A stretch of 62,978 bases of DNA from Pirellulales bacterium. GTDB taxonomy: Bacteria > Planctomycetota > Planctomycetia > Pirellulales > JAICIG01. The notes under the pieces were generated by a model. That model made no database searches. It was not told the origin of the DNA and saw only the letters and a list, made by a program, of their open reading frames with translations. Positions 1-62,978 of this stretch are shown piece after piece. Positions within the stretch are counted from its first letter, which is position 1. Each line of letters opens with the position of its first letter. The stretch is taken from the NCBI GenBank assembly GCA_035533075.1, contig DATLUO010000021.1, forward strand, positions 1 through 62,978, read 5' to 3'. The position numbers were made by a program, and so were the translations under genes.

Positions 1-1
1 G

Positions 2-862
2 ACCTGCATCGGCGCAGAGCCGGACCGCGCGGCGGGCGGGAATCCACCGCAGCGGATTGGGCTTTGGCAAGGCCATGCTGCTGTGGGCAACGGCGAGTTC
101 GAGGACGCCGAGGCCTGGATCACGGTCCATCGCCCGGCCAAGAGCAACGGGGCGGCGATCGTGATCTGTCCCGGCGGCGGCTATGGCGGACTGGTCACCG
201 GCGCCGAAGGGCACGGCATCGCCGACTGGCTCAATCGGCACGGTGTCACGGGCGTGGTGCTCGAATATCGTCTGCCGGCCGGCCGGTCGTATGTGCCGCT
301 GCTCGACGCCCAGCGGGCCCTGCGCACCGTTCGCGCCAATGCGAAGGACTGGTCCGTCGATCCGGCGCGCATCGGCATCATGGGTTTTTCGGCGGGCGGC
401 CATCTCGCGTCCACGGCGGGAACGCACTTCGACGACGGCGACCCGGCGGCCGCCGACGCCATCGACCGCGTCAGTTGCCGGCCCGATTTTATGATCCTCA
501 TCTATCCTGTGATCGTGATGGGCGAGAAGACGCACCAGGGTTCCAAGAACAACCTGTTGGGCAAAGATCCGTCGCCGAAGCTCGTCGAGTTGTTCTCCAA
601 CGAGAAACAGGTTACGGCGCGCACTCCGCCGACGTTCTTGGCGCATGCTCTGGACGACAAACCGGTGCCGCCCGAAAACAGCAAAGCGTTCTACGAGGCG
701 CTCCAGGCGCACCAGGTCCCGGCGCGGTATCTCGAACTGCCGTCTGGCGGCCACGGCCTGAACGGTTACACGGGGCCCATGTGGGACAGGTGGCAAGAGC
801 AATCGCTGGCCTGGCTGGCCGAAATGAAGTTCATTCCCGCGGACGACGCGTCGCGAAAATAA
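2..862 (+). CDS. alpha/beta hydrolase (esterase/lipase family), 5'-truncated by window edge
   Basis: The reading frame is open to the left edge, so only about 286 C-terminal residues are visible. The reading begins with a segment like the RIGLWQGHAA opening common to planctomycete esterases of this family, followed by the oxyanion motif CPGGGYGGL, the nucleophile elbow GFSAGGH, an acidic residue in LDDKPVPPEN and a histidine in GGHGLNG. These form the Ser-Asp-His triad of the acetyl-esterase/BD-FAE-like group. The family hydrolyses short acyl esters, often on plant polysaccharides; planctomycete members are commonly exported, but the signal sequence would lie outside the window. The substrate cannot be told from the sequence. 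An internal ATG is available at 83, but the homologous N-terminal region upstream of it argues against using it. Confidence 0.85.
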   Translation, partial: TCIGAEPDRAAGGNPPQRIGLWQGHAAVGNGEFEDAEAWITVHRPAKSNGAAIVICPGGGYGGLVTGAEGHGIADWLNRHGVTGVVLEYRLPAGRSYVPLLDAQRALRTVRANAKDWSVDPARIGIMGFSAGGHLASTAGTHFDDGDPAAADAIDRVSCRPDFMILIYPVIVMGEKTHQGSKNNLLGKDPSPKLVELFSNEKQVTARTPPTFLAHALDDKPVPPENSKAFYEALQAHQVPARYLELPSGGHGLNGYTGPMWDRWQEQSLAWLAEMKFIPADDASRK

Positions 863-882
863 GGCCCGCGACGCTAATCCGG

Positions 883-1530
883 TAACTTCTTGCCCACCAC
901 GGTCGCGTACTCGACGACCGTGAGTGCTCCGACAATCCCGTAGGGCTCGAAAAACGAATGCTCGCTCCGCCGTTGCCGACGCTCCCGCGGCAGCGTGCAA
1001 GCCGCGGCGTGCCGTGCTGCTCCGGGGAATCGCCTGGCCGACGCGGGCTTTCGTAAATCGAGGGCTGGGGAAACAGTTCGTCGTGGTGCCGCCGCAGGTC
1101 GGCGGTGAAGCCCGACTCGTCGAAGCTCAAAACTTCTTGCCGGCGCAATGGGCGCGGACGGTGGCCAGGTCGGCCGGGGCGTAAAACCCCGCCCGCGATT
1201 GCTCTTGGCCGAGCAGCACCACGTCGCCGCGGCCCTGCTTCAGCGCCAGGTTGAGGATGGTCGTCAAAGCCAGCGGGCCGTAAAGACGGTCTTCGGTGAT
1301 GAAATCGCGAAAGGCGCAGAACGCTTCCAGCACGCGGGCCTTGGTCAAATAGGCGGGCACGTGCGTCTCGAAGTTGTACGCCGGCAGCTCGAACCGCGCC
1401 GGCAGATCGGCGGTGTTGGTCGCCCTCCGGGTAGCTTAGCAGCAAGACGGGAAAAGCGGACACTCTGCTCGCCTTCGAAGCCGAAGGTCGCTAAACTAAT
1501 CTGATCCAGGTCGAGCAGAATAGCAGTCCT
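883..1530 (-). pseudogene. decayed gene of unknown family, fragments in several frames
   Basis: On the minus strand three coding-like stretches lie in order but in different frames: LDLDQISLATFGFEGEQSV near 1510-1430, then a stretch with LPAYNFETHVPAYLTKAR and DFITEDRLYGPLALTTIL near 1420-1127, then YGIVGALTVVEYATVVGKKL ending at a stop near 883. Each reads as ordinary protein and has the codon bias of the neighbours, but stops and frame changes separate them. The best single open piece is about 95 residues long. I do not recognise the family. The simplest reading is one frameshifted gene; two overlapping short genes is the alternative. Confidence 0.45.
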
Positions 1531-1644
1531 TGACCCGGACGCGGCGCCAGATGGCGGAGCGAAGGCCGCGGAGCCGGAGGGAGAACCGGTAGGCCGAGAA
1601 GCGAGGTTTGATGCGAAGCGGAACCGGAAAAACCCGGAAAAGGA

Positions 1645-1718
1645 ACCCGGAAAAGGGGATAAGAGATAAGTCCCAGATTAGACCCATTAAATAATGGGAC
1701 TTATCCCCTTTTCCGGGT
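1645..1718. repeat. REP-like palindrome (GGGGATAAGTCCC type)
   Basis: The arms ACCCGGAAAAGGGGATAAG...TCCC (1645-1674) and GGGACTTATCCCC...CCGGGT (1696-1718) are inverted copies; the left arm carries a 7-bp duplication (AGATAAG). The loop contains a second small palindrome CCCATTA-AA-TAATGGG. Direct copies of CCGGAAAA precede it at about 1624-1650. Palindromes built on GGGGATAAGTCCC are a widespread dispersed type, often mobilised by RAYT (REP-associated tyrosine) transposases; no such transposase is in the window. The element supplies the only ATG for the broken gene that follows. Confidence 0.7.
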
Positions 1719-2319
1719 CCAGCGTTTACCTGTTCGCTACCGATCCCGAAAAGCTGCGGGGAGACTTGGCACGCGACCCTGCGCTGGTGGCCGAGATTGC
1801 TGCCCGCGCCAGTCGCCACGGCGTGGACGTCGACGAGATTCAGGATCTCTGTGGCCGCGTGAGCGAAGTTCGATCGCTTTCCTGGCCGGCAGGCGCCGAC
1901 ATGCTCTCCGTCAACGCGTTTATGTGGATGACGCCGGCGCGCGGGCGGACGCCAAGACAGAGCTTGGCTCTACCGCGATGCACATCGCCGCGGGCGGCGG
2001 CAATGTGGAGGGCCTGGAAGTGCTTCATCGGCTCGGTCTGCCGATCGACGCCAGAGACAACGGTGGTTCGACGCCGTTATTGGACGCCATCGAGTGCCAC
2101 CAAGCGGAAGCCGCCGAATGGTTGCTTAAGCGCGGCGCGGACGTCAATGCCCGCGATAAGGACGGATGGACAAGCCTGCACAACGCGTATGCGACGAGCC
2201 TCGATTACGAGGAAGACGGCATTCCTTCCCCTTTAATCGCGGTCCTCGAAAAGTACGGCGCCGACCCGACGCTCAAAGACGACGAAGGGCGCACGCCAAG
2301 AGATTTTCCCATTCGCTAG
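1694..2319 (+). pseudogene. ankyrin-repeat protein, frameshifted
   Basis: The first part reads in one frame (VYLFATDPEKLRGDLARDPA, then a helical stretch to about 1915) and looks like an N-terminal domain; its ATG at 1694 lies inside the REP palindrome. From about 1900 the coding signal moves to another frame and gives about 131 residues with three ankyrin-like units: GSTAMHIAAGGGNVEGLEVL, GGSTPLLDAIECHQAEAAEW and DGWTSLHNAYATSLDYEEDG, ending with DDEGRTPRDFP. Ankyrin repeats mediate protein binding. Either one gene has been frameshifted near 1880-1920, or the ankyrin part is a separate gene with a GTG start at 1924. The lack of a natural start for the first part favours a remnant. Confidence 0.55.
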
Positions 2320-2687
2320 CGTCTGCTCCCCTCGCAGGCAGAAAGAGCCCCGACGGACCGTGCAAATCCTCTCGCCGAAACAATCGTCCTTTCAAGCTGG
2401 GTCACGGCCCAGGGCGCCAGGGCACAGAATCCTGGCCCAAGGTCTTTGACGATTTGATTCACGCGGCAAACCCGCTCCAGCCGAAGCCGTCTCCGGCGAA
2501 GCGAGAGCTAACGGCGGTTTCGAGGCACGCGCGTGGAAGCCGCCGGCACCGCGCGCCGCCAGCCTTTCCACCAAGACGGTGGTTGCGGAGGCGATTTCCG
2601 CAAGCGCGCGGCAAATCGTGCAAAGGCGGGCGTTGCTTGCGGTTGGCGTGAGGCGTCCCCAGAGATTGAAGTGTATAATGTCCGGGC
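2320..2687. other. intergenic, no supported gene
   Basis: About 370 bases without a convincing reading frame on either strand. The only notable signal is TATAAT at 2674-2679, just 8 bases before the ATG of the next gene. No good -35 box lies 16-18 bases upstream, so it is at most a weak promoter; if used, the transcript would be nearly leaderless. Confidence 0.4.
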
Positions 2688-3704
2688 ATGGCGAACCCAA
2701 TTCTTGTGAGCACCGGCAGTTCGAAGTTGCGACTGGGCCTGATCGGCTGCGGCGTGGTGGGACGCCGGCATGCGGGACAACTGCGCGGCGACAGCCGTGT
2801 GGAACTGGTCGTGTGTTGCGATCCGGCGATTCAGGCTGCGCGCGGCCTGCGCGACGAATTCGCTCCGCAAGCCGCCGTCGAGACCGACGCCTTTCGCGCC
2901 CTGGCCGAGCACCGCTTGCAGGCCGTCGTCATCGGATCTCCCACGCAAATGCACTACGAGCATTGCTGCCGCGCCTTCGACCTGGGTCTGGCCGTGCTCT
3001 GCGAGAAGCCCCTGGCAGCCCGGCGGGAAGAGATCGTCGATCTCATCGACCGCAGCCGCGGCAAGGGCCATTTTCTGATGGTCGGCTACCAGAGGCGGTA
3101 TCGCGCGCCTTACGCCACGGCCCGGCGTGAGCTGACCGAGCGGGCCGAGTGGTACGGTCCGCTGAAGCAGGTCCACGTCTATGTGTGCGAGCGTTGGCAG
3201 CAGACGATCCGGGGCACGTGGCGTGACGACCCGCAGGTGGGCGCCGGCTATTTCGGCGATGCCGGCAGCCACCAGATTGATATCGTCAACTTCATCACCG
3301 GCCGGCGGCCGGTGAAGGTTTTCGCCGCGAGCGAGCAACGTGGCAGCCAGGTGGAAATTACGACCCAGGTGATGGGCCGGCTCGACGGCGGCGCGGGACT
3401 GCTCGCCCATTTCGTCGGCGACGCCAACCATTGGCGCGAAGACATCTACTTCCACTGCCGCGACGGCGACCTGCTGCTGCGGAGCGAGAAGCTCTATCGG
3501 GCAAAATCGAACCATACCGAACAGATCTTCGATTTGCTGCCAGACAGTTCGCCCGACCGGGCCTTTGCCGATTGGCTGCTCGACGGCAAGCCGATGGTCT
3601 CGCCGCCCGAAATCGCGTTGCCCATGCACGATTGGACCGCCGCGGTGTTGAAATCGGCCAAAGAGGGAAGCTGGGTCGAAGTGGAACCGGCCGTTCCCGC
3701 TTGA
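2688..3704 (+). CDS. Gfo/Idh/MocA family NAD(P)-dependent oxidoreductase
   Basis: A 338-residue protein. The N-terminal Rossmann fold starts at about residue 15 with RLGLIGCGVVGRRHAG (GxGxxG), and the family signature CEKPLAARREE follows near residue 105. The C-terminal half is the usual alpha/beta domain, with GDAGSHQIDIVNFITGRRP at about 190-210 containing the conserved H-x-x-D region. Members oxidise or isomerise sugars, inositols and sugar-nucleotide derivatives; planctomycete genomes carry dozens and the substrate cannot be assigned here. The length is typical. There is no close operon partner upstream; the membrane protein that follows begins 53 bases later on the same strand and could be co-transcribed. 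Confidence 0.88.
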   Translation: MANPILVSTGSSKLRLGLIGCGVVGRRHAGQLRGDSRVELVVCCDPAIQAARGLRDEFAPQAAVETDAFRALAEHRLQAVVIGSPTQMHYEHCCRAFDLGLAVLCEKPLAARREEIVDLIDRSRGKGHFLMVGYQRRYRAPYATARRELTERAEWYGPLKQVHVYVCERWQQTIRGTWRDDPQVGAGYFGDAGSHQIDIVNFITGRRPVKVFAASEQRGSQVEITTQVMGRLDGGAGLLAHFVGDANHWREDIYFHCRDGDLLLRSEKLYRAKSNHTEQIFDLLPDSSPDRAFADWLLDGKPMVSPPEIALPMHDWTAAVLKSAKEGSWVEVEPAVPA

Positions 3705-3757
3705 CCCGCCGGGCGGAACTGCGGTATAAGTTGCGGCCCCTTCTGGACGGAGCCCTC

Positions 3758-4357
3758 ATGAGCGACACGACGTTGCCTGCCAGCAGTCCGATTTCAGTCC
3801 GCGACTTTCTGGTTAAACAACGAGTTACGATTTCGTTGATTGTCTTCTCGGCGCTGATCGCGAAGGACATGATCACCGGCACGCGCCCGCACGACACGGG
3901 CAATTTTCACGATCCGGCGGCCATGACCGGGCTGGTCGCCGTGCTCGTCGGCCTGGCAATTCGCTCCTGGGCGGCGGGCGTGATCAATAAGAGCAAAGTG
4001 CTGGCCACGACCGGTCCCTACCGGCTGTGCCGCCACCCGCTCTACCTGGGTTCGCTGTTGATGATGTTCGGGTTTTGCGTGCTGGTGGGCAGCCTGCTCG
4101 ACGTGTGCGTGGTGTTTGGGCCGGTGCTCGGCATCTATCTGCTGACGATGCAACGAGAGGAGCGACGTTTGGCCGTGCGGCACGGTGCAGCCTGGGCCGA
4201 ATATGTTGCCGTGGCGCCGCAATTCTTTCCCTACCGGCCGGTGATCGACTGGCGGAGCGAGTGGTCGCTGGCCCAGTGGCTGAACAACCGCGAGTACAAG
4301 GCGGCGCTCACCGCCACGACCGCCCTGTTGCTGCTGCACCTCTGGCGATTGCTGTAG
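3758..4357 (+). CDS. isoprenylcysteine carboxyl methyltransferase-like membrane protein
   Basis: A 199-residue protein with about four hydrophobic segments (roughly residues 25-42, 52-70, 95-130 and near the C-terminus). The diagnostic stretch GPYRLCRHPLYLGSLLMMFG lies near residue 88, followed by EERRLAVRHGAAWAEYVAVA; together these form the SAM-binding part of the ICMT/PEMT-like superfamily. Bacterial members methylate membrane-associated substrates, mostly unknown. The ATG at 3758 is chosen because the frame upstream is not conserved-looking and overlaps the preceding gene. The downstream glycosyltransferases are on the opposite strand, with ends only one base apart, so transcription converges here. 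Confidence 0.8.
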   Translation: MSDTTLPASSPISVRDFLVKQRVTISLIVFSALIAKDMITGTRPHDTGNFHDPAAMTGLVAVLVGLAIRSWAAGVINKSKVLATTGPYRLCRHPLYLGSLLMMFGFCVLVGSLLDVCVVFGPVLGIYLLTMQREERRLAVRHGAAWAEYVAVAPQFFPYRPVIDWRSEWSLAQWLNNREYKAALTATTALLLLHLWRLL

Positions 4358-4358
4358 C

Positions 4359-5465
4359 TCACGCCGCCAGCGACAACACCCGCTCACCCAGCACGTCCCA
4401 GTTGAACCGCCGGCGCAGCTCCGCCTGGTCGATGGCGCATCGGCCGGCGGCGGCCATCTGCCGATAGGCCTCGTCGAGCGTGGCCGCATCGCAGGGATCG
4501 AAGTAAAACACGCCGGCGCTTTCCAACTCGGCCAGCGAGCTGTTGTAGCTGGCGAGCACCGGCGATTCGTGCAGCAGCGAATCGAGCACGGGAAAGCCAA
4601 AGCCCTCATACAGCGACGGGTAAACCGTACACGTCACCTCGCGATACAGCCGGCATAGCTCCGCATCGGAGACCATGCCCAAGAATTTCACGCGGCTAAA
4701 ACGCGGATGATCGTGGACCGCCTGCGGACCGTCCCAAAGCCAACCTTCGGGTCCGGCCCACCACAGCTCAAAATCGTCGGGCAGCACGCCGGTGTTCAGA
4801 AACCAGTCGAGCAGGAAGTCGCCGTTCTTGCGTGGCTCGCGCGTGCCGACGATCAGCATGACGTTCGGCCGCCGCACGACAGGCCCGGCATGCGCGTGTT
4901 CCGCCAGGCATTGGCTTGGGCCGGGATAAGCAACCTCAATATCGCGTTCGTCGACGGCGCTCAGCCAGGCGGCATCGGCCTTGGTGCAGTGCGAAATGGC
5001 CAGCACTTTCTCGCACAGAGCGGTGGCCGTGATTTGCCGATGGAAGCCCTCGCGCAAGCCGGCCGTGTGCGACCACGGCACAATCAGCGGCGTGAAATCA
5101 TAGAAGATGCCGATCTCGCGGCCGAACCGCCGCTCGGCCGGACGGGTCCAGGTGTAGATGCCCGTGTGCCGCTGGGCTTGCGACTCGTCGTAGGTCCGCT
5201 TTGGCCGCCGGCAGAGATCGACCACCCAATCGGTCAAGTTTGCGCTCGGCTCGGTCACTTCGCCCAAGCCGATTTCGATTTCCTGGCCGCGCATCAGGTC
5301 GCGATTCAGCTCGTGTACGAGTTGGGTCCGAGGATCGAGAAAGGTCGTCAGCCGTAGCGGAGCCAGCCGGTTGAGGGCCTGCACCAGGCGGCAGGAAAAG
5401 CGGCCGATACCCGTCAGCTTCGGCACCAGCAGCGGAAACACTTCCAGGTAGATCGGCGCCGTCAT
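4359..5465 (-). CDS. glycosyltransferase, GT4-like (family 1)
   Basis: A 368-residue GT-B enzyme. The N-terminal acceptor domain begins IYLEVFPLLVPKLTGIGRFS with the typical G-x-G-R/Y loop. The C-terminal nucleotide-sugar domain has VMLIVGTREPRKNGD at about 215-230, and VYPSLYEGFGFPVLDSLL near 300, which holds the E-x7-E motif. Such enzymes transfer a sugar from a nucleotide donor to surface polysaccharide. The start ATG overlaps the stop of the upstream glycosyltransferase as TGATG, so the two are almost certainly translationally coupled and act in one pathway. The frame extends upstream, but that extension overlaps the partner gene and reads as a shadow. Confidence 0.88.
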   Translation of the reverse strand: MTAPIYLEVFPLLVPKLTGIGRFSCRLVQALNRLAPLRLTTFLDPRTQLVHELNRDLMRGQEIEIGLGEVTEPSANLTDWVVDLCRRPKRTYDESQAQRHTGIYTWTRPAERRFGREIGIFYDFTPLIVPWSHTAGLREGFHRQITATALCEKVLAISHCTKADAAWLSAVDERDIEVAYPGPSQCLAEHAHAGPVVRRPNVMLIVGTREPRKNGDFLLDWFLNTGVLPDDFELWWAGPEGWLWDGPQAVHDHPRFSRVKFLGMVSDAELCRLYREVTCTVYPSLYEGFGFPVLDSLLHESPVLASYNSSLAELESAGVFYFDPCDAATLDEAYRQMAAAGRCAIDQAELRRRFNWDVLGERVLSLAA

Positions 5466-6922
5466 CAGGCTGCCTCGCGATAGACGTGGTCGCTGCTGCC
5501 GTCGGTCGAAACGCTCGCCAAGGCGTCGCGCAACCGCGGCCAGACGGCGTCGGCGCTGGCCCAATTTTGCATGCGAGCGCGGGCCTGGGCGGCAAGCTGC
5601 TGATAGGCTTCGGGCTCGCTCTTGGCAAGCTGATACGCCGCGGCGATTTGATCGCGCAGCGACGACCAGACAATGCGGTGCCAGCTTGTGTGCAGCCGGC
5701 CGCTCTCGTCGTCGGGCCACGGGCAAGGCTCGGGATGCGACTCGACGACCAGCCCCACCCAGGCGTCGAAATAGTCGGCCATCGCCGTGTTGGCCGGAGC
5801 GATGCCCGGCCGGCCGGCGGCCAGATGGTCCTGCAGCGGCAGGCAGGCGCCTTCGGCCCGCGAGGCATTCAGATAGAAGGCGCTGCCGCGCACTAACTCC
5901 AGCATCTGCGCATCGCTGAGATATTCCGTCACCAGCACGATCCGTGCCCGATGCGGCAGGCCGAGCTTGTTGTAAAAGGCGAGCAGTTCGCGGACGGGAG
6001 CCGCATAACTGACCGCCAGCTTGAGCACCAGAGTGGCGTCGTCGCGGTCGCCCACGGCCAACAGGAACGCGGTGATCAGATCCTGCCAGTTCTTGCGTTT
6101 GTCGTCGGGATTGAGGATCGCTGTGTACACGACGCCCGACAACTCAATTCGGCTGGCCGCGATGGGCAGTTCGGTCTCGCCCTCGCGCCAGGCCCGCTTG
6201 CCGGCGTTCTTGGCGGCCACCAGGGCCTTGCTCAGTCGCAGCGGCAAGAGCGGCTTGATTCCGTCGACCCAGGCCCGCCGGGCCAGCGACCGGACAAAGT
6301 TTTTCAAGCGAAAGCCGGTCGAGTCGGGACCGGGCCGCGACTCAGGGTCGGCCACACGGACCGGCGGCACTTCGGGCTGCGTGAGCACGTAAGCCGGGCA
6401 AGCCAGCGGCACGGACTGCCCGCGTCGCCAGTCGGGCAGTTCAAAGTAGGCGGGCGAAACGGGCACCGGCACCAAGCGCACCGGCGTCTTCACTCCGGCG
6501 CGGGCCAACGCGGCGGCCGTGAAATGGCTGGCCGTCAAGATCAGCGAGGCGCGGTTGGCAATTCGCACCCAATTGTTCCGCGGGTTCTCTTTGTAATCGG
6601 TGGCCGGAACATCGGGAAACTCCCAAAACGGAAACACGACATTGGGAGCGTTGCGGCTCAGATAGACGTCGCTGAACGGGCGAAAGCTGAGACTGACCGC
6701 TTGCTGGCCGCGTTTCGCCAGCCGGCGGATGGCGAAATCGACCTGGCTTTCGGGCCGCACGATCCGCGTCACCTCGCCGTGCAGCTCCAGCAGCGGCAGA
6801 AACGCGCGCAGCACAAACTCATAGGAGTATCCGGTCTCGCCCAGGTCGGTGCTGAACGACTTTCCGCGGGCCAGCGAATTGACGATCAGCGCCGTCCGCC
6901 GCGGCGCAGCTTGCTCGGTCAT
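5465..6922 (-). CDS. glycosyltransferase family protein, first gene of a coupled pair
   Basis: A 485-residue protein with the layout of a GT-B enzyme. The N-terminus reads RRTALIVNSLARGKSFSTDL; the middle has an insert rich in Arg and Leu (about 190-260); the C-terminal domain has VYTAILNPDDKRKNWQDLIT and the end-loop SRAEGACLPLQDHLAAGRPG, where EGACLP takes the place of the usual E-G-F-G-L-P donor-binding loop. It is probably a sugar transferase of surface glycan synthesis. It is followed without a gap by a second glycosyltransferase (TGATG overlap). Donor and acceptor cannot be read from the sequence. Confidence 0.8.
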   Translation of the reverse strand: MTEQAAPRRTALIVNSLARGKSFSTDLGETGYSYEFVLRAFLPLLELHGEVTRIVRPESQVDFAIRRLAKRGQQAVSLSFRPFSDVYLSRNAPNVVFPFWEFPDVPATDYKENPRNNWVRIANRASLILTASHFTAAALARAGVKTPVRLVPVPVSPAYFELPDWRRGQSVPLACPAYVLTQPEVPPVRVADPESRPGPDSTGFRLKNFVRSLARRAWVDGIKPLLPLRLSKALVAAKNAGKRAWREGETELPIAASRIELSGVVYTAILNPDDKRKNWQDLITAFLLAVGDRDDATLVLKLAVSYAAPVRELLAFYNKLGLPHRARIVLVTEYLSDAQMLELVRGSAFYLNASRAEGACLPLQDHLAAGRPGIAPANTAMADYFDAWVGLVVESHPEPCPWPDDESGRLHTSWHRIVWSSLRDQIAAAYQLAKSEPEAYQQLAAQARARMQNWASADAVWPRLRDALASVSTDGSSDHVYREAA

Positions 6923-7007
6923 GGTCGTGTTTCACGGATTACGAAGCGGCAATCGGCGCGGTAAGTTAGATGAACGCGCTGATGCGGTCAATGGGAATGA
7001 CCTGTAT

Positions 7008-7400
7008 TCAGGCCGAAGCGCCGGGCGGCGGAGCGAGATGGATTTCCGGAATGCGGTCGGGCACGATCTCGATCTGTGGAAACTCTTCCTGGCTGGCCAC
7101 CACTTCGGCGAAGCACTCGTCCATCTGGGCCAGAAAACGATCGACGTCGAGGCCCATGTGGTGCGGACGGTAATGCGCCAGATAGCCGTGACTGCCGTAA
7201 TAGAGCTTCTTGGCCCCGCGAATGTTGCCGTTGCCGAAGTGGTGCAACGCCACCGCCGCCTGGATCAGCCCTTGCAAAAACTTCCGCGACGGGCCGGCCT
7301 CGTCTTTCCACATCTCTTCCCAGGCCTCGTGGCTCTCGAAGAAATCGCAGTTGTTGAAATACTCGATGCCGGCCAGGTAACGCGGATCGTACTCAGACAT
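7008..7400 (-). CDS. DUF309 domain protein
   Basis: A 130-residue protein with the DUF309 hallmark FNNCDFFESHEAWEEMWKDE near the N-terminus and FLQGLIQAAVALHHFGNGNI following. The family is small, helical and of unknown function; the invariant H and E residues suggest metal binding (inference). The ATG at 7400 is the first after the upstream BI-1 gene, whose stop is only 5 bases away, so the two are one transcription unit. Confidence 0.85.
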   Translation of the reverse strand: MSEYDPRYLAGIEYFNNCDFFESHEAWEEMWKDEAGPSRKFLQGLIQAAVALHHFGNGNIRGAKKLYYGSHGYLAHYRPHHMGLDVDRFLAQMDECFAEVVASQEEFPQIEIVPDRIPEIHLAPPPGASA

Positions 7401-7405
7401 AGGCA

Positions 7406-8134
7406 CTAACGGCGCGACGACAGGGCCAGCACGATCCGCAGAAGGTAGTAGAACAGCAGGGCCACCGAGGCGAACAGCGCCAACGCGGCCGCCACATGCT
7501 GGCCGATGCGGTAGTGGTGCAGCACGTTCGAGGTGTCGTAAAGAATGTAACCGCTGGCCAGGACGATCATGGCCGCGCTGAACCAAATGCCTAAGGCGAA
7601 CTGCGGAAAAATGACGCCGACCACGATGGCGCCCAGCCCCACCAGGCCGCCCAGCCACAACGCGCTGCGCAGGAACGAAAAATCGCGGCCGGTCAAAAAA
7701 ACGATGGCCGTCAGGCCGGTGAAGATCACCAGCGTCGCCGCTCCGGCGGTGGGAATGATTTGCTCATCGAACCGCTTGGCGATGTACAACAGCGGCAGAA
7801 AGAGCACCGCTTCGGCCGCCACGTAAAGGCCCAGGCCCAGGTATTGCGTCGAGGCCGAGACTGCCGAGCGGGCCCATTTCTCGGCGAAGTACGAAACGAA
7901 CATGAACGCGCCCAGCACCGCCAGCCAACCGTAGCGCGAGGCCGAAAGCAAGGCCATGTATCGTTCCGACAGGCCGGGCACATTCAGCAGCACCGCCTCC
8001 AGGCCCGTGAAGGCAAACACCGCACCGGCCAGGTGCAGGTAGGTCTTGCGGATGAAATCGGCCCGTTCATTCTCCGCCGCCTGAGCGGCAATCGTGAAGA
8101 TCGGTGCGCGATAGGGGTTTTCGGCGTAGCTCAT
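7406..8134 (-). CDS. Bax inhibitor-1/YccA family membrane protein
   Basis: A 242-residue protein with a polar N-terminus of about 30 residues followed by seven hydrophobic segments and the family motif GYILYDTSNVLHHYRIG near the C-terminus, which carries the conserved Asp. BI-1 (TMBIM) proteins form pH-sensitive calcium-leak channels in the studied cases; YccA of E. coli also modulates the FtsH protease. Length and topology are typical. It is the first gene of a pair with the DUF309 gene and divergently arranged to endonuclease III, so the 150 bases between 8135 and 8290 should hold promoters for both directions. Confidence 0.9.
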   Translation of the reverse strand: MSYAENPYRAPIFTIAAQAAENERADFIRKTYLHLAGAVFAFTGLEAVLLNVPGLSERYMALLSASRYGWLAVLGAFMFVSYFAEKWARSAVSASTQYLGLGLYVAAEAVLFLPLLYIAKRFDEQIIPTAGAATLVIFTGLTAIVFLTGRDFSFLRSALWLGGLVGLGAIVVGVIFPQFALGIWFSAAMIVLASGYILYDTSNVLHHYRIGQHVAAALALFASVALLFYYLLRIVLALSSRR

Positions 8135-8290
8135 GGTAAGGGCCTTTAGTGAAAAGTGGGTTGGGGGCGCGCCTGTAAGGAACCTTGTCCTTGAACCCTA
8201 TCCTTTTGCAGGGGGGCAGTCAAGCCTTGACACATCGCCAGCCACTTCTGAAAATCGACTTCTCCCCCTTTGCCGCCGCACCTGACCATC

Positions 8291-8959
8291 ATGCCGACTG
8301 GGTCGAAGACCGTTGCCGCTGCGCCAGCCAAACGTCATGCCGCCCGTGTGGCCAGGCTGTTGGCAAAGACCTATCCGGCCGCCAAGTGCGCCTTGGACTT
8401 CCGCTCGCCGCTGGAACTGCTCATCGCCACGATTCTCTCGGCCCAATGCACCGACGTGCGGGTGAACATCGTCACCAAGGACCTGTTCCGCAAATACCGC
8501 TCGGCGGCCGATTACGCCAACGCCAACCCCGGAGAGTTGGAGAGCGAAATCAAGAGCACGGGCTTCTTCCGCAGCAAAACCAAGAGCATTCAGGCCGCCT
8601 GCCGCACGCTGGCCGAGGAGCATGGCGGCGAGGTGCCGAAGGATATCGAGAGCCTGGTCAAGCTGCCCGGCGTGGGACGCAAGACCGCCAACGTCGTGTT
8701 GGGCACGGCCTTCGGCATCGCGTCGGGTGTGGTGGTCGATACGCACGTGCTTCGCGTGAGCAAGCGGCTGGGGCTGACCAAGCACAAGGAGCCTGAAAAA
8801 ATCGAGCGCGACTTGATGGCCGTCTTGCCGCGCAAAGAGTGGGTCGATTTCAGCCATCGAGTCATCCACCACGGTCGGCGGATCTGCACGGCGCGGCGGC
8901 CGAAATGCGACGTTTGCACCTTGAACAAAGTCTGTCCTCGTGTGGGAGTGGAGAGCTAA
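8291..8959 (+). CDS. nth: endonuclease III (DNA glycosylase/AP lyase)
   Basis: A 222-residue base-excision-repair enzyme removing oxidised pyrimidines. The helix-hairpin-helix LVKLPGVGRKTANVVLG contains the catalytic Lys, and VVDTHVLRVSKRLG the catalytic Asp. Four C-terminal cysteines in a C-x6-C-x2-C-x5-C pattern (CTARRPKCDVCTLNKVC) bind a [4Fe-4S] cluster. The length fits the family. An upstream TTG at 8270 is in frame, but the ATG at 8291 gives a normal N-terminus; neither has a strong Shine-Dalgarno sequence. The dCTP deaminase gene starts 2 bases after the stop, so the two DNA-maintenance enzymes form an operon. Confidence 0.95.
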   Translation: MPTGSKTVAAAPAKRHAARVARLLAKTYPAAKCALDFRSPLELLIATILSAQCTDVRVNIVTKDLFRKYRSAADYANANPGELESEIKSTGFFRSKTKSIQAACRTLAEEHGGEVPKDIESLVKLPGVGRKTANVVLGTAFGIASGVVVDTHVLRVSKRLGLTKHKEPEKIERDLMAVLPRKEWVDFSHRVIHHGRRICTARRPKCDVCTLNKVCPRVGVES

Positions 8960-8961
8960 GG

Positions 8962-9540
8962 ATGATTTTGTCGGGCCGCGAGATTCTCCGTCAGCTTGGA
9001 GGCGACGTCGTCATCGAGCCGTTCAGCGAAAGCCAGTTGAACCCCAACAGCTACAACCTGACGCTGCACGACGAACTGATGACCTATGAAGAGCTCGTGC
9101 TCGACATGCGGAAGGCCAACCGCGTGCGCCGCATCACGATTCCGCCGGAGGGCCTGGTGCTCAATCCGCACCAGCTTTATCTGGGCCGCACGATCGAGCG
9201 TACCGAGACGCGCAACCTGGTGCCGATGATCGAGGGCCGCTCGTCGATCGGCCGGTTGGGGTTGTTCGTCCACGTGACGGCGGGCTTCGGCGACGTCGGC
9301 TTCTGCGGCTATTGGACGCTGGAAATGTTCGCTGTGCAGCCCGTGCGGATCTATGCGGGCGTTTCCATCTGCCAGATCTTCTATCACCAGATTTGCGGCG
9401 AATTCGTCGAGTATTGCAGCGACAAGTATCAGCACAACCGCGACATTCAGCCGAGTCTGTTGTTCAAAGAGCTGTCGCCGGAGGGCGAGCCCGACCCGCA
9501 ACTGCAGCTTAACTTCGGCATCGAAAGGTCGAGAGGGTAG
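8962..9540 (+). CDS. dcd: dCTP deaminase (dUTPase-fold)
   Basis: A 192-residue member of the dUTPase fold. MILSGREILRQLGG opens it, LNPNSYNLTLHDEL is the family N-terminal motif, and EGRSSIGRLGLFVHVTAGFG with GYWTLEM carries the phosphate-binding Ser/Arg residues and the likely catalytic Glu. The C-terminal SDKYQHNRDIQPS is the mobile lid. It converts dCTP to dUTP for thymidylate synthesis; some relatives also hydrolyse dUTP, which cannot be decided here. It follows endonuclease III by 2 bases. The pairing is sensible, since both affect uracil and damaged pyrimidines in DNA, though it may be chance. Confidence 0.92.
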   Translation: MILSGREILRQLGGDVVIEPFSESQLNPNSYNLTLHDELMTYEELVLDMRKANRVRRITIPPEGLVLNPHQLYLGRTIERTETRNLVPMIEGRSSIGRLGLFVHVTAGFGDVGFCGYWTLEMFAVQPVRIYAGVSICQIFYHQICGEFVEYCSDKYQHNRDIQPSLLFKELSPEGEPDPQLQLNFGIERSRG

Positions 9541-9543
9541 GCC

Positions 9544-10128
9544 ATGCGACGGCGCACGATGATTACTGGCCTTGCCGATTTTGGATTTTGGATTTTGGAT
9601 TTTGGATTCAGTTCCAATCCAAAATCCAAAATCCAAAATCCAAAATTGCGCAAGCTCCCGGATTTGACCCTACGTTGGTTTGTCATACCGGCGTTGCTCT
9701 TCGCCGTTGGTTGTGCCCCGTCGCCGCAGCAGACGGCCAAGAACAGCATCGAACAGCTTGGCGGCAAAACGCGCAGCGACAAGGGGCAGGTGGTCAAGGC
9801 CGATCTGCGCAAGAGCCGCGCCACCGACAACGACCTGGCCGTCTTGCGGCAGTTCCCGGCGCTCGACCGCCTCTCGCTGCCGCCGGGCATCACCGATGCC
9901 GGCCTGCGGCAGTTGGAAGGCCTGCCCAACCTGACCAGCCTCGACCTGCAGAACACGCAAGTCTCCGACGAAGGGCTGGCCGTGCTGAAAACGATGCCCA
10001 AGCTGGCTCAACTCTACATTCACGGCAGCCGCATCACGGCCCAAGGCGCCGAGTCGTTGCAGGCAACCTTGCCCAAGTTGACCATCGAGAAGTTTCCCGT
10101 GGCGCCGCTCGGCCCCGACTTTCATTGA
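9544..10128 (+). CDS. leucine-rich-repeat lipoprotein with heptamer repeat in its N-terminus
   Basis: A 194-residue protein with a lipoprotein signal, WFVIPALLFAVGC, in which the Cys is the likely lipidated residue. After it come leucine-rich units: LPPGITDAGLRQLEGLPNL, TSLDLQNTQVSDEGLAVLK and AQLYIHGSRITAQGAESLQ. This type is abundant in planctomycetes and is thought to be an envelope protein-binding module. Oddly, residues about 12-34 (FGFWILDFGFSSNPKSKIQN) are encoded by an inverted heptamer array. A TTG start at 9646 would skip the array and leave a normal signal peptide (LRKLPDLTLRWF...), and is as likely as the ATG at 9544, which lies 3 bases after dcd. Confidence 0.75.
   Translation: MRRRTMITGLADFGFWILDFGFSSNPKSKIQNPKLRKLPDLTLRWFVIPALLFAVGCAPSPQQTAKNSIEQLGGKTRSDKGQVVKADLRKSRATDNDLAVLRQFPALDRLSLPPGITDAGLRQLEGLPNLTSLDLQNTQVSDEGLAVLKTMPKLAQLYIHGSRITAQGAESLQATLPKLTIEKFPVAPLGPDFH
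9578..9646. repeat. inverted heptamer array (ATTTTGG)n / (CCAAAAT)n
   Basis: Four tandem ATTTTGG units (9578-9605) are followed after about 10 bases by four inverse units CCAAAAT (9616-9646), so the region can fold into a long hairpin. It lies in the leader or the first codons of the LRR lipoprotein gene. It belongs with the other heptamer arrays of the window, built on GGGTTCA, CCCAAGA and CCTGTAA. Confidence 0.85.
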
Positions 10129-10130
10129 TT

Positions 10131-10865
10131 ATGGCATCCACAGCAGACGACGCCGACGAGGCCCCGCCGGCCGACGGCGGATTGTCTCTCGACGATCTGA
10201 ATGCCGCTTTCGCCGAAATGTTGTCGAGCGGGCAGGATCCGTACTCCGAGCCGGTGCCCGTTGGCGACCGCGACGCGGAGTCGCCGGACGCAGCGCCGCT
10301 CGGACTCCTTTCCGGGCCGGACGAAGCCGACGCTCGCTGCGAGATCACGCCGCGGAGCATTTTGGAGGCGATGCTGTTTGTCGGGGGTGGGGAAAACCAG
10401 CCGCTTGGCAGCGAGCGGGCAGCCGGGCTTATGCGCGGCGTGCGGTCGGCCGAGATCGACGATCTGGTGCGCGAGTTGAACGAACGCTACGACGCCGACG
10501 GCTGCCCCTACCGAATTGAAAGCCAAAGCGATGGTTATCGGCTGGCGTTGCGTCCGGAGTACGGACCGCTCCGCGACAAGGTTCTGAACCGCACTCGTCA
10601 GGCGCGGCTCTCGGCGGCGGCGGTGGAGGTGCTCTCGATCGTTGCTTACAACGGCCCGCAAACGGCGGAAGAAGTGGCCCGGCTGCGGGGCCGGCCCAGC
10701 GGCGCCATTCTGTCGCAGCTCGTCCGCCGCCAACTTCTACGTGTGGAGCGAGAGCCGGAGGCGCCGCGTGTGGCACGGTATGCGACGACGCCACGGTTCC
10801 TGACCCTGCTCGGGCTGGAGAGCCTCGACGATCTGCCCCGCAGCCAAGAGGCGGAGCCGCGCTAG
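10131..10865 (+). CDS. scpB: segregation and condensation protein B
   Basis: A 244-residue protein. The N-terminal 70 residues are acidic and low in complexity (DDADEAPPADG...). The two winged-helix domains follow: ILEAMLFVGGGENQPLGSER at about 80, and LSAAAVEVLSIVAYNGPQTA with EEVARLRGRPSGAILSQL at about 165-200, the ScpB hallmark. ScpB dimerises and with ScpA forms the kleisin complex of SMC condensin, which organises and separates chromosomes. scpA is not next to it. The ATG lies 2 bases after the stop of the LRR gene, so it is probably read from the same transcript. The acidic N-terminal extension is longer than in E. coli-type relatives. Confidence 0.88.
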   Translation: MASTADDADEAPPADGGLSLDDLNAAFAEMLSSGQDPYSEPVPVGDRDAESPDAAPLGLLSGPDEADARCEITPRSILEAMLFVGGGENQPLGSERAAGLMRGVRSAEIDDLVRELNERYDADGCPYRIESQSDGYRLALRPEYGPLRDKVLNRTRQARLSAAAVEVLSIVAYNGPQTAEEVARLRGRPSGAILSQLVRRQLLRVEREPEAPRVARYATTPRFLTLLGLESLDDLPRSQEAEPR

Positions 10866-11003
10866 CGCCCTGCTCGGGACGACGTTGGGACCGGCTTGTA
10901 CCCCACCGCGCTCTTTTCCGGTAAGCTAGCCACTTGACCCGCGGGACCGATCGTCGGGACGGAATCCGACAATGGCTGTGGGGGAAGCCATGACAAACGC
11001 CAA

Positions 11004-11063
11004 GGAGGATGGGCTTCTGAGCCCGTCGCGCCGAAGGGTAACGGCCTGGGAAGGCCATCCTCC
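11004..11063. repeat. GGAGGATGG palindrome, copy 1
   Basis: The left arm GGAGGATGGGCTTC...CCCGTC (11004-11027) and right arm ACGGCCTGGGAAGGCC...CCTCC (11041-11063) are imperfect inverted copies, and each arm is also partly self-complementary. It lies in the leader region upstream of the sensor-kinase gene, between two genes of the same orientation. Further copies are at 15833, 16614, 41081 and 48183. Confidence 0.75.
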
Positions 11064-11102
11064 CTGCGCGCCGTTCCAGGGGCGATCTTGAGGATAGCGC
11101 TG

Positions 11103-14100
11103 ATGGCTGCGAAGAAACGAACGAAGAAGGCCGCCCCGCCGCCGGCCGACCCGCGCGAACCGGCTCCGCCGACGGGCAAGCCTGGTGGGCCAGAAGAACC
11201 AGCAACGGCGCGGTCGGACGCGCCGAGCGCGGAAACCCCGGAACCGCGGTTTCCTGTGGTCGGCATCGGCGCGTCGGCCGGCGGGCTCGAAGCGCTCACG
11301 CAGCTCTTGCAGGCGATGAGCCCCGACAGCGGCATGGCGTTCGTCTTCGTCTCGCACCTCGATCCGGAACACAAAAGTGCCCTCGGAGAAATCCTATCGC
11401 GGGTGACCGCCATGCCCGTCCGCGAGGCTGACGACGGACTGGCCATCGAGCCCAACCACGTCTACGTCATGCCGCCCAACCGGGACATGATCCTCCGCCG
11501 AGGAGCGCTTCGCCTGACGCCGCGCGTGGCGACCCACCTGCCGCAAATGCCCGTCGATACCTTCCTGCGATCGCTGGCCCGCGACCGCGCGAACGGCGCA
11601 ATCGGCGTGGTGCTGTCGGGCACCGGCACGGACGGGACGCTGGGCCTGAAGGAGATCCGCGAAGCCGGTGGGTTCGCCTTCGCCCAGGACGAGACGGCCG
11701 CGTTCGGCGGCATGCCGCGCAGCGCCGTGGCGGCCGGCGTCGTCGATGCCGCCTTGCCGCCCGCCAAGATCGCGGCGGAGTTGCTCCGGATCTCCAAGCA
11801 GCCGCTGGTGCTCCCTGTTCCGGAAGCTGCCGCGCCAGAGGGCGGGCCAGGCGAAGAGGCTTTCTACCAAATCCTCCGCTTGCTCAGTGCCACCACCGGC
11901 GTCGACGTGGTGCATTACAAGCACTCGACCCTCCGCCGCCGCATCGAGCGCCGCATGGTCTTGCGGGGGCTGAAGACGCTGGGCGAGTATCTGGAGTGCC
12001 TGCGCGACGACGTGGCCGAACAGAAGCGACTGTTTGAGGAAGTGCTCATTCCGGTGACCAGTTTTTTCCGCGACCCTGAAACGTTCGAGGCCCTCAAGAC
12101 GAGCGTCTTGCCTCGGCTGATGGCGCGGCGGCCGGCCCAGGCGCCGTTTCGCGTTTGGGTGCCGGGCTGCGCCACTGGCGAGGAGGCCTATTCCATCGCG
12201 ATCTGTCTGCTGGAGTATCTGGCCGCTACGGAATCGCCGCTGCCGATCAAGATCTTCGCCACCGACGTCAGCGAGCGCGCCATCGAGGCCGCACGGACCG
12301 GCGTTTACGGCGAGGGGATCGCAACCGAGGTCTCGGCCGAGCGCCTGCAGCGTTACTTTCTCAAGACCGACCGGGGTTTTGAAGTCAGCAAGGCCGTGCG
12401 CGACCTGTGCGTCTTCGCCCGACAGGATGTGACCAAGGATCCGCCGTTTTCGCAGCTCGATCTCGTCACCTGCCGCAACGTGCTGATCTACCTGGGATCC
12501 GTCCTGCAAGACCACGTGTTGCCGATCTTGCACTATGCTCTCCATCCGGGAGGCGTTCTCGTGCTGGGCAGCTCGGAAACGGTGGGCCGCTATACCGACC
12601 TGTTCGAAGCGATCGACAAGAAACGCAAGTTTTACCAGCGCACTGCGACGCCCAGCCGGCTGACGTTTGAGTACACGCCCAGAACGCCGGCGCGGGCGCC
12701 GATGGTCCGCGAGGGCCCGGCGGAGCACGGCCGCGGCTTGCCGGACGTCTACCGCGAGGCCGACCGCGTGGTCCTGGCCGACTACGCCCCGACCGGGGTC
12801 CTGCTGGACGAGAACTTTCGCATCCTGCAGTATCGCGGCGACACCGGGAATTTCCTCAAGCCGGCGCCAGGCCCGCCCACCACCGAACTGTTGCTGATGG
12901 TCCGCGAGGGTCTGCTCGGCGACCTGCACGAAACGCTCCATCGCGCCTGGCGAGAGAACGCGCCGGCACGCAAGGAAGGCGTGCGCGTGAAGACCAACGA
13001 CCACTTCACCGACATCGACCTGCACGTGATCCCGATCGCCGACCCGGTCTCGGCCGTGCGCTACTTCGTGGTGCTGTTTGCCGACCGGGCGGAAGCGGCC
13101 GTGCCGCGGCCGCGCAAGCCGCCGACCCCCGAGGAGGAGTCGGAGAAAGACCGCGAAATCAGCCGCCTGAACCACGATCTCACCGCGACGAAGGCCTACC
13201 TGCAATCGCTGATCGAGCAAAAAGAGGCCTCCAACGAAGAATTGCGCGCCTCGAACGAAGAAGTCGTCAGCGCCAACGAAGAGCTGCAAAGCACCAATGA
13301 AGAGCTGACAACCGCCAAGGAAGAGCTGCAGGCCACCAACGAGGAGCTGACGACCGTCAACGACGAGCTGCAAAGCCGCGTCCGCACCACCAACGAGCTG
13401 GCCGACGACCTGGTCAACCTGATCGAAACGACCCGCATTCCGATCGTGGTGCTGGGGCCCGACCTGTGCGTCCGCCGTTTCACACCCGCCGCGCGGACGG
13501 TGATGAACCTACGGCCCGGCGACGTGGGCCGGCCGTTCTTGGAACTGAAGACGAAAATCAACGTGCCCGACCTGGAACCGCTCGTCCAGGAGGTGATCGA
13601 CACGCTGGAGATCAAGCAGCGCGAGGTGGCCGACGAGAGTGGCGCCTGGCACAAGCTCTACGTGCGGCCCTATAAGACGCTGGACCACAAGCTCGGCGGC
13701 GTGGTGTTGATGCTGATCGACATCGACGTGCTCAAGCGGCGGGAGCAGGAAATCGAGGAGTCGCGCGACTACGCCGTCAGCATCGTCGAGACGGTGCGCG
13801 AACCGCTGCTCGTGCTCGACGGCGAGCTGCGCGTGCGGACGTGCAACCGGGCCTTCTACGAGGGCTTCCATGTCTCGCCCGCCGACACCGAGGGCCGGCT
13901 GATCTACGAGCTGGGGGGCGGCGAGTGGGACATCCCGCGCTTGCGGACCTTGCTGGAAGAGATTCTGCCGCAGAACCATCACTTGGAGAACTTCGAGGTA
14001 GAACACGATTTCCCCGGAATCGGGCGGCGGACCATCTTTCTCAACGCGCACCGCCTCGTGCAGGGCAAAGAGAACCGGGAGCAGCTCATTCTGCTGGCCA

Positions 14101-15158
14101 TCGAGGACGCCACGGCACGCAAACGTGCCGAGCGGCTGCGCAAGGAGACGGAGGACCGCTTGCGGAGCATGGTCGATACCGCGGTGGACGCCATCATCAC
14201 CATCGACGCGCGGGGAACCATCAACTCCCTCAACGCGGCCACCGAGCGGATGTTCGGCTACCAGGCCGGCGAGATGATCGGGCAAAACGTGAGAATGCTG
14301 ATGCCGCCCCCCTATCGCGACGAGCACGACGGCTACCTGACGCACTATCAACAGACCGGTGAGAGGCACATCATCGGCATCGGCCGCGAAGTGCATGGCC
14401 GCCGCAAGAACGGTTCCGTCTTCCCGGCCGACCTGGCCGTCAGCGAGTTCGAAGACCAGGGGCGGCGCATGTTTACCGGCGTGCTGCGCGACCTGAGCGC
14501 CCGCAAGGACCTGGAGCGAGAGGTGCTGGAAGTGGCGACCATGGAGCAACAGCGCATCGGGCAGGAGCTGCACGACACCTCGGCCCAGGAGCTGACCGCG
14601 CTGGGACTGCTGGCCGACAGCCTGGTGGGGACCATGAACGAAGGACCGCCGGCCGAGTCCCGCATCGCGACCAAGATCGCCGAAGGACTCAGGCGCGTGC
14701 TCGGCCAGGTGCGGACCATTTCCCGCGGCCTGATCCGGGTGGAAGTCGACGCCGAAGGGCTGATGGCGGCCCTCACCGAGCTTGCCGCTCAGACCACGGA
14801 ACTGCGCGGAGTGACGTGTACGTTCGACTGCAAACAACCGGTGCGCGTGGCGGATAACCATACGGCCACGCAGCTCTACTCCATTGCCCGCGAGGCCGTC
14901 ACCAACGCGCTGAAGCACGCTCAGGCCCGCAACATCACCATCCACCTGGAAGGAGACGATCAATCGGTCACGCTGCGCGTGCGGGACGACGGCGTCGGGC
15001 TGCCGAAACCCCCGCTCGACACCAAGGGAATGGGCCTGAAGATCATGCGTTACCGTGCCGGGCTGATCGACGCTCATTTGTCGGTCGGTCCGGCGGATGG
15101 ATCCGGCACGGTGGTCGTCTGTACCTGCAACAAGGGCGCTCCTTATGGCCGGAGCTAG
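11103..15158 (+). CDS. CheB-CheR-PAS-histidine kinase fusion (NarL-type sensor kinase)
   Basis: A 1351-residue cytoplasmic sensor. Domains in order: Pro/Ala-rich tail (1-48); CheB methylesterase (about 49-235; GIGASAGG, SHLDPEHKS, SGTGTDGTLG give the Ser-His-Asp triad); CheR methyltransferase (about 255-525; VWVPGCATGEEAYSIAICL binds SAM); PAS-like region; a coiled coil (about 690-770) of repeated SNEEL/TNEEL units; three PAS domains; a HisKA_3 dimerisation box EQQRIGQELHDTSAQEL with the phospho-His; and an HATPase with SIAREAVTNALKHAQ and DDGVGLP. There are no transmembrane segments. A Shine-Dalgarno AGGA precedes the ATG at 11103. It overlaps the response-regulator gene by 14 bases, so the two are a cognate pair. 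CheB/CheR parts in such fusions may modify the kinase itself; this is inference. Confidence 0.92.
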   Translation: MAAKKRTKKAAPPPADPREPAPPTGKPGGPEEPATARSDAPSAETPEPRFPVVGIGASAGGLEALTQLLQAMSPDSGMAFVFVSHLDPEHKSALGEILSRVTAMPVREADDGLAIEPNHVYVMPPNRDMILRRGALRLTPRVATHLPQMPVDTFLRSLARDRANGAIGVVLSGTGTDGTLGLKEIREAGGFAFAQDETAAFGGMPRSAVAAGVVDAALPPAKIAAELLRISKQPLVLPVPEAAAPEGGPGEEAFYQILRLLSATTGVDVVHYKHSTLRRRIERRMVLRGLKTLGEYLECLRDDVAEQKRLFEEVLIPVTSFFRDPETFEALKTSVLPRLMARRPAQAPFRVWVPGCATGEEAYSIAICLLEYLAATESPLPIKIFATDVSERAIEAARTGVYGEGIATEVSAERLQRYFLKTDRGFEVSKAVRDLCVFARQDVTKDPPFSQLDLVTCRNVLIYLGSVLQDHVLPILHYALHPGGVLVLGSSETVGRYTDLFEAIDKKRKFYQRTATPSRLTFEYTPRTPARAPMVREGPAEHGRGLPDVYREADRVVLADYAPTGVLLDENFRILQYRGDTGNFLKPAPGPPTTELLLMVREGLLGDLHETLHRAWRENAPARKEGVRVKTNDHFTDIDLHVIPIADPVSAVRYFVVLFADRAEAAVPRPRKPPTPEEESEKDREISRLNHDLTATKAYLQSLIEQKEASNEELRASNEEVVSANEELQSTNEELTTAKEELQATNEELTTVNDELQSRVRTTNELADDLVNLIETTRIPIVVLGPDLCVRRFTPAARTVMNLRPGDVGRPFLELKTKINVPDLEPLVQEVIDTLEIKQREVADESGAWHKLYVRPYKTLDHKLGGVVLMLIDIDVLKRREQEIEESRDYAVSIVETVREPLLVLDGELRVRTCNRAFYEGFHVSPADTEGRLIYELGGGEWDIPRLRTLLEEILPQNHHLENFEVEHDFPGIGRRTIFLNAHRLVQGKENREQLILLAIEDATARKRAERLRKETEDRLRSMVDTAVDAIITIDARGTINSLNAATERMFGYQAGEMIGQNVRMLMPPPYRDEHDGYLTHYQQTGERHIIGIGREVHGRRKNGSVFPADLAVSEFEDQGRRMFTGVLRDLSARKDLEREVLEVATMEQQRIGQELHDTSAQELTALGLLADSLVGTMNEGPPAESRIATKIAEGLRRVLGQVRTISRGLIRVEVDAEGLMAALTELAAQTTELRGVTCTFDCKQPVRVADNHTATQLYSIAREAVTNALKHAQARNITIHLEGDDQSVTLRVRDDGVGLPKPPLDTKGMGLKIMRYRAGLIDAHLSVGPADGSGTVVVCTCNKGAPYGRS

Positions 15159-15825
15159 AAGCACGGCGACTAAGCCGCCCGCCAAGGTCGTGATTGTCGA
15201 CGATCATCCGGCCGTCCGCGAGGCGCTGGCCATCCGCATCGCCAGCGAAAGCGACCTGGAGGTGTGCGGCGAGGCGGCCGATTACGCCGAAGCCGTCAAG
15301 CTCGTCGCCGCTACCCATCCCGACGTCGCGGTGATCGACCTGGGGCTGAAGTCGGGCAGCGGCATCGACCTGATCGAAAGGCTCAAGACATCGCACGAGA
15401 AACTGCTGATGCTTGTCTGGTCGATGTACAGCGAAGAGCTGTACGCCGAGCGCGCCCTGCGGGCCGGGGCACGCGGGTACATCAATAAAGAGCAAGCCAC
15501 CAGTCAGATCATCGAAGCCATCCGCCAGGTGCTGCAGGGCAGGGTTTTTCTTAGCCCGGCCATGACCGAGAAACTGCTCGAGCGGCAGGTCGGCGCCGCA
15601 GGCAAGGACGCAGGCCGCTCGCCGATCGAATCGCTCTCGAACCGCGAGCTCGACGTTTTCCGTTTGATCGGGCAGGGGGTGAAAACTGCGGATATTGCCG
15701 GGCGGTTGCACCTCAGCGTCAAAACGGTCGAGACCTATCGCGACCGACTGCGCAAGAAGCTCGGGCTGACGCATGGTACGGAACTTGCGCACCGCGCCAC
15801 GCAATGGGTGCTGGAAAATCTATGA
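15145..15825 (+). CDS. NarL/LuxR-type response regulator
   Basis: A 226-residue protein with a receiver domain (about 15-130; acidic pair in VVIVDDHPAVRE, phospho-Asp in VAVIDLGLKSG, Lys in YINKEQA) and a C-terminal LuxR-type helix-turn-helix (LSNRELDVFRLIGQG, then HLSVKTVETYRDRLRKKLG). It should be phosphorylated by the kinase encoded immediately upstream, whose gene it overlaps by 14 bases. HisKA_3 kinases and NarL regulators are the normal pairing. The targets are unknown; the stress-gene island beginning 2 kb downstream is an attractive candidate, in the manner of DosS/DosR. Confidence 0.93.
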   Translation: MAGARSTATKPPAKVVIVDDHPAVREALAIRIASESDLEVCGEAADYAEAVKLVAATHPDVAVIDLGLKSGSGIDLIERLKTSHEKLLMLVWSMYSEELYAERALRAGARGYINKEQATSQIIEAIRQVLQGRVFLSPAMTEKLLERQVGAAGKDAGRSPIESLSNRELDVFRLIGQGVKTADIAGRLHLSVKTVETYRDRLRKKLGLTHGTELAHRATQWVLENL

Positions 15826-15832
15826 GCGAAAA

Positions 15833-15856
15833 GGAGGATGGCCTTCCCAGGCCGTC
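15833..15856. repeat. GGAGGATGG element, half copy (copy 2)
   Basis: A single arm, GGAGGATGGCCTTCC...GCCGTC, starting 8 bases after the response-regulator stop. The inner part GGCCT...AGGCC is self-complementary. The rest of the 270-base gap to the next gene (15857-16095) shows no reading frame. Confidence 0.7.
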
Positions 15857-16095
15857 CCGTCTTGACCACCGCATTCACCATTCAGGGTTGCCGGGAGCGG
15901 AATGACAACTCGTGTCAGGGTTTCCCTTACACCATTTGTCGTAGCAGTCCCGACTGTCGCCGGCGTTCGTGCTGTGGCAGACTAGGTTCCTTGCCCCGTT
16001 GGCAAGCCTGTTACGCTCCCACGACCTGGATCTGAAAAAGGAGGAACACGAACCATGTCGATGCTCACGCGACCGGTAGGATAAGGAACGCAACG

Positions 16096-16575
16096 ATGTT
16101 CACACAGCTTCTCGTCGCCGATTCCGACACGTTCGTGCTCGACCGCTGTCGGCGCTACTTTGGCAATCGCGGCTACCAGGTGGAGCTGGCCGCAGACGGC
16201 CTGGAATGTCTCGACGCTCTGCACCGTGTTCCGCCCGACATTCTGGTGCTGGAGCAGGAACTGCTTTGGGGAGGGGGCGAGGGCGTGCTGGCTTGCCTGC
16301 GCGAAGACCATTTCCGCTGGCCGGAGAGCGTGATTGTGACCAGCAATGAACCCGCCGGTGCCCCGTCGCGCCCGTTCGAGCCACCGGTCAAGGCGGTGCT
16401 GCAAAGGCCCTTCAGCCTGGCGGCACTTTTCGAGACGGTCCGCCGGGCACAGTACGGCGATACGCAACTCGCCGCGCGCTTCCTGCGGCATGCTCAGGAG
16501 CTGGCGGCGCTCGAACGACACCGGCGTAAATGGGGTCCGGCCTTCGAGCCGCCGCGGTTTCGCGGCTTCGCGTAA
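16096..16575 (+). CDS. degenerate receiver-domain protein (Glu at the phosphorylation site)
   Basis: A 159-residue single-domain receiver-like protein. The fold is clear (LLVADSDTFVLDRC, then GYQVELAADGLECLDAL), with acidic residues D9/D11 and T82 in place. The phospho-acceptor position in PDILVLEQEL is Glu53 instead of Asp, and the conserved Lys of the K-P motif is Arg104 (LQRPF). A basic helical tail follows (about 125-159). Such a protein would not be a normal phospho-receiver; Glu may mimic the phosphorylated state (inference). A Shine-Dalgarno AAGGA stands 9 bases before the ATG. It sits between two kinase genes in the same orientation and may act as an adaptor or decoy for them. Confidence 0.8.
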   Translation: MFTQLLVADSDTFVLDRCRRYFGNRGYQVELAADGLECLDALHRVPPDILVLEQELLWGGGEGVLACLREDHFRWPESVIVTSNEPAGAPSRPFEPPVKAVLQRPFSLAALFETVRRAQYGDTQLAARFLRHAQELAALERHRRKWGPAFEPPRFRGFA

Positions 16576-16613
16576 CCATCCACAAATCGTTGATAGTTCG
16601 GTAGGACCATGCC

Positions 16614-16674
16614 GGAGGATGGCCTTTCTAGGCCGTCCCGTGCGGACCCAGACGGCCTAGGAAGGCCATCCTCC
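16614..16674. repeat. GGAGGATGG palindrome, most complete copy (copy 3)
   Basis: 24-base arms GGAGGATGGCC...GGCCGTC (16614-16637) and GACGGCCTAGG...CATCCTCC (16651-16674) with one mismatch and a 13-base loop. It lies just upstream of the receiver-kinase gene. The transcript would form a very stable hairpin here, but no T-run follows, so it is not a classical terminator. Confidence 0.85.
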
Positions 16675-16705
16675 AGTTGACTGCGTTTCCATTTCACCGC
16701 CCGCG

Positions 16706-17770
16706 ATGCCCCGCATTCTGCTACTCGAAGACGACCTCGACACGCAAGCCAACCTGCGCGACATTCTGGAGCTCGACGGCTACCAGGTCGATGCCGCGGG
16801 CGCGATGCGCGAGGCCGCCGAGGGCGCGGATTGGAGGACGTATCAGGCCATCATTATGGACCGTCACCTGGTAGACGGTTTTGCCGACGAGCTGCTCCCC
16901 AGGGTCCGCACGCTGGCGCCTCAGGCGGCGGTGATCCTGGTAACCGGCTATCCCGATCTCGACAGCACGATTTCGGCGCTGCGTCATGGCGCCGTCGACT
17001 ACATCCTCAAGCCGGTGAACGTCGATGCCCTGCGGGCCAGCCTGGCGCGCATCGCCGACCTGGCGGCCTCCGAGCAGCGTGCCCGACAGGCCGAGCGATT
17101 GGCGGCCGTCGGCCAAATGATCGCTGCCGTGAGCCATGAAGCCCGCAACGCCTTGCAATTGACTTGGGCAAACCTGGAGATGCTGGCCGAAGAGGTAGCC
17201 GGGCAAGATGAGCCGATGAGACTCGTCCATCGCATCTTTGAGATTCAAGACGGACTCACAACGCTGCTCGACGATCTTCGTTCTTCGGTGGCCCCGCTGG
17301 TCATCAAACCGCAACGGGCCGACCTCGCCGCAACGGTCCGCAAAGCACACGACGAAGTGCGGGCGGTGGCGAAACAGAAGAGCATCCGATTGCGCGAGGA
17401 GTTTGCCGACGATCAAGGGCCGCGCTGCGATTTCGACGCCTTTCGCATCGGCCAGGTATTTCGCAACCTGTTCGAGAACTCGCTGGCCGCTTGCCCGACG
17501 CCGGCGGTGGTGAGCGTGCGATATGAGAGCGGCGAGATCGACGGCCGCTCGGCGGTGCGCGTCACCGTGCGCGACAACGGCCCCGGACTGAATGACGAGC
17601 AAAAGCTGAGAATCTTCGAGCCGTTTTACACCACCAAACACAAAGGGACCGGGCTAGGCATGGCCATCGCCAAGCGGATTATGGAGGCGCACCAGGGCGA
17701 CATTTCGCTCGGCAACGGCGACGCGGGAGGAGCGGAGTTCGTTCTCACCCTGCCGAGGTCTTCGCATTGA
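16706..17770 (+). CDS. receiver-histidine kinase hybrid
   Basis: A 354-residue protein with an N-terminal receiver (about 1-120; LLLEDDLDTQ, phospho-Asp in IIMDRHLVDG, VTGYPD, and the Lys of ILKPVN) joined to a kinase core: HisKA with VGQMIAAVSHEARNALQL at about 135, N-box VFRNLFENSLAA, G-boxes VRDNGPGL and HKGTGLGMAIAKRIME. It has no membrane segment or sensory domain, so its input is presumably phosphorylation of its own receiver by another kinase. This receiver-first order is common in phosphorelay intermediates. The upstream CheB-CheR kinase could feed it (inference). No output regulator is adjacent. Confidence 0.9.
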   Translation: MPRILLLEDDLDTQANLRDILELDGYQVDAAGAMREAAEGADWRTYQAIIMDRHLVDGFADELLPRVRTLAPQAAVILVTGYPDLDSTISALRHGAVDYILKPVNVDALRASLARIADLAASEQRARQAERLAAVGQMIAAVSHEARNALQLTWANLEMLAEEVAGQDEPMRLVHRIFEIQDGLTTLLDDLRSSVAPLVIKPQRADLAATVRKAHDEVRAVAKQKSIRLREEFADDQGPRCDFDAFRIGQVFRNLFENSLAACPTPAVVSVRYESGEIDGRSAVRVTVRDNGPGLNDEQKLRIFEPFYTTKHKGTGLGMAIAKRIMEAHQGDISLGNGDAGGAEFVLTLPRSSH

Positions 17771-17794
17771 ACCGGGATTGCCTGCCACACAGCC

Positions 17795-18253
17795 CTACGG
17801 CGATGGGCTCGCCGGCAGCACGATCGCGGGCCGCGTGCTGCCGCGTATCACGTGCTCGGCGGTCGTGCCGAACAGATACGGGTCGATCTTGCCGCGCAGG
17901 CCAAACTTGCCCATCACGATCGCGTCGGCCTTGAGTTCTTCGGCTTTCTTGATGATTTCGAGGAAGGGCGTTCCCTCGACGACGATCGTCATGACTTCGA
18001 TGCCCGAACCGGCCGGCGCTTGATAATCGGCCAGCGCTCGTTCGGCACGGGCACGCATCACGTCCAGCACTTCTTCGCGTGCGGCCAGCTCGTGGGCCAC
18101 GGCGAAGTCGACGTGACGCCGATCCATGACGTGCAAGAGCATGACGACGGGCTCCTTGCCCGACACGAGGTCGATCGCGTAATCGAATGCGCTCCGCGAG
18201 GCGGGCGAGAAATCGACCGGTATCAATAAGGGCCGGAAGGAATCGAGGACCAA
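17795..18253 (-). CDS. universal stress protein (UspA family), start uncertain
   Basis: About 152 residues. The N-terminal LLIPVDFSPASRSAFDYAID and the C-terminal nucleotide-binding loop VMGKFGLRGKIDPYLFGTTA with GSTRPAIVLP are typical UspA. In ATP-binding members the loop is G-x2-G-x9-G-S/T; here the first part is GKFGLRG. No ATG or Shine-Dalgarno lies near the expected N-terminus. I place the start at a TTG (18253), which puts it back to back with the next gene's ATG at 18254; an in-frame ATG near 18335 would add about 27 unconvincing residues and overlap that gene. It is one of three stress-protein genes in this island. Confidence 0.8.
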   Translation of the reverse strand: MVLDSFRPLLIPVDFSPASRSAFDYAIDLVSGKEPVVMLLHVMDRRHVDFAVAHELAAREEVLDVMRARAERALADYQAPAGSGIEVMTIVVEGTPFLEIIKKAEELKADAIVMGKFGLRGKIDPYLFGTTAEHVIRGSTRPAIVLPASPSP

Positions 18254-19018
18254 ATGGAAACCATCAACAAGACCTTGTTTGACTCTTTGATGCGATACGG
18301 CGGCTGGCCCTGCGTATCGTTTTACCTGCCCGTGCATGCGGGCGGATTCGAAGGGCAAGCCGGTCGCGTTCGCCTGAAGAATCTCGTGATTGAGGCCGAA
18401 GAGCGATTGACGGCCCGTGGCATTCGTCCGGTCGAGGCGCGCGATTTCGTGGCGTCGGCCCGTGAACTGGTCGATCGCGACGATTTCTGGAAAAACCAAA
18501 CCAAGGGCCTGGCGGTATTTGTTTCTCCGGAGGCGACGCAGTCGTTTTGGCTGCCGACGACCGTGCCTGAGCTGGCGGTGGTCAACTCGCGGTTCCATAT
18601 TGCGCCGCTGCTCCCGTTGGTCGAACAGGAATGCGACTTTTACATTCTCACCGTCAGTGAAAACCATGTGCGGTTGTTGAAGGCCGATCGCTGGCAGGCT
18701 GGTGAAGCGGCGGTACCGAAGCTGCCAGGCAGTGCCGCGGAAGCATTGCACTACGATCACCCCACGGACACGCGGCAGTTTCACACCGCCGTGTTGGGCC
18801 GCCACATGAGCAAGCTCAGCGCCTATCACGGCAGCGCGGATTTGTTTGAGCAGGAAAAGAACGAACTGCTGGAATACTTCCGGGCAATCGACCATGCGCT
18901 TCACCCCTTGTTGCGCGGAGGGCGCGTCCCGCTGGTGTTCATCGGCGTCGATTATCTCTTTCCGATCTTCCGGGCGGCCAATTCCTATCCCCATTTGGCC
19001 GAAGCCCACATTCCTTGA
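18254..19018 (+). CDS. BaeRF3-family release-factor-like protein, C-terminally truncated
   Basis: A 254-residue protein matching the bacterial archaeo-eukaryotic release-factor family 3: PCVSFYLPVHAGG near the N-terminus, RLKNLVIEAEERLTARGIRP, DFWKNQTKGLAVFVSP, FHIAPLLPLVEQECDFYILT and VPLVFIGVDYLFPIFRAANS. Family members continue about 100 residues past the YPHL segment; this one stops seven residues after it (AEAHIP, then TGA). The family is thought to act on stalled or hibernating ribosomes (inference from the fold). Shine-Dalgarno GAGG precedes the ATG at a good distance. Divergent to a universal stress protein, with the two starts touching. Confidence 0.8.
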   Translation: METINKTLFDSLMRYGGWPCVSFYLPVHAGGFEGQAGRVRLKNLVIEAEERLTARGIRPVEARDFVASARELVDRDDFWKNQTKGLAVFVSPEATQSFWLPTTVPELAVVNSRFHIAPLLPLVEQECDFYILTVSENHVRLLKADRWQAGEAAVPKLPGSAAEALHYDHPTDTRQFHTAVLGRHMSKLSAYHGSADLFEQEKNELLEYFRAIDHALHPLLRGGRVPLVFIGVDYLFPIFRAANSYPHLAEAHIP

Positions 19019-19566
19019 CAACCAGTGATTCCTCGGATTGGGTGGTTTTAGCCATGATCTTTCTCCTTTGCTTTTCTCGCGATAGACGCGGTGAAACGTT
19101 TTTCAACTTGGATCGTACTCCCGATCCCAGCCTTGGCTATAACGAAGATGCGTCGTGACGTCGTGACGGTCGCAAAGGGTATGCCGTCCCCACGTTCGTG
19201 CCCCTGGCCCGCGAAGCCATTGCCGTAGAGCCGCAAAGAAATGAAAGCGTTCTGCGAGCCAGGAGCAGCCGCCGAAGGTTTGTCACGCCGTCTCACGGGG
19301 CGCCGATCCAACCAACTGTTCCAGAGAGCACACATCGCGTGCGAGCTCGCACGTTCTCGCGAGCATCGACGCCGGGGCAGGCTGCATTCCTCGTTTGCAG
19401 TGGCGTATCATGCCGCCGAGACACGCGCGCGTAGACGGTACACGGCTTGCTACGATGCCGAGCCACTGAGAAATGGCGCGCTACTGTATCCGAGTGCATG
19501 AACGAGGTGCAGGGCCATATCCTATTGGTCGTTACGGCCATCGAACCTGAGAGAAGGGGACTACGA
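19019..19566. other. intergenic with an orphan minus-strand translation start
   Basis: No convincing gene in 548 bases. On the minus strand a near-perfect ribosome-binding site AAGGAG stands before an ATG at 19054, followed by MAKTTQSEESLVV, but the frame then runs into the 3' end of the BaeRF3 gene and soon stops. This looks like the left-over 5' end of another gene. Together with the premature end of the BaeRF3 frame 36 bases away it marks a likely deletion junction. Confidence 0.4.
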
Positions 19567-20139
19567 ATGAGCCAGGCAGAAACGGTTCCGGAAGCCCGTT
19601 TACGCAATCCTGCCGATATTCCATTGCAGACGATTGGCGTGGCCACCGATTTCAGCGAAACCGCCGGGTTGGCCTTGAGCTACGGTGCGGCAGTTGTCGG
19701 GCAATTTGGCGGGTCGCTGCACGTTTTGCACGTGTTGCACGAGGCGGGTCTCAGCGCGCTCCACCCCGACGACGCTGCCTGCTTCGAGTCGGCCCGCGGC
19801 TATTTCAACCAGCCGGAAGAAAACGGCCCTCAGGCAGAGCGTAGCCTCCAAGACTCGGTGCGGAACTTTCTCGAGCGTGTCGAGAGAGGAACCAACGAAC
19901 GTTTGCAGACGTTGACATCGTCAGCGTTGCTGGCAAACCTGAAGATCGTGACGGCCATCCGCTACGGCAGTCCGGTCGACGAAATCTGCGACTACGTCCG
20001 GCAAAATGCCATCGACTTGCTTGTGCTCGGAACGCACGGCCACAGGGGGATCAATCATTTTTTGATCGGCAGCGTGGCGGAACGTGTGGTCCGCGCGAGT
20101 CCCTGTCCGGTGTTGACGGTACGACTGCCCAGGTCCTAA
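19567..20139 (+). CDS. universal stress protein (UspA family)
   Basis: A 190-residue protein with the full UspA fold: QTIGVATDFSETAGLALSYG at the N-terminus and the ATP-binding loop LVLGTHGHRGINHFLIGSVA followed by ERVVRASPCPVLTVR, which fits G-x2-G-x9-G-S. An insert of about 35 residues (HPDDAACFESARGYFNQPEE...) lengthens the region after the second strand relative to the usual 140-150-residue protein. The ATG at 19567 has a purine-rich GAAGGGG before it; longer frames upstream are not conserved-looking. It acts in the cytosol in survival under starvation or hypoxia in studied species. Confidence 0.9.
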   Translation: MSQAETVPEARLRNPADIPLQTIGVATDFSETAGLALSYGAAVVGQFGGSLHVLHVLHEAGLSALHPDDAACFESARGYFNQPEENGPQAERSLQDSVRNFLERVERGTNERLQTLTSSALLANLKIVTAIRYGSPVDEICDYVRQNAIDLLVLGTHGHRGINHFLIGSVAERVVRASPCPVLTVRLPRS

Positions 20140-20175
20140 CCCACTGACGTTTTTCTATTCTGGAGGTAAACAGCG

Positions 20176-20388
20176 ATGCAAAGAATTGCCACATTTGGAC
20201 TGATATTGGACATGGCAGGCGATGTAGCCGCGTTTGTGAGCGATCCGAGCGGGACGGCCTTCACCGCGTCTCTTGCTGCGCGCGTGGTGCCGGTACTGGC
20301 CGCGATTTTCCACCACTTCAGACACGCGATTACCGATGCCGCCGACGAAGAGATGGCGGCGTTCCGCGTCGAAACCATTCGTCGCTAG
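20176..20388 (+). CDS. small hypothetical protein
   Basis: A 70-residue protein preceded by a strong Shine-Dalgarno (GGAGGT, 9 bases before the ATG), which is the main support. It starts QRIATFGLILDMAGDVAAF, has a hydrophobic stretch AARVVPVLAAIFHHF, and an acidic-to-basic tail DEEMAAFRVETIRR. I do not recognise it. It lies in the stress island, 36 bases after a universal stress protein gene, and may be co-transcribed with it. Confidence 0.5.
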   Translation: MQRIATFGLILDMAGDVAAFVSDPSGTAFTASLAARVVPVLAAIFHHFRHAITDAADEEMAAFRVETIRR

Positions 20389-20645
20389 CGCTAATAGCCA
20401 ATGATGAAAGTTGTGCTCACTTGGCCCGTCAAGCGTGCGAATGAGCGCAGCTCGACGGACCTGGACTGCCGGTTTGTCGGCATTTGCGGCAGCGTTTCGC
20501 GGCGGAACGCATCTTGCACCGGCAGGCCAAGAACGTTTGCTTGGCCGATTTGGCCGGGAGGTCGAAGCACGGACGAGGATTTCCGCCGGTTGGAGCGTTT
20601 TCAACCGGGGCTTCGTCGTGAACCTAGTGAAGGATGAGGTGATTT

Positions 20646-20999
20646 ATGTTGCGATCGCTGGTACCAGTGCGCGAAAGGCGGCTCGCCCGACCGTTTGAGC
20701 GAATCGTCGATGAAATGGAAGACCTGATCGAACGATTTTGGGAAGGAGGCGACGGCGGCCCGTCGAGGCTGGAAACCTACTATCCCAAGGCGAATCTGGC
20801 CGAGACCGACGGCAACTTCGAGCTCAGCGTCGATCTGCCCGGCATGAAGCCCGAAGAGATCAAGGTCGAAATGCGAAACGGCAACCTGGTGGTCTCGGGC
20901 GAGCGGAAAGAGGAGAAGGAAGAAAAGGGGAAGACGTATCACCGCGTCGAACGCAGCTACGGCTCGTTCTGCCGCACGATTCCGCTGCCGGCCAACTGA
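20646..20999 (+). CDS. Hsp20/alpha-crystallin small heat-shock protein, C-terminally truncated
   Basis: A 117-residue protein. After an N-terminal arm (about 1-45) the alpha-crystallin domain begins YYPKANLAETDGNFELSVDL, with PGMKPEEIKVEMRNGNLVVS and GKTYHRVERSYGSFCRTIPL. It ends at PAN with TGA, whereas family members continue with about 35-40 residues containing the last strand (GVLTVTLPK type) and the IxI tail needed for oligomer assembly. No continuation is seen in any frame downstream. It is a holdase chaperone in principle; without the tail it is probably non-functional or dimeric. Hsp20 (HspX/Acr) is also a hallmark of the mycobacterial dormancy regulon. Confidence 0.85.
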   Translation: MLRSLVPVRERRLARPFERIVDEMEDLIERFWEGGDGGPSRLETYYPKANLAETDGNFELSVDLPGMKPEEIKVEMRNGNLVVSGERKEEKEEKGKTYHRVERSYGSFCRTIPLPAN

Positions 21000-21260
21000 G
21001 ATGTCAAGCTTTGGCGCGCGAGCTTATCTAAAACTCACAATGCGCTCACGCGAGCCGGCTTTTTCTTTTTCGACCCAAGCTGCGAGCTGTGCTCAGAGGG
21101 ACACACCGCGCGCCCGATCGCTCATTTACCATTCTTTGCGCCCAGCGAATCTGCGGATTGTGCGGAGATTTCCGGGCGGCATGAGCATTGCTTCACCGTG
21201 GGCAATGTCTTTCTGCCACGGTGGCGGAGGCGGTGCTTTCAGCATGGAGAAGGTGTTGTG

Positions 21261-21644
21261 ATGAATCGTTCGTTTCTGGTTGCGGCGGCTTTGTTTTTGG
21301 CAGTTGTGGGGATGTCCTTGATGTCCGGCGGGAATGTGGCGCAGGCCGGCCATCGCGGCTGCTACGGCTCGGGTTGCTACGGCTGCGATGGAGGTTGTTC
21401 GGGTTGTTACGGCGGCTGTTACGGCTGCCACGGGCGTCGGCGGCACGGCTGCTACGGCTGCAATGGATGTCAAGGGGGCAATGGGTGCTACGGCTGCCAA
21501 GGGTGCAGCGGCATGAATGGCGGTCAGGCCCAGCCGGCAGCGCCTCCGGCACCGGCGCCGGATACAAGTACCAGTGCTCCCAAGGCGAACAAGGCGGCGA
21601 GCAAGAACAATGCTTCGCCGCGCCGCTCGGCGACGCGCGGCTGA
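21261..21644 (+). CDS. secreted Gly/Cys/Tyr-rich protein with GCYGC repeats
   Basis: A 127-residue protein. The signal peptide (MNRSFLVAAALFLAVVGMSL..., cleavage after AQA) leads into about 60 residues of tandem GCYGC-type units (GCYGSGCYGCDGGC and so on), then a Pro/Ala/Lys/Ser-rich tail ending RRSATRG. The roughly 18 cysteines outside the membrane suggest a disulfide-linked or metal-binding envelope layer, as proposed for other planctomycete Cys-rich wall proteins (inference). The ATG at 21261 is taken because it gives the signal peptide; an upstream GTG frame does not. It resembles in style the CCEPTC protein at 61112. Confidence 0.7.
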   Translation: MNRSFLVAAALFLAVVGMSLMSGGNVAQAGHRGCYGSGCYGCDGGCSGCYGGCYGCHGRRRHGCYGCNGCQGGNGCYGCQGCSGMNGGQAQPAAPPAPAPDTSTSAPKANKAASKNNASPRRSATRG

Positions 21645-21739
21645 TGAAACGGAGCCGCTCGGCCACGGGCCACCGCGGCGGAAACCCGCGGTGGCCCGAG
21701 CCACGCTGAATCCAAAAGAAGAAAGAAGGGAACGAACCA

Positions 21740-22177
21740 ATGTCCGTCGGTCGAATTTGCAGCCGTGAAGTCCAGCTTGCCGAAACCAAAGACTCGGCCG
21801 CCGTTGCCGCGAAGCGAATGCGAGACTCTAACGTCGGCACACTTGTCGTGCTTGATGATCACAAGAAACCAATCGGGATCGTCACCGATCGCGACCTGGT
21901 GGCGAGGGTCATGGCCGCGGGCAAAGATCCTCACGGGTGTACGGTTGGCGATATAATGACCCGCTCGCCCAAATCGGTGCGCGACGACGCGCCTATCGAA
22001 GATGCCTTAGTCCAGATGTGCGGACTCGGCCTGCGCCGCATGATCGTGGTCGACAAGGAGCATCGATTGGTCGGCATCATCAGCCTCGACGACATTTTGT
22101 CGCTGCTCGGCGAAGAGCTCAGCCGCATCGGCCGTTTGCTCGACCATCAAATCGCCGCCGCACGCCGCGACCGATAG
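21740..22177 (+). CDS. CBS-domain pair protein
   Basis: A 145-residue protein consisting of two CBS domains: VGRICSREVQLAETKDSAAV to IGIVTDRDLVARVMAAG, and VGDIMTRSPKSVRDDAPIED to VGIISLDDILSLLGEEL. Paired CBS domains bind adenine nucleotides and report energy state. A stand-alone CBS pair of this length resembles Hrp1 (Rv2626c) of the mycobacterial DosR regulon in size and layout. It lies in the stress island between the Cys-rich protein and a DUF2267 gene, all on the plus strand. Confidence 0.9.
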   Translation: MSVGRICSREVQLAETKDSAAVAAKRMRDSNVGTLVVLDDHKKPIGIVTDRDLVARVMAAGKDPHGCTVGDIMTRSPKSVRDDAPIEDALVQMCGLGLRRMIVVDKEHRLVGIISLDDILSLLGEELSRIGRLLDHQIAAARRDR

Positions 22178-22246
22178 CCCCACACGAGGGCCGTGATTCG
22201 CAGACCATTCTTGATAGCCATTTCACCTACAACGAGGGAACAGGCC

Positions 22247-22669
22247 ATGAGCCACACGAATGCCGCGTTTGATGCGACGGTGCAGGCGACCAATGCCTGG
22301 GTTGCCGACCTGGCGGCCCGCCTTGGTTGGAGCGATCACCACCATGCTTACATGGCCCTGCGGGCGGTCTTGCACGCCTTGCGCGACCGGTTGAGCGTCG
22401 AGCACGTGGCCGACCTGTCGGCCCAGTTGCCGATGCTCGTGCGAGGGTTCTATTACGAAGGCTGGCATCCGGCCGGCAAACCGCTCAAAGATCGCAAAGA
22501 GGATGACTTCCTCGAACATGTCGCCGACAACCTGCGAGGCGCCCCGGACGCCGACCCGCGCCAAGTCACCCGCGCCGTGTTCGCGCTTCTTAGGCAGCAC
22601 GTCAGTCACGGTGAAATCGAATCGCTGAGGGCGACGCTGCCGCACGAGCTTAAGCTGCTCTGGAAGTGA
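22247..22669 (+). CDS. DUF2267 domain protein
   Basis: A 140-residue protein: FDATVQATNAWVADLAARLG, HAYMALRAVLHALRDRLSVE and LSAQLPMLVRGFYYEGWHPA are the DUF2267 signature, with a second half repeat ending LRATLPHELKLLWK. The function is unknown; the family is frequently found with CBS, BON, Hsp20 and universal stress genes, as here. The ATG at 22247 is chosen over an upstream in-frame ATG at 22193 because the family starts here. Its 3' end overlaps that of the convergent PPDK-like gene by 64 bases. Confidence 0.88.
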   Translation: MSHTNAAFDATVQATNAWVADLAARLGWSDHHHAYMALRAVLHALRDRLSVEHVADLSAQLPMLVRGFYYEGWHPAGKPLKDRKEDDFLEHVADNLRGAPDADPRQVTRAVFALLRQHVSHGEIESLRATLPHELKLLWK

Positions 22670-24273
22670 GCTTTCCAGCGTTTGACCTGTTCCAAATATG
22701 CGGTCGGCTGTTCGACGCGAACGTCAAGTCGGCCCGCATAAACCTCGCCCGATTGGCCGTCGGCTGAGATCCAATCTCCTTCGGCGAACGACCGATCACC
22801 GATTTCGCAATGCTGCAAGCCGTCCGGCACGATCAGCTCGCGGCATCCGACCACGCAGGCCTTGTTGAGTTGCCGAGCGACGACGGCGGCGTGCGACGTG
22901 CGTCCTCCCCGAGCGGTAACAATGCCGGCGGAGGATGCCAGTCCGGCGATGTCGGCCGTCGTGATATCGCCGCGCACCAGGACGGGCGCCTGGCCCTTGG
23001 CGGCGAAGGTGGCTGCTGCCTCGGGCGTCAGCGCGATGGGGCCAATGGCCACTCCTGATCCAGCCGGCGTCCCGCGACACAGCGGCCTTAACCCGTCAGG
23101 GGGCGCCAAACGAACCGACTTCAGCTCGTCGAGGTCGTACCCGCTCAATCTGTCGAGCGCGGTCGTTTCGTCGATCCGTCCTTCAGCGACGAGGTTGCAG
23201 GCGATACGCAGGGCGGCCAGCGGAGTTCTTTTGGCGGTGCGCGTTTGAAGCACGTACAACCGCCCCTCTTGGATGGTGAATTCGAAATCTTGCACGTCGC
23301 CGAAAAGGTGCTCCAGTCGTCCCGCGGTTCGAACGAGTTCGCGATAGACCTCGGGCAGAATCCGCTCCAGGGCCGCGCTGCCCCGTGTGCCACGTCGCCC
23401 GCCGACGATATCCTCGCCTTGTGAGCCCGGCAGAAAATCGAAGTAGAGACCGGTTTCGCCGGTGGCCGGGTCGCGCGTGAAGGCCACGCCCGACCCGGAG
23501 TTTCCACCCAGGTTGCCGTAAACCATGGTTTGGATTGTGACGGCAGTCCCTGGCAGGTGCTCCAGCCTTCGCAGACGGCGGAACTCAACGGCGCGGGCGC
23601 TTTGCCAAGACCGGAACACGGCTTCGACCGCCGCGACCAATTGCTCGCGCGGATTCTGCGGAAAAGCGTGGCCGACTTGCGACGAAAACCATGCCAGCGA
23701 TTCTTCAGCGATTTCTCGCAGGGCCGCGGCATCGAGCTCCGCCGGCGACGCAACGCGATCGCTCGCCAGCCGGGCATCGACCCGCCGTTCAAACGGCTCC
23801 GCAGCCAGCCCGTGGACTGCCTCGCCGTAACTTTGCACCAGGCGTCGGTAGCTGTCCCACGCATGACGTGGGTTGCCGGTGAGACACACCAGGGCCGATA
23901 CGGTGCGGTCGGTCAGTCCGACATCCAGTACGGTATCGAGCATGCCGGGCATCGAGACGGCCGCCCCCGAGCGGACCGACAAGAGCAATGGCCGTCGCTC
24001 GCCGCCGTAGACCAAGCCGGTTGCCTTGCCCAACCGTTCCACCTGTTCCGTCAGCAGCTCGGCAAAGTTCTCAACCAATCGACGACCGCAATCGAAGTAA
24101 TCGCGGCAGAAGGAGACGGGCAGCACAAAGCCGGGCGGCACGCGAACACCCTCTTCGGCCAGGCGGATCAAATTTGCCGCTTTGCTTCCGACACTCTCGG
24201 CCGTGACCGCGGTCCGGTCGACGCCAGGGCAACCGAAGAAGACAATCTGCTTGGTCGAATCGCCGGCGTTCAT
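22606..24273 (-). CDS. short pyruvate phosphate dikinase-like protein lacking the PEP/pyruvate domain
   Basis: A 555-residue protein; full PPDK is about 880. The ATP-grasp region is present (VGSKAANLIRLAEEGVRVPP; LLLSVRSGAAVSMPGMLDTV; MVYGNLGGNSGSGVAFTRDP), and so is the swivelling phospho-His domain, with TARGGRTSHAAVVARQLNKA at about 455-475. The C-terminal TIM barrel that binds PEP/pyruvate is missing; the protein ends in a Ser-rich tail. It could pass phosphate from ATP to its His and then to another protein rather than to pyruvate (inference). It lies 13 bases after the PhoU-domain gene, in one operon. The 3' end overlaps the convergent DUF2267 gene, so the present C-terminus may result from a deletion. 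Confidence 0.85.
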   Translation of the reverse strand: MNAGDSTKQIVFFGCPGVDRTAVTAESVGSKAANLIRLAEEGVRVPPGFVLPVSFCRDYFDCGRRLVENFAELLTEQVERLGKATGLVYGGERRPLLLSVRSGAAVSMPGMLDTVLDVGLTDRTVSALVCLTGNPRHAWDSYRRLVQSYGEAVHGLAAEPFERRVDARLASDRVASPAELDAAALREIAEESLAWFSSQVGHAFPQNPREQLVAAVEAVFRSWQSARAVEFRRLRRLEHLPGTAVTIQTMVYGNLGGNSGSGVAFTRDPATGETGLYFDFLPGSQGEDIVGGRRGTRGSAALERILPEVYRELVRTAGRLEHLFGDVQDFEFTIQEGRLYVLQTRTAKRTPLAALRIACNLVAEGRIDETTALDRLSGYDLDELKSVRLAPPDGLRPLCRGTPAGSGVAIGPIALTPEAAATFAAKGQAPVLVRGDITTADIAGLASSAGIVTARGGRTSHAAVVARQLNKACVVGCRELIVPDGLQHCEIGDRSFAEGDWISADGQSGEVYAGRLDVRVEQPTAYLEQVKRWKAHFQSSLSSCGSVALSDSISP

Positions 24274-24286
24274 GGGTCTCCGGCAA

Positions 24287-26251
24287 TCACCTGGTTATCG
24301 CATCGCCGAACACATAGTCGCGCAAGTTGAGCGCGGAGCGCATCAGTACGTCGGCGGCCGCCTCGAGATTGTCGGCAATTTCCGTAAAAAGGTGGAGTTG
24401 TTTGAAATCACCTGAAAACATAAGGATGCCGGACTTGGCCCGACGATGGGCGTCGTCGGCCTGGTGCTCGGCAAGCTGCGTCCGATCTACCGCTTGTAGA
24501 AAATCTTCAATTCGTTCGCGCGCGCTGCCGCGATGCACATAGCGGGCGTTCTCCAGAGCCTTCAGATACTCTTGCGCCCCCTGCACGAGCAGCCACGACA
24601 ACTCCTCGAGTGCTGCCAACGAACCGTTGGTCGCGCCGTCGCTCGGCAACAAGTTGATCAGAAAGACGGCTTCCTCGAGCTTGTCGGCCGCGTCGTCGGC
24701 CGTCCGCACCAGATCGATCAGCGGCTGCGACGATTCGCTCCGCCAGCCGCGAGCCGCCCGGCAGCGATTGAGCAATTCGTCGGCGCGGTGTTCCCAAAGC
24801 TTCGCCCTCCGGGCGGTGCGGTCCAAGTAGTCTCGGTCACCCGCCTCGATGCCCAACAACAGGCAATCGCGTGACGCCGTAGCCAGTTCGACGATCAAGG
24901 TGGCATGCTCGCCGGCCACCGTCAGAAGTCCCTCTTGGATGGTGTCGAGATTGCGCCGCAGCTCGGCGCGGATTTCATCGCGGATGAGTGCGTCGGAGCG
25001 GCCGGCCAGCAAGCCCTCGGCCGTGGTCCGCAGCATGAACTTGAGGAATTCCGCGGTGCGAGACTCGCCCAGCATATCCGCGAGTTGGCCGCCCCACTGT
25101 AGCGGCCCCTGAGCGATAAGCCGCAGCGCGTCGAATACAAGTTGCTCGCCGCCCAGCTTCAAAAACGCCCTGTGTCCGAAGCTGTTGGCAGCGGCCCAAT
25201 CCAGGACATCGAGGCAAACCTCTTTGGGGGCCAGCTTTCGCAGCCGTTTGCGGGCCCGGTTCCAGTCGATCAGGAAGACGAGCCGCGACCCAAGCAACGT
25301 GAGATCGCCGGCAAGCGCATCGTGGCCGCCCGCGACGAAGGTGCCGACGCTCAGGTGGTACAGATCCCGTAAGCCAGCCGATCGTTTCGACACGGTATCG
25401 TTCCATGCCACGGCGAGCGGTCGCAGCAGGGCCTGGAAAGAGGCCAGCCGTTGAATGTGGATGTCGCTGTAGGTCACCGTCACTTTCGGCGGCTCGATGC
25501 GGACCACCAGCACGTGCGCCTCCGTCAAACCGATGTCGTTTTGCAGCACCAGCGCGCCACGGTCGTGAGTGGCCGTCGTACCGAGGCCTGGGTGGTCGAA
25601 CTTCAGTTTCTCGGTTTGGTGGACGCCCGCCATGAAGGCCGCCACAAGTCCACGATCGTCGTCCGTCAGCCCGTAAACCGCCGCCCCCGCGACCGATTCC
25701 GTGGAGATTTGCCGTTGCCGCCGGTTGATCTCCTTGTGCAAATCCATAATGAGGGTGTGCAGACTGTCTTCTTGTCCGGTCGGTGCCAGCGCGACGCGAT
25801 CAATTGTGTCACCGTCGATCGAGTCGTCGTCCGGCGGACACAAGGAAGCCAGGCATGCGCCGAGACGGTGCTGATAGTCGGCGCCCGGACGACCGTCGTC
25901 CGTCGAGGCAGTCGTCGCGTCGACTTCGATCGGCACGAGCATTTGCCGTATTTGGTCGACCAGCAATTCATAGATTTGCCGCGCCCCCGGAATAGCGTAC
26001 CGGTGGTCGGCCTCCTTGTGGCTTTGCTCGACCACCGAGTCAAATTCGACATCGGTCACGCCGCACGCGAGCCTCTCCGTTTTCAGATCCACGGTGCCTG
26101 CGTCCGGACGATCGGCATGGGCTTTTGCGGCTTGCAGCAGTGCGACCAGATACTTGGCGCGGTCGTTGGCTGCCAACGCCGCGTTGACGACGTTGGGCAA
26201 GATCAGCGATCTCTCGCCCAGTTCCGACACAATCTGAGATTTGCCGGTCAT
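24287..26251 (-). CDS. large protein with C-terminal PhoU/DUF47 domain
   Basis: A 654-residue protein. The C-terminal 200 residues (SRDCLLLGIEAGDRDYLDRT, ADELLNRCRAARGWRSESSQ, VRTADDAADKLEEAVFLINL, FTEIADNLEAAADVLMRSAL) form the helical bundle of the DUF47/PhoU family with its E/D-x3-D-like metal-binding repeats. The N-terminal 430 residues are not a domain I recognise; they are helical with a beta-rich part near DIGLTEAHVLVVRIEPPKVT. PhoU-like proteins regulate phosphate transport and, in several bacteria, persistence. The start at 26251 is chosen for its Shine-Dalgarno (AAGG, 7 bases away); an ATG at 26278 is also in frame. First gene of an operon with the short PPDK. Confidence 0.75.
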   Translation of the reverse strand: MTGKSQIVSELGERSLILPNVVNAALAANDRAKYLVALLQAAKAHADRPDAGTVDLKTERLACGVTDVEFDSVVEQSHKEADHRYAIPGARQIYELLVDQIRQMLVPIEVDATTASTDDGRPGADYQHRLGACLASLCPPDDDSIDGDTIDRVALAPTGQEDSLHTLIMDLHKEINRRQRQISTESVAGAAVYGLTDDDRGLVAAFMAGVHQTEKLKFDHPGLGTTATHDRGALVLQNDIGLTEAHVLVVRIEPPKVTVTYSDIHIQRLASFQALLRPLAVAWNDTVSKRSAGLRDLYHLSVGTFVAGGHDALAGDLTLLGSRLVFLIDWNRARKRLRKLAPKEVCLDVLDWAAANSFGHRAFLKLGGEQLVFDALRLIAQGPLQWGGQLADMLGESRTAEFLKFMLRTTAEGLLAGRSDALIRDEIRAELRRNLDTIQEGLLTVAGEHATLIVELATASRDCLLLGIEAGDRDYLDRTARRAKLWEHRADELLNRCRAARGWRSESSQPLIDLVRTADDAADKLEEAVFLINLLPSDGATNGSLAALEELSWLLVQGAQEYLKALENARYVHRGSARERIEDFLQAVDRTQLAEHQADDAHRRAKSGILMFSGDFKQLHLFTEIADNLEAAADVLMRSALNLRDYVFGDAITR

Positions 26252-26744
26252 GATGTTACCTTGTTCCGATTCTACCAAAAAACCGTCGGCGTGGGGGCTG
26301 ACTACCCGTCATGCTCGATCTTGCGGAGCGACGACGTCATCGCGACGACGGAGCATGGTCGGCCGCCTCGCTTCCACCGGTGCCGGTCGGTCCGCTGCCG
26401 CCGGTCTCCGTGTTGAACGCGCTTGCAGCTTGTGTGCCGCGAGGTGTCACGTGCCTTAGTGCGATTCTCAACCGCCGCCTGGCGGCCCGCTGACTCCTCG
26501 CGCTGTGCGGCAAGGCGCGCACTGTGTGACAAAAAGCGACACTGGCTCGTCATGACTTGCGATCCCTCGCCACGGTCCGATGTGCGAAGAGTCGCGTGCG
26601 AAGCGTAAAAAACGGGCTGCAAAGCCGTTCGGAGCCTTCATTTCAATCGGCCCGGCAAGCCGGCACAGGGAATGCTAAAAAGCCGGTCCGAGTTACTGAG
26701 GTCCGCCTTGTTCCACGCCCGGAGTTATCGACCATGTTGCAGAT
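26252..26744. other. intergenic region between divergent stress genes
   Basis: About 490 bases between the minus-strand PhoU-domain gene and the plus-strand genes that follow. No reading frame has protein-like composition. It should contain the promoters of both directions, but I see no consensus box good enough to name. Confidence 0.4.
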
Positions 26745-26957
26745 ATGCTTGCAGAATTCCACCACGACGCGCGTCGTTCCGACAGCTACGGGCCGTTCGA
26801 AGCGGTCAGGATTGTCGGCAACGAGGTCCACGTCAAAAACGGTTCCGACTACGTTCTCGCCCAGTTCCACGACAACCGTGAAGGTTGGCGGTGTGGCGAC
26901 GATGCCTGGTCGTTGATGGTCGTGACCCAGTCGGCGATGCACGTTGAAACAGAGTAA
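26745..26957 (+). CDS. possible small protein, hypothetical
   Basis: 70 residues, soluble and acidic (SDSYGPFEAVRIVGNEVHVK, then DDAWSLMVVTQSAMHVE). The composition is protein-like and the end lies 32 bases before the next gene of the same strand. There is no clear Shine-Dalgarno before the ATG, and I do not recognise a family. It could be the 3' remnant of a longer gene. Confidence 0.35.
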   Translation: MLAEFHHDARRSDSYGPFEAVRIVGNEVHVKNGSDYVLAQFHDNREGWRCGDDAWSLMVVTQSAMHVETE

Positions 26958-26989
26958 CCCAAGCAGCCACGGGCAAGGAGCGGCCAACG

Positions 26990-27511
26990 ATGAACGAAGA
27001 ATGCGTTGTGGGCGTGTACGACTCGCTCGACGGAGCCGGCCAAGCGGTCCATATTCTGCGGCGGGGCGGTGTTCCGGTGCGGCAGGTGTCGGTGGTCGCC
27101 TCCGGCCCGCTGGACAGGCCCGAATTGGTCCATAACCTGCCGATCGCCGACGATTCGCTTCGCGACGCGGCCATCGGCGCCGGCCTGGGAGGTCTTCTGG
27201 GCGTCGTCGCCGGCATCGCGGCGACCGCGGTTGCCGGGGTCGGGGTCGTGTTCGCGCTCGGTCCGTTCGCCGTCGGGCTGACCGGCGCGACGGTGGGCGC
27301 CTACCTTGGCGGTTTGATCGGCTGGGGGGTCCACCGCCAGCACATCGAGCACTATGAACAGTGCGTCAAGAACGGCAAGGTGTTGGTCATCGCCAACGGC
27401 ACTCCTGCCGAGCTGGACGGCGCCAATCGGATGCTCAAGGAAACCAATGCCGTTGAAGTGCGGCTCTATGCGCGGACCTCCTCGGAGTCGCCCGAAGTGC
27501 TGGCACGGTAG
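26990..27511 (+). CDS. general-stress-type protein with glycine-zipper membrane segment
   Basis: A 173-residue protein. An N-terminal alpha/beta domain (EECVVGVYDSLDGAGQAVHI, RQVSVVASGPLDRPELVHNL) is followed by a long Gly/Ala-rich stretch (AAIGAGLGGLLGVVAGIAAT to TGATVGAYLGGLIGWGVH) able to form two membrane-inserted helices, and a C-terminal domain with KNGKVLVIANGTPAELDGA. This layout matches DUF1269/GS17M-like stress proteins. It lies in the stress island between the PhoU/PPDK operon and further stress genes, same strand as the next two. A weak AAGGAG-like site (GCAAGGAG) precedes the ATG by 9 bases. Confidence 0.75.
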   Translation: MNEECVVGVYDSLDGAGQAVHILRRGGVPVRQVSVVASGPLDRPELVHNLPIADDSLRDAAIGAGLGGLLGVVAGIAATAVAGVGVVFALGPFAVGLTGATVGAYLGGLIGWGVHRQHIEHYEQCVKNGKVLVIANGTPAELDGANRMLKETNAVEVRLYARTSSESPEVLAR

Positions 27512-27590
27512 CGGCCGTCCATGGGACGGGGCCGGAACGGAGAAGCCTCTTATCAATTCGTTAGGTTCTAGCAAAAAGGGAGAGACGACG

Positions 27591-27917
27591 GTGGTGTCGA
27601 ACGACGTACAAGAGCGGTTCACGCGCGCGGTCGGAATACTGGCCGACGAAAAAGGAAGAATCAAGGAGCGGCTGCTGATGGCGTATGCCAGCCAGTTGAG
27701 CGGCGTACACGTCAAGCAGGACTTGCCGCCGGATCTGGCCAAAGGCTTTTACGAGATGCGCAATGCCATCAGCGACGCGGAAATGCCCTACGGCTACGGC
27801 GAGCGGGCGGCGAAGAAGATCGACGCCATGAGCGAAGAGGAAGCCTCGGCCTTGGCCGGCGCAATTTTTCAGATGTTTCTCAAACTCTGCGGCCAGCCGG
27901 CAGAGCAGGCGGCCTGA
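27591..27917 (+). CDS. hypothetical protein of the stress island
   Basis: A 108-residue, helical, soluble protein: VQERFTRAVGILADEKGRIK, ERLLMAYASQLSGVHVKQDL, then MSEEEASALAGAIFQMFLKL. A GTG start at 27591 (or the next GTG at 27594) is preceded by GGGAGA. I do not recognise it. It is 15 bases ahead of the truncated universal stress protein gene and clearly in one transcript with it. Confidence 0.65.
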   Translation: MVSNDVQERFTRAVGILADEKGRIKERLLMAYASQLSGVHVKQDLPPDLAKGFYEMRNAISDAEMPYGYGERAAKKIDAMSEEEASALAGAIFQMFLKLCGQPAEQAA

Positions 27918-27932
27918 AAGGAACTGAGCACC

Positions 27933-28358
27933 ATGAGTAATCGAGAGAAAGTCGCGTCGAGCGTAATGTCGCACGCCCAGAGAGCCCCCATGTCTGACCT
28001 CAGAAGAATCCTCGTCGGAGTCGACCTGCTTGAATCGCGGCAAGGCAACCTGTCGCCGCCCGTCGAACAGGCGGTCAAACAGGCGATTTGGCTGGCCGAA
28101 CGTCTGTCGAGCCAAGTGCTGTTCCTCGCGGCGGTCGAGTTGCCGAAAGAAGGGGAGATCCATCCACCGGCGATCGATAGCGAGCGGGTGGTGAGTGAGG
28201 TCGAGACCTCCGCGCGCGAAGCCTTAAGAAAGCTGGTGCAGCGAACGGCCGAGCGCGGCGTGCGAGCGACGAGCAAGTTCGTCGATGGGCAGGGCTCGCC
28301 GACTTCGTGTGCCCGGTGCCTTTGGAATCGTATCACCACGTTCCGCCGATACCCTTGA
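27933..28358 (+). CDS. universal stress protein, C-terminally truncated
   Basis: A 141-residue frame. The N-terminal UspA half is good: LRRILVGVDLLESRQGNLSP, EQAVKQAIWLAERLSSQVLF, SAREALRKLVQRTAERGVRA. After KFVDGQG, where a UspA protein continues into the strand-loop G-x2-G-x9-G-S, the sequence turns into an unrelated tail (SPTSCARCLWNRITTFRRYP) and stops. No continuation is found in other frames. It is therefore the N-terminal remnant of a larger stress protein, with about half of the domain missing. AAGGA precedes the ATG. Confidence 0.75.
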   Translation: MSNREKVASSVMSHAQRAPMSDLRRILVGVDLLESRQGNLSPPVEQAVKQAIWLAERLSSQVLFLAAVELPKEGEIHPPAIDSERVVSEVETSAREALRKLVQRTAERGVRATSKFVDGQGSPTSCARCLWNRITTFRRYP

Positions 28359-28397
28359 TTTGAGCGCCGACCAAAGAGCGAGCTTGCGCCATATAAA

Positions 28398-29051
28398 TCA
28401 CGGGGTAACGGTAATCTGATTATCGACGTCGCTGACGCCGGGCGCCGCCCAGGCGGCTTGGGCCGCTTTCTCCTCTTCGGCCCAGGAGTTGACATTGCCG
28501 TGCAAGACGACCTTGCCGCCATGCACTTCCACGGTGATGCGCCGGGCATCGAGCTCGGCGCTGCGCCGAAATGCCGACTCGATCAGCGCTTTGATCTCCG
28601 ACGGACTTGCCTCGGTCTTGACTACGATCGAATTGATAACTTCCTTCACACCCACCAGATTGCGGACGGCACAGCCGGCCGCTTCTTTGTCGTATTGCGA
28701 GTCGACGGTTCCTTCCAACACGATCCGCCCGTCTCGCACCGTGACAGTCAGGCGGTCTTGGGGAACGAAAGCGTCCCACTTCAGCACGTGCAGGGCGGCT
28801 TCGGCAATTTCCTGGTCAGTCCGCTCAAGCTCGCCAGGAACATGGACATGGATGTCGTTGGCGACTGCTCGCACGCCATAAACACGTTTGGCGACGCGCT
28901 CGGCCGCCACCTTTTCGCCAAAGGTGTCCACCACGCCGGTGAGCGTGATCACGCCCTCTTTCGCCATGACGCCAATCTGATTGGCATCGACGCTTGGATC
29001 AAATTGCAGCTCGTCCAACACATCGTGACGCAATTGAGTATCGGTCTTCAT
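28398..29051 (-). CDS. triple BON-domain protein
   Basis: A 217-residue protein made of three consecutive BON domains, each with the pattern of helix then strand-Gly-strand: GVITLTGVVDTFGEKVAAER (about 30-55), GRIVLEGTVDSQYDKEAAGC (about 105-130) and GKVVLHGNVNSWAEEEKAAQ (about 180-205). BON domains bind phospholipid or peptidoglycan and occur in OsmY-type stress proteins; here no signal peptide is visible, so it appears cytoplasmic or membrane-peripheral. The ATG at 29051 has GGAGA before it; a nearby ATG at 29063 is in frame too. Divergent to the isoaspartyl methyltransferase gene. Confidence 0.9.
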   Translation of the reverse strand: MKTDTQLRHDVLDELQFDPSVDANQIGVMAKEGVITLTGVVDTFGEKVAAERVAKRVYGVRAVANDIHVHVPGELERTDQEIAEAALHVLKWDAFVPQDRLTVTVRDGRIVLEGTVDSQYDKEAAGCAVRNLVGVKEVINSIVVKTEASPSEIKALIESAFRRSAELDARRITVEVHGGKVVLHGNVNSWAEEEKAAQAAWAAPGVSDVDNQITVTP

Positions 29052-29207
29052 ACGGTTCTCCATGTGCGATCGGGGTTGAAGGGCGTTTCCCTTGAAGCAG
29101 CTTCCGTGCCGGCGCCACCAGATTTCCATACCGCCCGGCTTGGTACGCCGGTTGCCACACGCGTGAGGTGGAGAACCACCGACGCCACCCCTATGCCGGT
29201 AAAAGTC

Positions 29208-29927
29208 ATGAATGCAATCGTCAATGAAGACAATGTCGACGAGCGGCAGATTCTGATCGACCGCCTGGCCGCCGAGGGCATCAGTTCAGCGGTGCTTTCG
29301 GCCATGGCACGGGTGTCTCGCGAAAAGTTCGTACCTCGGCGTCTTAGGAGCATGGCCTACGTTGATTCGGCTTTGCCGATTGAGTGCGGTCAGACGATCA
29401 GCCAGCCAACGATCGTGGCAATGATGACCGACGCGTTATCTCTGTCGGGCAACGAGCGAGTGCTGGAAATCGGCACGGGCAGCGGCTACCAGGCGGCTAT
29501 TCTGGCCGAGCTATGCCGCTTCGTCGTGACCATCGAGCGGCACGGCGAGCTGGCGCGGCAGGCAGCAAGCCGACTGAAAGAGATGGGGTACTCGAACGTA
29601 CTGGTGTTGCACGGCGATGGCACGCTCGGCTGCCCGGAGCACGCCCCTTTCGACCGCATCATCGTGACGGCCGCGGCCGACGACCTTCCGCCGGCGCTGT
29701 TCGCGCAGCTTGCCGAAGGCGGCTTCCTGGTGGCGCCGCTGGGCGACGTCTGGGGCCAGACCCTGGTTCAAATTCGCAAAGTTAACGGCGCCCCCGTGAG
29801 ACGCGAGCTCTGCGGCTGCGCCTTCGTGCCACTCGTGGCCGACGAGTCGATCGGCCAACTCGAGCAAGCGGGTACGACAGTCGACCGTTGTCGACATGCA
29901 CAAAGGCCGTCAGGGCGTGTGGCTTGA
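29208..29927 (+). CDS. pcm: protein-L-isoaspartate O-methyltransferase
   Basis: A 239-residue SAM-dependent enzyme that repairs isoaspartyl residues in ageing proteins. Motifs: MARVSREKFVPRRLRSMAYV, then IECGQTISQPTIVAMMTDAL (the PCMT signature), VLEIGTGSGYQAAILAEL (SAM loop) and APFDRIIVTAAADDLPPALF. The start may be the ATG at 29208 or the one at 29193 five codons earlier. Protein repair suits long-lived dormant cells, in keeping with the surrounding stress genes. A C-terminal tail of about 30 residues beyond the family core is Arg/Gln-rich and overlaps a possible small frame. Confidence 0.92.
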   Translation: MNAIVNEDNVDERQILIDRLAAEGISSAVLSAMARVSREKFVPRRLRSMAYVDSALPIECGQTISQPTIVAMMTDALSLSGNERVLEIGTGSGYQAAILAELCRFVVTIERHGELARQAASRLKEMGYSNVLVLHGDGTLGCPEHAPFDRIIVTAAADDLPPALFAQLAEGGFLVAPLGDVWGQTLVQIRKVNGAPVRRELCGCAFVPLVADESIGQLEQAGTTVDRCRHAQRPSGRVA

Positions 29928-30033
29928 CCGGGCCAGCGCCGAGGATGTCATGTACTTCCCAGCCCCGCACGATAAGCGCATCCGCGATGAGCCGGTCGTG
30001 ACAACGCCACGGCACCGCCTCGCAGCACATTAA
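29896..30033 (+). CDS. possible 45-residue protein overlapping the 3' end of pcm
   Basis: A short frame in the +1 register relative to pcm, overlapping it by 32 bases: HKGRQGVWLDRASAEDVMYF, then APHDKRIRDEPVVTTPRHRL. The composition is protein-like and the region beyond pcm would otherwise be empty. No Shine-Dalgarno is visible and I do not recognise it. It could also be a shifted C-terminal remnant of a longer protein. Confidence 0.25.
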   Translation: MHKGRQGVWLDRASAEDVMYFPAPHDKRIRDEPVVTTPRHRLAAH

Positions 30034-30039
30034 GGCGTC

Positions 30040-30894
30040 TCACACCCCCAAAAACTCTTCCACCGCTTCCCGCATGACCGCGATGTCGGGCTCGATGCCG
30101 GTCCAGAGCTGGAAGGCGACGGCGGCCTGGTTGACGATCATCCCCAACCCGTCGAGCGCGGTGGCGCCGTGCTGCCGGGCTTCTTCGAGAAAGCGCGTGT
30201 CGGGCGGGTTGGCTACCACGTCGGCCACCACCATGTTTTTCACCGCTCCGCTGAAATCGACGGGCAACCGGGCGTCGGGGTCGTTCATGCCGATGCTCGT
30301 GGCGTTGATGGCGATCTCCGCGTCGCCCGGTAGGGCATAGTCACCCGTCCAAACGACGAGCGCGGCGGCGGTCTGCGTTTTCGAGTTCAACAGATCGACG
30401 AGTTGCCGGCCTCGTTCTTCCGTGCGGTTGACGACGGTGATCCCGGCCGCGCCCGCCAATGCCAGTTCGATTCCAATGGCCCGCGCCGCTCCGCCGGCGC
30501 CGAACAGCACGATTCGTTTGCCTGCCGGGTCGGCCACGGCGGAGAGCGACCGCATGAAGCCTTTGCCGTCGGTGTTCTCGCCCACCAGCTTGTGGTCTTC
30601 GCGCACGATGCAATTGACGGCCCCCATCAGGGCCGCGGCATCGCTGAGCCGGTCGAGAAACTCCACCACCGCCACCTTGTGCGGCCGGGTGATGTTGCCG
30701 CCGCGAAAGCCCATCGCTCGCATGCCGCGGACCGCGTCGCCCAGGCCTGCCGGCGCCACTTCCAGCGTCAGATACCGCCATTCCAGGCCGTGGTGCGCGA
30801 ACGCCTTCTCGATCATGTACTGTGTGGGGTTTCCGGCGACGGGCTGTCCGAAAAGCGTGCAGATTTCCTGAAGCAGGGTGGCGGGCGGCGTCAT
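30040..30894 (-). CDS. aroE: shikimate dehydrogenase
   Basis: A 284-residue enzyme reducing 3-dehydroshikimate with NADPH in aromatic amino-acid synthesis. The family layout is present: ITRPHKVAVVEFLDRLSDAA (catalytic Lys), GAVNCIVREDHKLVGENTDG (catalytic Asp), NADP loop RIVLFGAGGAARAIGIELAL with VVNRTEERG, and GLGMIVNQAAVAFQLWTG. The N-terminal substrate loop reads GQPVAGNPTQYMIEKAF where the usual enzyme has a Ser-x-Ser; so this may be a paralogue (AroE-like/YdiB-like) rather than the main biosynthetic enzyme. It stands alone, convergent with pcm. Confidence 0.88.
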   Translation of the reverse strand: MTPPATLLQEICTLFGQPVAGNPTQYMIEKAFAHHGLEWRYLTLEVAPAGLGDAVRGMRAMGFRGGNITRPHKVAVVEFLDRLSDAAALMGAVNCIVREDHKLVGENTDGKGFMRSLSAVADPAGKRIVLFGAGGAARAIGIELALAGAAGITVVNRTEERGRQLVDLLNSKTQTAAALVVWTGDYALPGDAEIAINATSIGMNDPDARLPVDFSGAVKNMVVADVVANPPDTRFLEEARQHGATALDGLGMIVNQAAVAFQLWTGIEPDIAVMREAVEEFLGV

Positions 30895-31086
30895 AGCACG
30901 GAACGAGCCAGGAGAAGGGCCTTCGATCGTCGTTCATCTTGATCGAGCGGCCGCCGTGCTGCAAGCACCCGACCCGCGGCGGCGGCGGCACGAAACGGGT
31001 TGTCAAACCCTGCTGTCAGCACTACGATAGGATGCCTTCGTGGCGAACGGCCAAGTGGTTGAAATGTCGTTTGCCGCGATTGACTT

Positions 31087-31160
<74 letters not shown>

Positions 31161-31432
31161 GCTATTCACGAACTGAGGGCTGCCTCTTTGCTCGCTGGCC
31201 CAATAGCGGTTTTGCAGGCGACACCGCTATTCCGCAGCCGGTTCACCGAAACCAGAAGCAGGTGACGTTTTCGGCACATCCCTCGTGGGTCCACACGTAG
31301 ACGGCGCCGAAGACGCCGATCGTGGCGATGGCTGACACAGGCCCGCGAACAATGTTGCTGCTTGCAATTGCCGCCCGGCCTGCGTCCAATAGCGTTCGTG
31401 ACCCTATTCGCTTTCGTCCCACAGAGCCGGCC

Positions 31433-32467
31433 ATGTATCACGGAGACATTTCCAGCAGCGCCGACACGATCGGCGTCGCCGTCGTCAATTACAAAATGCC
31501 TCGCCTGCACTCGCGGCGGGAAGTGCTGGCCAACGCCCGGCAGATCGCCAAAATGATCGACGGTTTCAAGCTGGGCCTGCCGGGCATGGACCTGGTCGTA
31601 TTCCCCGAATACAGCACGCACGGCATCATGTACGACCGCCAGGAGATGCTCGACACGGCCGTCTCCATTCCCGGTGAAGAGACCGAGATCTTCGCCGAGG
31701 CCTGCCGCCGCAACCGCGCCTGGGGCGTTTTCTCGCTCACCGGCGAGCGGCACGAAGAGCACCCGTGCGTCGTGCCCTACAACACGCTGATCCTGCTCGA
31801 CGACCAAGGGCGGCTGGTGCAGAAATATCGCAAGATCATGCCGTGGTGCCCGATCGAGGGTTGGTATCCCGGCAACTGCACCTACGTCTCCGAGGGACCG
31901 AAGGGCCTGAAGGTGAGCCTGATCATCTGCGACGACGGCAACTATCCGGAAATCTGGCGCGACTGCGCGATGAAGGGCGCGGAGCTGATCGTCCGCTGCC
32001 AGGGATACATGTATCCGGCCAAGGAGCAGCAGATCATGGTCTCCAAGACGATGGCCTGGATGAACAACTGCTACGTGGCGGTGGCCAACGCGGCCGGCTT
32101 CGACGGCGTCTACTCCTACTTCGGGCATTCCGCCCTGATCGGCTTCGACGGCCGCACGCTCGGCGAGTGCGGCGAGGAGGAGAACGGCGTGCAGTACGCC
32201 GCGCTATCGAAATCGCTGATTCGCGACTTCCGGGCCAACGCCCAATCGCAGAACCACCTGTTCAAGCTGCTGCACCGCGGCTACACGGGCCTGATCAACT
32301 CCGGGCAAGGCGACCAGGGCCTGGCCGAATGTCCCTACGACTTTTATCGCAACTGGGTGCTCAACGCGGAGCGGACCCGCGCCGCGGTCGAGCAGATCAC
32401 CCGCGCGACCGTCGGCACGCCGCAGTGCCCGATTCCCGGCTTGCCGGTGGAGCGGGCGCTGGTGTAA
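31433..32467 (+). CDS. amiE: aliphatic amidase
   Basis: A 344-residue nitrilase-superfamily enzyme that hydrolyses short aliphatic amides to acid and ammonia. It is very close to the Pseudomonas AmiE pattern over its whole length: [20 protein letters not shown] at the start, catalytic Glu in [14 protein letters not shown], Lys in [19 protein letters not shown], and Cys in [20 protein letters not shown]. The start is the ATG at 31433, matching the family N-terminus; longer in-frame starts read as leader. No amidase regulator (AmiC/AmiR) or amide transporter is adjacent, so it is a stand-alone nitrogen-scavenging gene. It follows the tRNA by about 270 bases. Confidence 0.95.
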
Positions 32468-32526
32468 ACCAAGAGGCATTGAGATCTAAACGTCGGCGCG
32501 TGGGGCAATGGTAAGGAGCGATAGCG

Positions 32527-32940
32527 GTGGCAAGACCAAGAGAACCGTGGAATATCCGGCCGGCCAAGAAACGGGCCGCCGTGTCGGCCTCGATGAAGGC
32601 CGAGGTGGAAACGAAAGCCGGGAATTTGATCGAGAAGGTGTTGAAGCCGAAACACGTTCGGCCGCCGAAAAAAGGCGAGCAGTTCAATTACATCATCGAC
32701 ATCGGGGCGAAGTGGTACAGGAATTATTTCTACTTCATCGCGACCTATGCCTGCCCAAGCCCGGACGCCTTCTCGCCCACGTTCGAGTCGAGGTTTGCTC
32801 GGATGGAACCTCTGCGCGACGACACGTTCGCCCTCTATGCCATGCGTCACACGGGCAACGAATGGGTTGGCGTTTTCGATGATCTTTCGGTGGACGAGTG
32901 CATGCAGGCCATCCGGGACGATCCGTGGTTCGAGCTGTAA
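32527..32940 (+). CDS. hypothetical protein
   Basis: A 137-residue soluble protein. A basic N-terminus (ARPREPWNIRPAKKRAAVSA) is followed by an alpha/beta body GEQFNYIIDIGAKWYRNYFY, with FESRFARMEPLRDDTFALYA and WVGVFDDLSVDECMQAIRDD at the end. The GTG start has a perfect AAGGAG eight bases upstream. I do not recognise the family; the even composition and codon use say it is real. It starts 59 bases after amiE in the same direction and converges with the DUF4058 gene, 4 bases between ends. Confidence 0.7.
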   Translation: MARPREPWNIRPAKKRAAVSASMKAEVETKAGNLIEKVLKPKHVRPPKKGEQFNYIIDIGAKWYRNYFYFIATYACPSPDAFSPTFESRFARMEPLRDDTFALYAMRHTGNEWVGVFDDLSVDECMQAIRDDPWFEL

Positions 32941-32944
32941 GGGC

Positions 32945-33754
32945 CTACTCCGGCCCGCTGACCGGCGTCGTGCCTTTTCCATGCGCCGCCGCCGTGAGCT
33001 GCGTTGCCCACTCACGATCGGCCCGCGAAAGCCGCGCGCGAGGCGGCGCGCCGTAGCGGAGCCGCCGCTCATAACGCCCGCGCGCGTACGTTTCGGCGAA
33101 AACCCGCTGCAGCTCGACGACGACGTCTCGATCGGGCGGATTGAGCGGTATTGGAATGGGAGGCAACGGTTGCCGCACGCTCCAATGATAGACGTCGCAA
33201 AACGGCCGGCGGTCGCGGTGGGCCACGAAGGCGTAATAATCGTCAGGAGGAATCGGTTCGGCGGTCGGCAGCCGCTGTCCGCCGACCAAAAGATCGAGCT
33301 CGATCAAATGCACGTCCTGGCTAAGGACCGCGTCTCTCTTGATTAAATACTCCTCACGCCCGTGCGAAAGTTTATTTGTCGGCGACAGCACCTCCAACAC
33401 GGCCACCAAAGTCTGATCCGGGTAGTCGTAAATCTCGATCGAGCTTTGGCGCTCCTTTTCCGGAATAATCAAGGGCACCGTCACCGGTTCGAGAAGGGCC
33501 GGCCCCGCGTAGTCCCGCGGCACTGCGGTGGCATGCGCCGCTTCGCGGCCGACGATCGCGTCCGGGACGAACGACTGCGGCGGGATGTCGAAGGACTCGA
33601 TGACGGTCACGCGCTCTTGAATCCGGGCGTCGTAGTGGTCGGGAAGTCGCTCGCTGAGGGCCTTTCGCAGACAGCTTATGAACTCCAAGTGAAAATCACC
33701 CCACGCGCCGGAGTTTTCCAGGTAGGGGTCCATGCCGGGAAACGGGCTAGGCAT
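32945..33754 (-). CDS. DUF4058 family protein
   Basis: A 269-residue protein opening with the DUF4058 signature PSPFPGMDPYLENSGAWGDF, then SYLR-like helices and VAVLEVLSPTNKLSHGREEY and LIELDLLVGGQRLPTAEPIP. The core resembles a PD-(D/E)xK-like fold (E-x-LSPxNK with L-I-E-x-D-L), as noted for related DUFs; nuclease activity is not shown. The family is abundant in planctomycetes and cyanobacteria. The ATG at 33754 is chosen over one five codons earlier because it begins the conserved motif. Confidence 0.85.
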   Translation of the reverse strand: MPSPFPGMDPYLENSGAWGDFHLEFISCLRKALSERLPDHYDARIQERVTVIESFDIPPQSFVPDAIVGREAAHATAVPRDYAGPALLEPVTVPLIIPEKERQSSIEIYDYPDQTLVAVLEVLSPTNKLSHGREEYLIKRDAVLSQDVHLIELDLLVGGQRLPTAEPIPPDDYYAFVAHRDRRPFCDVYHWSVRQPLPPIPIPLNPPDRDVVVELQRVFAETYARGRYERRLRYGAPPRARLSRADREWATQLTAAAHGKGTTPVSGPE

Positions 33755-33829
33755 CTTCGATCCTCGCAAAGGTCAAGCTTTGCAGTATTCTATACCGACG
33801 TTGCACGCACGGGAACGCGGTCGACATTT

Positions 33830-35782
33830 TCATTCGTGGCCGGTCGTCATGCCCAACTGCCGCATCTTGCGATACAGATTCGAGCGGTGCAGGCCGAGCT
33901 GCTTGGCCGCGTCCTGCATGTTGCCGCGGGCCCGCGCGATGGCCTGCTCGATGAACTGCGCCTGAAACTGGTCTGTGGCCTCGGCGAGCAGGCCCGCCTG
34001 CGCGGCCGTTACGGACTGCACGGCCGACGGCAAGATCACCAAGGCCGGATCGTCGGCCTGGATGACGTCGCTCGACGACAAGTACGCCAGACGCTCCATC
34101 AGGTTCCGCAGTTCGCGGACGTTGCCCGGCCAACGGTGCGCCCGCAAGCGGCGACGGGCGTCGGCGGTCAACCGCAGCATCGGCCGCCGCGCCTTCTTGC
34201 AAAAGTCTTCCAGAAAATGCTCGGCCAGCAACACGATGTCGTCGGGCCGCTCGCGCAACGGCGGAATCTGCAGCGTCACCACGTTCAGCCGGAAGTAAAG
34301 GTCTTGCCGGAACTTCTTTTCGGCCACCATCGTCGCCAGGTCCTGGTTGGTGGCCGCAATCACGCGGGCGTCGGTGTGAATCGGCTTCGACCCGCCCACC
34401 CGCACCACCAGCTTCTCCTCCACCACGCGCAACAGCTTCGATTGGCCGCCGGGACTAAGATCGCCGATTTCGTCGAGAAACAGCGTGCCGCCCGAAGCCA
34501 GCTCGAACTTGCCGGCGTGCGACTCGTGGGCGTCGGTGAAGGCGCCTCGTTCGTGGCCGAACAGCTCGCTTTCCAACAAGGTCTCGCTGATCGCCGCGCA
34601 GTTCACGGCGATGAACGGCTGGTCGCGGCGATGGCTGAGATAGTGAATCAGTTGACTGACCACCTCTTTTCCGGTGCCGTTCTCGCCCAGGATCAACACG
34701 GCCAGATCGGTGGCCGCCACGCGGCAAATGGTCGATCGCAGGGCTTCGATGGCGGGGGACTCGCCGATCAACTGCACCGCGCTGGCGGCCTGGTCGGTCA
34801 TCAGCCGCCGCGATTGCAACAGGGCCTGCCGCTCTTGCACGTTCTCCAAGGCGATGGCCGCCTGCTCGGCCAGCTCCGTCAATGTGCCTTGATCGTCTTC
34901 CGTAAAATCGCCGGCCTTCTTGTTGATGGCCTCGAACGCCCCCAGAATCTCCCCGCGGCGGCTGCGCAACGGCACGCAGAGCAGCGTCCGCGTGCGATAG
35001 TTCAGCCGCGCGTCGACCTGTCGATTGATCTGCTCCTGTCCGCTGGCCGCGTCGACGCGCCGCGGCTCGCCGCTCTGGACCACCTGGCCGACGATGCCGG
35101 CATCGTCCTCGATCCGCAGGTCCTCTTTTTTGACGCCCAAAGCGGGCCGGGCCACAAGCTGATGGCTGGCGCGGTCCCACAGAAAAATGCTGGCCCGATC
35201 GGCGTTCATCAGCCGCGTGGCGGCTTCGGCCATGTCGGTCAGCAGGGCCTCGACGTGATGATGCTGGTTCCAACGTCCCGCCACATCGAGAACCGCCTCC
35301 AGCCGCGCGATGCGCCATTGTCGATCGTGCCGATCGCGGACCGACTTCAGGGCCACCCCGCAAACTTTCGCCAGCAAATCAACGGCGTCAGGCACCGGCT
35401 TGTGCGCCGCATTGCCGGGCACCGTCATCACCAGCAGTTCGCCCGAAGACGACTTCGCCTCCAACAGGGCCGCGCACCAATGACCATCGACACGTGGACT
35501 TTCGTCGTCGAGCACATCGGCCAACAGGGCCAGCGGCAACTGCTGTTTCGCTCCGACCGCTGCGATTGTGGTCCATTGGCCGGCCACCGATCTCGCGACC
35601 GCCGCATATTCGGCCTGGAATGCCTCGGTCAGAAGCGGCAGAGCGTCAGAAAGAAACGCGGCCGCCGAGTGGTGCGATGCTCCCAGCGCCAACAGTTTCG
35701 CCGCGGTTGATGCGAATTCGGGACGTTCAGCAAGCTGGTTTTGCAACCAAGAGAGGTTATCGACCGTCGGTATGTTGCGCAT
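33830..35782 (-). CDS. sigma-54-dependent transcriptional activator with GAF domains
   Basis: A 650-residue protein. Two GAF-like sensory regions (about 30-155 and 165-335, the second with ADRASIFLWDRASHQLVARP) precede a complete AAA+ module: Walker A ILGENGTGKEVVSQLIHYLS, sigma-54 loop FGHERGAFTDAHESHAGKFE, Walker B GGTLFLDEIGDLSPGGQSKL, arginine region and HRWPGNVRELRNLMERL. A Fis-type helix-turn-helix closes it (NMQDAAKQLGLHRSNLYRKM). The sigma-54 contact loop is GAFTDA instead of GAFTGA. The ATG at 35782 follows GGAG; an ATG five codons upstream is possible. It stands alone, divergent to fabI across a repeat cluster; its targets are unknown. Confidence 0.92.
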   Translation of the reverse strand: MRNIPTVDNLSWLQNQLAERPEFASTAAKLLALGASHHSAAAFLSDALPLLTEAFQAEYAAVARSVAGQWTTIAAVGAKQQLPLALLADVLDDESPRVDGHWCAALLEAKSSSGELLVMTVPGNAAHKPVPDAVDLLAKVCGVALKSVRDRHDRQWRIARLEAVLDVAGRWNQHHHVEALLTDMAEAATRLMNADRASIFLWDRASHQLVARPALGVKKEDLRIEDDAGIVGQVVQSGEPRRVDAASGQEQINRQVDARLNYRTRTLLCVPLRSRRGEILGAFEAINKKAGDFTEDDQGTLTELAEQAAIALENVQERQALLQSRRLMTDQAASAVQLIGESPAIEALRSTICRVAATDLAVLILGENGTGKEVVSQLIHYLSHRRDQPFIAVNCAAISETLLESELFGHERGAFTDAHESHAGKFELASGGTLFLDEIGDLSPGGQSKLLRVVEEKLVVRVGGSKPIHTDARVIAATNQDLATMVAEKKFRQDLYFRLNVVTLQIPPLRERPDDIVLLAEHFLEDFCKKARRPMLRLTADARRRLRAHRWPGNVRELRNLMERLAYLSSSDVIQADDPALVILPSAVQSVTAAQAGLLAEATDQFQAQFIEQAIARARGNMQDAAKQLGLHRSNLYRKMRQLGMTTGHE

Positions 35783-35876
35783 CGGATGCTCCGCCACGCC
35801 AAATTGACGTCATGCACGCATAGAAAGTCGCGGATTTGATTCAAGCATAATCTGCGGAGATCAAGATGACAACGGG

Positions 35877-36055
35877 GGGTTCAGGGTTCAGGGTTCAGGG
35901 TTCAGATGAGGGATGAGGGATGCCGCCTGCCCAAGACCCAAGACCCAAGACCCAAAATCCAAGGCCCTGAACCCTGAACCCTGAACCCTTTCCGCACCTA
36001 CCATCCTGGCGTCCGCTTCGGTAACCTGTTCCCTGTAACCTGTAACCTGTAACCT
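35877..36055. repeat. cluster of four heptamer arrays upstream of fabI
   Basis: In order: about four GGGTTCA units (35877-35904), three CCCAAGA units (35931-35951), three CCCTGAA units (35965-35989, inverse of the first array) and four CCTGTAA units (36021-36055). All have a 7-base period although their sequences differ. They fill most of the gap between the divergent sigma-54 activator and fabI genes and end 26 bases before the fabI ATG. Confidence 0.85.
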
Positions 36056-36081
36056 GACACCTGCCCGGCAAGGAGACGACG

Positions 36082-36903
36082 ATGGCACTGTTCGACGGCA
36101 AAAAGGGATTGATCATCGGGGTGGCGAACGACAACTCGATTGCCTGGGCCATCGCCCAGTTCGTGATGGCCGAAGGGGCGGAGTGCGGCTTTACGCATTT
36201 GCCCGACCGGGCGGACGACGAACGGCAGCGCAACCGGCGTCGCGTGGCCCAGCTCACCGACAAATATCCGCGGGCGAAGTTTCTGCTGCCGATGGACGTA
36301 AACAAGGATGACGACATTCAAGCCGTGATGCGCCAGTCGGCCGAGACATTCGGCAAGCTCGACTTTTTGGTGCATTCGGTCGCCTACGCCCCCTTGGAAG
36401 ACCTCAAGGTTGATACGGTGCAGACCAGCCGCGAGGGCTTCAAGACCGCGATGGAGATCAGCGTCTACAGCTTGATTGCCGTGACGAATGCCGCCCGGCC
36501 GCTGCTGGCGCCGCAGGCGAGCATTGTCACGATGACGTACTTCGGCGGCGAAAAGGCGGTGCCGGGCTACAACGTCATGGGCATCTGCAAGTCGGCCCTC
36601 GATTGCACGGTCAAGTATCTCGCTTACGATCTGGGGCCCAGCGGCGTGCGGGTGAACGCGGTCAGCGCGGGGCCGGTGCGGACCTTGGCCGGGCGCGCGG
36701 CGGGCGTCGACGATATGCTCGTTCTCTATGAAGGCATGGCGCCATTGGGCCGCAACATCACGCACGAGGAGGTCGGCCGCACGGCCGCCTTCTTGTTGTC
36801 GCCCATGTCCGACGGCATCACGGGCGAAATCCTGCACGTCGATGCCGGCTATAACATCATGGGGTCGCCCGGACGGTTGCTCGATCGCTTCAAGAAACCG
36901 TAG
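36082..36903 (+). CDS. fabI: enoyl-[acyl-carrier-protein] reductase (NADH), FabI type
   Basis: A 273-residue short-chain dehydrogenase. The N-terminal cofactor loop GLIIGVANDNSIAWAIAQFV has the FabI-type Gly-x5-Ser-x2 pattern, and the active site has Tyr and Lys in YNVMGICKSALDCTV (Y-x6-K, as in FabI rather than the ordinary Y-x3-K). FLLSPMSDGITGEILHVDAG is the typical C-terminal part. It performs the last reduction of each fatty-acid elongation cycle. AAGGAG stands 9 bases before the ATG, just after a heptamer array, so the repeat lies within the leader. A Nudix gene follows by 47 bases. Confidence 0.95.
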   Translation: MALFDGKKGLIIGVANDNSIAWAIAQFVMAEGAECGFTHLPDRADDERQRNRRRVAQLTDKYPRAKFLLPMDVNKDDDIQAVMRQSAETFGKLDFLVHSVAYAPLEDLKVDTVQTSREGFKTAMEISVYSLIAVTNAARPLLAPQASIVTMTYFGGEKAVPGYNVMGICKSALDCTVKYLAYDLGPSGVRVNAVSAGPVRTLAGRAAGVDDMLVLYEGMAPLGRNITHEEVGRTAAFLLSPMSDGITGEILHVDAGYNIMGSPGRLLDRFKKP

Positions 36904-36950
36904 CCCGCTTGCTCCGCAAGCGGACCGCCGCTTCACGTACTCAACGTCGC

Positions 36951-37364
36951 ATGTCGCTGGAACGAACGCACATAGCCGTGGCGGTGATCGAGCGGCACGG
37001 CTCGTTTCTGGTCGGCCGGCGACCCGACGGCGTGCCGTTGGCGGGGTTATGGGAGTTTCCCGGCGGCAAAGTCGAGCCAAACGAGACCGCCCGCCAGGCT
37101 GCCGCACGCGAGGCGTTGGAAGAGACGGGTATGGCGGTCGAAGTCGGGCCGGAATATCCGCTGGTGAACTACGACTATTCGCACGATCGCGTGTTGCTGC
37201 ACTTTTTTGCCTGCACGCCGCTGGAGCCGTGTTCGGCACCGCGGCCGCCTTTTGAGTGGGTGCCTGCTGCGAAGCTGGCCGCTTTGCAATTTCCCCCGGC
37301 CAATGCCACGCTGATCGAGCGGCTGGCGGGGAAAGGGGCAGAGATGAGAGACGCCACCGGCTAG
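36951..37364 (+). CDS. mutT: Nudix hydrolase, MutT-like
   Basis: A 137-residue protein with the complete Nudix box GGKVEPNETARQAAAREALEETGM (G-x5-E-x7-R-E-x2-E-E-x-G), preceded by LAGLWEFPGG as in MutT 8-oxo-dGTP pyrophosphatases. It probably removes oxidised nucleotides; other small substrates are possible. The ATG at 36951 gives the normal N-terminus (LERTHIAVAVIERHGSFLVG). It lies 47 bases after fabI and ends just before a large palindrome separating it from convergent genes. Confidence 0.85.
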   Translation: MSLERTHIAVAVIERHGSFLVGRRPDGVPLAGLWEFPGGKVEPNETARQAAAREALEETGMAVEVGPEYPLVNYDYSHDRVLLHFFACTPLEPCSAPRPPFEWVPAAKLAALQFPPANATLIERLAGKGAEMRDATG

Positions 37365-37365
37365 A

Positions 37366-37504
37366 CGTAAAGCTTCGCCGAACCCGTTCCCATTTTCACA
37401 CTAACCCGAAGTGCAAGCGAGGTTTTGTCGTCTTTTTCACGTTCCTCGCTGGCGCTTCGGGTTGGTGTACGGCACCTGCGTACCGGGTTAGGCGAAGCTT
37501 TACG
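37366..37504. repeat. nested inverted repeat (TAACCCGAAGCG family) between convergent genes
   Basis: Outer arms at 37366-37386 (CGTAAAGCTTCGCC...) and 37484-37504 match over 21 bases with one mismatch. Inner arms at 37398-37422 (CTAACCCGAAGTGCAAGCGA) and 37444-37468 match over 25 bases with few mismatches. The whole 139 bases fold into one long double hairpin filling the gap between mutT and the convergent nucleosidase gene. It may serve as a two-way terminator. The inner sequence resembles a repeat common in planctomycete genomes. Confidence 0.85.
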
Positions 37505-37505
37505 A

Positions 37506-38423
37506 TTAGACCGCGCGTGTAGGGAGTACTTTCCCGCCGGCTTCGACGCCTTCCCGTGCCGGCACGAGCTGTTCGACGATGCCGGCCAGGAAACGGGCCA
37601 GGCGGTCAGAGGCAACGAGTGCGTCACCCTTGAGCTTGAGCATGTCTTTGACGCTCGATGGGCGGCGGACCAGCGCCGCCGCAACGGCCCCCAGGCGAGA
37701 AGCCGTCGACGTCTGCCGCGCCAGAGTCTCCACGTCGGCGGGAAGCTCGTCGTCGATGGCGTCGCTGATTACCCGGATGCAAAGAAAACGGGTCTTCGCC
37801 TGCCGGCAAACCTCCGCCACCGCCCACGACTCCATATCGACGGCCAACGCAGCGTGTTTGCGGCCCAGCGACTCCTTGTCGGCGGGCCGGCCCACGATCG
37901 TATCGCTGGCCACGCACGCCCCAACGTGCAGGCCCTTGCTGCCGGCGATCGTTTCAGGCGAGACCTTCAAGTCGATCGCCAAACGGCGGCCGTCGGTGCC
38001 GATCACGGCGTCAGCCAGCAGAATGTCTCCCCGCTCGACGCGGCGATCGAGGGCACCGGCAAACCCGGCCGAGACGACCCATGCGGGACGGTGCCCGGCG
38101 ATCAAGGCCTGCGTGCCTCGCGCCGCCGCGGACTGGCCTACGCCCGCCTCGACGATCACCACCGAGCGGTTGCGGAGCCGGCCTTCACGCAGCGTCAGAC
38201 CCGCGGCCCGCGTGGTGACGACGCCTTCCAGCATGTCTTCCAGCCCGCCGGACTCGATGCCCAAGGCAAATACGAAACCGACGTCGCAGGGTGGACTGGT
38301 TCGACCGACCGCCGGCCCGCTCTGCCCCTCTTGCACGGCGTGGACGGCCTGCGAGGCGGCCTGGCGGACCTGCTGTTGAAGCCAAGAGCGAACGAAAGCT
38401 TGCCAGACCACGCACGGCCTCAT
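37506..38423 (-). CDS. nucleoside phosphorylase/MTA-SAH nucleosidase family protein
   Basis: A 305-residue protein. After about 50 N-terminal residues the PNP/MTAN fold starts CDVGFVFALGIESGGLEDML. Key parts: VIVEAGVGQSAAARGTQALI, WVVSAGFAGALDRRVERGDI, the ribose-binding Glu in LAVDMESWAVAEVC, and the catalytic Asp in IRVISDAIDDELPAD. The substrate is a purine nucleoside, S-adenosylhomocysteine or methylthioadenosine, or, as in hopanoid HpnG, a related ribosyl compound; the sequence does not decide. The start ATG overlaps the upstream gene's stop (ATGA), so translation is coupled. Confidence 0.8.
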   Translation of the reverse strand: MRPCVVWQAFVRSWLQQQVRQAASQAVHAVQEGQSGPAVGRTSPPCDVGFVFALGIESGGLEDMLEGVVTTRAAGLTLREGRLRNRSVVIVEAGVGQSAAARGTQALIAGHRPAWVVSAGFAGALDRRVERGDILLADAVIGTDGRRLAIDLKVSPETIAGSKGLHVGACVASDTIVGRPADKESLGRKHAALAVDMESWAVAEVCRQAKTRFLCIRVISDAIDDELPADVETLARQTSTASRLGAVAAALVRRPSSVKDMLKLKGDALVASDRLARFLAGIVEQLVPAREGVEAGGKVLPTRAV

Positions 38424-39127
38424 CGGTTTCTGCTGTGGTGCCGCCGCTGCACACTGCGCGGTCCGCGGCCGGCCTGGCGCGTGGGCTGATAGCCGTAGCG
38501 AACCGCGAACCACTCGGCAAACCGCTCGCGGTCGATCTGCCGCGAGTTGCGATTGTCGAGCAAGTGCCCCAACTCGTGAATCAAAATGTTGTTGAGGTAG
38601 AAGTCCTTGATGCTCTGCTCGTCCCAGATCAGGTTCCAGGCATCGGGGCCTTCTTGCACCCAACGGCCGCCGTACATCCGTGCCTCATTGGCCTGGTTCG
38701 GTTTGGGCGGTTGATGGTACCGCTCCACAAGATCGGTCTCGATGGGATACAAATAAATGGCCGCGCCCCACTGCATGCCGTAACAAGGAAACCCCTGCTT
38801 CTTGCGCGTCATGCGGCTGAACTGCACCACCTCCAGCGTGCGCGTGAACGTGCGCGGCAACGCCGCGAAGCGCGCGCGGATCTCGTCGGGCGTGACGACG
38901 TGGCGGTAGCCCGCGCCGGGCGACTGCACCACAATGCGATAGGATCTGCCGTCTTCGCGAGGTTCGTGCCAGTCTTCCGGCGGCACGAACGGCAGACGTT
39001 CGTTGGCCTGACCACCGCGCGCGCGATTGCTCAACGGCGCCGCCCAGGTCACCGACCGAGTGCAACGCACCGGCTTGGTGATGCGCGAGATACGTCCACC
39101 TGCATTCAGCAACCGCTTGCGACTCAT
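38420..39127 (-). CDS. putative zinc metalloprotease (HExxH) of unknown family
   Basis: A 235-residue protein with the zinc-binding motif in NNILIHELGHLLDNRNSRQI, followed by RERFAEWFAVRYGYQ where a Glu could be the third ligand. The N-terminal part contains EDGRSYRIVVQSPGAGYRHV and FAALPRTFTRTLEVVQFSRM. There is no signal peptide. A strong GAGGAG stands 5 bases before the ATG. The C-terminal tail is basic (RRHHSRNR). It is co-translated with the nucleosidase (4-base overlap). Either a peptidase or a structural metalloprotein. Confidence 0.7.
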   Translation of the reverse strand: MSRKRLLNAGGRISRITKPVRCTRSVTWAAPLSNRARGGQANERLPFVPPEDWHEPREDGRSYRIVVQSPGAGYRHVVTPDEIRARFAALPRTFTRTLEVVQFSRMTRKKQGFPCYGMQWGAAIYLYPIETDLVERYHQPPKPNQANEARMYGGRWVQEGPDAWNLIWDEQSIKDFYLNNILIHELGHLLDNRNSRQIDRERFAEWFAVRYGYQPTRQAGRGPRSVQRRHHSRNR

Positions 39128-39524
39128 GGGAACTCCTCGAAAAGACCATCGACGGTGACTCCGCCGACGTTCGGCTTTGCCGGAGAACTCCGACCGTTCC
39201 ATCCTAGAAAGCCGCGAACCTGGAAAACAAGTGAACACTGCAAGTGCATGTCACTAAAAGGGTTGCGGAAACGCACGCGACAGCGATCGAAAGGCCGCCG
39301 CCCGGCCGCTGGCGCAAATCCTGCCCGGCGGACGAGTTGCGGCGCGACCGTGCGTCATGCCTCGAAAAAGCGAACGGCGACGGGATTCCGGGGGGGCGTG
39401 GATTCGAACTCGACTTTGGCACCGATTGGGCGGTAGCAGCAACAGGTCTTAGCGAGACAATCGTCTCGAATAGAAGTTGCACAAGTGCTTTCTGTGTAAG
39501 CCTTTGTGGAACTAAACGAAGGTC
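39128..39524. other. intergenic, no supported gene
   Basis: About 400 bases upstream of the metalloprotease gene. No frame reads as a recognisable protein. A small hairpin CGAGAC-AATC-GTCTCG lies near 39453-39468. The stretch around 39390-39420 superficially recalls the start of a tmRNA, but the pairing partners are absent. Confidence 0.4.
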
Positions 39525-39702
39525 ACCGTCTCAAAGTGTAGCTTGACGTTCGCGTTCCGCGTGGACGGGCTGGACGAGATCGTGCATCGGGTGCTTGGCT
39601 GGGTCGGGCCGCGCCAAGGTCGTGCGCCCCAACGAGCTGCGCGAACTGGTGGTCGAGCATCTGCGGCAGGCGATAACCTTAAATGGGGGTTCATCCCTCA
39701 CC
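39525..39702 (+). pseudogene. remnant of a WYL-domain transcriptional regulator (C-terminus)
   Basis: Two adjoining frames together give the end of a WYL/WCX domain: SLTFAFRVDGLDEIVHRVLGW in one frame, then AKVVRPNELRELVVEHLRQA in another. The pattern (strand, then L-D-E-I/L-x-R-x-L-G-W-G, then V-x-x-P-x-x-L-R-x-x-V-x-x-x-L) is that of the WYL C-terminal extension. The frame changes near 39600 and the N-terminal DNA-binding part is absent. The second fragment runs straight into the start region of the phosphatase gene. Confidence 0.6.
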
Positions 39703-40383
39703 ATGCCATCACGTCTGATCGCCATCGGCGACATCCACGGTTGCAGCGCCGCCTTGCGCGCCTTGCTCGATGCGATCGACCCACGCTCGGACGACACGAT
39801 TGTCACCCTGGGCGATTACGTCGATCGCGGCCTCGATTCCCAGGGCGTGCTCGACGAGCTGATTGCCTTGGCCGACCGCTGCCGGCTGGTGCCGATTCTC
39901 GGCAACCACGACGAGATGATGTTGCACGCGCGTGACGGCAAGGGCGACCTGCGGTTCTGGCTCGAATGCGGCGGCCAAACGGCCCTCGATTCCCACGGCG
40001 AAGGCGCCGGATTGAACGCTGTGCCGCGTGAACACTTTCGCTTTCTCCAATCCTGTCTGCCGTTCTTCGAGAGCGACATTCACTTCTTCGTTCACGCCAA
40101 CTACCGCTCCGACCTCCCGCTCGATCGGCAAGACGACGAGATCCTCCGCTGGCTTTCGTTGCGTGACCACGTGCCCGGCCCGCACCTCTCCGGCAAGACG
40201 GCCATCGTCGGCCACACGCCGCAAAAAGAGGTCTTGAACCTCGGCCACCTGATCTGCCTGGACACCGATTGCTCTCACGGCGGCTGGCTCACCGCGCTCG
40301 ATGTGGGCAGCGGCCAAACATGGCAGGCCGACGAAGCCGGGCGCCTGCGCTGCTCGCACAATGGAAATTCAGCAGTGCTTTAG
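39703..40383 (+). CDS. metallophosphoesterase, bacterial serine/threonine-phosphatase type
   Basis: A 226-residue PPP-family enzyme with all metal-binding motifs: IAIGDIHGCSAALRALL (GDxHG), VTLGDYVDRGLDSQ (GDxVDRG), LVPILGNHDEMML (GNHD), a His in FVHANYRSD, and AIVGHTPQKE with DTDCSHGGWLTALD. It is similar to PrpA/PrpB and to lambda phosphatase, which dephosphorylate proteins or act in diadenosine-nucleotide hydrolysis. The ATG at 39703 is chosen because the residues upstream belong to the WYL remnant. Confidence 0.9.
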   Translation: MPSRLIAIGDIHGCSAALRALLDAIDPRSDDTIVTLGDYVDRGLDSQGVLDELIALADRCRLVPILGNHDEMMLHARDGKGDLRFWLECGGQTALDSHGEGAGLNAVPREHFRFLQSCLPFFESDIHFFVHANYRSDLPLDRQDDEILRWLSLRDHVPGPHLSGKTAIVGHTPQKEVLNLGHLICLDTDCSHGGWLTALDVGSGQTWQADEAGRLRCSHNGNSAVL

Positions 40384-40705
40384 AACTCGCAACAAAACGA
40401 CACGAACCTGAATCGCAAGTATTGATGTTGCGCTATTGCTGCCGCGGAGCGGCAACGGAGTTTAGCCGTGGGTGCCAACCCACGGAAAGACGGGACCTAT
40501 GCCCGAAAGCCGCGGAGCGGCGGCGGAGGTTTGGACGCGATGCTCCGTTCTCACGCGCCAGATTCCGCCGGAAGAGGCGGGCGTCTTTCCGGAAAACGCC
40601 GGCCATGTCGCCGGCACTCGTGGCATGGTAAAATGTGCTGAGATTGACGCATCGGCAGCGATTGGCGGAGGAGACTCCGCTGCACGACACGACAGGGGAT
40701 TCGAC
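40384..40705. other. intergenic with planctomycete-type palindrome
   Basis: It holds a compact repeat: GCCGCGGAGCGGC (40441-40453) followed by the hairpin CCGTGGGT-GCCA-ACCCACGG (40467-40486). Sequences of this kind (GCCGCGGAGCGGC plus AGCCGTGGGT) are frequent dispersed repeats in planctomycetes. A second, partial GCCGCGGAGCGGCGGCGGAG copy follows near 40509. No gene is supported. Confidence 0.6.
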
Positions 40706-40909
40706 ATGCTGAACTCGATTGAAGGTGTTTTTCGCGACGGAAGTGTCGAATTGCTCGAACCAGTGCCCCCGAACGCCGGCGGCCGCGTGATCGTCGCTCT
40801 CCTGTCGCCGACCGGTGTGGATCTTCGCCAGCGGGGAATCAATGAGGACCAGGCCGCCGATCTCCGGCGCAGACTGGCTCCTTTTGCTGAGGATTGGGAC
40901 CGTCCGTAA
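40706..40909 (+). CDS. antitoxin-like protein, shortened by a stop codon
   Basis: A 67-residue protein: LNSIEGVFRDGSVELLEPVP, then PNAGGRVIVALLSPTGVDLR and AADLRRRLAPFAEDWDRP. This is a small antitoxin type found upstream of MazF/PemK-like toxins. After the TAA the same frame goes on with MDVYDAL and a second stop, which matches the usual family ending in which a Glu codon (GAA) stands where TAA is now. So the native C-terminus has been cut by a single-base nonsense change, losing eight residues. A purine-rich AGGGG precedes the ATG. Confidence 0.65.
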   Translation: MLNSIEGVFRDGSVELLEPVPPNAGGRVIVALLSPTGVDLRQRGINEDQAADLRRRLAPFAEDWDRP

Positions 40910-40922
40910 ATGGATGTCTATG

Positions 40923-41078
40923 ATGCCCTTTAACCGCGGCGACGTTGTGCAACCGAAAATCGCCAGCCGGCCGGCGTCCCTGCTGCGCGTGCGCGAACCC
41001 GATCGCCCCTTGGTGCGTCCGCTGGCCGGCGACGCGCGAGACGTCGTCGTTCTCATCGCTGACAAGAGTTGGCCGTAA
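40923..41078 (+). pseudogene. remnant of a MazF/PemK-type toxin gene
   Basis: The frame starts MPFNRGDVV, the standard opening of MazF/PemK endoribonuclease toxins, at the expected place overlapping the antitoxin gene's former end. After nine residues it changes to unrelated sequence (QPKIASRPASLLRVREPDRP...) and stops after 51 residues; the S-D-L and R-P-A-V motifs are missing. The toxin has been removed by a deletion, leaving only the first codons. The antitoxin next to it is also damaged. Confidence 0.6.
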
Positions 41079-41080
41079 TG

Positions 41081-41138
41081 GGAGGATGGCGTTCCCAGGC
41101 CGTTCAGTAGAGGGTTCAGGGGGGTTCAGGGTTCAGGA
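41081..41138. repeat. GGAGGATGG half element (copy 4) joined to a GGGTTCA array
   Basis: GGAGGATGGCGTTCCCAGGC (from 41081) is one arm of the family seen at 11004 and 16614. It is followed directly by about three imperfect GGGTTCA units (41107-41138). Two repeat families thus abut at the broken end of the toxin remnant. Confidence 0.7.
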
Positions 41139-41523
41139 AGTCCAAAGGCGGCTAGACGATTCGCCGCTTCGGCTTGGCGAATGCAGTCCAAAATGGAAAA
41201 TCGAGAATCCGGATCTCCTTCATGGCATTCAATCCCGCTGACCTTGATATCAACCAACTCTTCACCGCCGTCGCCTCGCGCGCCCAGCGCGAGGCCGAGC
41301 GGCAGCGACTGCGCTAATTGACGCTCGACGCCGCTGGCGGCGCGCCGCAAACCGGCGGCTGGTATTGGGTGCTACCGGAGGTAGGAACCTAGGCAGCCAG
41401 GGTTGCCGTCTGCTAAAATCGGCGCCGTCGTTCCGTAGTGATGAATGGACAGACTTCGGTTATTAGGCTCCGTTGGACGCCGGCCGACAGTTCCAGTGCT
41501 CGTCTTCGTCAACGATCCCTCAA
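41139..41523. other. intergenic with short coding-like scraps
   Basis: No complete gene. A 31-codon frame at 41222-41317 begins AFNPADLDINQLFTAVASRA and ends in a charged helix; a further scrap after it reads GGAPQTGGWYWVLPEVG. They look like pieces of one eroded gene, but are too short to name. Confidence 0.35.
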
Positions 41524-42321
41524 ATGACCAGGCAATTTGATCTTCCACAACGAGTCACGCCGTTTTCTACCGAAACGGATGTCATTGACTTTCACACTGG
41601 CGGCTCTTGGTCAGCCTATGATCTTGCGACTGCAATGCGTGCGATGGACGGCGTCTACGCTTCGTTTTTGCTCGCGCGGCACCTCGCGGTCACTGCGAGT
41701 GAACAATACGAGAAGGTCGCCGAGCAGCTTGACCAATACTGGCGCCGACTCGATGTGGATGGTCCACACATCGAGATGCTCCTGCACGAATGGCGACGGA
41801 TTTGGCGCCATTTGGGTCCTGACGCTCTGCAGTTTATGCTTCCCTTCGGCTACCAAGCTGGAGCGACGCAAGCAGTTGAGGCCGAGCGGGCCATCAGCTT
41901 TGATCTCGATTATTATTTGTCCAATCCGGAGCAATACGTTCCGCCCTCGCATGAGTTAATGATTGACAGGATCGAGATGGCGTCGCCCGGCGGATTCAGT
42001 CTTCGCGGCATCGGCGAGCCGATCCACGAACTCCGCGAGCTCATCAAAGACCTTTGCTACCGCAACCGCCAGGAGCGCGAGCGCGGCGAACTTGAAATCA
42101 TCAAACAAAAGATTGCGCTCGTGACGCGATTGAATCTGCCGACAGGTCCGAGTCAGGTCTTGGTGCTGGCTGTTTCAGAAGACATCCAGGAAATAAAGCG
42201 ACTCGTCGAGACCGGCAATCTAGCGTTACCGGGTGAGGAGCCACCGCCCCCGCCGAAGCAGTCAACGACTCGTCGGCGCAAACCTCTCCGCAAACCGCGC
42301 CCTGCAGACGGTGACAGGTAG
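41524..42321 (+). CDS. hypothetical protein with helical C-terminus
   Basis: A 265-residue soluble protein. The N-terminal two thirds contain IDFHTGGSWSAYDLATAMRA, EQLDQYWRRLDVDGPHIEML and YYLSNPEQYVPPSHELMIDR. The last third has SPGGFSLRGIGEPIHELREL followed by a charged helix KDLCYRNRQERERGELEIIK, then a Pro-rich and Lys/Arg-rich tail. The S-P-G-x-F-S...G-I-G-E segment with a long charged helix recalls a C-terminal module seen in several bacterial accessory proteins, but I cannot name the family. Codon use is less GC-biased than in the neighbours, which fits recent transfer. Confidence 0.65.
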   Translation: MTRQFDLPQRVTPFSTETDVIDFHTGGSWSAYDLATAMRAMDGVYASFLLARHLAVTASEQYEKVAEQLDQYWRRLDVDGPHIEMLLHEWRRIWRHLGPDALQFMLPFGYQAGATQAVEAERAISFDLDYYLSNPEQYVPPSHELMIDRIEMASPGGFSLRGIGEPIHELRELIKDLCYRNRQERERGELEIIKQKIALVTRLNLPTGPSQVLVLAVSEDIQEIKRLVETGNLALPGEEPPPPPKQSTTRRRKPLRKPRPADGDR

Positions 42322-42340
42322 CCTTCATCCTCGGCGCGTC

Positions 42341-42721
42341 TCAGACAATGCCGTGCTGTGCAAGAAGTTCGAGCCGCTCGGCATCTTCAATGCCTGATTC
42401 ACGACCCCAGACCGACCACAGCTTTGGGGTCGAGTTACCGCGATCATTAAAGGATTTTTGGCGGTCGTCGCCACGGTCGAGGACGTGAAACACCTTGCCG
42501 CCAGAGGCGATACTAGCAACTCTGAGCATGCCAATCACGATACCCGACGCAAGCGTGACAATAATGGCGATTATTTCCTGGTCCCTTTTCCTGGTTCGAG
42601 GAGGAGGCGAAGAACATGGCGAGGAAGCCTCAGTTATTGAACAGCTTTTTGGGAATGGCGGCGACGGTCTTTTTCGGCACGGTCTTGGAAAGGGAGTTTT
42701 GCGTGACGATGATCGAAACAA
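42341..42721 (-). CDS. possible small membrane protein, hypothetical
   Basis: 126 residues if the ATG at 42721 is used. The C-terminal 85 residues look real: a hydrophobic segment DQEIIAIIVTLASGIVIGML followed by GGKVFHVLDRGDDRQKSFND and ESGIEDAERLELLAQHGIV. The N-terminal 40 residues are Ser/Pro/Arg-rich and doubtful. A plus-strand frame (42616-42888) with a good GGAGG before its ATG competes for part of the region. I cannot decide from sequence alone. Confidence 0.35.
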   Translation of the reverse strand: MFRSSSRKTPFPRPCRKRPSPPFPKSCSITEASSPCSSPPPRTRKRDQEIIAIIVTLASGIVIGMLRVASIASGGKVFHVLDRGDDRQKSFNDRGNSTPKLWSVWGRESGIEDAERLELLAQHGIV

Positions 42722-42772
42722 TGCGCTTATGGGCGAACCGCTGCGAATGCCGCACTACTTTTCGAACTCAAT

Positions 42773-43333
42773 TTAGGGCGGTTCGGCGACTCGATTGCCA
42801 TCGTCCGGTGGACTTTTTTTGCGGCAGCATGATTGCTTGCCAAGATCTGATAGCTTTGTCATCTCTCCGGGAGGCTCGGCGAGGCTGAAATTGATCTGAC
42901 GCAGATCGCGGCGCCTCGCATGTTTTGGCAGTCTACTGTACAAATCACTCTTTGGATCCCAAAAGCCAGTCCATTCACCTACTTCGACGTTGAAGTAGTA
43001 AACGTTCTGGTCAGGGTCGTCTCGATACTTCCTCAAATACTGTCGCTCGAAAACTGTAACGTCGGTCCCCTTGCGATAAAAGTGCCACGTTTGATAAAAG
43101 GGTCCCGTGAAGTTGAAGCGGCTATTCACGCCCGTGGGAGGCGGGGTCGGATTGCCACTGTTAGCAACGTAGTCCCAAACTTTCGTTGGGGTTGGATCCT
43201 CGTTGGTAAACTGCCCGTTTGAATAGAACTGACGTGGTGGCGCCGAATATGCGAGCTGCGGCGCGGCAATGACCAGCAGCAGCGCTGCGGGGGCTGATAC
43301 ATAAGCACGTACGATCAGGCGTTGTTCAATCAT
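42773..43333 (-). CDS. secreted hypothetical protein
   Basis: A 186-residue protein with a signal peptide (IVRAYVSAPAALLLVIAAPQ, cleavage near AYSA-PP). The mature part is rich in aromatic residues: RQFYSNGQFTNEDPTPTKVW, SRFNFTGPFYQTWHFYRKGT, VYYFNVEVGEWTGFWDPKSD. The Tyr/Phe/Trp pattern suggests a beta-rich exported protein. I do not recognise a family. The composition is poorer in GC than the flanks. It lies upstream of, and in the same direction as, the doubtful small membrane-protein frame. Confidence 0.6.
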   Translation of the reverse strand: MIEQRLIVRAYVSAPAALLLVIAAPQLAYSAPPRQFYSNGQFTNEDPTPTKVWDYVANSGNPTPPPTGVNSRFNFTGPFYQTWHFYRKGTDVTVFERQYLRKYRDDPDQNVYYFNVEVGEWTGFWDPKSDLYSRLPKHARRRDLRQINFSLAEPPGEMTKLSDLGKQSCCRKKSPPDDGNRVAEPP

Positions 43334-43387
43334 CAGTTGTATCTCCTATTAAATAACGATGCGACAGAGGCTCAAACCAATGGCGGA

Positions 43388-43876
43388 CTATTTCAATGGA
43401 CTTTGTTCGCTGTCTTTGGGCCACGGGGGAATAGGCGGCGGACCCTGAAGACCATGCGGCGGCTGCTTCTCGACAGGAGCAACTTCCTTGACGTGCGAAT
43501 GCGTCATAACATAGCCGGCAATCCCCAGTGCCGAGACTCCCGCGAGAACAAACATGGTAGCCATTTGGCTCGTGATGACGCTAGCCGGCCCAAAGATTGT
43601 CCAGAGGCTCACGGTCGTTCTACCCGTCGCTTTGACGTGCAGTGCCATGAAACCAATCACCACACAGTAAAGCCCAACGAGCACAAGAAGGAAGGCAAAG
43701 AGAAGCGTTCCCGCCCCCATCATCTTGATCGTGTCAACACCGGGCACGAAAAGCCCTATGCCAATAATGACGAACGGCAGCGTCGCAAGAAGAAGCACGA
43801 TAACGAGGGCCGCGATGACACCGAAAGGCATTGTATTCTGCTTCGATGGAGCGGCGATTTCGGTGGCCTGTTCCAT
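43388..43876 (-). CDS. membrane protein, hypothetical
   Basis: A 162-residue protein with four predicted membrane helices (FGVIAALVIVLLLATLPFVI, GAGTLLFAFLLVLVGLYCVV, the stretch around SLWTIFGPASVITSQMATMF, and VLAGVSALGIAGYVM) and a Pro-rich cytoplasmic tail (PHGLQGPPPIPPWP). The ATG at 43876 is chosen; a longer in-frame start at 43942 has no better site. No family recognised. It is one of a run of minus-strand genes of unknown role. Confidence 0.6.
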   Translation of the reverse strand: MEQATEIAAPSKQNTMPFGVIAALVIVLLLATLPFVIIGIGLFVPGVDTIKMMGAGTLLFAFLLVLVGLYCVVIGFMALHVKATGRTTVSLWTIFGPASVITSQMATMFVLAGVSALGIAGYVMTHSHVKEVAPVEKQPPHGLQGPPPIPPWPKDSEQSPLK

Positions 43877-43987
43877 GGATTTCCGCGCACAAAACCGATA
43901 CGTCTCGACCAATTGGGGGGATTTTAGTCCCACGCCGCCCATGACGCAAGTGCCCCGTCCACGCAGCTTTCTAATCGGCCGCTTGCG

Positions 43988-44740
43988 TCACGAGCGGTGC
44001 CCGTACCGGCGACGATTGCGGCGATTGATCTCCTCGGCGGTCGAGTAAGCGTCGACCATGCCCCAGACCCACAAGGCCAGCGTGCCGCCGACGAACAGCA
44101 ACACAAACGCGATCAACGGTCCGTTGTAGATTTGACCCAGGCCGGGATAAAAGAAGGCCAGCAAAACCGCGATGCCCGACGATTTCTCGTTCGGAACGTA
44201 AGGCAGTTGCGGCGGCGCCGGCGGCGATTGGACGAAAACCACCCGCGGCACTTCCTGCGCGACGGGATGCAAGGCGTACGCAGTGGGAACGGGCGAAGCG
44301 GCAACGGCGGCGGTCGGTGCCGTTGCGCCGTGCGGCGACCCGCCCCATTGGCTGCCGCAGAACGGGCAGATCGTGCGTCCCAAGAACGCCGCGGGCACCT
44401 GCACCTGGTTGCCGCAGTTCGGGCACGGAGCCGACGGCGCACCTTGCGCCGCGGCCGGCGCGGAGGCGTGCCGAGGTGCCGCCGCCGCGGCCGGCGGGGT
44501 GCGAACGGCGGGCTCGGTCAGGGCGGCGGGCCCGGGCGGTAGGGCATTGGGTGCCGCAAATAAGCCGGGAACGCTCGCGGCATCGCACCAGGCCCCGTCG
44601 CGTCCCTGGCGCACGCGGTCGTCCGGCCTGATCTTGCGGTGCCGGGCCAATTCGCGAAGCTGGTCGGTCGTGAATGGTCCGCGAACTTCGCGGCCACGGC
44701 GGACAAACCTCTCAGGTGAAAGAGGCGAACCGGCCGGCAT
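43988..44740 (-). CDS. GYF_2-domain, zinc-ribbon and TM2-like membrane protein
   Basis: A 250-residue modular protein. Residues about 10-60 form a GYF_2 domain (RRGREVRGPFTTDQLRELAR to WCDAASVPGLF). A Pro/Ala linker leads to a zinc ribbon with two C-x2-C knuckles (CPNCGN ... CPFCGS) at about 105-130. The C-terminus has a two-helix TM2-like unit (SGIAVLLAFFYPGLGQIYNG, then FVLLFVGGTLALWVWGMVDA). Such combinations are common in planctomycetes and are thought to be membrane-anchored peptide-binding proteins (inference). The ATG at 44740 is the likely start. Confidence 0.8.
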   Translation of the reverse strand: MPAGSPLSPERFVRRGREVRGPFTTDQLRELARHRKIRPDDRVRQGRDGAWCDAASVPGLFAAPNALPPGPAALTEPAVRTPPAAAAAPRHASAPAAAQGAPSAPCPNCGNQVQVPAAFLGRTICPFCGSQWGGSPHGATAPTAAVAASPVPTAYALHPVAQEVPRVVFVQSPPAPPQLPYVPNEKSSGIAVLLAFFYPGLGQIYNGPLIAFVLLFVGGTLALWVWGMVDAYSTAEEINRRNRRRYGHRS

Positions 44741-44827
44741 AATGGCGCAAACTCCGTGGCAGTGATGCGTTTCTGCCAACAATACGCCTCGCGAGGGACA
44801 GCCGTGGGTCAGTGGCCACGGATGAAA

Positions 44828-44870
44828 CACGGATGAAACACGGATTTACGTTATCCGTGTTTCATCCGTG
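44828..44870. repeat. perfect inverted repeat of the CATCCGTGTTTCATCCG type
   Basis: Arms CACGGATGAAACACGGAT (44828-44845) and its exact complement (44853-44870) flank a 7-base loop TTACGTT. An extra half unit precedes it. ATCCGTGTTTCATCCGTG is a dispersed repeat known from many bacterial genomes. It lies between two minus-strand genes, upstream of the GYF gene. Confidence 0.85.
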
Positions 44871-44892
44871 AAAACCAGTGGCTGGGGTGATT

Positions 44893-45261
44893 TTAGGGAA
44901 TCCGCAACGACCGGCAGGTCTCCTCGTAGGTCGCCTCCAGTTCCAAGGGGACCATGAGATCCGGAGAAAGCCAAACGGGTAGGCTTGGCAGTGCGCTGCC
45001 GACGGCGAGGTTGTGTTCCCAGGACTCCAGCCGCCAGCGTAGGCCGTTGCGACGGCCGCGGCAGGTTGCCGCGTAGATCACGCTCCGCGACACGGCCGTC
45101 CGAGGGGCGCCGAGTTCATCCAACAATTCGCCGTAAAGGTTGGCGGCGCGACTGGTGGGCTTCCCACTTGAGAACCGTCGAGTTCGTGTGGAAGTGATCG
45201 CGTAGCGGCATGGGACCCTCCGTTTGGAAGTTTTGTAGATGAGCTGGCTAGAAACGGCCAT
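44893..45261 (-). CDS. hypothetical protein
   Basis: A 122-residue basic protein: SQLIYKTSKRRVPCRYAITS, TSRAANLYGELLDELGAPRT, then SVIYAATCRGRRNGLRWRLE and a C-terminal acidic part VPLELEATYEETCRSLRIP. The family is unknown to me. It is divergent to the promoter-bearing gene at 45395, with about 130 bases between them, and may be controlled with it. Confidence 0.5.
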   Translation of the reverse strand: MAVSSQLIYKTSKRRVPCRYAITSTRTRRFSSGKPTSRAANLYGELLDELGAPRTAVSRSVIYAATCRGRRNGLRWRLESWEHNLAVGSALPSLPVWLSPDLMVPLELEATYEETCRSLRIP

Positions 45262-45317
45262 GCCAGGAATTCTTCGACCGCCGGTGGGACGATACGAAAA
45301 AATGATTATCTGGACGC

Positions 45318-45346
45318 TTGACACCTATAATGCTATTGTGTACATT
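45318..45346 (+). promoter_or_regulatory. sigma-70-type promoter of the 45395 gene
   Basis: A perfect -35 box TTGACA (45318-45323), a 17-base spacer and TACATT (45341-45346) as -10. Transcription would start near 45353. This is the best consensus promoter in the window. Confidence 0.6.
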
Positions 45347-45349
45347 TAA

Positions 45350-45362
45350 CAACGTATCGTTG
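45350..45362. promoter_or_regulatory. operator-like palindrome at the predicted transcription start
   Basis: CAACG-TAT-CGTTG is a perfect palindrome lying directly on the predicted start site of the 45395 gene, where a bound repressor would block transcription. No regulator gene is identified next to it. Confidence 0.45.
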
Positions 45363-45394
45363 ATAACGAGTTCTTTTTTGCGAAGGAGATTGCC

Positions 45395-46087
45395 GTGACG
45401 AACAAACTGCCCGCCCAGAGGACCGCCGAAGAGGCCCTGACGCCGACCATCTCGCAACGGTTGGAACAGCTTGCCAAAGAAGCCAACGAAGCGCATGCGA
45501 ACGTGGGCTCCGCCTTCAAAAACGGCCTGGTCTGCGCCAATCAGGCCGGACACGCGCTGCTGGAAGCGAACCGCATTTGCCGCCCGCTCGGCCAGTGGCT
45601 CACCTGGCTGGCCGCGAACTTCAAGGCCTCGCGCTGGACCGCCCGGCGCTATATGGACTTCGCCGCCGAGTGCGACCGCCTGGGCGGAATGCATGGTGCA
45701 ACGTTGCACCATATAACCCCCCAGGAGGCAGGCATCATGTTGAAAAGGCTGCTGGTGCTGCCCAGCGGCAAGAAGAAGGCGGCGGACCAAGGTCAAAAGG
45801 CCCTGCCGGGTGCTGCGCCGGTTGGAGCGGCGGCGTCCGGCCAGCCCGCCGTGAACACGGCAGCGCTCGAATTGCGGTCGCGACCGTGGCAGGATGCGGC
45901 TGGCGGTCCGTTGCCGCGATTGGTCGAACTGTTCGAGGACCTGTTGGCCGGCCTGGAAGTGGTCGTGCAGGGCGGTGATTGCCATGACGGCCCCTTCGCC
46001 GAAATGCTGCTGATGGATCTGAAAACGCCTTACGCCGATCTGGTGGAATACCTCAAGGACCGCGAGCAGCTTCAGCGAGCTTCGTAA
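45395..46087 (+). CDS. DUF3102-like accessory protein
   Basis: A 230-residue protein. A helical N-terminal domain QRLEQLAKEANEAHANVGSA leads to NQAGHALLEANRICRPLGQW and WLAANFKASRWTARRYMDFA, the segment typical of DUF3102-like proteins found on plasmids and phages (a helix-turn-helix-like region). After a Lys/Ala/Pro linker the C-terminal 80 residues (GGPLPRLVELFEDLLAGLEV...) are acidic and helical. GTG start with AAGGAG 6 bases before it; own consensus promoter upstream. Likely DNA-binding and of mobile origin (inference). Confidence 0.7.
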   Translation: MTNKLPAQRTAEEALTPTISQRLEQLAKEANEAHANVGSAFKNGLVCANQAGHALLEANRICRPLGQWLTWLAANFKASRWTARRYMDFAAECDRLGGMHGATLHHITPQEAGIMLKRLLVLPSGKKKAADQGQKALPGAAPVGAAASGQPAVNTAALELRSRPWQDAAGGPLPRLVELFEDLLAGLEVVVQGGDCHDGPFAEMLLMDLKTPYADLVEYLKDREQLQRAS

Positions 46088-46105
46088 AAAGGGCCCTGTT
46101 AAGTC

Positions 46106-46167
46106 GCCTTTCGCTCCGCGAAAGGCAAACGTGTAAGGCGGGGCCAGTCCCGGCGCGCCGGGACTGG
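46106..46167. repeat. two hairpins after the 45395 gene, possible terminator
   Basis: GCCTTTCGC-TCC-GCGAAAGGC (46106-46126) is a strong 9-bp hairpin. CCAGTCCCGGCGCGCCGGGACTGG (46144-46167) is a perfect 24-base palindrome followed by TTT. They lie between the accessory gene and the cytochrome gene. Confidence 0.6.
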
Positions 46168-46286
46168 TTTCGCCCTGATGCGAGTTTTGTTCCGCGACTG
46201 GGGCCTGAGCACGTTGACCCACGCGGGCCGGCGCGATATGGTCGATTCTGGCGGCAGCGGGGTTCCCACCTTACGAGGACCAGCCT

Positions 46287-49200
46287 TTGCACCGGCCCGT
46301 TCTACTCTGTGTTGCCGTCGTCGCGATAGCAATTTGCCTGGCGGCTTGCGGCCTCGCGGCGGAAATTGAGTCGTTCGAGACACTGGCCGAGCAGTATGCC
46401 GGCAGCACGCGGCCGATCTTGGTCGCCTATTGCACCGATTGCCATTCGACCGCCGACCATGAGGGCGAACTCGACCTGGAACGTTTCACCGCACTGGCCG
46501 ATGTGCGACGGGCGGCACGCGTCTGGCAGAAAGTCGCCGAAATGCTGGCGGGCGGCGAAATGCCGCCCAAAAGCGCCGAGCAGCCGTCGCCCGACGAACG
46601 GAAGCAACTTCGGGCATGGGTCGAGCGTTATCTCGACGCCGAAGCCCAGGCCAGTGCCGGCGATCCGGGGCCCGTCGTCTTGCGGCGGTTGAACAATGCC
46701 CAATACACCTACACCCTTCGCGATCTGACCGGGGCGGATTTGCAGGTTGCCCGTGAGTTTCCGGCCGACGGCGCCGCGGGCGAAGGGTTTACCAACGCGG
46801 GCGCGGCCTTGGCCATGTCGCCCGCGCTGGTGACCAAGTATCTCGATGCCGGCAAGGAGATTGCGTCGCACGCGGTGCTGCTGCCCGACGGCATGCGGTT
46901 TTCCGCCGGCACGACCCGGCGGGACTGGTCGGACGAGATCATCGCGGAAATCAAAAAGTTCTACGGGCGATTCGCCGACGGCGAGGGACGGATTCCCCTC
47001 GAAAGGTATCTGGCCGCGACGCTCGACGAACGCGAGGCACTGACGAACGGGGGAAAAACGATCGAGGGCGTAGCCACCGAGCGAGGACTGAACTCGCGGT
47101 ATTTGGGTTCGCTCTGGAGTGTGCTGAACGGGGGTGACGCAGGCGGGACGCCTACGCTACGAGGGGAGGCGGGCGGGACGCCCGCACCACACGGTCGATC
47201 GTTGCTGCTCGATGTGTTGCGGGCGCATTGGCGAACCGCGAAGACGGGCGATGCGGGGGCGCTGGCCGCGGAAGTGGCGGGCTGGCAGAACGTGTTGTCG
47301 CGGTTTCAGAAGGTAGGGCATATCAAGCCCTGGATCGTGCCGGTCGATCCGCTTACCAGCCGCCACGAGATCCGCCTCAAGCTGCCCGAGCCGGCGGATG
47401 CCAAGGAAGTGACCGTCTATCTGGCGGCGGGCGATGCCGGCGACGGAAACACCGGCGACGTGGTCGTGTGGCAGGCGCCGCGTTTGGTTGCGCCGGGTCG
47501 GGCGGATCTGTTGCTGCGCGACGTCCGCGGTGTGACGCGCGATCTGGTCGCCCGCCGCGAAAAGCTCTTTGCTTCGACCGCCCGTTGCTTGCGGGCCGCG
47601 GCCGAGGCCAGCGGCCGCGAGAAGGTCGATGGCGCTGAACTCGCGGAGAAGCACGGCGTCGATGTGGTGTCGCTCTCCGCGTGGCTCGACTATCTGGGCA
47701 TCGGCTCCGACACCGCCATTCGTCTCGATCATTTCAAGTCGAAACTGGAGCGTTCGGGCAACTACGACTTCATCCAGGGTTGGGGTACCGGCGAAACACC
47801 CCTGCTGGTGGCCAATTCGTCGGACCAGCACGTGCGCATCCCCGGAAACATGAACCCGCACGCGGTGGCGGTCCATCCCTCGCCGTCGTTGAACGTGGCC
47901 GTGGGGTGGCAAAGCCCCATCGCCGCTCAACTGCGAGTTGAAGGCAAGGTGACGCACGCACATCCTGAGTGCGGCAACGGCGTGACGTGGTCGCTCCAGT
48001 GGCGGCGCGGCGGCACGCGACAGCAATTGGCCACGGGCATCGCTCAAGGGAGCAAACCGGTCTCCGTCGGACCCGTCGATAACTTCCCCGTCGAGAAGGG
48101 CGACTTGATCTCGCTGGTTATCGGTCCACGCGATGGTAATCATGCCTGCGATCTGACCGATGTCGAGCTGGTGATTCAAGTCGTGGGGCGGGCTTCGAGC
48201 CCGTCGCCGGATGTGGGGCCGCTTGAGAGAGACGGCCTGGGAAGGCCGCCCCACGAGTGGCGTCTGACGCGCGATGTCAGCGGCGACGTGCTGGCGGGCA
48301 ATCCGCACGGCGACAGCCTGGGCAACTTGAACATCTGGCATTTCTATACCGAGCCGGTCAAAGCAGGCGAGACAGGGCCGGTGATTCCCGCCGGCAGCGT
48401 GCTGGCACGCTGGCAATCCGCCGGCTCGCCTGACGAAAAACTGAAGCTGGCGGACGAAGTGCAAACGTTGCTCGTCCATGGTCCGCCGGCCGACACGAAC
48501 CACGCTGACGCCCTGCTTTATCGGCAGCTTGCGTCGCTGAGTGGACCCCTTTTCACGGCCGCGAGGTCGCAGACAGGCGGGACGCCGGCGAGACAAGAGG
48601 CAGCAGGCGGGACGCCCGTGCCACAAGATGACTGGGGAATCGATCCGGCGCGGTTTGGCCGGCATCCGGATGGCTCCGCGGTCGATGCCGCGAGTCTCTG
48701 CGTGCAGGCGCCGTCGGTCGTGGTCGTGCGTCTGCCGGCAGATTTGGTTGCCGGCTGCGAGCTGGTGACCACCGGCGTGCTGCACCCTGCCGCGGCCGAT
48801 GGGAGCGCGCAGTTGGCGGTGCTCACTTCCCCGCCTGACCGCCTCGACATGCTGCGGGGCGATGGCCCGGTGTTGGTCAACGACGGTTCTCCGGCGGCCG
48901 AGCGTTTCAAAGCCGCGTTCGACGATTTCCGCCGCTTGTTCCCCGCCGCGCTGTGCTACAGCCGCGTCGTGCCGGTCGACGAAGTCATCACGCTGGCGCA
49001 GTTCCATCGCGAAGACGGGCCGCTCGTGCGGCTGATGCTCGACGAAGCCCAGCGTGCCCGGCTCGACCGACTATGGGAAGATCTGCACTTCGTCAGCCAG
49101 GACGCGCTGACGATCGTCGACTCCTTCGCTCAGCTTCTGGAGTACGCCACGCAAGACAGCGACCCGCGGCTGATCGAGCCGCTGCGCAAGCCGATTTACG

Positions 49201-50504
49201 ACGCCGCGGCCGAGTTCCGCGAACTGCTCGTGGCCGGCGAACCGCGGCAGCTCGACGCGCTGGTCGATTTCGCGGCGCTGGCCTTTCGCCGGCCGCTTGC
49301 GCCCGGCGAGGCCGAGGAGCTGCGGGCGTTGTATCAGCGCCTTCGCCGGCAGGAGTTGCCGCACGACGAGGCGTTTCGGCTCACGCTGGCGCGGGTCTTC
49401 GTGGCGCCGGCGTTTCTCTATCGGCTGGAAGAGGCGCCGCCGGGCACGCAGTCCGCCCCGGTGTCGGACTGCGAGTTGGCCAGCCGGCTGAGCTATTTCC
49501 TTTGGTCGTCCATCGGCGACGCGGAGCTGCGCGAGGTGGCCGCGGCCGGACGGTTGACGGATGCCGACGTGCTCGCCGGGCAGGCCCGCCGCATGCTGCG
49601 CGACGAGCGCGTGCGGCGGCTGGCCACGGAGTTCGCCTGCCAATGGCTGCACATTTACGACTTCGACGCGCTCGACGAAAAGAGCGAGCGGCACTTTCCC
49701 GCCTTCGCCGCGCTGCGGGGCGACATGTATCAAGAGGCGGTCCGCTTCTTCACCGACCTGTTCCAGCGCGACGGCCCGGTTCTGGAAATCTGGGACGCCG
49801 ATCACGTGTTCGTCAACGCCTCGCTGGCCAGGCATTACGGCATCGCCGGCGTGGAAGGCGATTGGCGGCGGGTGGATGGCGCGCGGCAGTATGGCCGGGG
49901 AGGCATTCTGGGCTTCGCCGCCACGTTGGCCAAGCAGTCGGGCGCCTCGCGGACCAGCCCGGTTCTGCGCGGCAATTGGATCAGCGAGGCACTGCTCGGC
50001 GAACGCCTCCCTCGGCCGCCCAAAGACGTGCCCCGCTTGCCCGAAGACGAGACGGCGACCGAGGGCTTGACGGTGCGGCAGCTTGTCGAAAAACACACCA
50101 GCGACGCCCGATGTTCGAGCTGCCACGCCCGGATCGACCCGCTGGGCTTCGCACTGGAAGGATTCGACGCCATCGGCGGCCGCCGCGAACACGACCTTTC
50201 GAGCCGGCCGATCGACACGCACGCCAAGCTGCTGGACGGGGCTCAATTCGAGGGGATCGACGGGCTGCGCCAGTACCTGCTGACGGCGCGGCGCGAGGCG
50301 ATCGTACGGCAATTCTGTCGAAAGCTGCTAGGATATGCGTTGGGCCGCGGCGTGCAGCTTTCCGACATGCCACTGCTCAAGGATATCGAACGCAACTTGC
50401 AGGAAAACGATTATCGCTTTTCCTCGGCCATCGAGACGATTGTTCGCAGCCGCCAATTTCGCGAGATCCGCGGTCGCGACCGGCAAGTTGAGGAGGCGCT
50501 ATGA
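46287..50504 (+). CDS. DUF1592-family planctomycete cytochrome protein (PSCyt1/DUF1587/1595/1592/1588/1585)
   Basis: A 1405-residue exported protein. The N-terminal signal (LLCVAVVAIAICLAACGLAA) contains a lipobox-like LAAC. A haem motif CTDCH (about residue 49) opens the PSCyt1 domain; DUF1587 begins LRRLNNAQYTYTLRDLTGAD. The C-terminal block holds DUF1595/1592 (FAALAFRRPLAPGEAEELRA; LASRLSYFLWSSIGDAELRE), DUF1588 (ILGFAATLAKQSGASRTSPV) and DUF1585, with a second haem motif in CSSCHARIDPLGFALEGFDA. Usual members are 700-900 residues; here about 600 residues are inserted between DUF1587 and DUF1595, including in-frame repeat elements. Start TTG with GAGGA upstream. It pairs with the DUF1552 gene downstream, as is usual. 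Confidence 0.9.
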   Translation: MHRPVLLCVAVVAIAICLAACGLAAEIESFETLAEQYAGSTRPILVAYCTDCHSTADHEGELDLERFTALADVRRAARVWQKVAEMLAGGEMPPKSAEQPSPDERKQLRAWVERYLDAEAQASAGDPGPVVLRRLNNAQYTYTLRDLTGADLQVAREFPADGAAGEGFTNAGAALAMSPALVTKYLDAGKEIASHAVLLPDGMRFSAGTTRRDWSDEIIAEIKKFYGRFADGEGRIPLERYLAATLDEREALTNGGKTIEGVATERGLNSRYLGSLWSVLNGGDAGGTPTLRGEAGGTPAPHGRSLLLDVLRAHWRTAKTGDAGALAAEVAGWQNVLSRFQKVGHIKPWIVPVDPLTSRHEIRLKLPEPADAKEVTVYLAAGDAGDGNTGDVVVWQAPRLVAPGRADLLLRDVRGVTRDLVARREKLFASTARCLRAAAEASGREKVDGAELAEKHGVDVVSLSAWLDYLGIGSDTAIRLDHFKSKLERSGNYDFIQGWGTGETPLLVANSSDQHVRIPGNMNPHAVAVHPSPSLNVAVGWQSPIAAQLRVEGKVTHAHPECGNGVTWSLQWRRGGTRQQLATGIAQGSKPVSVGPVDNFPVEKGDLISLVIGPRDGNHACDLTDVELVIQVVGRASSPSPDVGPLERDGLGRPPHEWRLTRDVSGDVLAGNPHGDSLGNLNIWHFYTEPVKAGETGPVIPAGSVLARWQSAGSPDEKLKLADEVQTLLVHGPPADTNHADALLYRQLASLSGPLFTAARSQTGGTPARQEAAGGTPVPQDDWGIDPARFGRHPDGSAVDAASLCVQAPSVVVVRLPADLVAGCELVTTGVLHPAAADGSAQLAVLTSPPDRLDMLRGDGPVLVNDGSPAAERFKAAFDDFRRLFPAALCYSRVVPVDEVITLAQFHREDGPLVRLMLDEAQRARLDRLWEDLHFVSQDALTIVDSFAQLLEYATQDSDPRLIEPLRKPIYDAAAEFRELLVAGEPRQLDALVDFAALAFRRPLAPGEAEELRALYQRLRRQELPHDEAFRLTLARVFVAPAFLYRLEEAPPGTQSAPVSDCELASRLSYFLWSSIGDAELREVAAAGRLTDADVLAGQARRMLRDERVRRLATEFACQWLHIYDFDALDEKSERHFPAFAALRGDMYQEAVRFFTDLFQRDGPVLEIWDADHVFVNASLARHYGIAGVEGDWRRVDGARQYGRGGILGFAATLAKQSGASRTSPVLRGNWISEALLGERLPRPPKDVPRLPEDETATEGLTVRQLVEKHTSDARCSSCHARIDPLGFALEGFDAIGGRREHDLSSRPIDTHAKLLDGAQFEGIDGLRQYLLTARREAIVRQFCRKLLGYALGRGVQLSDMPLLKDIERNLQENDYRFSSAIETIVRSRQFREIRGRDRQVEEAL
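47138..47192. repeat. GGCGGGACGCC-type repeat inside the cytochrome gene
   Basis: Two tandem copies of a unit of the form AGGCGGGACGCCTACGCTAC / GGGCGGGACGCCCGCACCAC, translated in frame as Gly-Gly-Thr-Pro-rich sequence (GGTPTLRGEAGGTPAPHGRS). A second pair lies at 48574-48626 in the same gene. Confidence 0.75.
48183..48254. repeat. GGMGG palindrome inside the cytochrome gene (copy 5)
   Basis: Arms GTGGGGCGGGCTTC...CCCGTC (48183-48205) and GACGGCCTGGG...GCCCCAC (48231-48254) have the same build as the GGAGGATGG family (outer GG-rich arm, inner self-complementary half, ending GTC/GAC). It is translated in frame and breaks no reading frame. Confidence 0.7.
48574..48626. repeat. GGCGGGACGCC-type repeat inside the cytochrome gene, second site
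   Basis: Two units, ACAGGCGGGACGCCGGCGAG and GCAGGCGGGACGCCCGTGCC, again translated in frame (GGTPARQEAAGGTPVPQ). The inner GGGACGCC...GGCGTCCC-like parts allow pairing between copies. Confidence 0.7.
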
Positions 50505-50530
50505 TCGGAAGCTGCTGTAGAAGTAAAAAC

Positions 50531-50683
50531 GGTGGCTGGGGCAGAGCCTGGCCGAGCGAGACGTTGAATGCGCGCACGCTTTGCGGCCAGGCGATGCCCC
50601 GGTGGTGCCCGCCGGGGCATCGCTTGGCCGCATCGTTGTTTCGGGCTTCGACATCGAACTGGCCAAGCTCTGCCCCAGCCACC
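50531..50683. repeat. nested palindrome (GGTGGCTGGGGCAGAGC family), complete copy
   Basis: Outer arms of 23 bases (50531-50553 and 50661-50683; GGTGGCTGGGGCAGAGC and its complement) and inner arms of 20 bases (50583-50602 and 50612-50631; CCAGGCGATGCCCC and complement) each match with one mismatch. The RNA would form a long rod with a distinct inner hairpin. It lies between the cytochrome and DUF1552 genes. A second copy is at 60661-60828. Confidence 0.9.
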
Positions 50684-50688
50684 GCCCC

Positions 50689-50723
50689 CCTGAACCCTGA
50701 ACCCTGAACCCTGAACCCTGAAC
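50689..50723. repeat. CCCTGAA heptamer array in the DUF1552 leader
   Basis: Five tandem CCCTGAA units, the last changed to CTGAACT, ending 6 bases before the ATG. They take the place where a Shine-Dalgarno would be. Confidence 0.9.
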
Positions 50724-50729
50724 TCTCTC

Positions 50730-52040
50730 ATGACCCATCACTTTTCGCGTCGTATCTTCCTGCGAGGCGTCGGCGTCTCGATGGCCCTGCCCTGGATGGA
50801 ATCGCTTTCGGTATGGGGCGACGAGCCGGCCGCGCCGGTCGCCAACAGCGGCGGCAGCGATGCGCCCGTGCGGTTGGCGGTGCTGTTCTCCGGCAACGGT
50901 TTTCACAGCCGTGAGTGGTGGGCCAAAGGCGCGGGCCGCGACATGGAGTTGGGCCAGGTGCTGGCGCCGCTGGCTGACTTCCGCGAGAAGATGCTCTTTA
51001 TCCGCGGCCTTTACAACGCGGAGGCCCTCAAGGGAAATATCCACAGTTCGCAGACCGGCAATCTGCTGTCGGGCGCGCCGCTGGCCTCCGGCGGCGAGAT
51101 CCGGTCGGGCACCAGCCTCGACCAGGTGATCGCCCAGCGCGCCGGGCACTCGACCAAAGTACCCAGCCTCGTGCTCGGCTGCGAGAAGTCGAACCCCTCG
51201 GTCCACAAGAACTACTCGATGCTCTACAGCTCGCACATTTCGTGGAGCTCTCCCACCACGCCCACGCCGCTGGAGCTTTATCCGGCGCTGGCCTTCGACC
51301 GGCTGTTCAAAGACGAAGTGCAAAAAGGCGACGAGAGCGTGCTCGACGCGGTGCTGGCCGACGCCCGTGACTTCCGCCGCCGCGTGAGCGCGGCCGACCA
51401 GCGGAAGCTGGACGAATATCTCGATTCGGTGCGGGAGGTGGAGCAGCGCATCGAGCAGGCCGGAAAGCAGGGCGAATTGCAAGGCTGGCGGCCGACGTTG
51501 GCCGGGCCGAACATGCCGCGGCCCGCCGACGGCATTCCGCAGAACATCGCCGACCACATGCGGTTGATGTGCGACATTCTGGTGCTCGGATTCCAGACCG
51601 ACACCACTCGCGTGACGACGCTCAAGCTGAACAACGACCACAGCTCGCTGCGTTTTCCGCACCTGGGCGTCGACTACATGATCCACCACTTGCTCTCGCA
51701 TTCCGACACGGCCGACTGGCTGAAGGTGAACCAGTTCTTCCTGGAACAGGTCGCCTACATCGCCCGCAAGCTGGACGGCATCCAGGAGGGCGAGCGGACC
51801 GCGCTCGACAACTCGATGATTCTCTACTGCTCCAGCATGCTGACGGGCAACCACGAGGCGAACCAGTTGCCCGTGGTGCTGCTGGGCCGCGGCGGCGGCA
51901 AGATCGATGCTGGCCGAGTGCTCGACTATCTTGGCAAGCCGAACCGCAAGATGTGCAGCCTGTTCCTCTCGCTGCTCGACAAGGCGAGCGTGCATCTTGA
52001 CCAGTTCGGCGACTCGAACGAGCGGCTGGCGGAGGTGTAA
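50730..52040 (+). CDS. DUF1552 family protein, Tat-like signal
   Basis: A 436-residue protein of the DUF1552 family, which accompanies DUF1592-type cytochrome proteins throughout planctomycetes. The N-terminal HHFSRRIFLRGVGVSMALPW carries a twin-arginine export signal. The body has FSGNGFHSREWWAKGAGRDM, IRGLYNAEALKGNIHSSQTG, SMLYSSHISWSSPTTPTPLE, LKLNNDHSSLRFPHLGVDYM and NHEANQLPVVLLGRGGGKID. Family members resemble sulfatase/alkaline-phosphatase-fold proteins; activity is unknown. No Shine-Dalgarno is present because a heptamer array abuts the ATG. Its last 13 codons recur in near-identical form at 52955, after the toxin-antitoxin module. Confidence 0.9.
   Translation: MTHHFSRRIFLRGVGVSMALPWMESLSVWGDEPAAPVANSGGSDAPVRLAVLFSGNGFHSREWWAKGAGRDMELGQVLAPLADFREKMLFIRGLYNAEALKGNIHSSQTGNLLSGAPLASGGEIRSGTSLDQVIAQRAGHSTKVPSLVLGCEKSNPSVHKNYSMLYSSHISWSSPTTPTPLELYPALAFDRLFKDEVQKGDESVLDAVLADARDFRRRVSAADQRKLDEYLDSVREVEQRIEQAGKQGELQGWRPTLAGPNMPRPADGIPQNIADHMRLMCDILVLGFQTDTTRVTTLKLNNDHSSLRFPHLGVDYMIHHLLSHSDTADWLKVNQFFLEQVAYIARKLDGIQEGERTALDNSMILYCSSMLTGNHEANQLPVVLLGRGGGKIDAGRVLDYLGKPNRKMCSLFLSLLDKASVHLDQFGDSNERLAEV
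51996..52034 (+). repeat. direct repeat, copy A (3' end of DUF1552 gene)
   Basis: 39 bases beginning CTTGACCAGTTCGGCGACTC, encoding LDQFGDSNERLAE. Copy B at 52955-52993 matches 36 of 39 bases. Confidence 0.9.
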
Positions 52041-52073
52041 CTAGACTGCCCAGAGCGTCGGTCTGCTAATAAA

Positions 52074-52391
52074 AAACTTTGCGATATACATCCGGATCCG
52101 TTTCACATTCCAGACCAAGGGGTTGCGTCAGCGTTCCAGATTTCCAGGCTCATCCGAAACGCATTCGCGCACAATCCCTTCGATCCGAAATGGGAGATTC
52201 GCGAAGCCTGGAGGGATCGCTGTTTCACAGTACGAGATGTGATTTCGCTCGACACTACCGGTCTGGATGGGCGGCGCGTCCGGCGTGAGGACTACGGCGG
52301 TCCGCTGGCCCTTTTTAAGTTGATCGAATACGCGGAGACCATTCTCGAACAGAAAGCGACCAAACACGATGGACTGGCAAGATCGAATTAG
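52074..52391 (+). pseudogene. 5'-truncated gene, HEPN-like C-terminal fragment
   Basis: A frame open from the stop at 52071 to a TAG at 52389, without any start codon. It reads PDQGVASAFQISRLIRNAFA, then HNPFDPKWEIREAWRDRCFT, VRDVISLDTTGLDGRRVRRE and YGGPLALFKLIEYAETILEQ. It is clearly protein; the R-N-A-F-A-H motif is that of HEPN (R-x4-6-H) nucleases, but this is a short match. The N-terminal part has been lost at the junction with the DUF1552 gene. The end overlaps the antitoxin start by 23 bases, suggesting the three belonged together. Confidence 0.6.
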
Positions 52392-52599
52392 CGTTGACCC
52401 GAAAGTGCTGGTGGGCAAGCCCGTAATCAAGGGCACCAGGATCGCCGTCGAGTTCCTGATGGAGTTGCTGGCCGAAGGGTGGTCACATGAGCAAATCCTC
52501 AAGAGCTATCCGCACCTGACAGAAGAAGACATTCAGGCGGCGCTGCGCTACGCCACGGAGGCCGTGAAACTGGAACGAGTCTACCCTTTGCCTGTGTGA
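52369..52599 (+). CDS. DUF433 antitoxin
   Basis: A 76-residue protein with the full DUF433 signature: DWQDRISVDPKVLVGKPVIK, GTRIAVEFLMELLAEGWSHE, QILKSYPHLTEEDIQAALRY. The family has a winged helix-turn-helix and acts as antitoxin to the PIN-like DUF5615 protein encoded 3 bases downstream. It should bind and neutralise the toxin and repress the operon. Confidence 0.92.
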   Translation: MDWQDRISVDPKVLVGKPVIKGTRIAVEFLMELLAEGWSHEQILKSYPHLTEEDIQAALRYATEAVKLERVYPLPV

Positions 52600-52602
52600 C
52601 TC

Positions 52603-52959
52603 ATGGCGGCGTTTCTGGCGGATGAAAACGTGCCACAGGAAGTGGTCGATGCAGCGCGACAAGCGGGCCACGATTTGAAGTGGATCAAGGAGCTGCAGCC
52701 CGGTGTTGACGACGATACGGTGCTGCGAACCTCGATGGCGGAAAACCGCGTGTTGTTGACGTTCGATAAGGACTTTGGGGAGATGGCATTTCGCCAGGGA
52801 AAGTCAGCAACGTGCGGCGTGATCCTTTTTCGTCCGCGGGTCCATTTTCCCGACTATGTTGCGCGGTTCGTGATCGCGGTGTTAGGGCAGTCCGTGAACT
52901 GGGAAGGCCACTTCGCCGTCGCCCAGGAAGGTCGGTTGCGCGTTGTTCCGCTACCTTGA
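52603..52959 (+). CDS. DUF5615 PIN-like toxin
   Basis: A 118-residue PIN-like protein. Acidic residues typical of the nuclease centre are in AAFLADENVPQEVVDAARQA (D, E), VDDDTVLRTSMAENRVLLTF and TFDKDFGEMAF (D-x-D-F). The family are probable RNases paired with DUF433 antitoxins. It starts 3 bases after the antitoxin. Its stop codon (CCTTGA) is the first part of the direct repeat copied from a DUF1552 gene end. Confidence 0.9.
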   Translation: MAAFLADENVPQEVVDAARQAGHDLKWIKELQPGVDDDTVLRTSMAENRVLLTFDKDFGEMAFRQGKSATCGVILFRPRVHFPDYVARFVIAVLGQSVNWEGHFAVAQEGRLRVVPLP

Positions 52960-52993
52960 CCAGTTCGGCGACTCCAACGAACGGCTGGCGGAA
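52955..52993 (+). repeat. direct repeat, copy B (displaced DUF1552 gene end)
   Basis: 39 bases matching 51996-52034 except three third-codon-position changes, followed by GCATGA where copy A has GTGTAA. In the right frame it still reads LDQFGDSNERLAEA and a stop. Confidence 0.9.
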
Positions 52994-53138
52994 GCATGAG
53001 CATCGGGTCGCGCAGCCTGCTTGCCGGCGATCAACCCTGCACGACCGGAAGAGTGCGCATAGCCGGCAATCGCTGTGGTAGACTAGATTCAGTATTTCGC
53101 TCGCAACCGTTGTTTCTGCCGCGTTACTTGTGCCACTT

Positions 53139-54389
53139 ATGCTTCTTTGCACTCACTTGCGTCGACTCAGGCGGTTCTTGGTGACGGCGATCTGCGTGCT
53201 GGCGTCGGCAGGTATCGCCCTCGGCCAACCGGCCACGCGGCCGGGCAACAAGCGACCGCGCTGGTACGACCCACGGCGCTACCTTGATCGCGGCCTCGAA
53301 GCGGCCGACGACGTGCGGCGAATCGAGATCGTCGAGATGCTCGTTGCGCTGGCGCACGGTCAGCCGCCCGACGCCGGCCAGGGGTGGTTCCACGACGGGC
53401 AAAGCCGCTTCGGCTGGCAATGGCTCGCCGACCGCTACGACGAGGATCATGACGGCCAGATCGCGCCCGAAGGGTTTCCGCCGGATGCCGCAGACTTGCT
53501 GGCGAGGCTCGATCGCGATCAAAACGGCACAATCGAAGAAGACGATTTCGATTGGTCGAGTGAATCGCCCTACGTGCAGCAGATGTCGCAGACGAGGCGG
53601 TTGTTCGGGCCAATCGACCGCGACCGCAACGGTCAAATCACCAAGGACGAGTGGCGAGAGTTCTTCGAACGCGCGGCTCTCGACGGCGCTTCGATCACGC
53701 CGGCCGAGCTTCAGGCGGCGCTGTTTCCGCCCCAGCCGGCAAACTCAGACGACGGTCCGTCGCCATTCGACTTTCTGCGAGGTTTCGTGACGGGCGAATT
53801 AGGCTCCGTCTCGCAAGGGCCGGCCATCGGCGGTCGCGCCCCCGATTTCGAGTTGGCCGACCACAGGCATCAGCGGCGGGTGCGGCTGTCGGACCTTTAT
53901 GAGAAGAAGCCGGTGGTGTTGATCTTCGGCAGCTTCACGTGAGGCCCCTTCCGGTCCCAGTTTGGGATCCTCGAAGACCTGCACGGCCGCTATGGCGACC
54001 AGGCCGAGTTTGTGGCCGTTTACGTTCGCGAGGCCCATCCGGTGGGCGGGGCCTGGCCCGGCAAGTTCAAAAACGAAGCGGGGGCTGCCATCCATCAACC
54101 GACGCAGCTTGCCGAGCGTGTCGACGTGGCCGCCGAGTGCTGCAAGGTGTTGGAAATCTCCATGCCGCTGTTGGTCGACGACGTCGACGACCGCGTGGGC
54201 CGGGCCTACAGCGGCATGCCCGACCGGCTCTATGTGATCGCTCGCGGCGGCCGCATCGCTTACAAGAGCGGCCGGGGGCCGTTCGGCTTCAAGCCGGGCG
54301 AGATGGAGCAGTCGCTGGTGATATTGTTGCTCGACGAAACAAGCGGCCGCGCGGAGGCCGACGTTCCGCCGGAGGCCGGAGGCAGGTAG
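53139..54389 (+). CDS. probable selenoprotein: EF-hand plus iodothyronine-deiodinase-like domain
   Basis: A 416-residue protein if UGA at 53940-53942 is read as selenocysteine (residue 268). A signal peptide (RRFLVTAICVLASAGIALGQ) is followed by three EF-hand loops (about 101-112 DEDHDGQIAPEG, 125-136 DRDQNGTIEEDD, 160-171 DRDRNGQITKDE). The thioredoxin-fold domain then has VVLIFGSFT-U-GPFRSQF, where deiodinases have GSxTU-P-x-F, and the frame continues unbroken with EFVAVYVREAHPVGG (deiodinase: YIEEAHxSDGW), MPDRLYVIARGGRIAYKSGR and GPFGFKPGEMEQSL, all matching the family in order. A bacterial SECIS-like hairpin follows the UGA. It should be exported and act as a calcium-dependent thiol/selenol redox or dehalogenating enzyme (inference). 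GTG at 53130 is an alternative start. Confidence 0.82.
53940..53969 (+). promoter_or_regulatory. UGA selenocysteine codon and SECIS-like hairpin
   Basis: The in-frame TGA is at 53940-53942. A stem GGTCCCA (53953-53959) / TGGGATC (53963-53969) of 7 bp with one G-U closes a loop GTT whose first base is G, 17 bases after the UGA. Bacterial SECIS elements have a short stem, a G among the first loop bases and a loop 16-37 bases from the UGA, so this fits. Confidence 0.65.
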
Positions 54390-54393
54390 TTGA

Positions 54394-54609
54394 TCAAGCG
54401 ACGCCGGCGGCGCGCTCGGACAAATCGGCAATATGCTTTTGGATCGCGGTAAGCAGTTGCTCGTCTTCCATGTCCCAAATCGCCTCGTTCGTCGGTGCGA
54501 CCGCGAGATAAGATAGGTTGACGATCAACTGACCAAAGCGAACTTGCGGCATCATCGCGCTCAACTGCTCCAAGAGTCGCAAGATTTCCTGACGTTCCGA
54601 GGCGATCAT
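54394..54609 (-). CDS. small hypothetical protein paired with a ParB-like gene
   Basis: A 71-residue acidic, helical protein: SERQEILRLLEQLSAMMPQV, RFGQLIVNLSYLAVAPTNEA and IWDMEDEQLLTAIQKHIADL. Its start overlaps the stop of the upstream ParB-like gene by 4 bases (ATGA), so the two are made together and probably interact. A small partner of this type appears next to the same ParB-like protein in other genomes as far as I recall; the function is unknown. Its end is 4 bases from that of the selenoprotein gene. Confidence 0.7.
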   Translation of the reverse strand: MIASERQEILRLLEQLSAMMPQVRFGQLIVNLSYLAVAPTNEAIWDMEDEQLLTAIQKHIADLSERAAGVA

Positions 54610-54905
54610 GGTAATAGGCTCCCAATTGTCGGCAAGTATCCGACCGGCCCACCGAGGCTGCCGACAACCTCGACTCGAATGAGCGTGCCAGGCGCTAACT
54701 TGGCGATCCGAGTTGCCCGCGTCACGCCATCGTAAAGGACCAATTGTCCGTCCGAACCACGAAATACGATCGGCGGCGGCATGCCAACCATTGAATTGCC
54801 AAACCCTATGATTTGCCGCTGCAACTTGAACGCATCCGCGCCCGATGGCCGCGACGTGGGCAAATGCAATGTGCGCGGGTCAACATCGACCAACTGCGTG
54901 GGCAT
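54606..54905 (-). CDS. ParB/Srx-like domain protein
   Basis: A 99-residue protein resembling the ParB N-terminal (sulfiredoxin-like) fold: VDVDPRTLHLPTSRPSGADA, then MPPPIVFRGSDGQLVLYDGV and TRATRIAKLAPGTLIRVEVV. The G-V-T-R-A-x-R/I segment corresponds to the ParB nucleotide-binding G-x-x-R-x-x-A box (G-N/E-R-R). Without DNA-binding part it is not a chromosome ParB; stand-alone copies are accessory. Overlaps its partner gene by 4 bases. Confidence 0.65.
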   Translation of the reverse strand: MPTQLVDVDPRTLHLPTSRPSGADAFKLQRQIIGFGNSMVGMPPPIVFRGSDGQLVLYDGVTRATRIAKLAPGTLIRVEVVGSLGGPVGYLPTIGSLLP

Positions 54906-54925
54906 AGTTCAAGTATACTCCCCGC

Positions 54926-55525
54926 CTACCGAAACGCCATGCCGTACCCGTAACCGACCGGCGGCGGCGGCGGATAGTAATAGCCCGGATAACCCCAGGG
55001 TGGCGGCGGGCCCATCATGACGGGCGGCGGCGCCATGGCGACTCCCGCTGGCGGCGGAGCCGGTGGTTGTTGCATCGCGGCGGTCACACGTGGACTGACG
55101 TTGGCCCGCTGCAACGTGATCAGATCGCCCGTCTGCGGCGGCGCCTGAACTCCGTTGTAGCGAATGTGATTGACGATCACCTCTTCGTTGACGCCGGCCT
55201 GCGACATCGCGATCACATCGTTGATGCCGACAGCCCCCGGCGGCATCGGCCGGCCCATCGTGGCGGCGATGGCGGCCCGGTTGCGGGCTTCGATTTGATC
55301 GAGGCCGTTTCCGACCGCCGCTCCGGACACGGCGCCCACGCCCGCTCCTACGAGGGCCCCGGCGACCGGATGCCGCACGGCTTCGCCCACCAGAGCGCCC
55401 ACGCCGGCGCCCGTCAGTCCGCCGAACGCGGCGCCGCGGTCGGCGTAATAGGGAGAAGTGCAGCCCGCGGTCAGCAGGGCGCCACAGGCGGCGATGAAAA
55501 ACTGGGATTGTCCCAAGCAAAGCAT
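54926..55525 (-). CDS. glycine-zipper lipoprotein
   Basis: A 199-residue protein with a lipoprotein signal (FFIAACGALLTAGC, lipid on Cys). Residues about 30-75 are a glycine zipper (AAFGGLTGAGVGALVGEAVR, AGALVGAGVGAVSGAAVGNG) able to insert in a membrane. A middle domain with NDVIAMSQAGVNEEVIVNHI is followed by a long Pro/Gly/Tyr-rich tail (PPPPPVGYGYG). This layout is common in planctomycete envelope proteins; the role is unknown. Divergent to the EF-G gene. Confidence 0.8.
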   Translation of the reverse strand: MLCLGQSQFFIAACGALLTAGCTSPYYADRGAAFGGLTGAGVGALVGEAVRHPVAGALVGAGVGAVSGAAVGNGLDQIEARNRAAIAATMGRPMPPGAVGINDVIAMSQAGVNEEVIVNHIRYNGVQAPPQTGDLITLQRANVSPRVTAAMQQPPAPPPAGVAMAPPPVMMGPPPPWGYPGYYYPPPPPVGYGYGMAFR

Positions 55526-55671
55526 GATCTGGTCCTGGCCCGGCGTTGGTTTTGCTCCTGACCGGCGCGGGGCGAATCATCGTACATCGGCCCGGCCCGG
55601 TCAAGAGGGGTTGGCGTTGACGACCCCGCGTCGCGTCGCGACGATGGATACTACACCACAAAGCACCAAAA

Positions 55672-57744
55672 ATGGCTCAGAGCTTAGAAAACCTGCGAAA
55701 CATCGGCATTGTCGCCCACATCGACGCCGGCAAGACCACGGTCACCGAGCGGATGCTCTACTACGCCGGCGCCACGCACCGCATGGGCGAGGTCGATAAG
55801 GGGACGACCGAGACCGACTTCGATCCCGAAGAGCAGCAGCGCGGCATCACCATCTATTCGGCCAGCGTCAGCTTTTCGTGGAAGCAGTTCGCCGTTAATT
55901 TGATCGACACGCCGGGCCACGTCGATTTTACGGCCGAGGTGGAGCGCAGCCTGCGCGTGCTCGACGGCGGAGTGGTGGTGTTCAGTGCCCGCGAAGGCGT
56001 CGAGGCCCAGAGCGAAACCGTCTGGCGGCAGGCCGACCGCTACCACGTGCCTCGCATCGCCTTCATCAACAAAATGGACCGCGAGGGGGCCGATTTCCAC
56101 AGCACGCTCGATGAAATCCGCGACCGGCTGGAAGCGAACCCCGTGGCCATCCAGATTCCCGTCGGCGTCGGGCCGCCGCATATTGCGGGCGCGTTTCGCG
56201 GCATCATCGACCTGGTGACGATGAAGTTCCTCACCTTTACGCCGGAGAGCATGGGCAAAGAAGTCGTCGAGTCGGAAATCCCGGACGACCTGCTCGACGA
56301 GACAAGATTGTGGCGCGACCAGATGCTGGAGAAGCTCTATGATTACAGCAATGAGTTGATGGAGCTGGCCTTGGCCGAATCGCCCGTGCCCGACGAATTG
56401 GTGCGGCGGGTGCTGCGCGATGCGACCACGCACCGGTTGATCGTTCCGGTGCTGTGCGGCTCGGCGCTCGATCATATCGGCATTCAGCCGCTGCTCGACG
56501 CGGTCGGCCATTACCTGCCCAGCCCGCTCGACCGCCCGCCGGTGAAAGGCACCGATCCGCAAAAGCCCGGCAAAGAACTGCAGCGCAAGCCCTCCAACGA
56601 CGAACCCTTCTGCGGTCTGGTGTTCAAGGTCGTGGCCGACAAACATGGCGACCTGAACTTTGTGCGAATCTATTCCGGCGTGCTGAAGGCCAACACGCGG
56701 GCCTACAATCCCGGCCAAGACAAGAAAGAAAACGTGGCCCAGCTCTGGCACGTGCAGGCCAGCCGGAAAGAACAAGTCCCGCAGGTCGAAACCGGCGACA
56801 TCGTGGGGATCATCGGCCTGCGAAATTCCGTCACCGGCGACACGCTCTGCGACGCCAAGCAGCCGATTCTGTTGGAATCGATCCAGTTCCCTGAAACCGT
56901 CATGGCGATGGCCATCGAGCCGGAGACCTCCGCCGAAAGAAAAAAGCTGGCCGACACCTTGGAAATGCTCAAGCGACAGGATCCGACGTTCCGGGCCGCC
57001 ACCAGCGAAGAGACCGGGCAAACCATCATCAGCGGCATGGGCGAATTGCACTTGGAGGTCATCAAGCACCGCCTGCTGCGAGACTTCAACCTGAACGTCA
57101 AAGTCAAAAAACCGCAGGTCAGCTATCGCGAGACGATCAAGCAGGCGGTCGAAGTGACCGGAGAGTGCAACCAGCATGTCGCCGGCCAACTGCTGTTTGC
57201 CCGCGTGACCATCCGCATGGAGCCGCAGCTCACGGGCGAGCGGGCGGTGAGCGTGCTGCCGGGCAAATCAGAAGGCATTCCGCCGGAGTTGTTGTCCGCC
57301 GTGCTCGACGCCTTGAATCAAGAAGCCGAAGGCGGCGGTTCGCTGGGCTATCCGCTGATGAAGGTGAGAATCACGGTGCTGGGCGGCGAGACGAGCGAGG
57401 TGGGTTCCAACGAGATCGCCTTTCGCCGGGCGGCGGCCGACGCTTTCCGCACCGGGCTGCGAGAGGCCGGCATCGTGCTCTTGGAGCCGATCATGAAGCT
57501 CGAAATCTTGACGCCCGAAGAACACTTGGGCGACATCGTGAGCGACTTGCAGCAGCGTCGGGCGGTGATTACCGAGACGTTGGTCCGCGGGCGAAACACG
57601 GTGATCGAGGCCGAGGCGCCGCTGGCCAATTTGTTTGGCTATTCCAGCGCCATCCGCAGCTTGAGCCAGGGCCGGGCGTCGTGTTCGATGGAGCCGACCG
57701 CCTACGGGCCTGCACCTGAGGACGTGCTCAAGGCGTTCACGTAG
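55672..57744 (+). CDS. fusA: translation elongation factor G (fusA paralogue)
   Basis: A 690-residue GTPase that moves tRNAs and mRNA on the ribosome. G1 GIVAHIDAGKTTVTERML, G2/switch region TETDFDPEEQQRGITIYSAS, G3 VNLIDTPGHVDFTAEVERSL, G4 RIAFINKMDREGADFHST, G5 VLCGSALDH, then domains II-V (IISGMGELHLEVIKHRLLRD in III; AVEVTGECNQHVAGQLLFAR in IV; MKLEILTPEEHLGDIVSDLQ in V). The length is right for EF-G. It stands alone rather than in the str operon with rpsL/rpsG/tuf, and planctomycetes carry several EF-G genes, so this may be a secondary copy (EF-G2 type). Confidence 0.9.
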   Translation: MAQSLENLRNIGIVAHIDAGKTTVTERMLYYAGATHRMGEVDKGTTETDFDPEEQQRGITIYSASVSFSWKQFAVNLIDTPGHVDFTAEVERSLRVLDGGVVVFSAREGVEAQSETVWRQADRYHVPRIAFINKMDREGADFHSTLDEIRDRLEANPVAIQIPVGVGPPHIAGAFRGIIDLVTMKFLTFTPESMGKEVVESEIPDDLLDETRLWRDQMLEKLYDYSNELMELALAESPVPDELVRRVLRDATTHRLIVPVLCGSALDHIGIQPLLDAVGHYLPSPLDRPPVKGTDPQKPGKELQRKPSNDEPFCGLVFKVVADKHGDLNFVRIYSGVLKANTRAYNPGQDKKENVAQLWHVQASRKEQVPQVETGDIVGIIGLRNSVTGDTLCDAKQPILLESIQFPETVMAMAIEPETSAERKKLADTLEMLKRQDPTFRAATSEETGQTIISGMGELHLEVIKHRLLRDFNLNVKVKKPQVSYRETIKQAVEVTGECNQHVAGQLLFARVTIRMEPQLTGERAVSVLPGKSEGIPPELLSAVLDALNQEAEGGGSLGYPLMKVRITVLGGETSEVGSNEIAFRRAAADAFRTGLREAGIVLLEPIMKLEILTPEEHLGDIVSDLQQRRAVITETLVRGRNTVIEAEAPLANLFGYSSAIRSLSQGRASCSMEPTAYGPAPEDVLKAFT

Positions 57745-57885
57745 TCCGCCGCCGACCGGTCGCTCTTTGGCCGACGTCGGGCTTTTTTCCTGCAGAGGCG
57801 CTCACCGTTCTGCCGATCATAGGGCCACACGGTTCTGGGGGTGCATTCGGCAGCAGCGGGGGCTGTTCTCACATGCGCGGTTTCG

Positions 57886-58899
57886 ATGCTTCGGCTCTCT
57901 GTGGCGTGGGCCTCGCTGGTGCTCGCTTCGGGCTGCACGTTGCCCGAAGCGTCGCGGCAGGCCACCGTCCATAACCCGTTTCCGCAGTTGCAGAGGGTCG
58001 CCGTCGCCCCCTTCTTCAATCTCAGCACCGAACCGACGGTCGATGGCCGGCAGGTGGCCCTGGCGTATTTCAGCGAGCTGCAACACGTGCCGGGCTTCGA
58101 GGTCATTCCCATCGGCGTCGTCGAGAAAACGCTGGAAGCGCAACGGATGCAGTTGAATGGCCCCGCCGAGGCCCGCAAGCTGGCACAGATTCTCGACGTC
58201 GACGCCGTGGTGGTGGGGGCCGTGACCGATTTTTCGCCCTATTACCCGCCGAGAATCGCCTTGCAAATCGAATGGTACGCGGCCAATCCTAATTTCCATC
58301 CCATTCCGCCCGGCTATGGTCTTCCCTGGGGCACGCCCCAGGAAGACGAGATTCCCGGCCCGCTGATCTTTGAGGCCGAGATGGCCCTGGCCCGCGCCCA
58401 GTTGAAGACGCAGACCCCGCGATACCTCAAACCCGCCCAGCTTGCCCCGCCCTCGGAAGACGACGGCGAGAGAAAAGAAGAGGCCGCGCCGGGTGAAGAG
58501 GATGAGCAACCCGGAGAGCTTGTGGCGCACGAACAGCCCTTGCCGCCGGCGACGGAGATCGCGGCCCAGGCCGGAAGCGGCCTGCCGCCCGATTGGCCCG
58601 ACGCGAGCGGCTTTCAGCCGCCCGGCCCTTCACCCCTGCCGCGGCGGACGAAGGAATCGGTCGAGCCGGTGCTGCGGCACACGAAAACGTATAGCGGCCA
58701 CGATCAGGATGTGACGGCGGCGCTGGACAGTTACGTCTATTTCCGCGACGACGCTCGGTTTGGCGGCTGGCAGGGCTATTTGCAGCGCAGCGACGATTAT
58801 ATCCGGTTTTGCTGTCACATGCACATCGCCGAGATGCTCACCGCCCGAGGCGGCGCGGGCCAAACGCGAGTAGTGTGGCGGTGGCCGATTCGCCGATAA
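57886..58899 (+). CDS. lipoprotein with CsgG-like N-terminal domain
   Basis: A 337-residue protein. The short lipoprotein signal LRLSVAWASLVLASGC leads to a domain QRVAVAPFFNLSTEPTVDGR, PGFEVIPIGVVEKTLEAQRM, AEARKLAQILDVDAVVVGAV, the pattern of CsgG/GNA1162-like lipoproteins that read out as V-A-V-x-P-F and A-D-A-V-V-x-G. A charged, Pro-rich linker (about 180-250) is followed by a C-terminal part with DYIRFCCHMHIAEMLTARGG. Probably an envelope assembly or secretion component. The ATG at 57886 is chosen for the compact signal; GTG at 57841 is in frame. Confidence 0.75.
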   Translation: MLRLSVAWASLVLASGCTLPEASRQATVHNPFPQLQRVAVAPFFNLSTEPTVDGRQVALAYFSELQHVPGFEVIPIGVVEKTLEAQRMQLNGPAEARKLAQILDVDAVVVGAVTDFSPYYPPRIALQIEWYAANPNFHPIPPGYGLPWGTPQEDEIPGPLIFEAEMALARAQLKTQTPRYLKPAQLAPPSEDDGERKEEAAPGEEDEQPGELVAHEQPLPPATEIAAQAGSGLPPDWPDASGFQPPGPSPLPRRTKESVEPVLRHTKTYSGHDQDVTAALDSYVYFRDDARFGGWQGYLQRSDDYIRFCCHMHIAEMLTARGGAGQTRVVWRWPIRR

Positions 58900-58958
58900 G
58901 ACCCCTACACGGACGAACTTTTCAGCATTCCAGCGCTCGCGGACGGAGGACACCCGCC

Positions 58959-59210
58959 TTGGCATCACAAGACATCAACGTATTGGCACTGGTCAAGGGC
59001 GCCGAGCGCTACGTGTTTCTCTACGACGACGCCAGCCGCGCGGAAACGCTGCGCGTGCTGGGCCGCTACGCCTCGAACCCGGAGCTGAGCTTCACCTGGT
59101 ACGACGCCGCGGTGTTGAGCCAGAAGATCCGCCAGGAAGCGCCCAAGGTCGAGGCGCCGCCCGTCAACCGCCGCTTCAAGATGCCGTTGCCCACGGATTC
59201 GGATGAATAG
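58959..59210 (+). CDS. small conserved-looking protein
   Basis: An 83-residue protein: QDINVLALVKGAERYVFLYD, DASRAETLRVLGRYASNPEL, then DAAVLSQKIRQEAPKVEAPP. TTG start with GGAGGA at the right distance. Short, soluble, no recognised family; similar small proteins stand next to xerC/D genes in planctomycetes as far as I recall. It lies ahead of the recombinase gene, separated by a heptamer array. Confidence 0.65.
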   Translation: MASQDINVLALVKGAERYVFLYDDASRAETLRVLGRYASNPELSFTWYDAAVLSQKIRQEAPKVEAPPVNRRFKMPLPTDSDE

Positions 59211-59212
59211 AG

Positions 59213-59271
59213 GGTTCAGGGTTCAGGGACGCGCAAGCGTTCGTCATCCTGAACCCTGAACCCTGAACCCT
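59213..59271. repeat. inverted GGGTTCA/CCCTGAA heptamer arrays in the xerC leader
   Basis: Two GGGTTCA units (59213-59226) and three CCTGAAC units (59248-59268) in opposite orientation, about 20 bases apart, can pair into a hairpin ending 4-7 bases before the ATG of the recombinase gene. Confidence 0.9.
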
Positions 59272-59274
59272 CCC

Positions 59275-60174
59275 ATGCAACCCGCGATTGACCGCTTCTT
59301 GCAGTACCTCACGGTCGAGCGGAACAGCTCGCCGCTGACGGTCAAGAGCTATCGCGAAGACCTGCAGGCGCTGGCCGCCTATCTGGGCGAGCGTTATCCG
59401 ACCGCGCCGCCGCCGGGCGACGTGACCACGCTCGATCTGCGGGGCTATCTCTCGGCGCTGCACGAACAGCAGTATGCCAAGACCACGATTGCCCGGCGAT
59501 TGGCGTCGCTGCGAAGCTTTTTCCGTTTCGGCCAACGCGAGGGATGGACCGACAGCAATCCCGCCAAGCCGCTGCGCAACCCGCGCAAGAGCCGGGCGCT
59601 GCCGCACTTTCTGTCGTCGGCCGATCTCGACCGGCTGCTGTCGACGCCGCCGGCCGACAAGCCGATGGGTCTGCGCGACCGGGCGATCCTGGAAACGCTC
59701 TATTCGGCCGGCCTGCGCGTGAGCGAGCTGGTGGGGCTGAACGACGGCGACGTGGATTTATCGCAGGGCATTGTCCGCGTGCGCGGCAAAGGCAAACGCG
59801 AGCGGCTGGCCCCCATCGGCAGCTATGCCGCCGCCGCCCTGCGCACCTGGCTGCGGGTGCGACGCGTCAGCCCGCGCGAGCCATCGGGCATCGAGACGCC
59901 GGTCTTCCTCAACAAGTCGGGCCGCCGCCTGACCACGCGCAGCGTCGGCCGGCTGCTGGAAAAGCACCTGGCGGCGGCGGCACTCGACCGCCGCACCACG
60001 CCGCACACGCTGCGGCACAGCTTCGCCACGCACTTGCTCGACGGCGGAGCCGACATCCGTAGCGTGCAAGAGCTGCTCGGCCACAAGAGCCTCGTCACCA
60101 CGCAGATTTACACGCACCTCAGCACGGCGAATCTGCGGGCCATCTACGAGAAGGCCCACCCCAGGGCCAAGTGA
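59275..60174 (+). CDS. xerC: tyrosine recombinase XerC/XerD
   Basis: A 299-residue tyrosine recombinase. The SAM-like N-terminal domain ([20 protein letters not shown]) is followed by the catalytic domain with all residues: Arg in [14 protein letters not shown], Lys in [16 protein letters not shown]-x-x-R in [20 protein letters not shown], His in [17 protein letters not shown] and the nucleophile Tyr in that stretch. The length is that of XerC/XerD, which resolve chromosome dimers at dif; whether C or D cannot be said. Preceded by an inverted heptamer array instead of a normal leader. Confidence 0.92.
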
Positions 60175-60185
60175 TGCGTTTCCAA

Positions 60186-60506
60186 TCAGCGGCACCGCAC
60201 CCGCCGGCAGGCTTCCGCCAAGGCACCGACCGCGGCGCCGATCTCCTCGTCGGACGCATGACCGCGCGCCAATTGCTCGAGCGCGGCCGCGTAGGACGTG
60301 AGCTGGTGAAAGCCGTGGCTTCCGGCCGATCCCTTGATTTGATGGGCGAGCGTCGTGAGGCGGTTGCGGTCGCCTGACCCGAAGCTCGCCAAGAGCGCGG
60401 CAATGCGGTCGGGCATCTCCGCCACGTAGCAGCGCACAATTTCACCAAGCATCGGATCCTCGGCCAACGGCGAATATAAGACGTCGAACTGCGCCGTGGG
60501 GGTCAT
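60186..60506 (-). CDS. HPt domain protein (phosphotransfer)
   Basis: A 106-residue histidine phosphotransfer protein: DPMLGEIVRCYVAEMPDRIA, then the phospho-His site TTLAHQIKGSAGSHGFHQLT and a closing helix EIGAAVGALAEACRRVRCR. It would relay phosphate between a hybrid kinase and a regulator; no kinase is adjacent here, but the receiver-kinase at 16706 shows that phosphorelays exist in the organism. The start is uncertain: the ATG at 60506 gives a compact domain, while ATGs at 60524 and 60560 are in frame. Confidence 0.8.
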   Translation of the reverse strand: MTPTAQFDVLYSPLAEDPMLGEIVRCYVAEMPDRIAALLASFGSGDRNRLTTLAHQIKGSAGSHGFHQLTSYAAALEQLARGHASDEEIGAAVGALAEACRRVRCR

Positions 60507-60660
60507 TGCTGCCGTACCCTTCATTGCAAGCATCCGCGAACCGAAAGAGAGCTCCGCCACAACCCTAACACACGCTCACCGCACCGCAACTCGCCAAGGC
60601 CGATGATTCAGCGGCCCGCATAATCGGGCCAACGCGCAACCACGGCATGGTCGCCCTATT

Positions 60661-60828
60661 GCTCTGTCCGTCGTCCCTTCATGGATCGACCGCGACGCAG
60701 CAACGGTGGCTGGGGCAGAGCTTGGCCAGGACCGGCGCGGTTCGAGGACACGCTCTGCGGCCAAGCGATGCCCCGGCGCGTCAAACTGGGGCATCGCTTG
60801 GCATCTATCAGTCGACGACGGACAGAGC
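60661..60828. repeat. GGTGGCTGGGGCAGAGC element within a larger inverted repeat, second copy
   Basis: Outermost perfect 15-base arms GCTCTGTCCGTCGTC (60661-60675) and complement (60814-60828). Inside them lies the same sequence as at 50531: GGTGGCTGGGGCAGAGC (from 60705), inner arm CCAAGCGATGCCCC (60757-60776) and its partner at 60786-60802. The right outer arm of the 50531 type is missing here. The rest of the gap 60507-61111 shows no gene. Confidence 0.85.
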
Positions 60829-61111
60829 CCGATCGGTCTGGCGGCGGCAGCGGTTTGCACGGCGGTAACGATTCTGAGACGTTGTCCGGCTCGCGATCCC
60901 GCCCTCAAAACCCGTCCTTGCATGCCGGTCCAGATAGAACCGGTGCAAGTCGGGCAATCGGCAGATCGTGAAACCAGATTACCCAGTTAACGCGGGCCGC
61001 AAGGTTTGACGATTTCTGCACCATAAAGGCTAGTCGCTGTGAAGTCTCGGAGGGACCCAAGTTACATGGCGACAAAGTGAAACATCCTGTTCCTTTTTTT
61101 CGAGGACTCCC

Positions 61112-61456
61112 ATGAAAGCGAAGATTCTGTTTGCCTTGCTGCTGGCCGCCGGCGCCGTCTCGTTGTTTGCCAACGACGCCCAGGCCGGACTGTTCAGCCG
61201 CCGTGGCGGCGGGGGTGGCTGCTGTGAGCCCACCTGTTGCGAGCCGACCTGCTGTGAGCCGAGCTGCGCAGCTCCGGCTCCCACCTGCGCCGCTGAGCCG
61301 ACCTGCTGCGCCGCTCCGGCCTGCTGCGAGCCGGCCTGCTGCGAGCCGTGCTGCGGCCATCGCCGTCACCATCGCCGTCACCATCGCCGCTGCTGCCAGC
61401 CCTGCTGCGCTCCGGTCTGCTGCGAAGCCGCCCCGACCTGCGGCTGCGGCTACTAA
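61112..61456 (+). CDS. secreted Cys-rich protein with CCEPTC repeats
   Basis: A 114-residue protein. The signal peptide (KAKILFALLLAAGAVSLFAN, cleavage after AQA) leads to about 80 residues of tandem CCEPTC, CCEPSC and CCAPAC units, an Arg/His-rich patch (GHRRHHRRHHRRC), and a Cys-rich end TCGCGY. With about 32 cysteines it must form a disulfide-linked or metal-binding surface material. GAGGA precedes the ATG by 7 bases, and a strong terminator follows. It is probably a highly expressed monocistronic envelope protein (inference). Confidence 0.85.
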   Translation: MKAKILFALLLAAGAVSLFANDAQAGLFSRRGGGGGCCEPTCCEPTCCEPSCAAPAPTCAAEPTCCAAPACCEPACCEPCCGHRRHHRRHHRRCCQPCCAPVCCEAAPTCGCGY

Positions 61457-61512
61457 GCGTTAAAACGTGCCCCCGTCGGCCGTCAGGGCCGTCGGTCAGC
61501 CCGTCCGAGGAT

Positions 61513-61546
61513 GCCCCGCTTGTCACGATGGCAAGCGGGGCTTTTT
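61513..61546 (+). terminator. Rho-independent terminator of the CCEPTC gene
   Basis: GCCCCGCTTG (61513-61522), 9-base loop, CAAGCGGGGC (61532-61541), then TTTTT. A perfect 10-bp GC-rich stem with T-run, 57 bases after the gene. Confidence 0.92.
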
Positions 61547-61593
61547 ATTTGGATCCGGCTGCCGGTTCATGGGCCGGTGCCCCGTTCCTGGAA

Positions 61594-62487
61594 TCAGCGG
61601 CCGGCCGAAGCGGAAATCTTTCCGGACGGGCTGAGGCCGGCCGCTTTCCACACTCCATCCAGCTTCTCGCCGGCCAGTTTGACGATCTGGTCGCGGCGCA
61701 TGCCCGGCAGCCGATGACGGCCTGGCAACGGCGTCACCGGACCATCGTAGCCCAGTTCGGCCAGCGACGTGAGAATCGCCGTAGCGTCGATAACTCCGGT
61801 TTCGCCCGGCAGCCAACGGCTATCGGCCGAATGCCGGTCGGAGGCATCGGCCGGCGCCGCATCGGAAAGTGAAACGGCCACCAACTGCGTGCGCGTCAAT
61901 TGCTGGCGTGCCCCGTCGAGCGAGGCGCCGGACTGCCAGACATGCCAGACATCGAGCCACAGCCCGACGTTCGGCGCCGAGACCGTGCTCAGCAGCACGA
62001 GCAACGCATCGAGCGTGTGTATGAACTCGAAATTCTTGCCTTCACGTGAAGCGGGCACGGCATCGAATCCAACGCCCAGTTTCAGCCCGTGCGGCTCCAG
62101 CGCCCGGCCGAGGTCGCTCAACCGCCGCCCATAGAACTCGAAGTTTTCGTGGTAGGGCCGTTCGTTGCTCGCCGGAACGATGACGCCGACTGCCCGGCGT
62201 GCGCCGATCGAAGCGGCCAAGGCGGCCAAATCCGACAGTTTCGTCAGTTCGCCTTGGAACGTCGGGTCGTCGGCCTGCCACTCGATCGGCAACGCGAAGG
62301 TGCCGATCTTCAACTTGGCGCTTTCGAGCAATCGCCGCGCCTTGGGCAAGCCATAGGACGTCACCTCCTCGGCAAACTCGACGATATCGAGGTCGATGCC
62401 TCGAAATCCGAACGACAGCGCCAGCTCGATCGTTTCGCTTTGTGTTGCCGAGAGGCCCAGCGCCTTGGCATTCAGATTCTTGAACAT
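61594..62487 (-). CDS. sugar phosphate isomerase/epimerase family protein (TIM barrel)
   Basis: A 297-residue AP-endonuclease-2-like TIM barrel: LALSFGFRGIDLDIVEFAEE, then TFALPIEWQADDPTFQGELT, RAVGVIVPASNERPYHENFE, LKLGVGFDAVPASREGKNFE, NVGLWLDVWHVWQSGASLDG and LAELGYDGPVTPLPGRHRLP. The family (xylose-isomerase-like) is very abundant in planctomycetes and acts on sugars or inositol derivatives; some metal ligands of the classical site are replaced here, so activity is uncertain. GAGGAGA before the ATG at 62487. Convergent with the CCEPTC gene, with the terminator between. Confidence 0.82.
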   Translation of the reverse strand: MFKNLNAKALGLSATQSETIELALSFGFRGIDLDIVEFAEEVTSYGLPKARRLLESAKLKIGTFALPIEWQADDPTFQGELTKLSDLAALAASIGARRAVGVIVPASNERPYHENFEFYGRRLSDLGRALEPHGLKLGVGFDAVPASREGKNFEFIHTLDALLVLLSTVSAPNVGLWLDVWHVWQSGASLDGARQQLTRTQLVAVSLSDAAPADASDRHSADSRWLPGETGVIDATAILTSLAELGYDGPVTPLPGRHRLPGMRRDQIVKLAGEKLDGVWKAAGLSPSGKISASAGR

Positions 62488-62978
62488 CGATCTCCTCTCG
62501 CGGTGCGTGCTGTGTTCCGAATCAGCCATTATGCCAAAGGCGCACGGTAACTCAAAGGGCCGCTGGCCGCCTGGCCGACGAGCTGCCCCAACACGAAATC
62601 GTGAAGACGAAGATTGGCCTGCCCCAGTCGGACGTGGCGACCGGCTTGCGTCGCTTGGAAGCCCTCTACCGCGACGAAGCCACCGCGGTGCTGACGGTGC
62701 GGGCCGCGAAACGGCCGCAGAGCGTCCCGCGGCCACCGGCGCCGCAGGGGGGTGGGCTCCGCGCCCAGCCCGCCGGAAGAAGGGGTGCGCCGAGCTCCGG
62801 CGAGCGGGGAACGAAGCTAAAACACTTGTGAAGAATACGGCGTGGTTCAAAGCAGGGTAACACTTCCCGTTGGAGTTCTGCCAGCACCTCCTGCCGGAAG
62901 TACCTGCCGCTGCGTTGGTTACGTCCTGACGCGGCCCACGCAGGGCGGCGAAAGCTGTTACCCTGAGATTCCTTGATT
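62488..62978. other. window end, no supported gene
   Basis: A plus-strand stretch near 62601-62690 (QSDVATGLRRLEALYRDEAT) is coding-like but degenerates into Gly/Pro/Arg-rich text. Near the edge an inverted pair CAGGGTAACA (62853-62862) / TGTTACCCTG (62956-62965) encloses about 93 bases; it could be the ends of a very small non-autonomous element or a hairpin in an RNA. Confidence 0.35.

Follow-up and report, generated by a model that had tools for sequence, protein, structure and literature searches.

The question raised by this locus is why four genes in a stress island of a Pirellulales bacterium all seem to end too early. A preliminary description reported that a BaeRF gene, an Hsp20 gene, a universal stress protein (USP) gene and a pyruvate, phosphate dikinase (PPDK) gene have intact 5' ends and missing 3' parts, and repeated deletion or recombination in one region, or selection for short forms, was proposed. 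All four open reading frames are present where they had been placed in the window, by which we mean the whole 62,978-nucleotide stretch of DNA that was analysed. The explanation that we favour, with a probability of about 80%, is that three of the genes lost their 3' parts, and that the dikinase gene is whole and comes second in a conserved cassette of two genes.

Three genes of the island end within a domain

18254..19018, plus strand: Balon/BaeRF stub of 254 residues without the C-terminal domain (Pfam match, lengths of relatives, genome search)
19012..19020, strand not assigned: putative BaeRF break point, placed by the end of the alignment
19015..19055, minus strand: start-like stretch MAKTTQSEESLVVKE that enters the BaeRF stub, with an AAGGAG site at 19063-19068 (sequence)
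20646..20999, plus strand: Hsp20 stub of 117 residues without the last strand and tail (Pfam match, aligned relatives)
27933..28358, plus strand: tandem-USP stub with family homology up to residue 121 (28295) (Pfam match, relatives)
28298..28363, plus strand: possible last USP codons in another frame (ADFVCPV...), a short match that is suggestive only

Comparison with relatives shows that the Balon/BaeRF, Hsp20 and tandem-USP genes have each lost a 3' part, as the preliminary description had stated. In the BaeRF stub, the match to PF18849 (105 bits, cut-off 27.2) comprises the central domain, reaches residue 253 of 254 and ends mid-domain at position 122 of 144, and an alignment with nine relatives shows that 134-149 C-terminal residues are absent, these figures being the lengths of the C-terminal stretches of the nine. 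The gene had been named family 3, and this has to be corrected, as the best Pfam family is baeRF_family7. In the order sample, all 25 other matches lie in open frames of 378-665 residues, and among the 82 matches of the class sample (297 genomes), 79 have at least 359 residues; the remaining three are the window copy and two TGA-containing copies, the window copy being the sole clean cut at this place (rows L019 and L021, for which the wrong open reading frame had been chosen, were left out of the counts, and L018 additionally out of the conservation comparison below). It had also been suggested to look for the missing parts elsewhere in the genome: the lost C-terminal domain was found nowhere in a search across the genome's own contigs, and the same query matches eight of nine other genomes with E 1e-13 or better, six of the matching genomes having contributed no row to it. 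A search for other copies of the stretch adjoining the break gave nothing useful. The start-like stretch on the minus strand may perhaps belong to the 5' part of a further gene that was cut. The Balon model NF052287 is matched with 82.7 bits over positions 3-218 of 361, under the curated cut-off of 330. As far as the ribosome hibernation factors of the Balon/BaeRF type are described in the pertinent part of PMC10901736, the window stub has the same N-terminal and central parts, and the neighbourhood of Hsp20 and stress genes is also common to both; the stub has no C-terminal domain, the part with which Balon contacts EF-Tu.

The Hsp20 stub matches PF00011 over positions 3-66 of 102, the match ending on the last residue of the protein, and ten aligned relatives have 34-41 further residues that include an IxI-like tail (row L035 was left out of the counts, again because of a wrongly chosen open reading frame). 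The gene thus ends before the last strand and the tail, as noticed before, and it has neither the complete alpha-crystallin domain nor the C-terminal I-x-I-like tail of an Hsp20 protein. No equally short Hsp20 was found in the order sample. A profile of the missing end had no match in the window, and a candidate remnant obtained by reading through the stop codon was rejected, as it scored no better than random window stretches (P 0.78).

The USP gene had been described as ending half way, and this also agrees with our analysis: the Pfam USP match covers positions 3-96 of 141 in one domain only, homology halts after residue 121, and four relatives continue for about 200 residues. The family to which the stub belongs has 317-374 residues and two complete USP domains, which the stub does not have, and no equally short USP was seen in the order sample. 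The genome has 12 other USP matches, of which 11 extend to position 140 or 141 and one to 133 of 141. The putative 3' remnant in the other frame is a match of 7-9 residues; when the 9-mers of the window are ranked by score it comes only eighth, and the pattern also has one chance match, at 12389. On the minus strand, a further USP at 17795-18229 has no ATG start.

Cause and consequence of the losses

We infer that the 3' losses are private deletions in this lineage and not assembly gaps. That all three stubs are artefacts, their 3' parts having been lost from the contig through chimeric joins or a local collapse of the assembly, is unlikely: the genome is indeed a draft in 296 contigs, but none of the other contigs of this 99% complete assembly carries the missing BaeRF domain, and the breaks are free of repeats that would mislead an assembler.

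The remainders of the genes offer some information on the age of the losses. The BaeRF stub has a mean identity to its relatives of 0.369 (0.339-0.387 for eight intact relatives) and the Hsp20 stub one of 0.510 (0.434-0.549 for ten intact relatives), and both have a third-position GC of 0.72-0.76 and a normal codon pattern. As the remainders are conserved like intact relatives, either the losses appear to be of recent date or the stubs remain in use. Selection for short but functional forms of the three proteins, for example a Balon that acts on the ribosome without EF-Tu, is in our view quite unlikely. The conservation and codon pattern would agree with this, but a recent loss would yield the same conservation, the BaeRF gene has no second clean short copy among the 82 class matches, and the Hsp20 stub, which has no equally short counterpart in the order sample, ends mid-domain. 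The Balon stub lacks the C-terminal domain through which Balon attaches to EF-Tu; the Hsp20 stub is missing the last strand and the tail that serve assembly, and the USP stub has neither the final part of the first domain nor any of the second. The Hsp20 and USP stubs, at least, are expected to be inactive.

Of 40 window proteins scanned, 34 have a Pfam match, and the three that end mid-domain at the 3' end all lie within the 10 island genes having such a match. The probability of this by chance is 120/5984 = 0.02, and the clustering of the truncations in the island is weak. The intact 5' ends, previously taken as an unusual bias, need not reflect a real one, because genes cut at the 5' end lose their start, no longer look like genes and would go unlisted; a 3' bias is therefore expected. 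Repeated loss within one region fits the three genes, but it does not extend to the dikinase, and recombination between repeats is not supported by the break points, at which no direct or inverted repeats were found. A deletion hot spot in which repeats or a mobile element repeatedly removed 3' ends would explain three losses inside 10 kb, an arrangement expected by chance in about 2% of cases; we nevertheless judge it very unlikely, since the statistic is weak, the 3' bias follows from the way in which genes are recognised, the breaks have no repeats, and no mobile element was recognised between the island genes. A search for gene remnants between these genes yielded nothing of use. A promoter and terminator scan gave fewer sites than in shuffles.

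The dikinase is a natural short form

22606..24273, minus strand: short dikinase of 555 residues with ATP-grasp and swivel His domains, without a PEP domain, of natural length (Pfam, tree, loci)
22193..22669, plus strand: convergent DUF2267 open reading frame that overlaps the dikinase end by 64 bases (ORF list, Pfam)
24287..26278, minus strand: partner, 663 residues in the longest open reading frame, with a conserved N-terminal and a PhoU-like C-terminal domain (family, predicted model)

The observations that the dikinase has no PEP domain and shares 64 bases with a convergent gene were accurate, but the gene is not truncated. Among 80 PPDK loci in other genomes, 26 are short, 51 are full-length and three are cut by a contig end. 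The many relatives of similar length, which had been named as the finding that would speak against a truncation, identify a natural short form. The short clade has about 527-555 residues with ATP-grasp and His domains and no PEP domain, and it occurs in Planctomycetota, Proteobacteria and Acidobacteriota. In a tree of 48 sequences, which did not include the short L076, a 100/100 branch has all of the short forms, L050 and the window protein among them, on the same side. It is exceedingly improbable that the gene descends from an ordinary PPDK by a recent truncation that removed the PEP domain. In the order sample, the other matches over most of the query are all full-length or at contig ends, as such a truncation would predict; against it stand the 26 short loci of the 80 in other genomes, which form one clade with the window protein and have one common upstream partner. 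The same genome has a full-length PPDK elsewhere, in a frame of 933 residues.

The ATP-grasp domain of the dikinase (PF01326, E 6e-35) has the active-site motif RSGAAVSMPGM at residue 101, the swivel domain matches PF00391 over positions 6-72 of 72, and the catalytic His461 and the ATP-site arginine R101 are invariant in 14 of 14 sequences. The scores against established models stay under their curated cut-offs: the protein matches TIGR01828 (pyruvate, phosphate dikinase) over positions 9-525 of 865 with 528 bits (cut-off 843), and NF004531 of NCBIfam (PRK05878, 534 positions) over positions 20-482 with 423.2 bits (cut-off 456). A weak NCBIfam match to rifamycin phosphotransferase reflects merely shared domains.

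A conserved partner gene lies upstream

A homologue of the partner gene is directly upstream in all 26 short loci, and in none of the 51 full-length loci or the three cut by a contig end. The partner occurs in six of the 297 genomes of the class sample, and the short dikinase adjoins it in the window and in four of the five others; in the remaining genome (G095, locus L135) the partner gene is cut, and the 8.8 kb examined contain no short dikinase. The same pair is found on two plasmids. A candidate fusion of partner and dikinase at L050 was rejected, as the two lie in different frames and the long frame is due to chance. The genes around the cassette vary between lineages, and the context thus names no pathway. 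A keyword search of the literature found no description of the cassette; in Bradyrhizobium, the relevant parts of two papers hint at phosphoenolpyruvate synthase among oxygen-limitation genes (PMC6515984, PMC6201568).

The start of the partner that is supported by its family is an ATG at 26251, which gives 654 residues. In the predicted model, residues 437-650 superpose on PDB 3l39 (Z 23.9, rmsd 2.3, 199 residues), and the C-terminal part has a profile match to DUF47/PhoU-like proteins (E 3.7e-5). The Pfam family PF01865 is matched by the window partner with 14.1 bits, under the cut-off of 24.4, and, among 18 family members, by 12 with an E of 1 or less (the best being 7e-8). In the model, the C-terminal part has the helical PhoU fold of DUF47/PhoU-like regulators, from which the partner is set apart by about 430 further residues that form a conserved domain at its N-terminus. 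The N-terminal 425 residues contain many invariant polar residues. For this domain, Foldseek found no match in the PDB under E 1e-3 (best E 4e-3, low probability), and the best VIA match (Z 8.3) was to the C-terminal domain of phage T4 MotA over just 105 residues.

A possible phosphate route

Dikinase folds that act on another acceptor are known from phenylphosphate synthase and rifampin phosphotransferase. With these, the proposed pair would share an ATP-grasp domain and a swivelling His that serve a different acceptor; unlike there, the acceptor candidate is a separate protein, whose N-terminal domain has no clear PDB match. The closest known system is VadK (Rv1127c) of M. tuberculosis, which the VadK passages of PMC13400623 present as a PPDK-derived protein that, like the window dikinase, combines an ATP-binding domain with a catalytic-His domain but has none for PEP/pyruvate, and that autophosphorylates on His. 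Its operon partner Rv1126c improves its solubility according to the same passages, and the window partner is a protein of about 650 residues that is encoded upstream and has a PhoU-like domain. The taxa given in section 17 of that paper are mycobacteria, Nocardia, Streptomyces and Rhodococcus, and do not include Planctomycetota or Proteobacteria.

The dikinase retains its ATP-grasp domain, as well as a swivel domain with a phosphorylatable His, and is without the PEP/pyruvate-binding domain, which the partner encoded upstream probably replaces. ATP would charge the swivel His, the swivel domain would then pass the phosphate on, either to the partner itself or to a substrate held by the conserved N-terminal domain of the partner, and the PhoU-like domain may be a sensor or dock. 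At slightly under even odds, we infer such a route from ATP over the dikinase His to the partner or its substrate. A purely regulatory cassette, in which the phosphate goes from the dikinase to cell proteins, as in the proposal for VadK, and the partner only acts as a chaperone or stabiliser, is possible but doubtful. PhoU-like domains are usually regulatory, which is in line with such a role, but the invariant polar residues of the N-terminal domain exceed the needs of a mere stabiliser. The effect of Rv1126c on VadK solubility points in the regulatory direction as well (PMC13400623, VadK passages). Tentatively, and with the odds against it, the phosphate route could be extended to an undescribed phosphotransfer system of at least three phyla, in which a PEP-independent dikinase and an obligatory partner, which would combine a novel fold of an enzyme or acceptor with a PhoU-like phosphate or metal sensor, would couple energy state to metabolism or stress.

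In summary, the cut genes represent ordinary gene loss; of use among them is the Balon, which lacks the EF-Tu-binding domain and is a natural deletion mutant. The by-product of the analysis, the short dikinase and its partner, matters more. That a PPDK without a PEP domain is a kinase has only recently been shown, in mycobacteria, as the pertinent part of PMC13400623 reports. A related short form is now seen in Planctomycetota, Proteobacteria and Acidobacteriota, with the partner linked to it at every short locus examined, and this linkage names a candidate acceptor that would be testable in harmless bacteria, for example Bradyrhizobium or Methylocella.

Results

The preliminary description held that four stress genes between positions 18,254 and 28,358 of the window have good starts and missing ends, and this observation is confirmed in part: it stands for BaeRF, Hsp20 and USP, but not for the dikinase (PPDK), which is whole. 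The interpretation given there is likewise supported in part. The genes concerned, and the partner of the dikinase, are:

18254–19018, plus strand: BaeRF gene
20646–20999, plus strand: Hsp20 gene
22606–24273, minus strand: short dikinase (PPDK) gene
24287–26278, minus strand: partner gene, 663 aa
27933–28358, plus strand: USP gene

The contig (C21, 62,978 bases) is the entire window, and the source genome comprises 8.54 Mb in 296 contigs and is 99% complete. The window also carries a complete tyrosine recombinase (Phage_integrase) gene (59275–60174, plus strand) and, at 52369–52959 (plus strand), a DUF433 gene adjoining a DUF5615 gene, a layout that we take to resemble a toxin–antitoxin pair.

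In the BaeRF protein of 254 aa, the Pfam domain match reaches the last residues and ends within the domain, and by NCBIfam the protein lies close to Balon, a family of ribosome hibernation factors, with a score far under the cut-off. All 25 further BaeRF matches in 57 genomes of the source's order lie in open frames of 378–665 aa, and in 297 genomes of its class 79 of 82 matches lie in frames of at least 359 aa, the exceptions being the window gene and two copies with an internal TGA. These two (G147:C276 and G258:C182) show that broken copies exist elsewhere too. The C-terminal stretch absent from the window protein amounts to 134–149 residues in nine relatives. When the missing part was sought elsewhere in the source genome, as the preliminary description had suggested, a profile search found no match anywhere; the same profile matched strongly in eight of nine other genomes searched, two of which (G019 and G029) had contributed rows to it, and the ninth, G001, was without any BaeRF from the outset. 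In PMC10901736, EF-Tu is described as held by the C-terminal domain of Balon. Sequence inspection of the break revealed a start on the minus strand that has a good ribosome-binding site, reads into the BaeRF stub and may represent a cut gene. A USP gene that lacks an ATG start (17795–18229, minus strand) is arranged head-to-head with the start of BaeRF, leaving almost no space for a promoter; its 5′ end is perhaps cut as well.

The Hsp20 protein has 117 aa, and its Pfam domain match stops at position 66 of 102. A paralogue in the source genome (contig C39, 58% identity) has a frame of 160 aa, the other Hsp20 matches listed in the order sample all lie in frames of at least 121 aa, and ten relatives carry 34–41 extra residues. 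A 3′ remnant was sought downstream of the stub and not found. At 21258–21644 (plus strand), a small, secreted-looking protein rich in Cys, Gly and Tyr, with repeated CYGC units, is encoded.

The window USP represents the N-terminal portion of tandem-USP proteins, and its homology to this family ends after residue 121; an intact member is present on contig C165 of the source genome, and among 13 USP matches in the source genome the window USP is the only clear stub. Just past the break, ADFVCPV is readable in another frame and resembles the KPADFxxPI end of four relatives, in which the two points are 204, 204, 196 and 204 codons apart. If this remnant is real, about 200 codons would be gone from inside the gene; the match is short, and suggestive.

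The short dikinase was compared in a scan of one genome per species (84,980 species), with each length taken from the frame that holds the match. Of 571 confirmed loci, the best 80, which are not a census, comprise 26 short forms (about 527–552 aa), 51 full-length forms and three that run off a contig end. In a tree of 48 sequences, the short ones all lie to the same side of a 100/100-supported branch, with the window PPDK beside the planctomycete locus L043; L050 was tagged "no group" and L076 was left out, both being short by frame measurement. All 14 aligned sequences share the ATP-site arginine and the catalytic His, and an ordinary full-length PPDK is also present in the source genome. 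The window PPDK is therefore a whole and naturally short form.

Directly upstream of it, on the same strand, the partner ORF has no significant Pfam match of its own. Among the best 80 of 571 loci, a partner homologue is found directly upstream of all 26 short dikinases (34–53% identity), of none of the 51 full-length ones and of none of the three cut ones. In 25 loci measured, the position of the dikinase start relative to the end of the partner stop ranges from −11 to +16 bases, with one exception at 153. The partner is patchily distributed (6 of 297 class genomes), and in four of the five class genomes that have it besides the window, a short dikinase adjoins. One of these four, G238, is not independent of L043, as the two are probably the same genome. 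In the fifth, at L135 (G095:C379), the partner is broken off after about residue 515–532, and the 8.8 kb examined hold no short dikinase. The pair also occurs on two plasmid records, annotated as "DUF47 family protein" or "phosphate transport regulator" plus "PEP/pyruvate-binding domain-containing protein". On the Methylocella plasmid (L123), a run of acyl-CoA degradation genes precedes the cassette, and at four Bradyrhizobium-type loci (L063, L084, L086, L096) an ORF that is phosphoketolase-like, judged from its start alone, lies upstream of the partner gene.

The predicted partner structure (pLDDT 87) has a PhoU-like C-terminal domain; a separate model of the first 425 residues (pLDDT 88) gave no clear PDB match. 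Many N-terminal residues are invariant in 18 partner sequences, among them H165, D170, H172, H220, D239, H246, D263, H265, D329, N331 and H360, a pattern that looks typical of enzyme or binding sites.

Discussion

The degree of conservation of the BaeRF and Hsp20 stubs matches that of intact relatives, and the codon pattern of both is normal; thus either the losses are recent or the stubs are still in use. No repeats were found at the break points. If losses struck the 34 Pfam-matching genes at random, three within one island would have a chance of about 2%, a weak argument. The 3′ bias, regarded as unusual in the preliminary description, needs no mechanism, because a gene truncated at its 5′ end is left with neither start nor promoter and vanishes from any ORF list.

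The fourth gene, the dikinase, forms part of a conserved pairing with its partner gene, of which we found no description in the literature searched. VadK of Mycobacterium tuberculosis is described, in PMC13400623, as a PPDK that autophosphorylates on His and lacks the same PPDK domain as the window protein. By analogy with VadK, the His of the short dikinase would be charged from ATP, and the acceptor would most likely come from the partner, given that the dikinase lacks the acceptor domain and that one partner gene always accompanies it.

Follow-up and report, generated by a model that had tools for sequence, protein, structure and literature searches.

Deiodinase-like selenoproteins of bacteria were reported in 2005, as members of Pfam00837 that carry selenocysteine (Sec) or cysteine depending on the protein and that are accompanied by a bacterial SECIS element (PMC1088965). 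A selenoprotein fusing a deiodinase-like domain to EF-hands was listed in 2021 from marine metagenomes, in the accessible part of that source (PMC9402790), and the accessible part of a 2026 review covers deiodinase-like proteins, several AhpD-like CxxU families and double selenoproteins of other types (PMC13188914). In the literature searched, we found no paper giving a function to a bacterial deiodinase-like member. Here we analyse a gene of this kind in a window of 62,978 nucleotides from a Pirellulales bacterium (GCA_035533075.1, contig DATLUO010000021.1). The original prediction, made from the letters of the window, presented it as a new selenoprotein; the 2005 and 2021 reports, together with a full-length match to the NCBIfam family NF038285, remove the word 'new'.

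The coordinates of the gene and its GSFT-U-GPF and VYVREAHP motifs had been given correctly (Table 1). The TGA stands between IFGSFT and GPFRSQFG, at the site of selenocysteine in deiodinases, and the same frame continues to VYVREAHP and PDRLYVIARGGRIAYKSGRGP; the stretch beyond the TGA holds 148 sense codons, one fewer than the 149 that had been claimed. With the TGA translated as Cys or Sec, the product matched T4_deiodinase (PF00837) at 5.5e-23 (81.9 bits against a gathering cut-off of 27; residues 229–392), and a scan of the assembly found this gene's own match (76.8 bits) as the only one. NF038285 matched at 415.8 bits, above its curated cut-off of 250 (residues 61–400 against model positions 7–347), and single-sequence searches matched mouse Dio3 (2.8e-16) and Dio2 (1.9e-12). 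The N terminus, RRLRR followed by the hydrophobic FLVTAICVLASAGIAL, resembles a signal peptide when judged by eye, consistent with the predicted secretion signal, and the product is probably exported. Three EF-hand loops are present as predicted, although the first is degenerate, and three Pfam models score above their curated cut-offs (EF-hand_1, 36.5 bits against 25.4; EF-hand_6, 32 against 25; EF-hand_5, 29.7 against 25.9). The loops probably bind calcium, for stability or control; that the enzyme may respond to calcium, as originally suggested, is an inference from these motifs.

Table 1. Features of the selenoprotein gene (window positions)
Feature	Position	Strand	Evidence
Complete selenoprotein gene, 416 aa	53139..54389 (stop TAG included)	+	Frame open from ATG at 53139 to TAG at 54387-54389 except for a single TGA; NCBIfam NF038285 match
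Probable signal peptide, approximate boundary	53139..53230	+	Basic then hydrophobic N terminus, by eye; similar N termini in relatives
EF-hand loop 1, DEDHDGQIAPEG, residues 101-112; last position Gly, degenerate	53439..53474	+	
EF-hand loop 2, DRDQNGTIEEDD, residues 125-136	53511..53546	+	Pfam EF-hand matches
EF-hand loop 3, DRDRNGQITKDE, residues 160-171	53616..53651	+	Pfam EF-hand matches
Deiodinase-family (peroxiredoxin-like) domain	53823..54314	+	PF00837; best model matches Dio2/Dio3
TGA codon read as selenocysteine, residue 268	53940..53942	+	TGA, TGC or TGT in homologues; genomic Sec machinery
Putative SECIS hairpin, GGUCCCA-GUU-UGGGAUC	53953..53969	+	Stem kept in Sec-type, lost in Cys-type relatives
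Cys334 codon, candidate resolving Cys	54138..54140	+	Conservation; role inferred

The original prediction implied that the genome encodes selA, selB, selC and selD, and all four are found in the 8.5-Mb planctomycete assembly: tRNA-Sec (62.2 bits; anticodon tca by ARAGORN), selA (557.8 bits), selB (371 bits) and selD (284.1 bits), each above its curated cut-off. The prediction of Cys or Sec at the aligned position was likewise borne out in a homologue set of 25 matching loci from named genomes. In the closest loci (L054–L059; best-segment identity 49–54%), seven genes have TGA at the aligned codon, more than chance would give, and the EF-hand genes of L060–L074 have TGC or TGT there. Compared with six Sec-type relatives, the gene showed pN of 0.34–0.44 upstream of the TGA and 0.20–0.29 downstream, with pS of 0.58–0.76 (0.58–0.68 downstream). 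The region after the TGA is thus constrained as much as the region before it, or more, and by these codon comparisons purifying selection acts on both sides.

Sec-type EF-hand genes share a 7-bp stem closed by a triloop whose first base is G, at +14 to +30 when the U of UGA is +1. Standard pairs occupy 88% of the pair cells in the Sec-type relatives, compared with 53% under a synonymous-codon null that never reached the observed value in 1,000 trials, and the value falls when the partner columns are slid. Only 40% of the cells are paired in Cys-type relatives; their pairing is also slightly above the synonymous null (8/1,000), so the contrast to trust is that between 88% and 40%. The hairpin of the window alone is no more stable than shuffled sequences (z −0.48; P = 0.11 in a second test), and the case for a SECIS therefore rests on the comparison across relatives. 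A search of the window for SECIS elements in Rfam gave chance-level matches only. We regard the hairpin as a putative bacterial SECIS-like element.

The Sec machinery, the aligned TGA or Cys codons, the purifying selection and a hairpin kept only in Sec-type genes together indicate that the TGA is a Sec codon, and on these genomic grounds the gene is almost certainly a real selenoprotein gene. Its reading as a pseudogene or artefact, with the TGA put down to nonsense mutation or faulty sequencing, could draw on a diverged loop in the protein (described below) and on the fact that the TGA is known from assembled sequence alone. We consider this extremely improbable, since independent genomes at about 50% identity share both the TGA and the hairpin, the downstream half is at least as constrained as the upstream half and no part of the Sec machinery is missing. 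Near-cognate readthrough was rejected along with nonsense mutation and sequencing error because other homologues have Cys at the aligned codon and the TGA recurs in independent genomes; the selection on the downstream half agrees with the earlier argument against a random nonsense mutation.

Of 392 planctomycete genomes sampled, 118 contained a deiodinase domain, and most of the matches had one TGA. Thyroid hormone is not expected in such organisms. selA was present in 89 of the 96 genomes with a TGA-bearing match and in 157 of the 296 others, a tally that ignores kinship. Because the standard code reads TGA as a stop, automatic annotation is likely to truncate such genes.

A tree of 31 full-length EF-hand proteins places the window protein with L054 and L057 (support 98/89). 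It needs two changes between Sec and Cys, one for a large Cys clade and one for a Cys duplicate beside the L056 Sec gene; the direction of change depends on where the tree is rooted. In L056, the Cys copy (L056:2563-3699) lies in tandem with the Sec copy (L056:3917-5071). In this Cys copy the EF-hand region is partly lost and the hairpin pairing is gone, as would be expected if Sec had recently given way to Cys and the SECIS had decayed. Gemmata-type genomes contain another, distant deiodinase-like group that has an in-frame TGA (FGCLTU-PPFLWNVSG) and lacks the conserved E-A-H. It is represented in L070 (frame from 2474) and L076 (frame from 1600); in L076 the frame lies upstream of a Cys-type EF-hand gene.

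Around the gene in the window, a functional link to the upstream DUF1592/DUF1552 genes was considered and is unsupported, these families not being among the scanned neighbours in relatives. DUF1559 neighbours do recur in relatives; DUF1559 is very abundant in Planctomycetota. A 38-base stretch at the 3′ end of DUF1552 (gene at 50730-52040), located at 52000-52037, has a 95% identical copy at 52958-52995, after the DUF5615 gene at 52603-52959. The arrangement resembles what an insertion of the segment in between, accompanied by duplication of the DUF1552 gene end, would leave.

An AlphaFold model of the protein (mean pLDDT 83, pTM 0.85) best matched Dio2 (Z 18.4, rmsd 2.8, 173 aligned residues) and Dio3 (Z 17.6, rmsd 3.6, 178 aligned), followed by the Bcp and AhpE peroxiredoxins (Z about 16). 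These scores are close, so the fold by itself cannot separate a deiodinase from a peroxidase. Ser265, Thr267, Tyr295, Glu298 and His300 are kept from the Dio active site, in which a hydrogen-bond network of Ser, Thr, Tyr, Glu and His has been described for Dio2 (PMC11592359). Phe266 occupies the position of the proximal Cys (two residues before Sec by the deiodinase criterion) on which the reduction of Dio1 by glutathione relies (PMC9141512). Cys334, possibly the resolving Cys, is shared by the Sec-type EF-hand proteins and recurs in 21 of the 25 deiodinase-only proteins. The loop after His300 (54018-54090) departs from the conserved HPTDGW...SN, with Asp303 replaced by Gly and one residue inserted; apart from this loop, the domain is otherwise kept.

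ResA/DsbE-type enzymes are also among the fold matches, and EF-hands suggest regulation. This probably exported selenoprotein could conceivably be a redox sensor or thiol-disulfide oxidoreductase that targets exported proteins, with the binding of calcium as a signal. We think this distinctly unlikely: the active site reads T-U-G-P-F, with neither a C-x-x-C nor a U-x-x-C motif, and peroxiredoxins fit the model better than ResA does.

Genes with similarity to AhpD/CMD adjoin the family gene in relatives, and in seven loci (L045, L055, L056, L063, L065, L073 and L101) the AhpD-like module is in frame with the deiodinase domain. Five of these are Cys-type fusions (L045, L063 of Zavarzinella formosa, L065, L073 and L101). 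The other two encode double selenoproteins (L055:3860-6475; L056, frame from 3803 through the module), in which EF-hands and a deiodinase domain (FTU-GPF) are followed by an AhpD-like module that has an in-frame TGA of its own, the second of the frame (CFYU-MGH). L057 (about 2083-3381) and L099 (G377:C95:1500-5200) instead have separate Sec-type AhpD-like genes beside Sec-type EF-hand deiodinases. The module reads C-x-Y-C-M-G-H in Cys types and C-F-Y-U-M-G-H, with an in-frame TGA, in L055, L056, L057 and L099; AhpD-type family models match it below their cut-offs. Read from the sequences, a potential stem capped by a GGUC loop follows this second TGA in all four Sec-type copies; its outer pair is C-G, U-A or G-C, and minimum-energy folds do not all show the stem.

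All four loci with a Sec-type AhpD-like module hold a Sec-type deiodinase (two in L055; L056 and L057 each carry a Cys copy as well). In each of the nine distinct loci whose modules are exclusively Cys-type, the deiodinases are exclusively Cys-type too. These counts cover related, non-independent loci and do not amount to a formal test. One genome, G377, has one locus of each type. In a whole-genome search of nine family-bearing genomes, with positive controls, the strongest AhpD-like matches adjoined or were in frame with a family gene (twice in G377, and in G087, G373 and G216), with a few weaker ones elsewhere; the search found no such match in the window's genome (G000), G353, G307, G257 or G320. 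The examined flanks of L054, L058 and L059 also lacked an AhpD-like partner.

Since AhpD serves to restore peroxidases, AhpC for example, after their oxidation (PMC10460364), its association with the family points towards a peroxidase function and lends support to the original guess of peroxide or thiol chemistry. In many relatives the AhpD-like module, which is observed beside or within the family gene, is probably the reductant partner. Alternatively, Sec268 could take halogen from haloaromatic or halophenolic compounds, as deiodinases do from iodothyronines. Sequence and fold are nearer to deiodinases than to other peroxiredoxins, and members throughout the family retain Glu, His and the deiodinase-loop Trp. 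The recurring partner, however, is of a kind that fits peroxidases, no dehalogenation gene or halide pathway was found beside the gene or among the scanned neighbours, and the window protein has Gly in place of Asp303, a conserved residue of the loop. Reductive dehalogenation is thus unlikely in our view, and peroxide-type chemistry is the function we prefer.

On balance, we consider it probable that the gene encodes an exported NF038285 selenoprotein in which Sec268 carries out peroxide-type chemistry and is re-reduced by thiols. The UGA would be read as Sec by SelB and tRNA-Sec, guided by the hairpin just downstream. Outside the cytoplasm, Sec268 would most likely reduce a peroxide-type or other oxidised substrate; Cys334 or an external thiol would resolve the oxidised Sec, and a thiol partner, in many relatives probably the adjacent or fused AhpD-like module, would then re-reduce it. 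The EF-hands would bind calcium for stability or control. Against this peroxide-type reading stand the lack of an AhpD-like partner in the genome searched here, the lack of a known activity for the family, the replacement of the Dio1 reduction Cys by Phe266, the diverged loop after His300 and a hairpin that is not significant in the window alone. More tentatively, it is possible that planctomycetes have an exported selenoperoxidase system in which an EF-hand deiodinase-fold enzyme works with a dedicated AhpD-like reductant, fused in some cases, the two switching jointly between Sec and Cys. The AhpD link suggests, for bacterial deiodinase-like proteins, a specific function that is open to testing, and it bears on the roles of deiodinase-fold enzymes before thyroid hormones.

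Compared with known systems, the window protein shares with the vertebrate iodothyronine deiodinases Dio1–3 the fold, the Sec position and the G-S-x-T-U-x-P-F and E-A-H motifs; unlike them, it lacks the proximal Cys, has an EF-hand domain, probably acts on other substrates and has no membrane-anchor role shown. AhpC/AhpE with AhpD resemble the family in that a peroxiredoxin-like domain is tied, in relatives, to a C-x-Y-C/U-M-G-H module; they differ in that the partner is missing from the window's genome search and that AhpD models score the module below cut-off. The bacterial proteins of PMC1088965 are alike in Pfam00837 membership, Sec or Cys usage and SECIS, but no EF-hand domain is mentioned there. 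By its description, the fusion of PMC9402790 has the same two domains in one selenoprotein, and the accessible part of that source only lists it. NF038285 (deiodinase_rel, 'deiodinase family protein') matches the full length, over EF-hands and deiodinase domain; its name carries no function, and many sampled members are Cys forms whereas the window protein is a Sec form. The window protein therefore belongs to a known kind, as a full-length NF038285 member with a type of EF-hand fusion that is already published. The deiodinase/AhpD pairing is not mentioned in the accessible part of the 2026 review (PMC13188914), and we found no published description of it in the literature searched. This pairing, with the double-Sec fusions, is the part that is apparently undescribed and most worth following.

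Follow-up and report, generated by a model that had tools for sequence, protein, structure and literature searches.

Deiodinase-like bacterial selenoproteins with a bacterial SECIS (bSECIS) element were described in 2005 by Zhang, Fomenko and Gladyshev (PMC1088965), who argued that thyroid hormone is not expected to be their substrate, and such proteins also appear in later listings, including the 2008 GOS survey (PMC2398784). The canonical bSECIS model is best characterized in the formate dehydrogenases of E. coli, and its consensus has an upper stem of 4 to 16 bp, a distance of 16 to 37 nt from the UGA to the apical loop, and an energy of ≤ −7.5 kcal/mol (PMC13188914). The gene that we describe here lies in a 62,978-nucleotide stretch of Pirellulales bacterium contig DATLUO010000021.1, referred to as the window. 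It resembles the previously reported bacterial proteins in its Pfam00837 domain, in the occurrence of both Sec and Cys forms, and in having a SECIS directly after the UGA; however, the earlier examples (PMC1088965, PMC2398784) are marine metagenomic sequences, whereas the window contains a full planctomycete gene with an EF-hand region in front. Its product matches the NCBIfam family NF038285 (deiodinase_rel) over the whole protein and above the curated cutoff, and nothing sets it apart from that family. With the animal iodothyronine deiodinases (Dio3, 4tr3; Dio2, 9h48), it shares a thioredoxin-like domain family, as judged by sequence profile, and an active-site Sec, but the window's gene differs from them in carrying a bacterial SECIS within the coding region and in its EF-hand front part. 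Compared with the canonical bSECIS, the window's hairpin has the same loop length of 3 with G first, a stem of 7 bp, a spacing of 17 nt, and an energy of −8.1 kcal/mol, but its sequence is family specific and its register shifts between subfamilies. Neither the protein family nor the signal is of a new kind, and the case in the window is a new and unusually well-supported member.

The reading frame at 53130 to 54389 on the forward strand comprises 419 codons and is a single frame when its UGA is read as Sec, with either GTG at 53130 or ATG at 53139 as the candidate start codon. The whole-protein match to NF038285 (deiodinase family protein) scored 415.8 bits (E value, 1.7e-124; cutoff, 250), and that to Pfam PF00837 (T4_deiodinase) scored 81.9 bits (cutoff, 27); both matches span the UGA. 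The EF-hand region (amino acids 122 to 180, positions 53493 to 53669, forward strand; PF00036, PF13499, and PF13202) is located upstream of the redox domain, a thioredoxin-fold deiodinase-like domain containing the Sec (amino acids 232 to 395, positions 53823 to 54314, forward strand; PF00837), for which the nearest solved structures by sequence profile are the iodothyronine deiodinases 4tr3 (Dio3) and 9h48 (Dio2). The encoded protein, which combines EF-hands with a thioredoxin-like domain, is probably exported and a redox enzyme; an N-terminal signal-like stretch, judged by eye, suggests export, and the redox function is a predicted one. The relationship to iodothyronine deiodinases is one of domain homology alone, and any deiodination activity is only putative. 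Just upstream (52369 to 52959, forward strand) are adjoining DUF433 and DUF5615 genes in a toxin-antitoxin-like arrangement. Elsewhere in the neighborhood, a short tandem repeat of CCCTGAA (50688 to 50719) directly precedes a DUF1552 gene at 50730, and a gene for an EF-G-like translation factor (55672 to 57744, forward strand) is located about 1.3 kb downstream of the deiodinase-like gene.

The in-frame UGA is at 53940 to 53942 on the forward strand, within the motif FGSFT-U-GPFR. Homologues were collected from 392 genomes of the phylum and 196 of the order and by a scan of genome contigs, and the contig records were, by their titles, overwhelmingly Planctomycetota; no relatives were found among viral contigs. 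In 157 distinct homologous stretches, the column of the UGA is occupied by TGA in 97 and by a Cys codon in 60 (TGC in 48 and TGT in 12), so that the residue is Cys in every case in which the codon is not TGA. Translation with the standard code ends the frame at 53942, as would be expected if the UGA were a true stop, a sequencing error, or the mark of a pseudogene, with the downstream frame left untranslated or translated separately. However, dozens of unrelated assemblies have a UGA at this column, and both homology and selection extend beyond it: over the 130 codons 3′ of the UGA, the window's gene differs from its nearest homologue by 24, 12, and 59 bases at codon positions 1, 2, and 3, respectively, indicating that selection persists downstream. 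Given these observations and the full Sec machinery of the genome, we consider a stop or a pseudogene extremely improbable. This establishes the UGA as a sense codon within one continuous selenoprotein gene, which standard ORF calling cuts into two. A further deiodinase-related planctomycete group, with FGCLT-U-PPFL and IYKALAHP-like motifs and an in-frame UGA, was also observed (L035 to L039, L042, and L043).

The genome from which the window derives encodes a tRNA-Sec with the anticodon UCA as well as SelA (557.8 bits), SelB (371 bits), and SelD (284 bits), all above their cutoffs, and the host combines these components with a UGA that aligns with the Cys of its homologues. Among 32 genomes in all, SelA was above the cutoff in 19 of the 20 with Sec copies, with the SelA gene of the 20th divided between two contigs; of the 12 in which only Cys copies were seen, 3 had SelA above the cutoff. 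Reassignment of the UGA to another residue (e.g., Trp), or low-level readthrough without Sec, has no specific support, and it is opposed by a column that is otherwise entirely Cys, by the presence of tRNA-Sec (UCA), and by the association of SelA with Sec copies; we regard its probability as negligible.

A hairpin follows the UGA on the forward strand, with a 7-bp stem formed by 53953 to 53959 (5′ arm, GGUCCCA) and 53963 to 53969 (3′ arm, UGGGAUC), including one G-U pair, and an apical loop GUU at 53960 to 53962 with G first. The original prediction had described a 7-bp stem with this loop, which direct reading of the sequence bears out, and had placed the hairpin 17 bases after the UGA; this distance holds for the loop, which thus falls within the 16- to 37-base range as predicted, but not for the stem, which starts 10 nt after the UGA. 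The RNAfold structure of 53940 to 54002 (63 nt), the check that had been proposed for a stable hairpin, contains exactly this stem. A lower stem (approximately columns 9 to 12 with 34 to 37) is present in some folds, in a register that varies among copies, and we do not count it as part of the element. We coded the published bSECIS constraints (PMC13188914) by hand, and the hairpin agrees with all of them in its loop (GUU), stem (7 bp), and spacing (17 nt), as well as in an energy of −8.1 kcal/mol, which refers to the contiguous stem alone and was computed by our own rule rather than by bSECISearch. An Rfam scan of the window returned no SECIS family at threshold, a tRNA being the only match.

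Taken by itself, the hairpin is weak evidence, within what is expected by chance. When both strands of the window are considered, 162 of 1,450 UGA triplets (11%) are followed by a model-fitting hairpin at ≤ −7.5 kcal/mol, and 8.8% by one that reaches −8.1 kcal/mol, the value of the hairpin described here; in addition, the 63-nt fold is not unusually stable (z score, −0.57). We dropped folding stability as a line of evidence for this 63-nt segment, as 52 of 200 shuffles folded equally well. With single hairpins being this common by chance, the call of the original prediction for a comparison across homologues was justified. Bacterial SECIS elements are usually argued from one fold; the window's hairpin provides a covariation-based case, in which the comparison across homologues is the deciding evidence and lies far beyond chance.

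Within the U/C-GPFR subfamily, which includes the window's gene, the complete set of seven pairs at the window's register occurs in 22 of the 33 Sec copies but not in a single one of the 56 Cys copies; the hairpin is hence not equally conserved in Cys-encoding homologues, which was the outcome named in advance as speaking against a SECIS. Of these 33 Sec copies, 21 have the loop GTT and 9 have GGC or GGT. Among 32 distinct Sec sequences, four of the seven pairs show changes on both sides, and 96.0% of cells are paired, a figure that is partly built in because these sequences were chosen for their common register, although the types of compensatory change are not. The covariation score was 0.403; shuffles averaged 0.140, with 0 of 500 reaching the observed score, and sliding the stem gave at most 0.135. 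The pair formed by the Arg wobble base and its partner shows compensatory change, being GC in 19, AU in 9, UA in 2, and CG in 1 of the Sec copies. A model-fitting hairpin at ≤ −7.5 kcal/mol was found in 81% of Sec_GP, 70% of Sec_PP, and 6% of Cys_GP copies, with two Sec_GP and six Sec_PP copies having no contiguous stem under our own rule. Subfamilies in another register have hairpins of their own (e.g., loop GGUC at 21 nt), and across subfamilies the distance from the UGA to the loop is 17, 20, or 21 nt. The expected restriction of covariation to Sec-encoding copies is therefore what we observed, namely, compensatory change in Sec copies and a structure that is not kept in Cys copies, albeit over few independent switches. 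Two contigs carry more than one copy: the planctomycete contig JACQFH010000661.1 has one Sec-encoding and one Cys-encoding member of the family about 3 kb apart (L086 and L101), a natural Sec/Cys pair in one genome, and VGYC01000031.1 (L080) has two adjacent Sec copies, UGPFR and UPPYR, which share the hairpin GATCCCA-GTT-TGGGGTC.

Part of the Sec-Cys contrast arises from amino acid changes at the same sites, and the hairpin could in principle be a functionless by-product of coding R-S-Q-F/A-G, with the UGA being read as Sec through a different signal. Conserved residues do write much of the stem (CAG and GGN hardly vary among Sec copies), and model-fitting hairpins are, as noted, frequent by chance. 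The synonymous codon choices nevertheless track the stem. Ser+5 is TCC or TCT in 22 of 22 Sec copies versus 3 of 31 Cys copies (Fisher P = 5e-12, ignoring kinship), Arg is mostly CGG or CGA in Sec copies, and GCT for Ala occurs in Sec copies only. The same peptide, RSQAG, is encoded as CGA-TCC-CAG-GCT-GGG in three Sec_GP copies and as CGC-AGC-CAG-GC(C/G)-GG(C/T/G) in four Cys copies. By contrast, the preference for GGG at Gly+8 was not significant by itself (P = 0.08), and one UPPFR-type Sec copy (L059) uses AGC for Ser and has, by sequence, its hairpin in a different register. Synonymous-codon shuffles within the gene seldom match the observed energy (P of about 0.015 for the window's own hairpin; median P of 0.010 for Sec_GP and 0.050 for Sec_PP versus 0.751 for Cys_GP), and the changes at the Arg wobble base and its partner are compensatory, both of which argue against a by-product of coding, an explanation that we consider very unlikely.

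At the sequence level, the comparison establishes that the hairpin exists and covaries, that it is confined to Sec copies, that the UGA is conserved, and that the Sec machinery is present. The SECIS interpretation of the original prediction is thereby supported in the fold, the Sec-only stem, the compensatory changes, and the machinery, and we conclude that the hairpin is almost certainly a bacterial SECIS element, predicted to direct Sec insertion at the UGA of the deiodinase-like gene. During translation, SelB with Sec-tRNA(UCA) would bind the apical loop, which contains a G and lies 17 nt downstream of the UGA, and the presence of SelB at the hairpin would lead to the UGA being decoded as selenocysteine rather than as a stop; SelB binding and the efficiency of Sec insertion at this hairpin are what we infer from such a model.

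In a tree of 150 domains, Cys rows are nested inside Sec rows, and about four Sec/Cys changes are needed, two of which are forced by well-supported branches. As some four switches suffice, the Sec-Cys contrast represents few independent events, and only 2 to 4 independent pairs were available for a paired phylogenetic test of Sec versus hairpin, too few for significance. Sec looks to be the older state in the family, with Cys having apparently taken its place on a few occasions, accompanied by loss of the hairpin; because the tree has only a midpoint root, we infer this direction rather than observe it. A scenario to which we give slightly less than an even chance is that the hairpin of the family shifted register (loop at approximately 17, 20, or 21 nt), with stems rebuilt while Sec was kept and decay in Cys lineages, and that the product is perhaps a calcium-responsive exported selenoenzyme, calcium responsiveness being suggested by the EF-hands in front of the Sec domain. 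With 97 Sec and 60 Cys stretches, all distinct, the present collection could yield a sharper planctomycete-specific SECIS model. If the register shifts and rebuilt stems are real, the family would constitute a natural experiment on the requirements of SelB.
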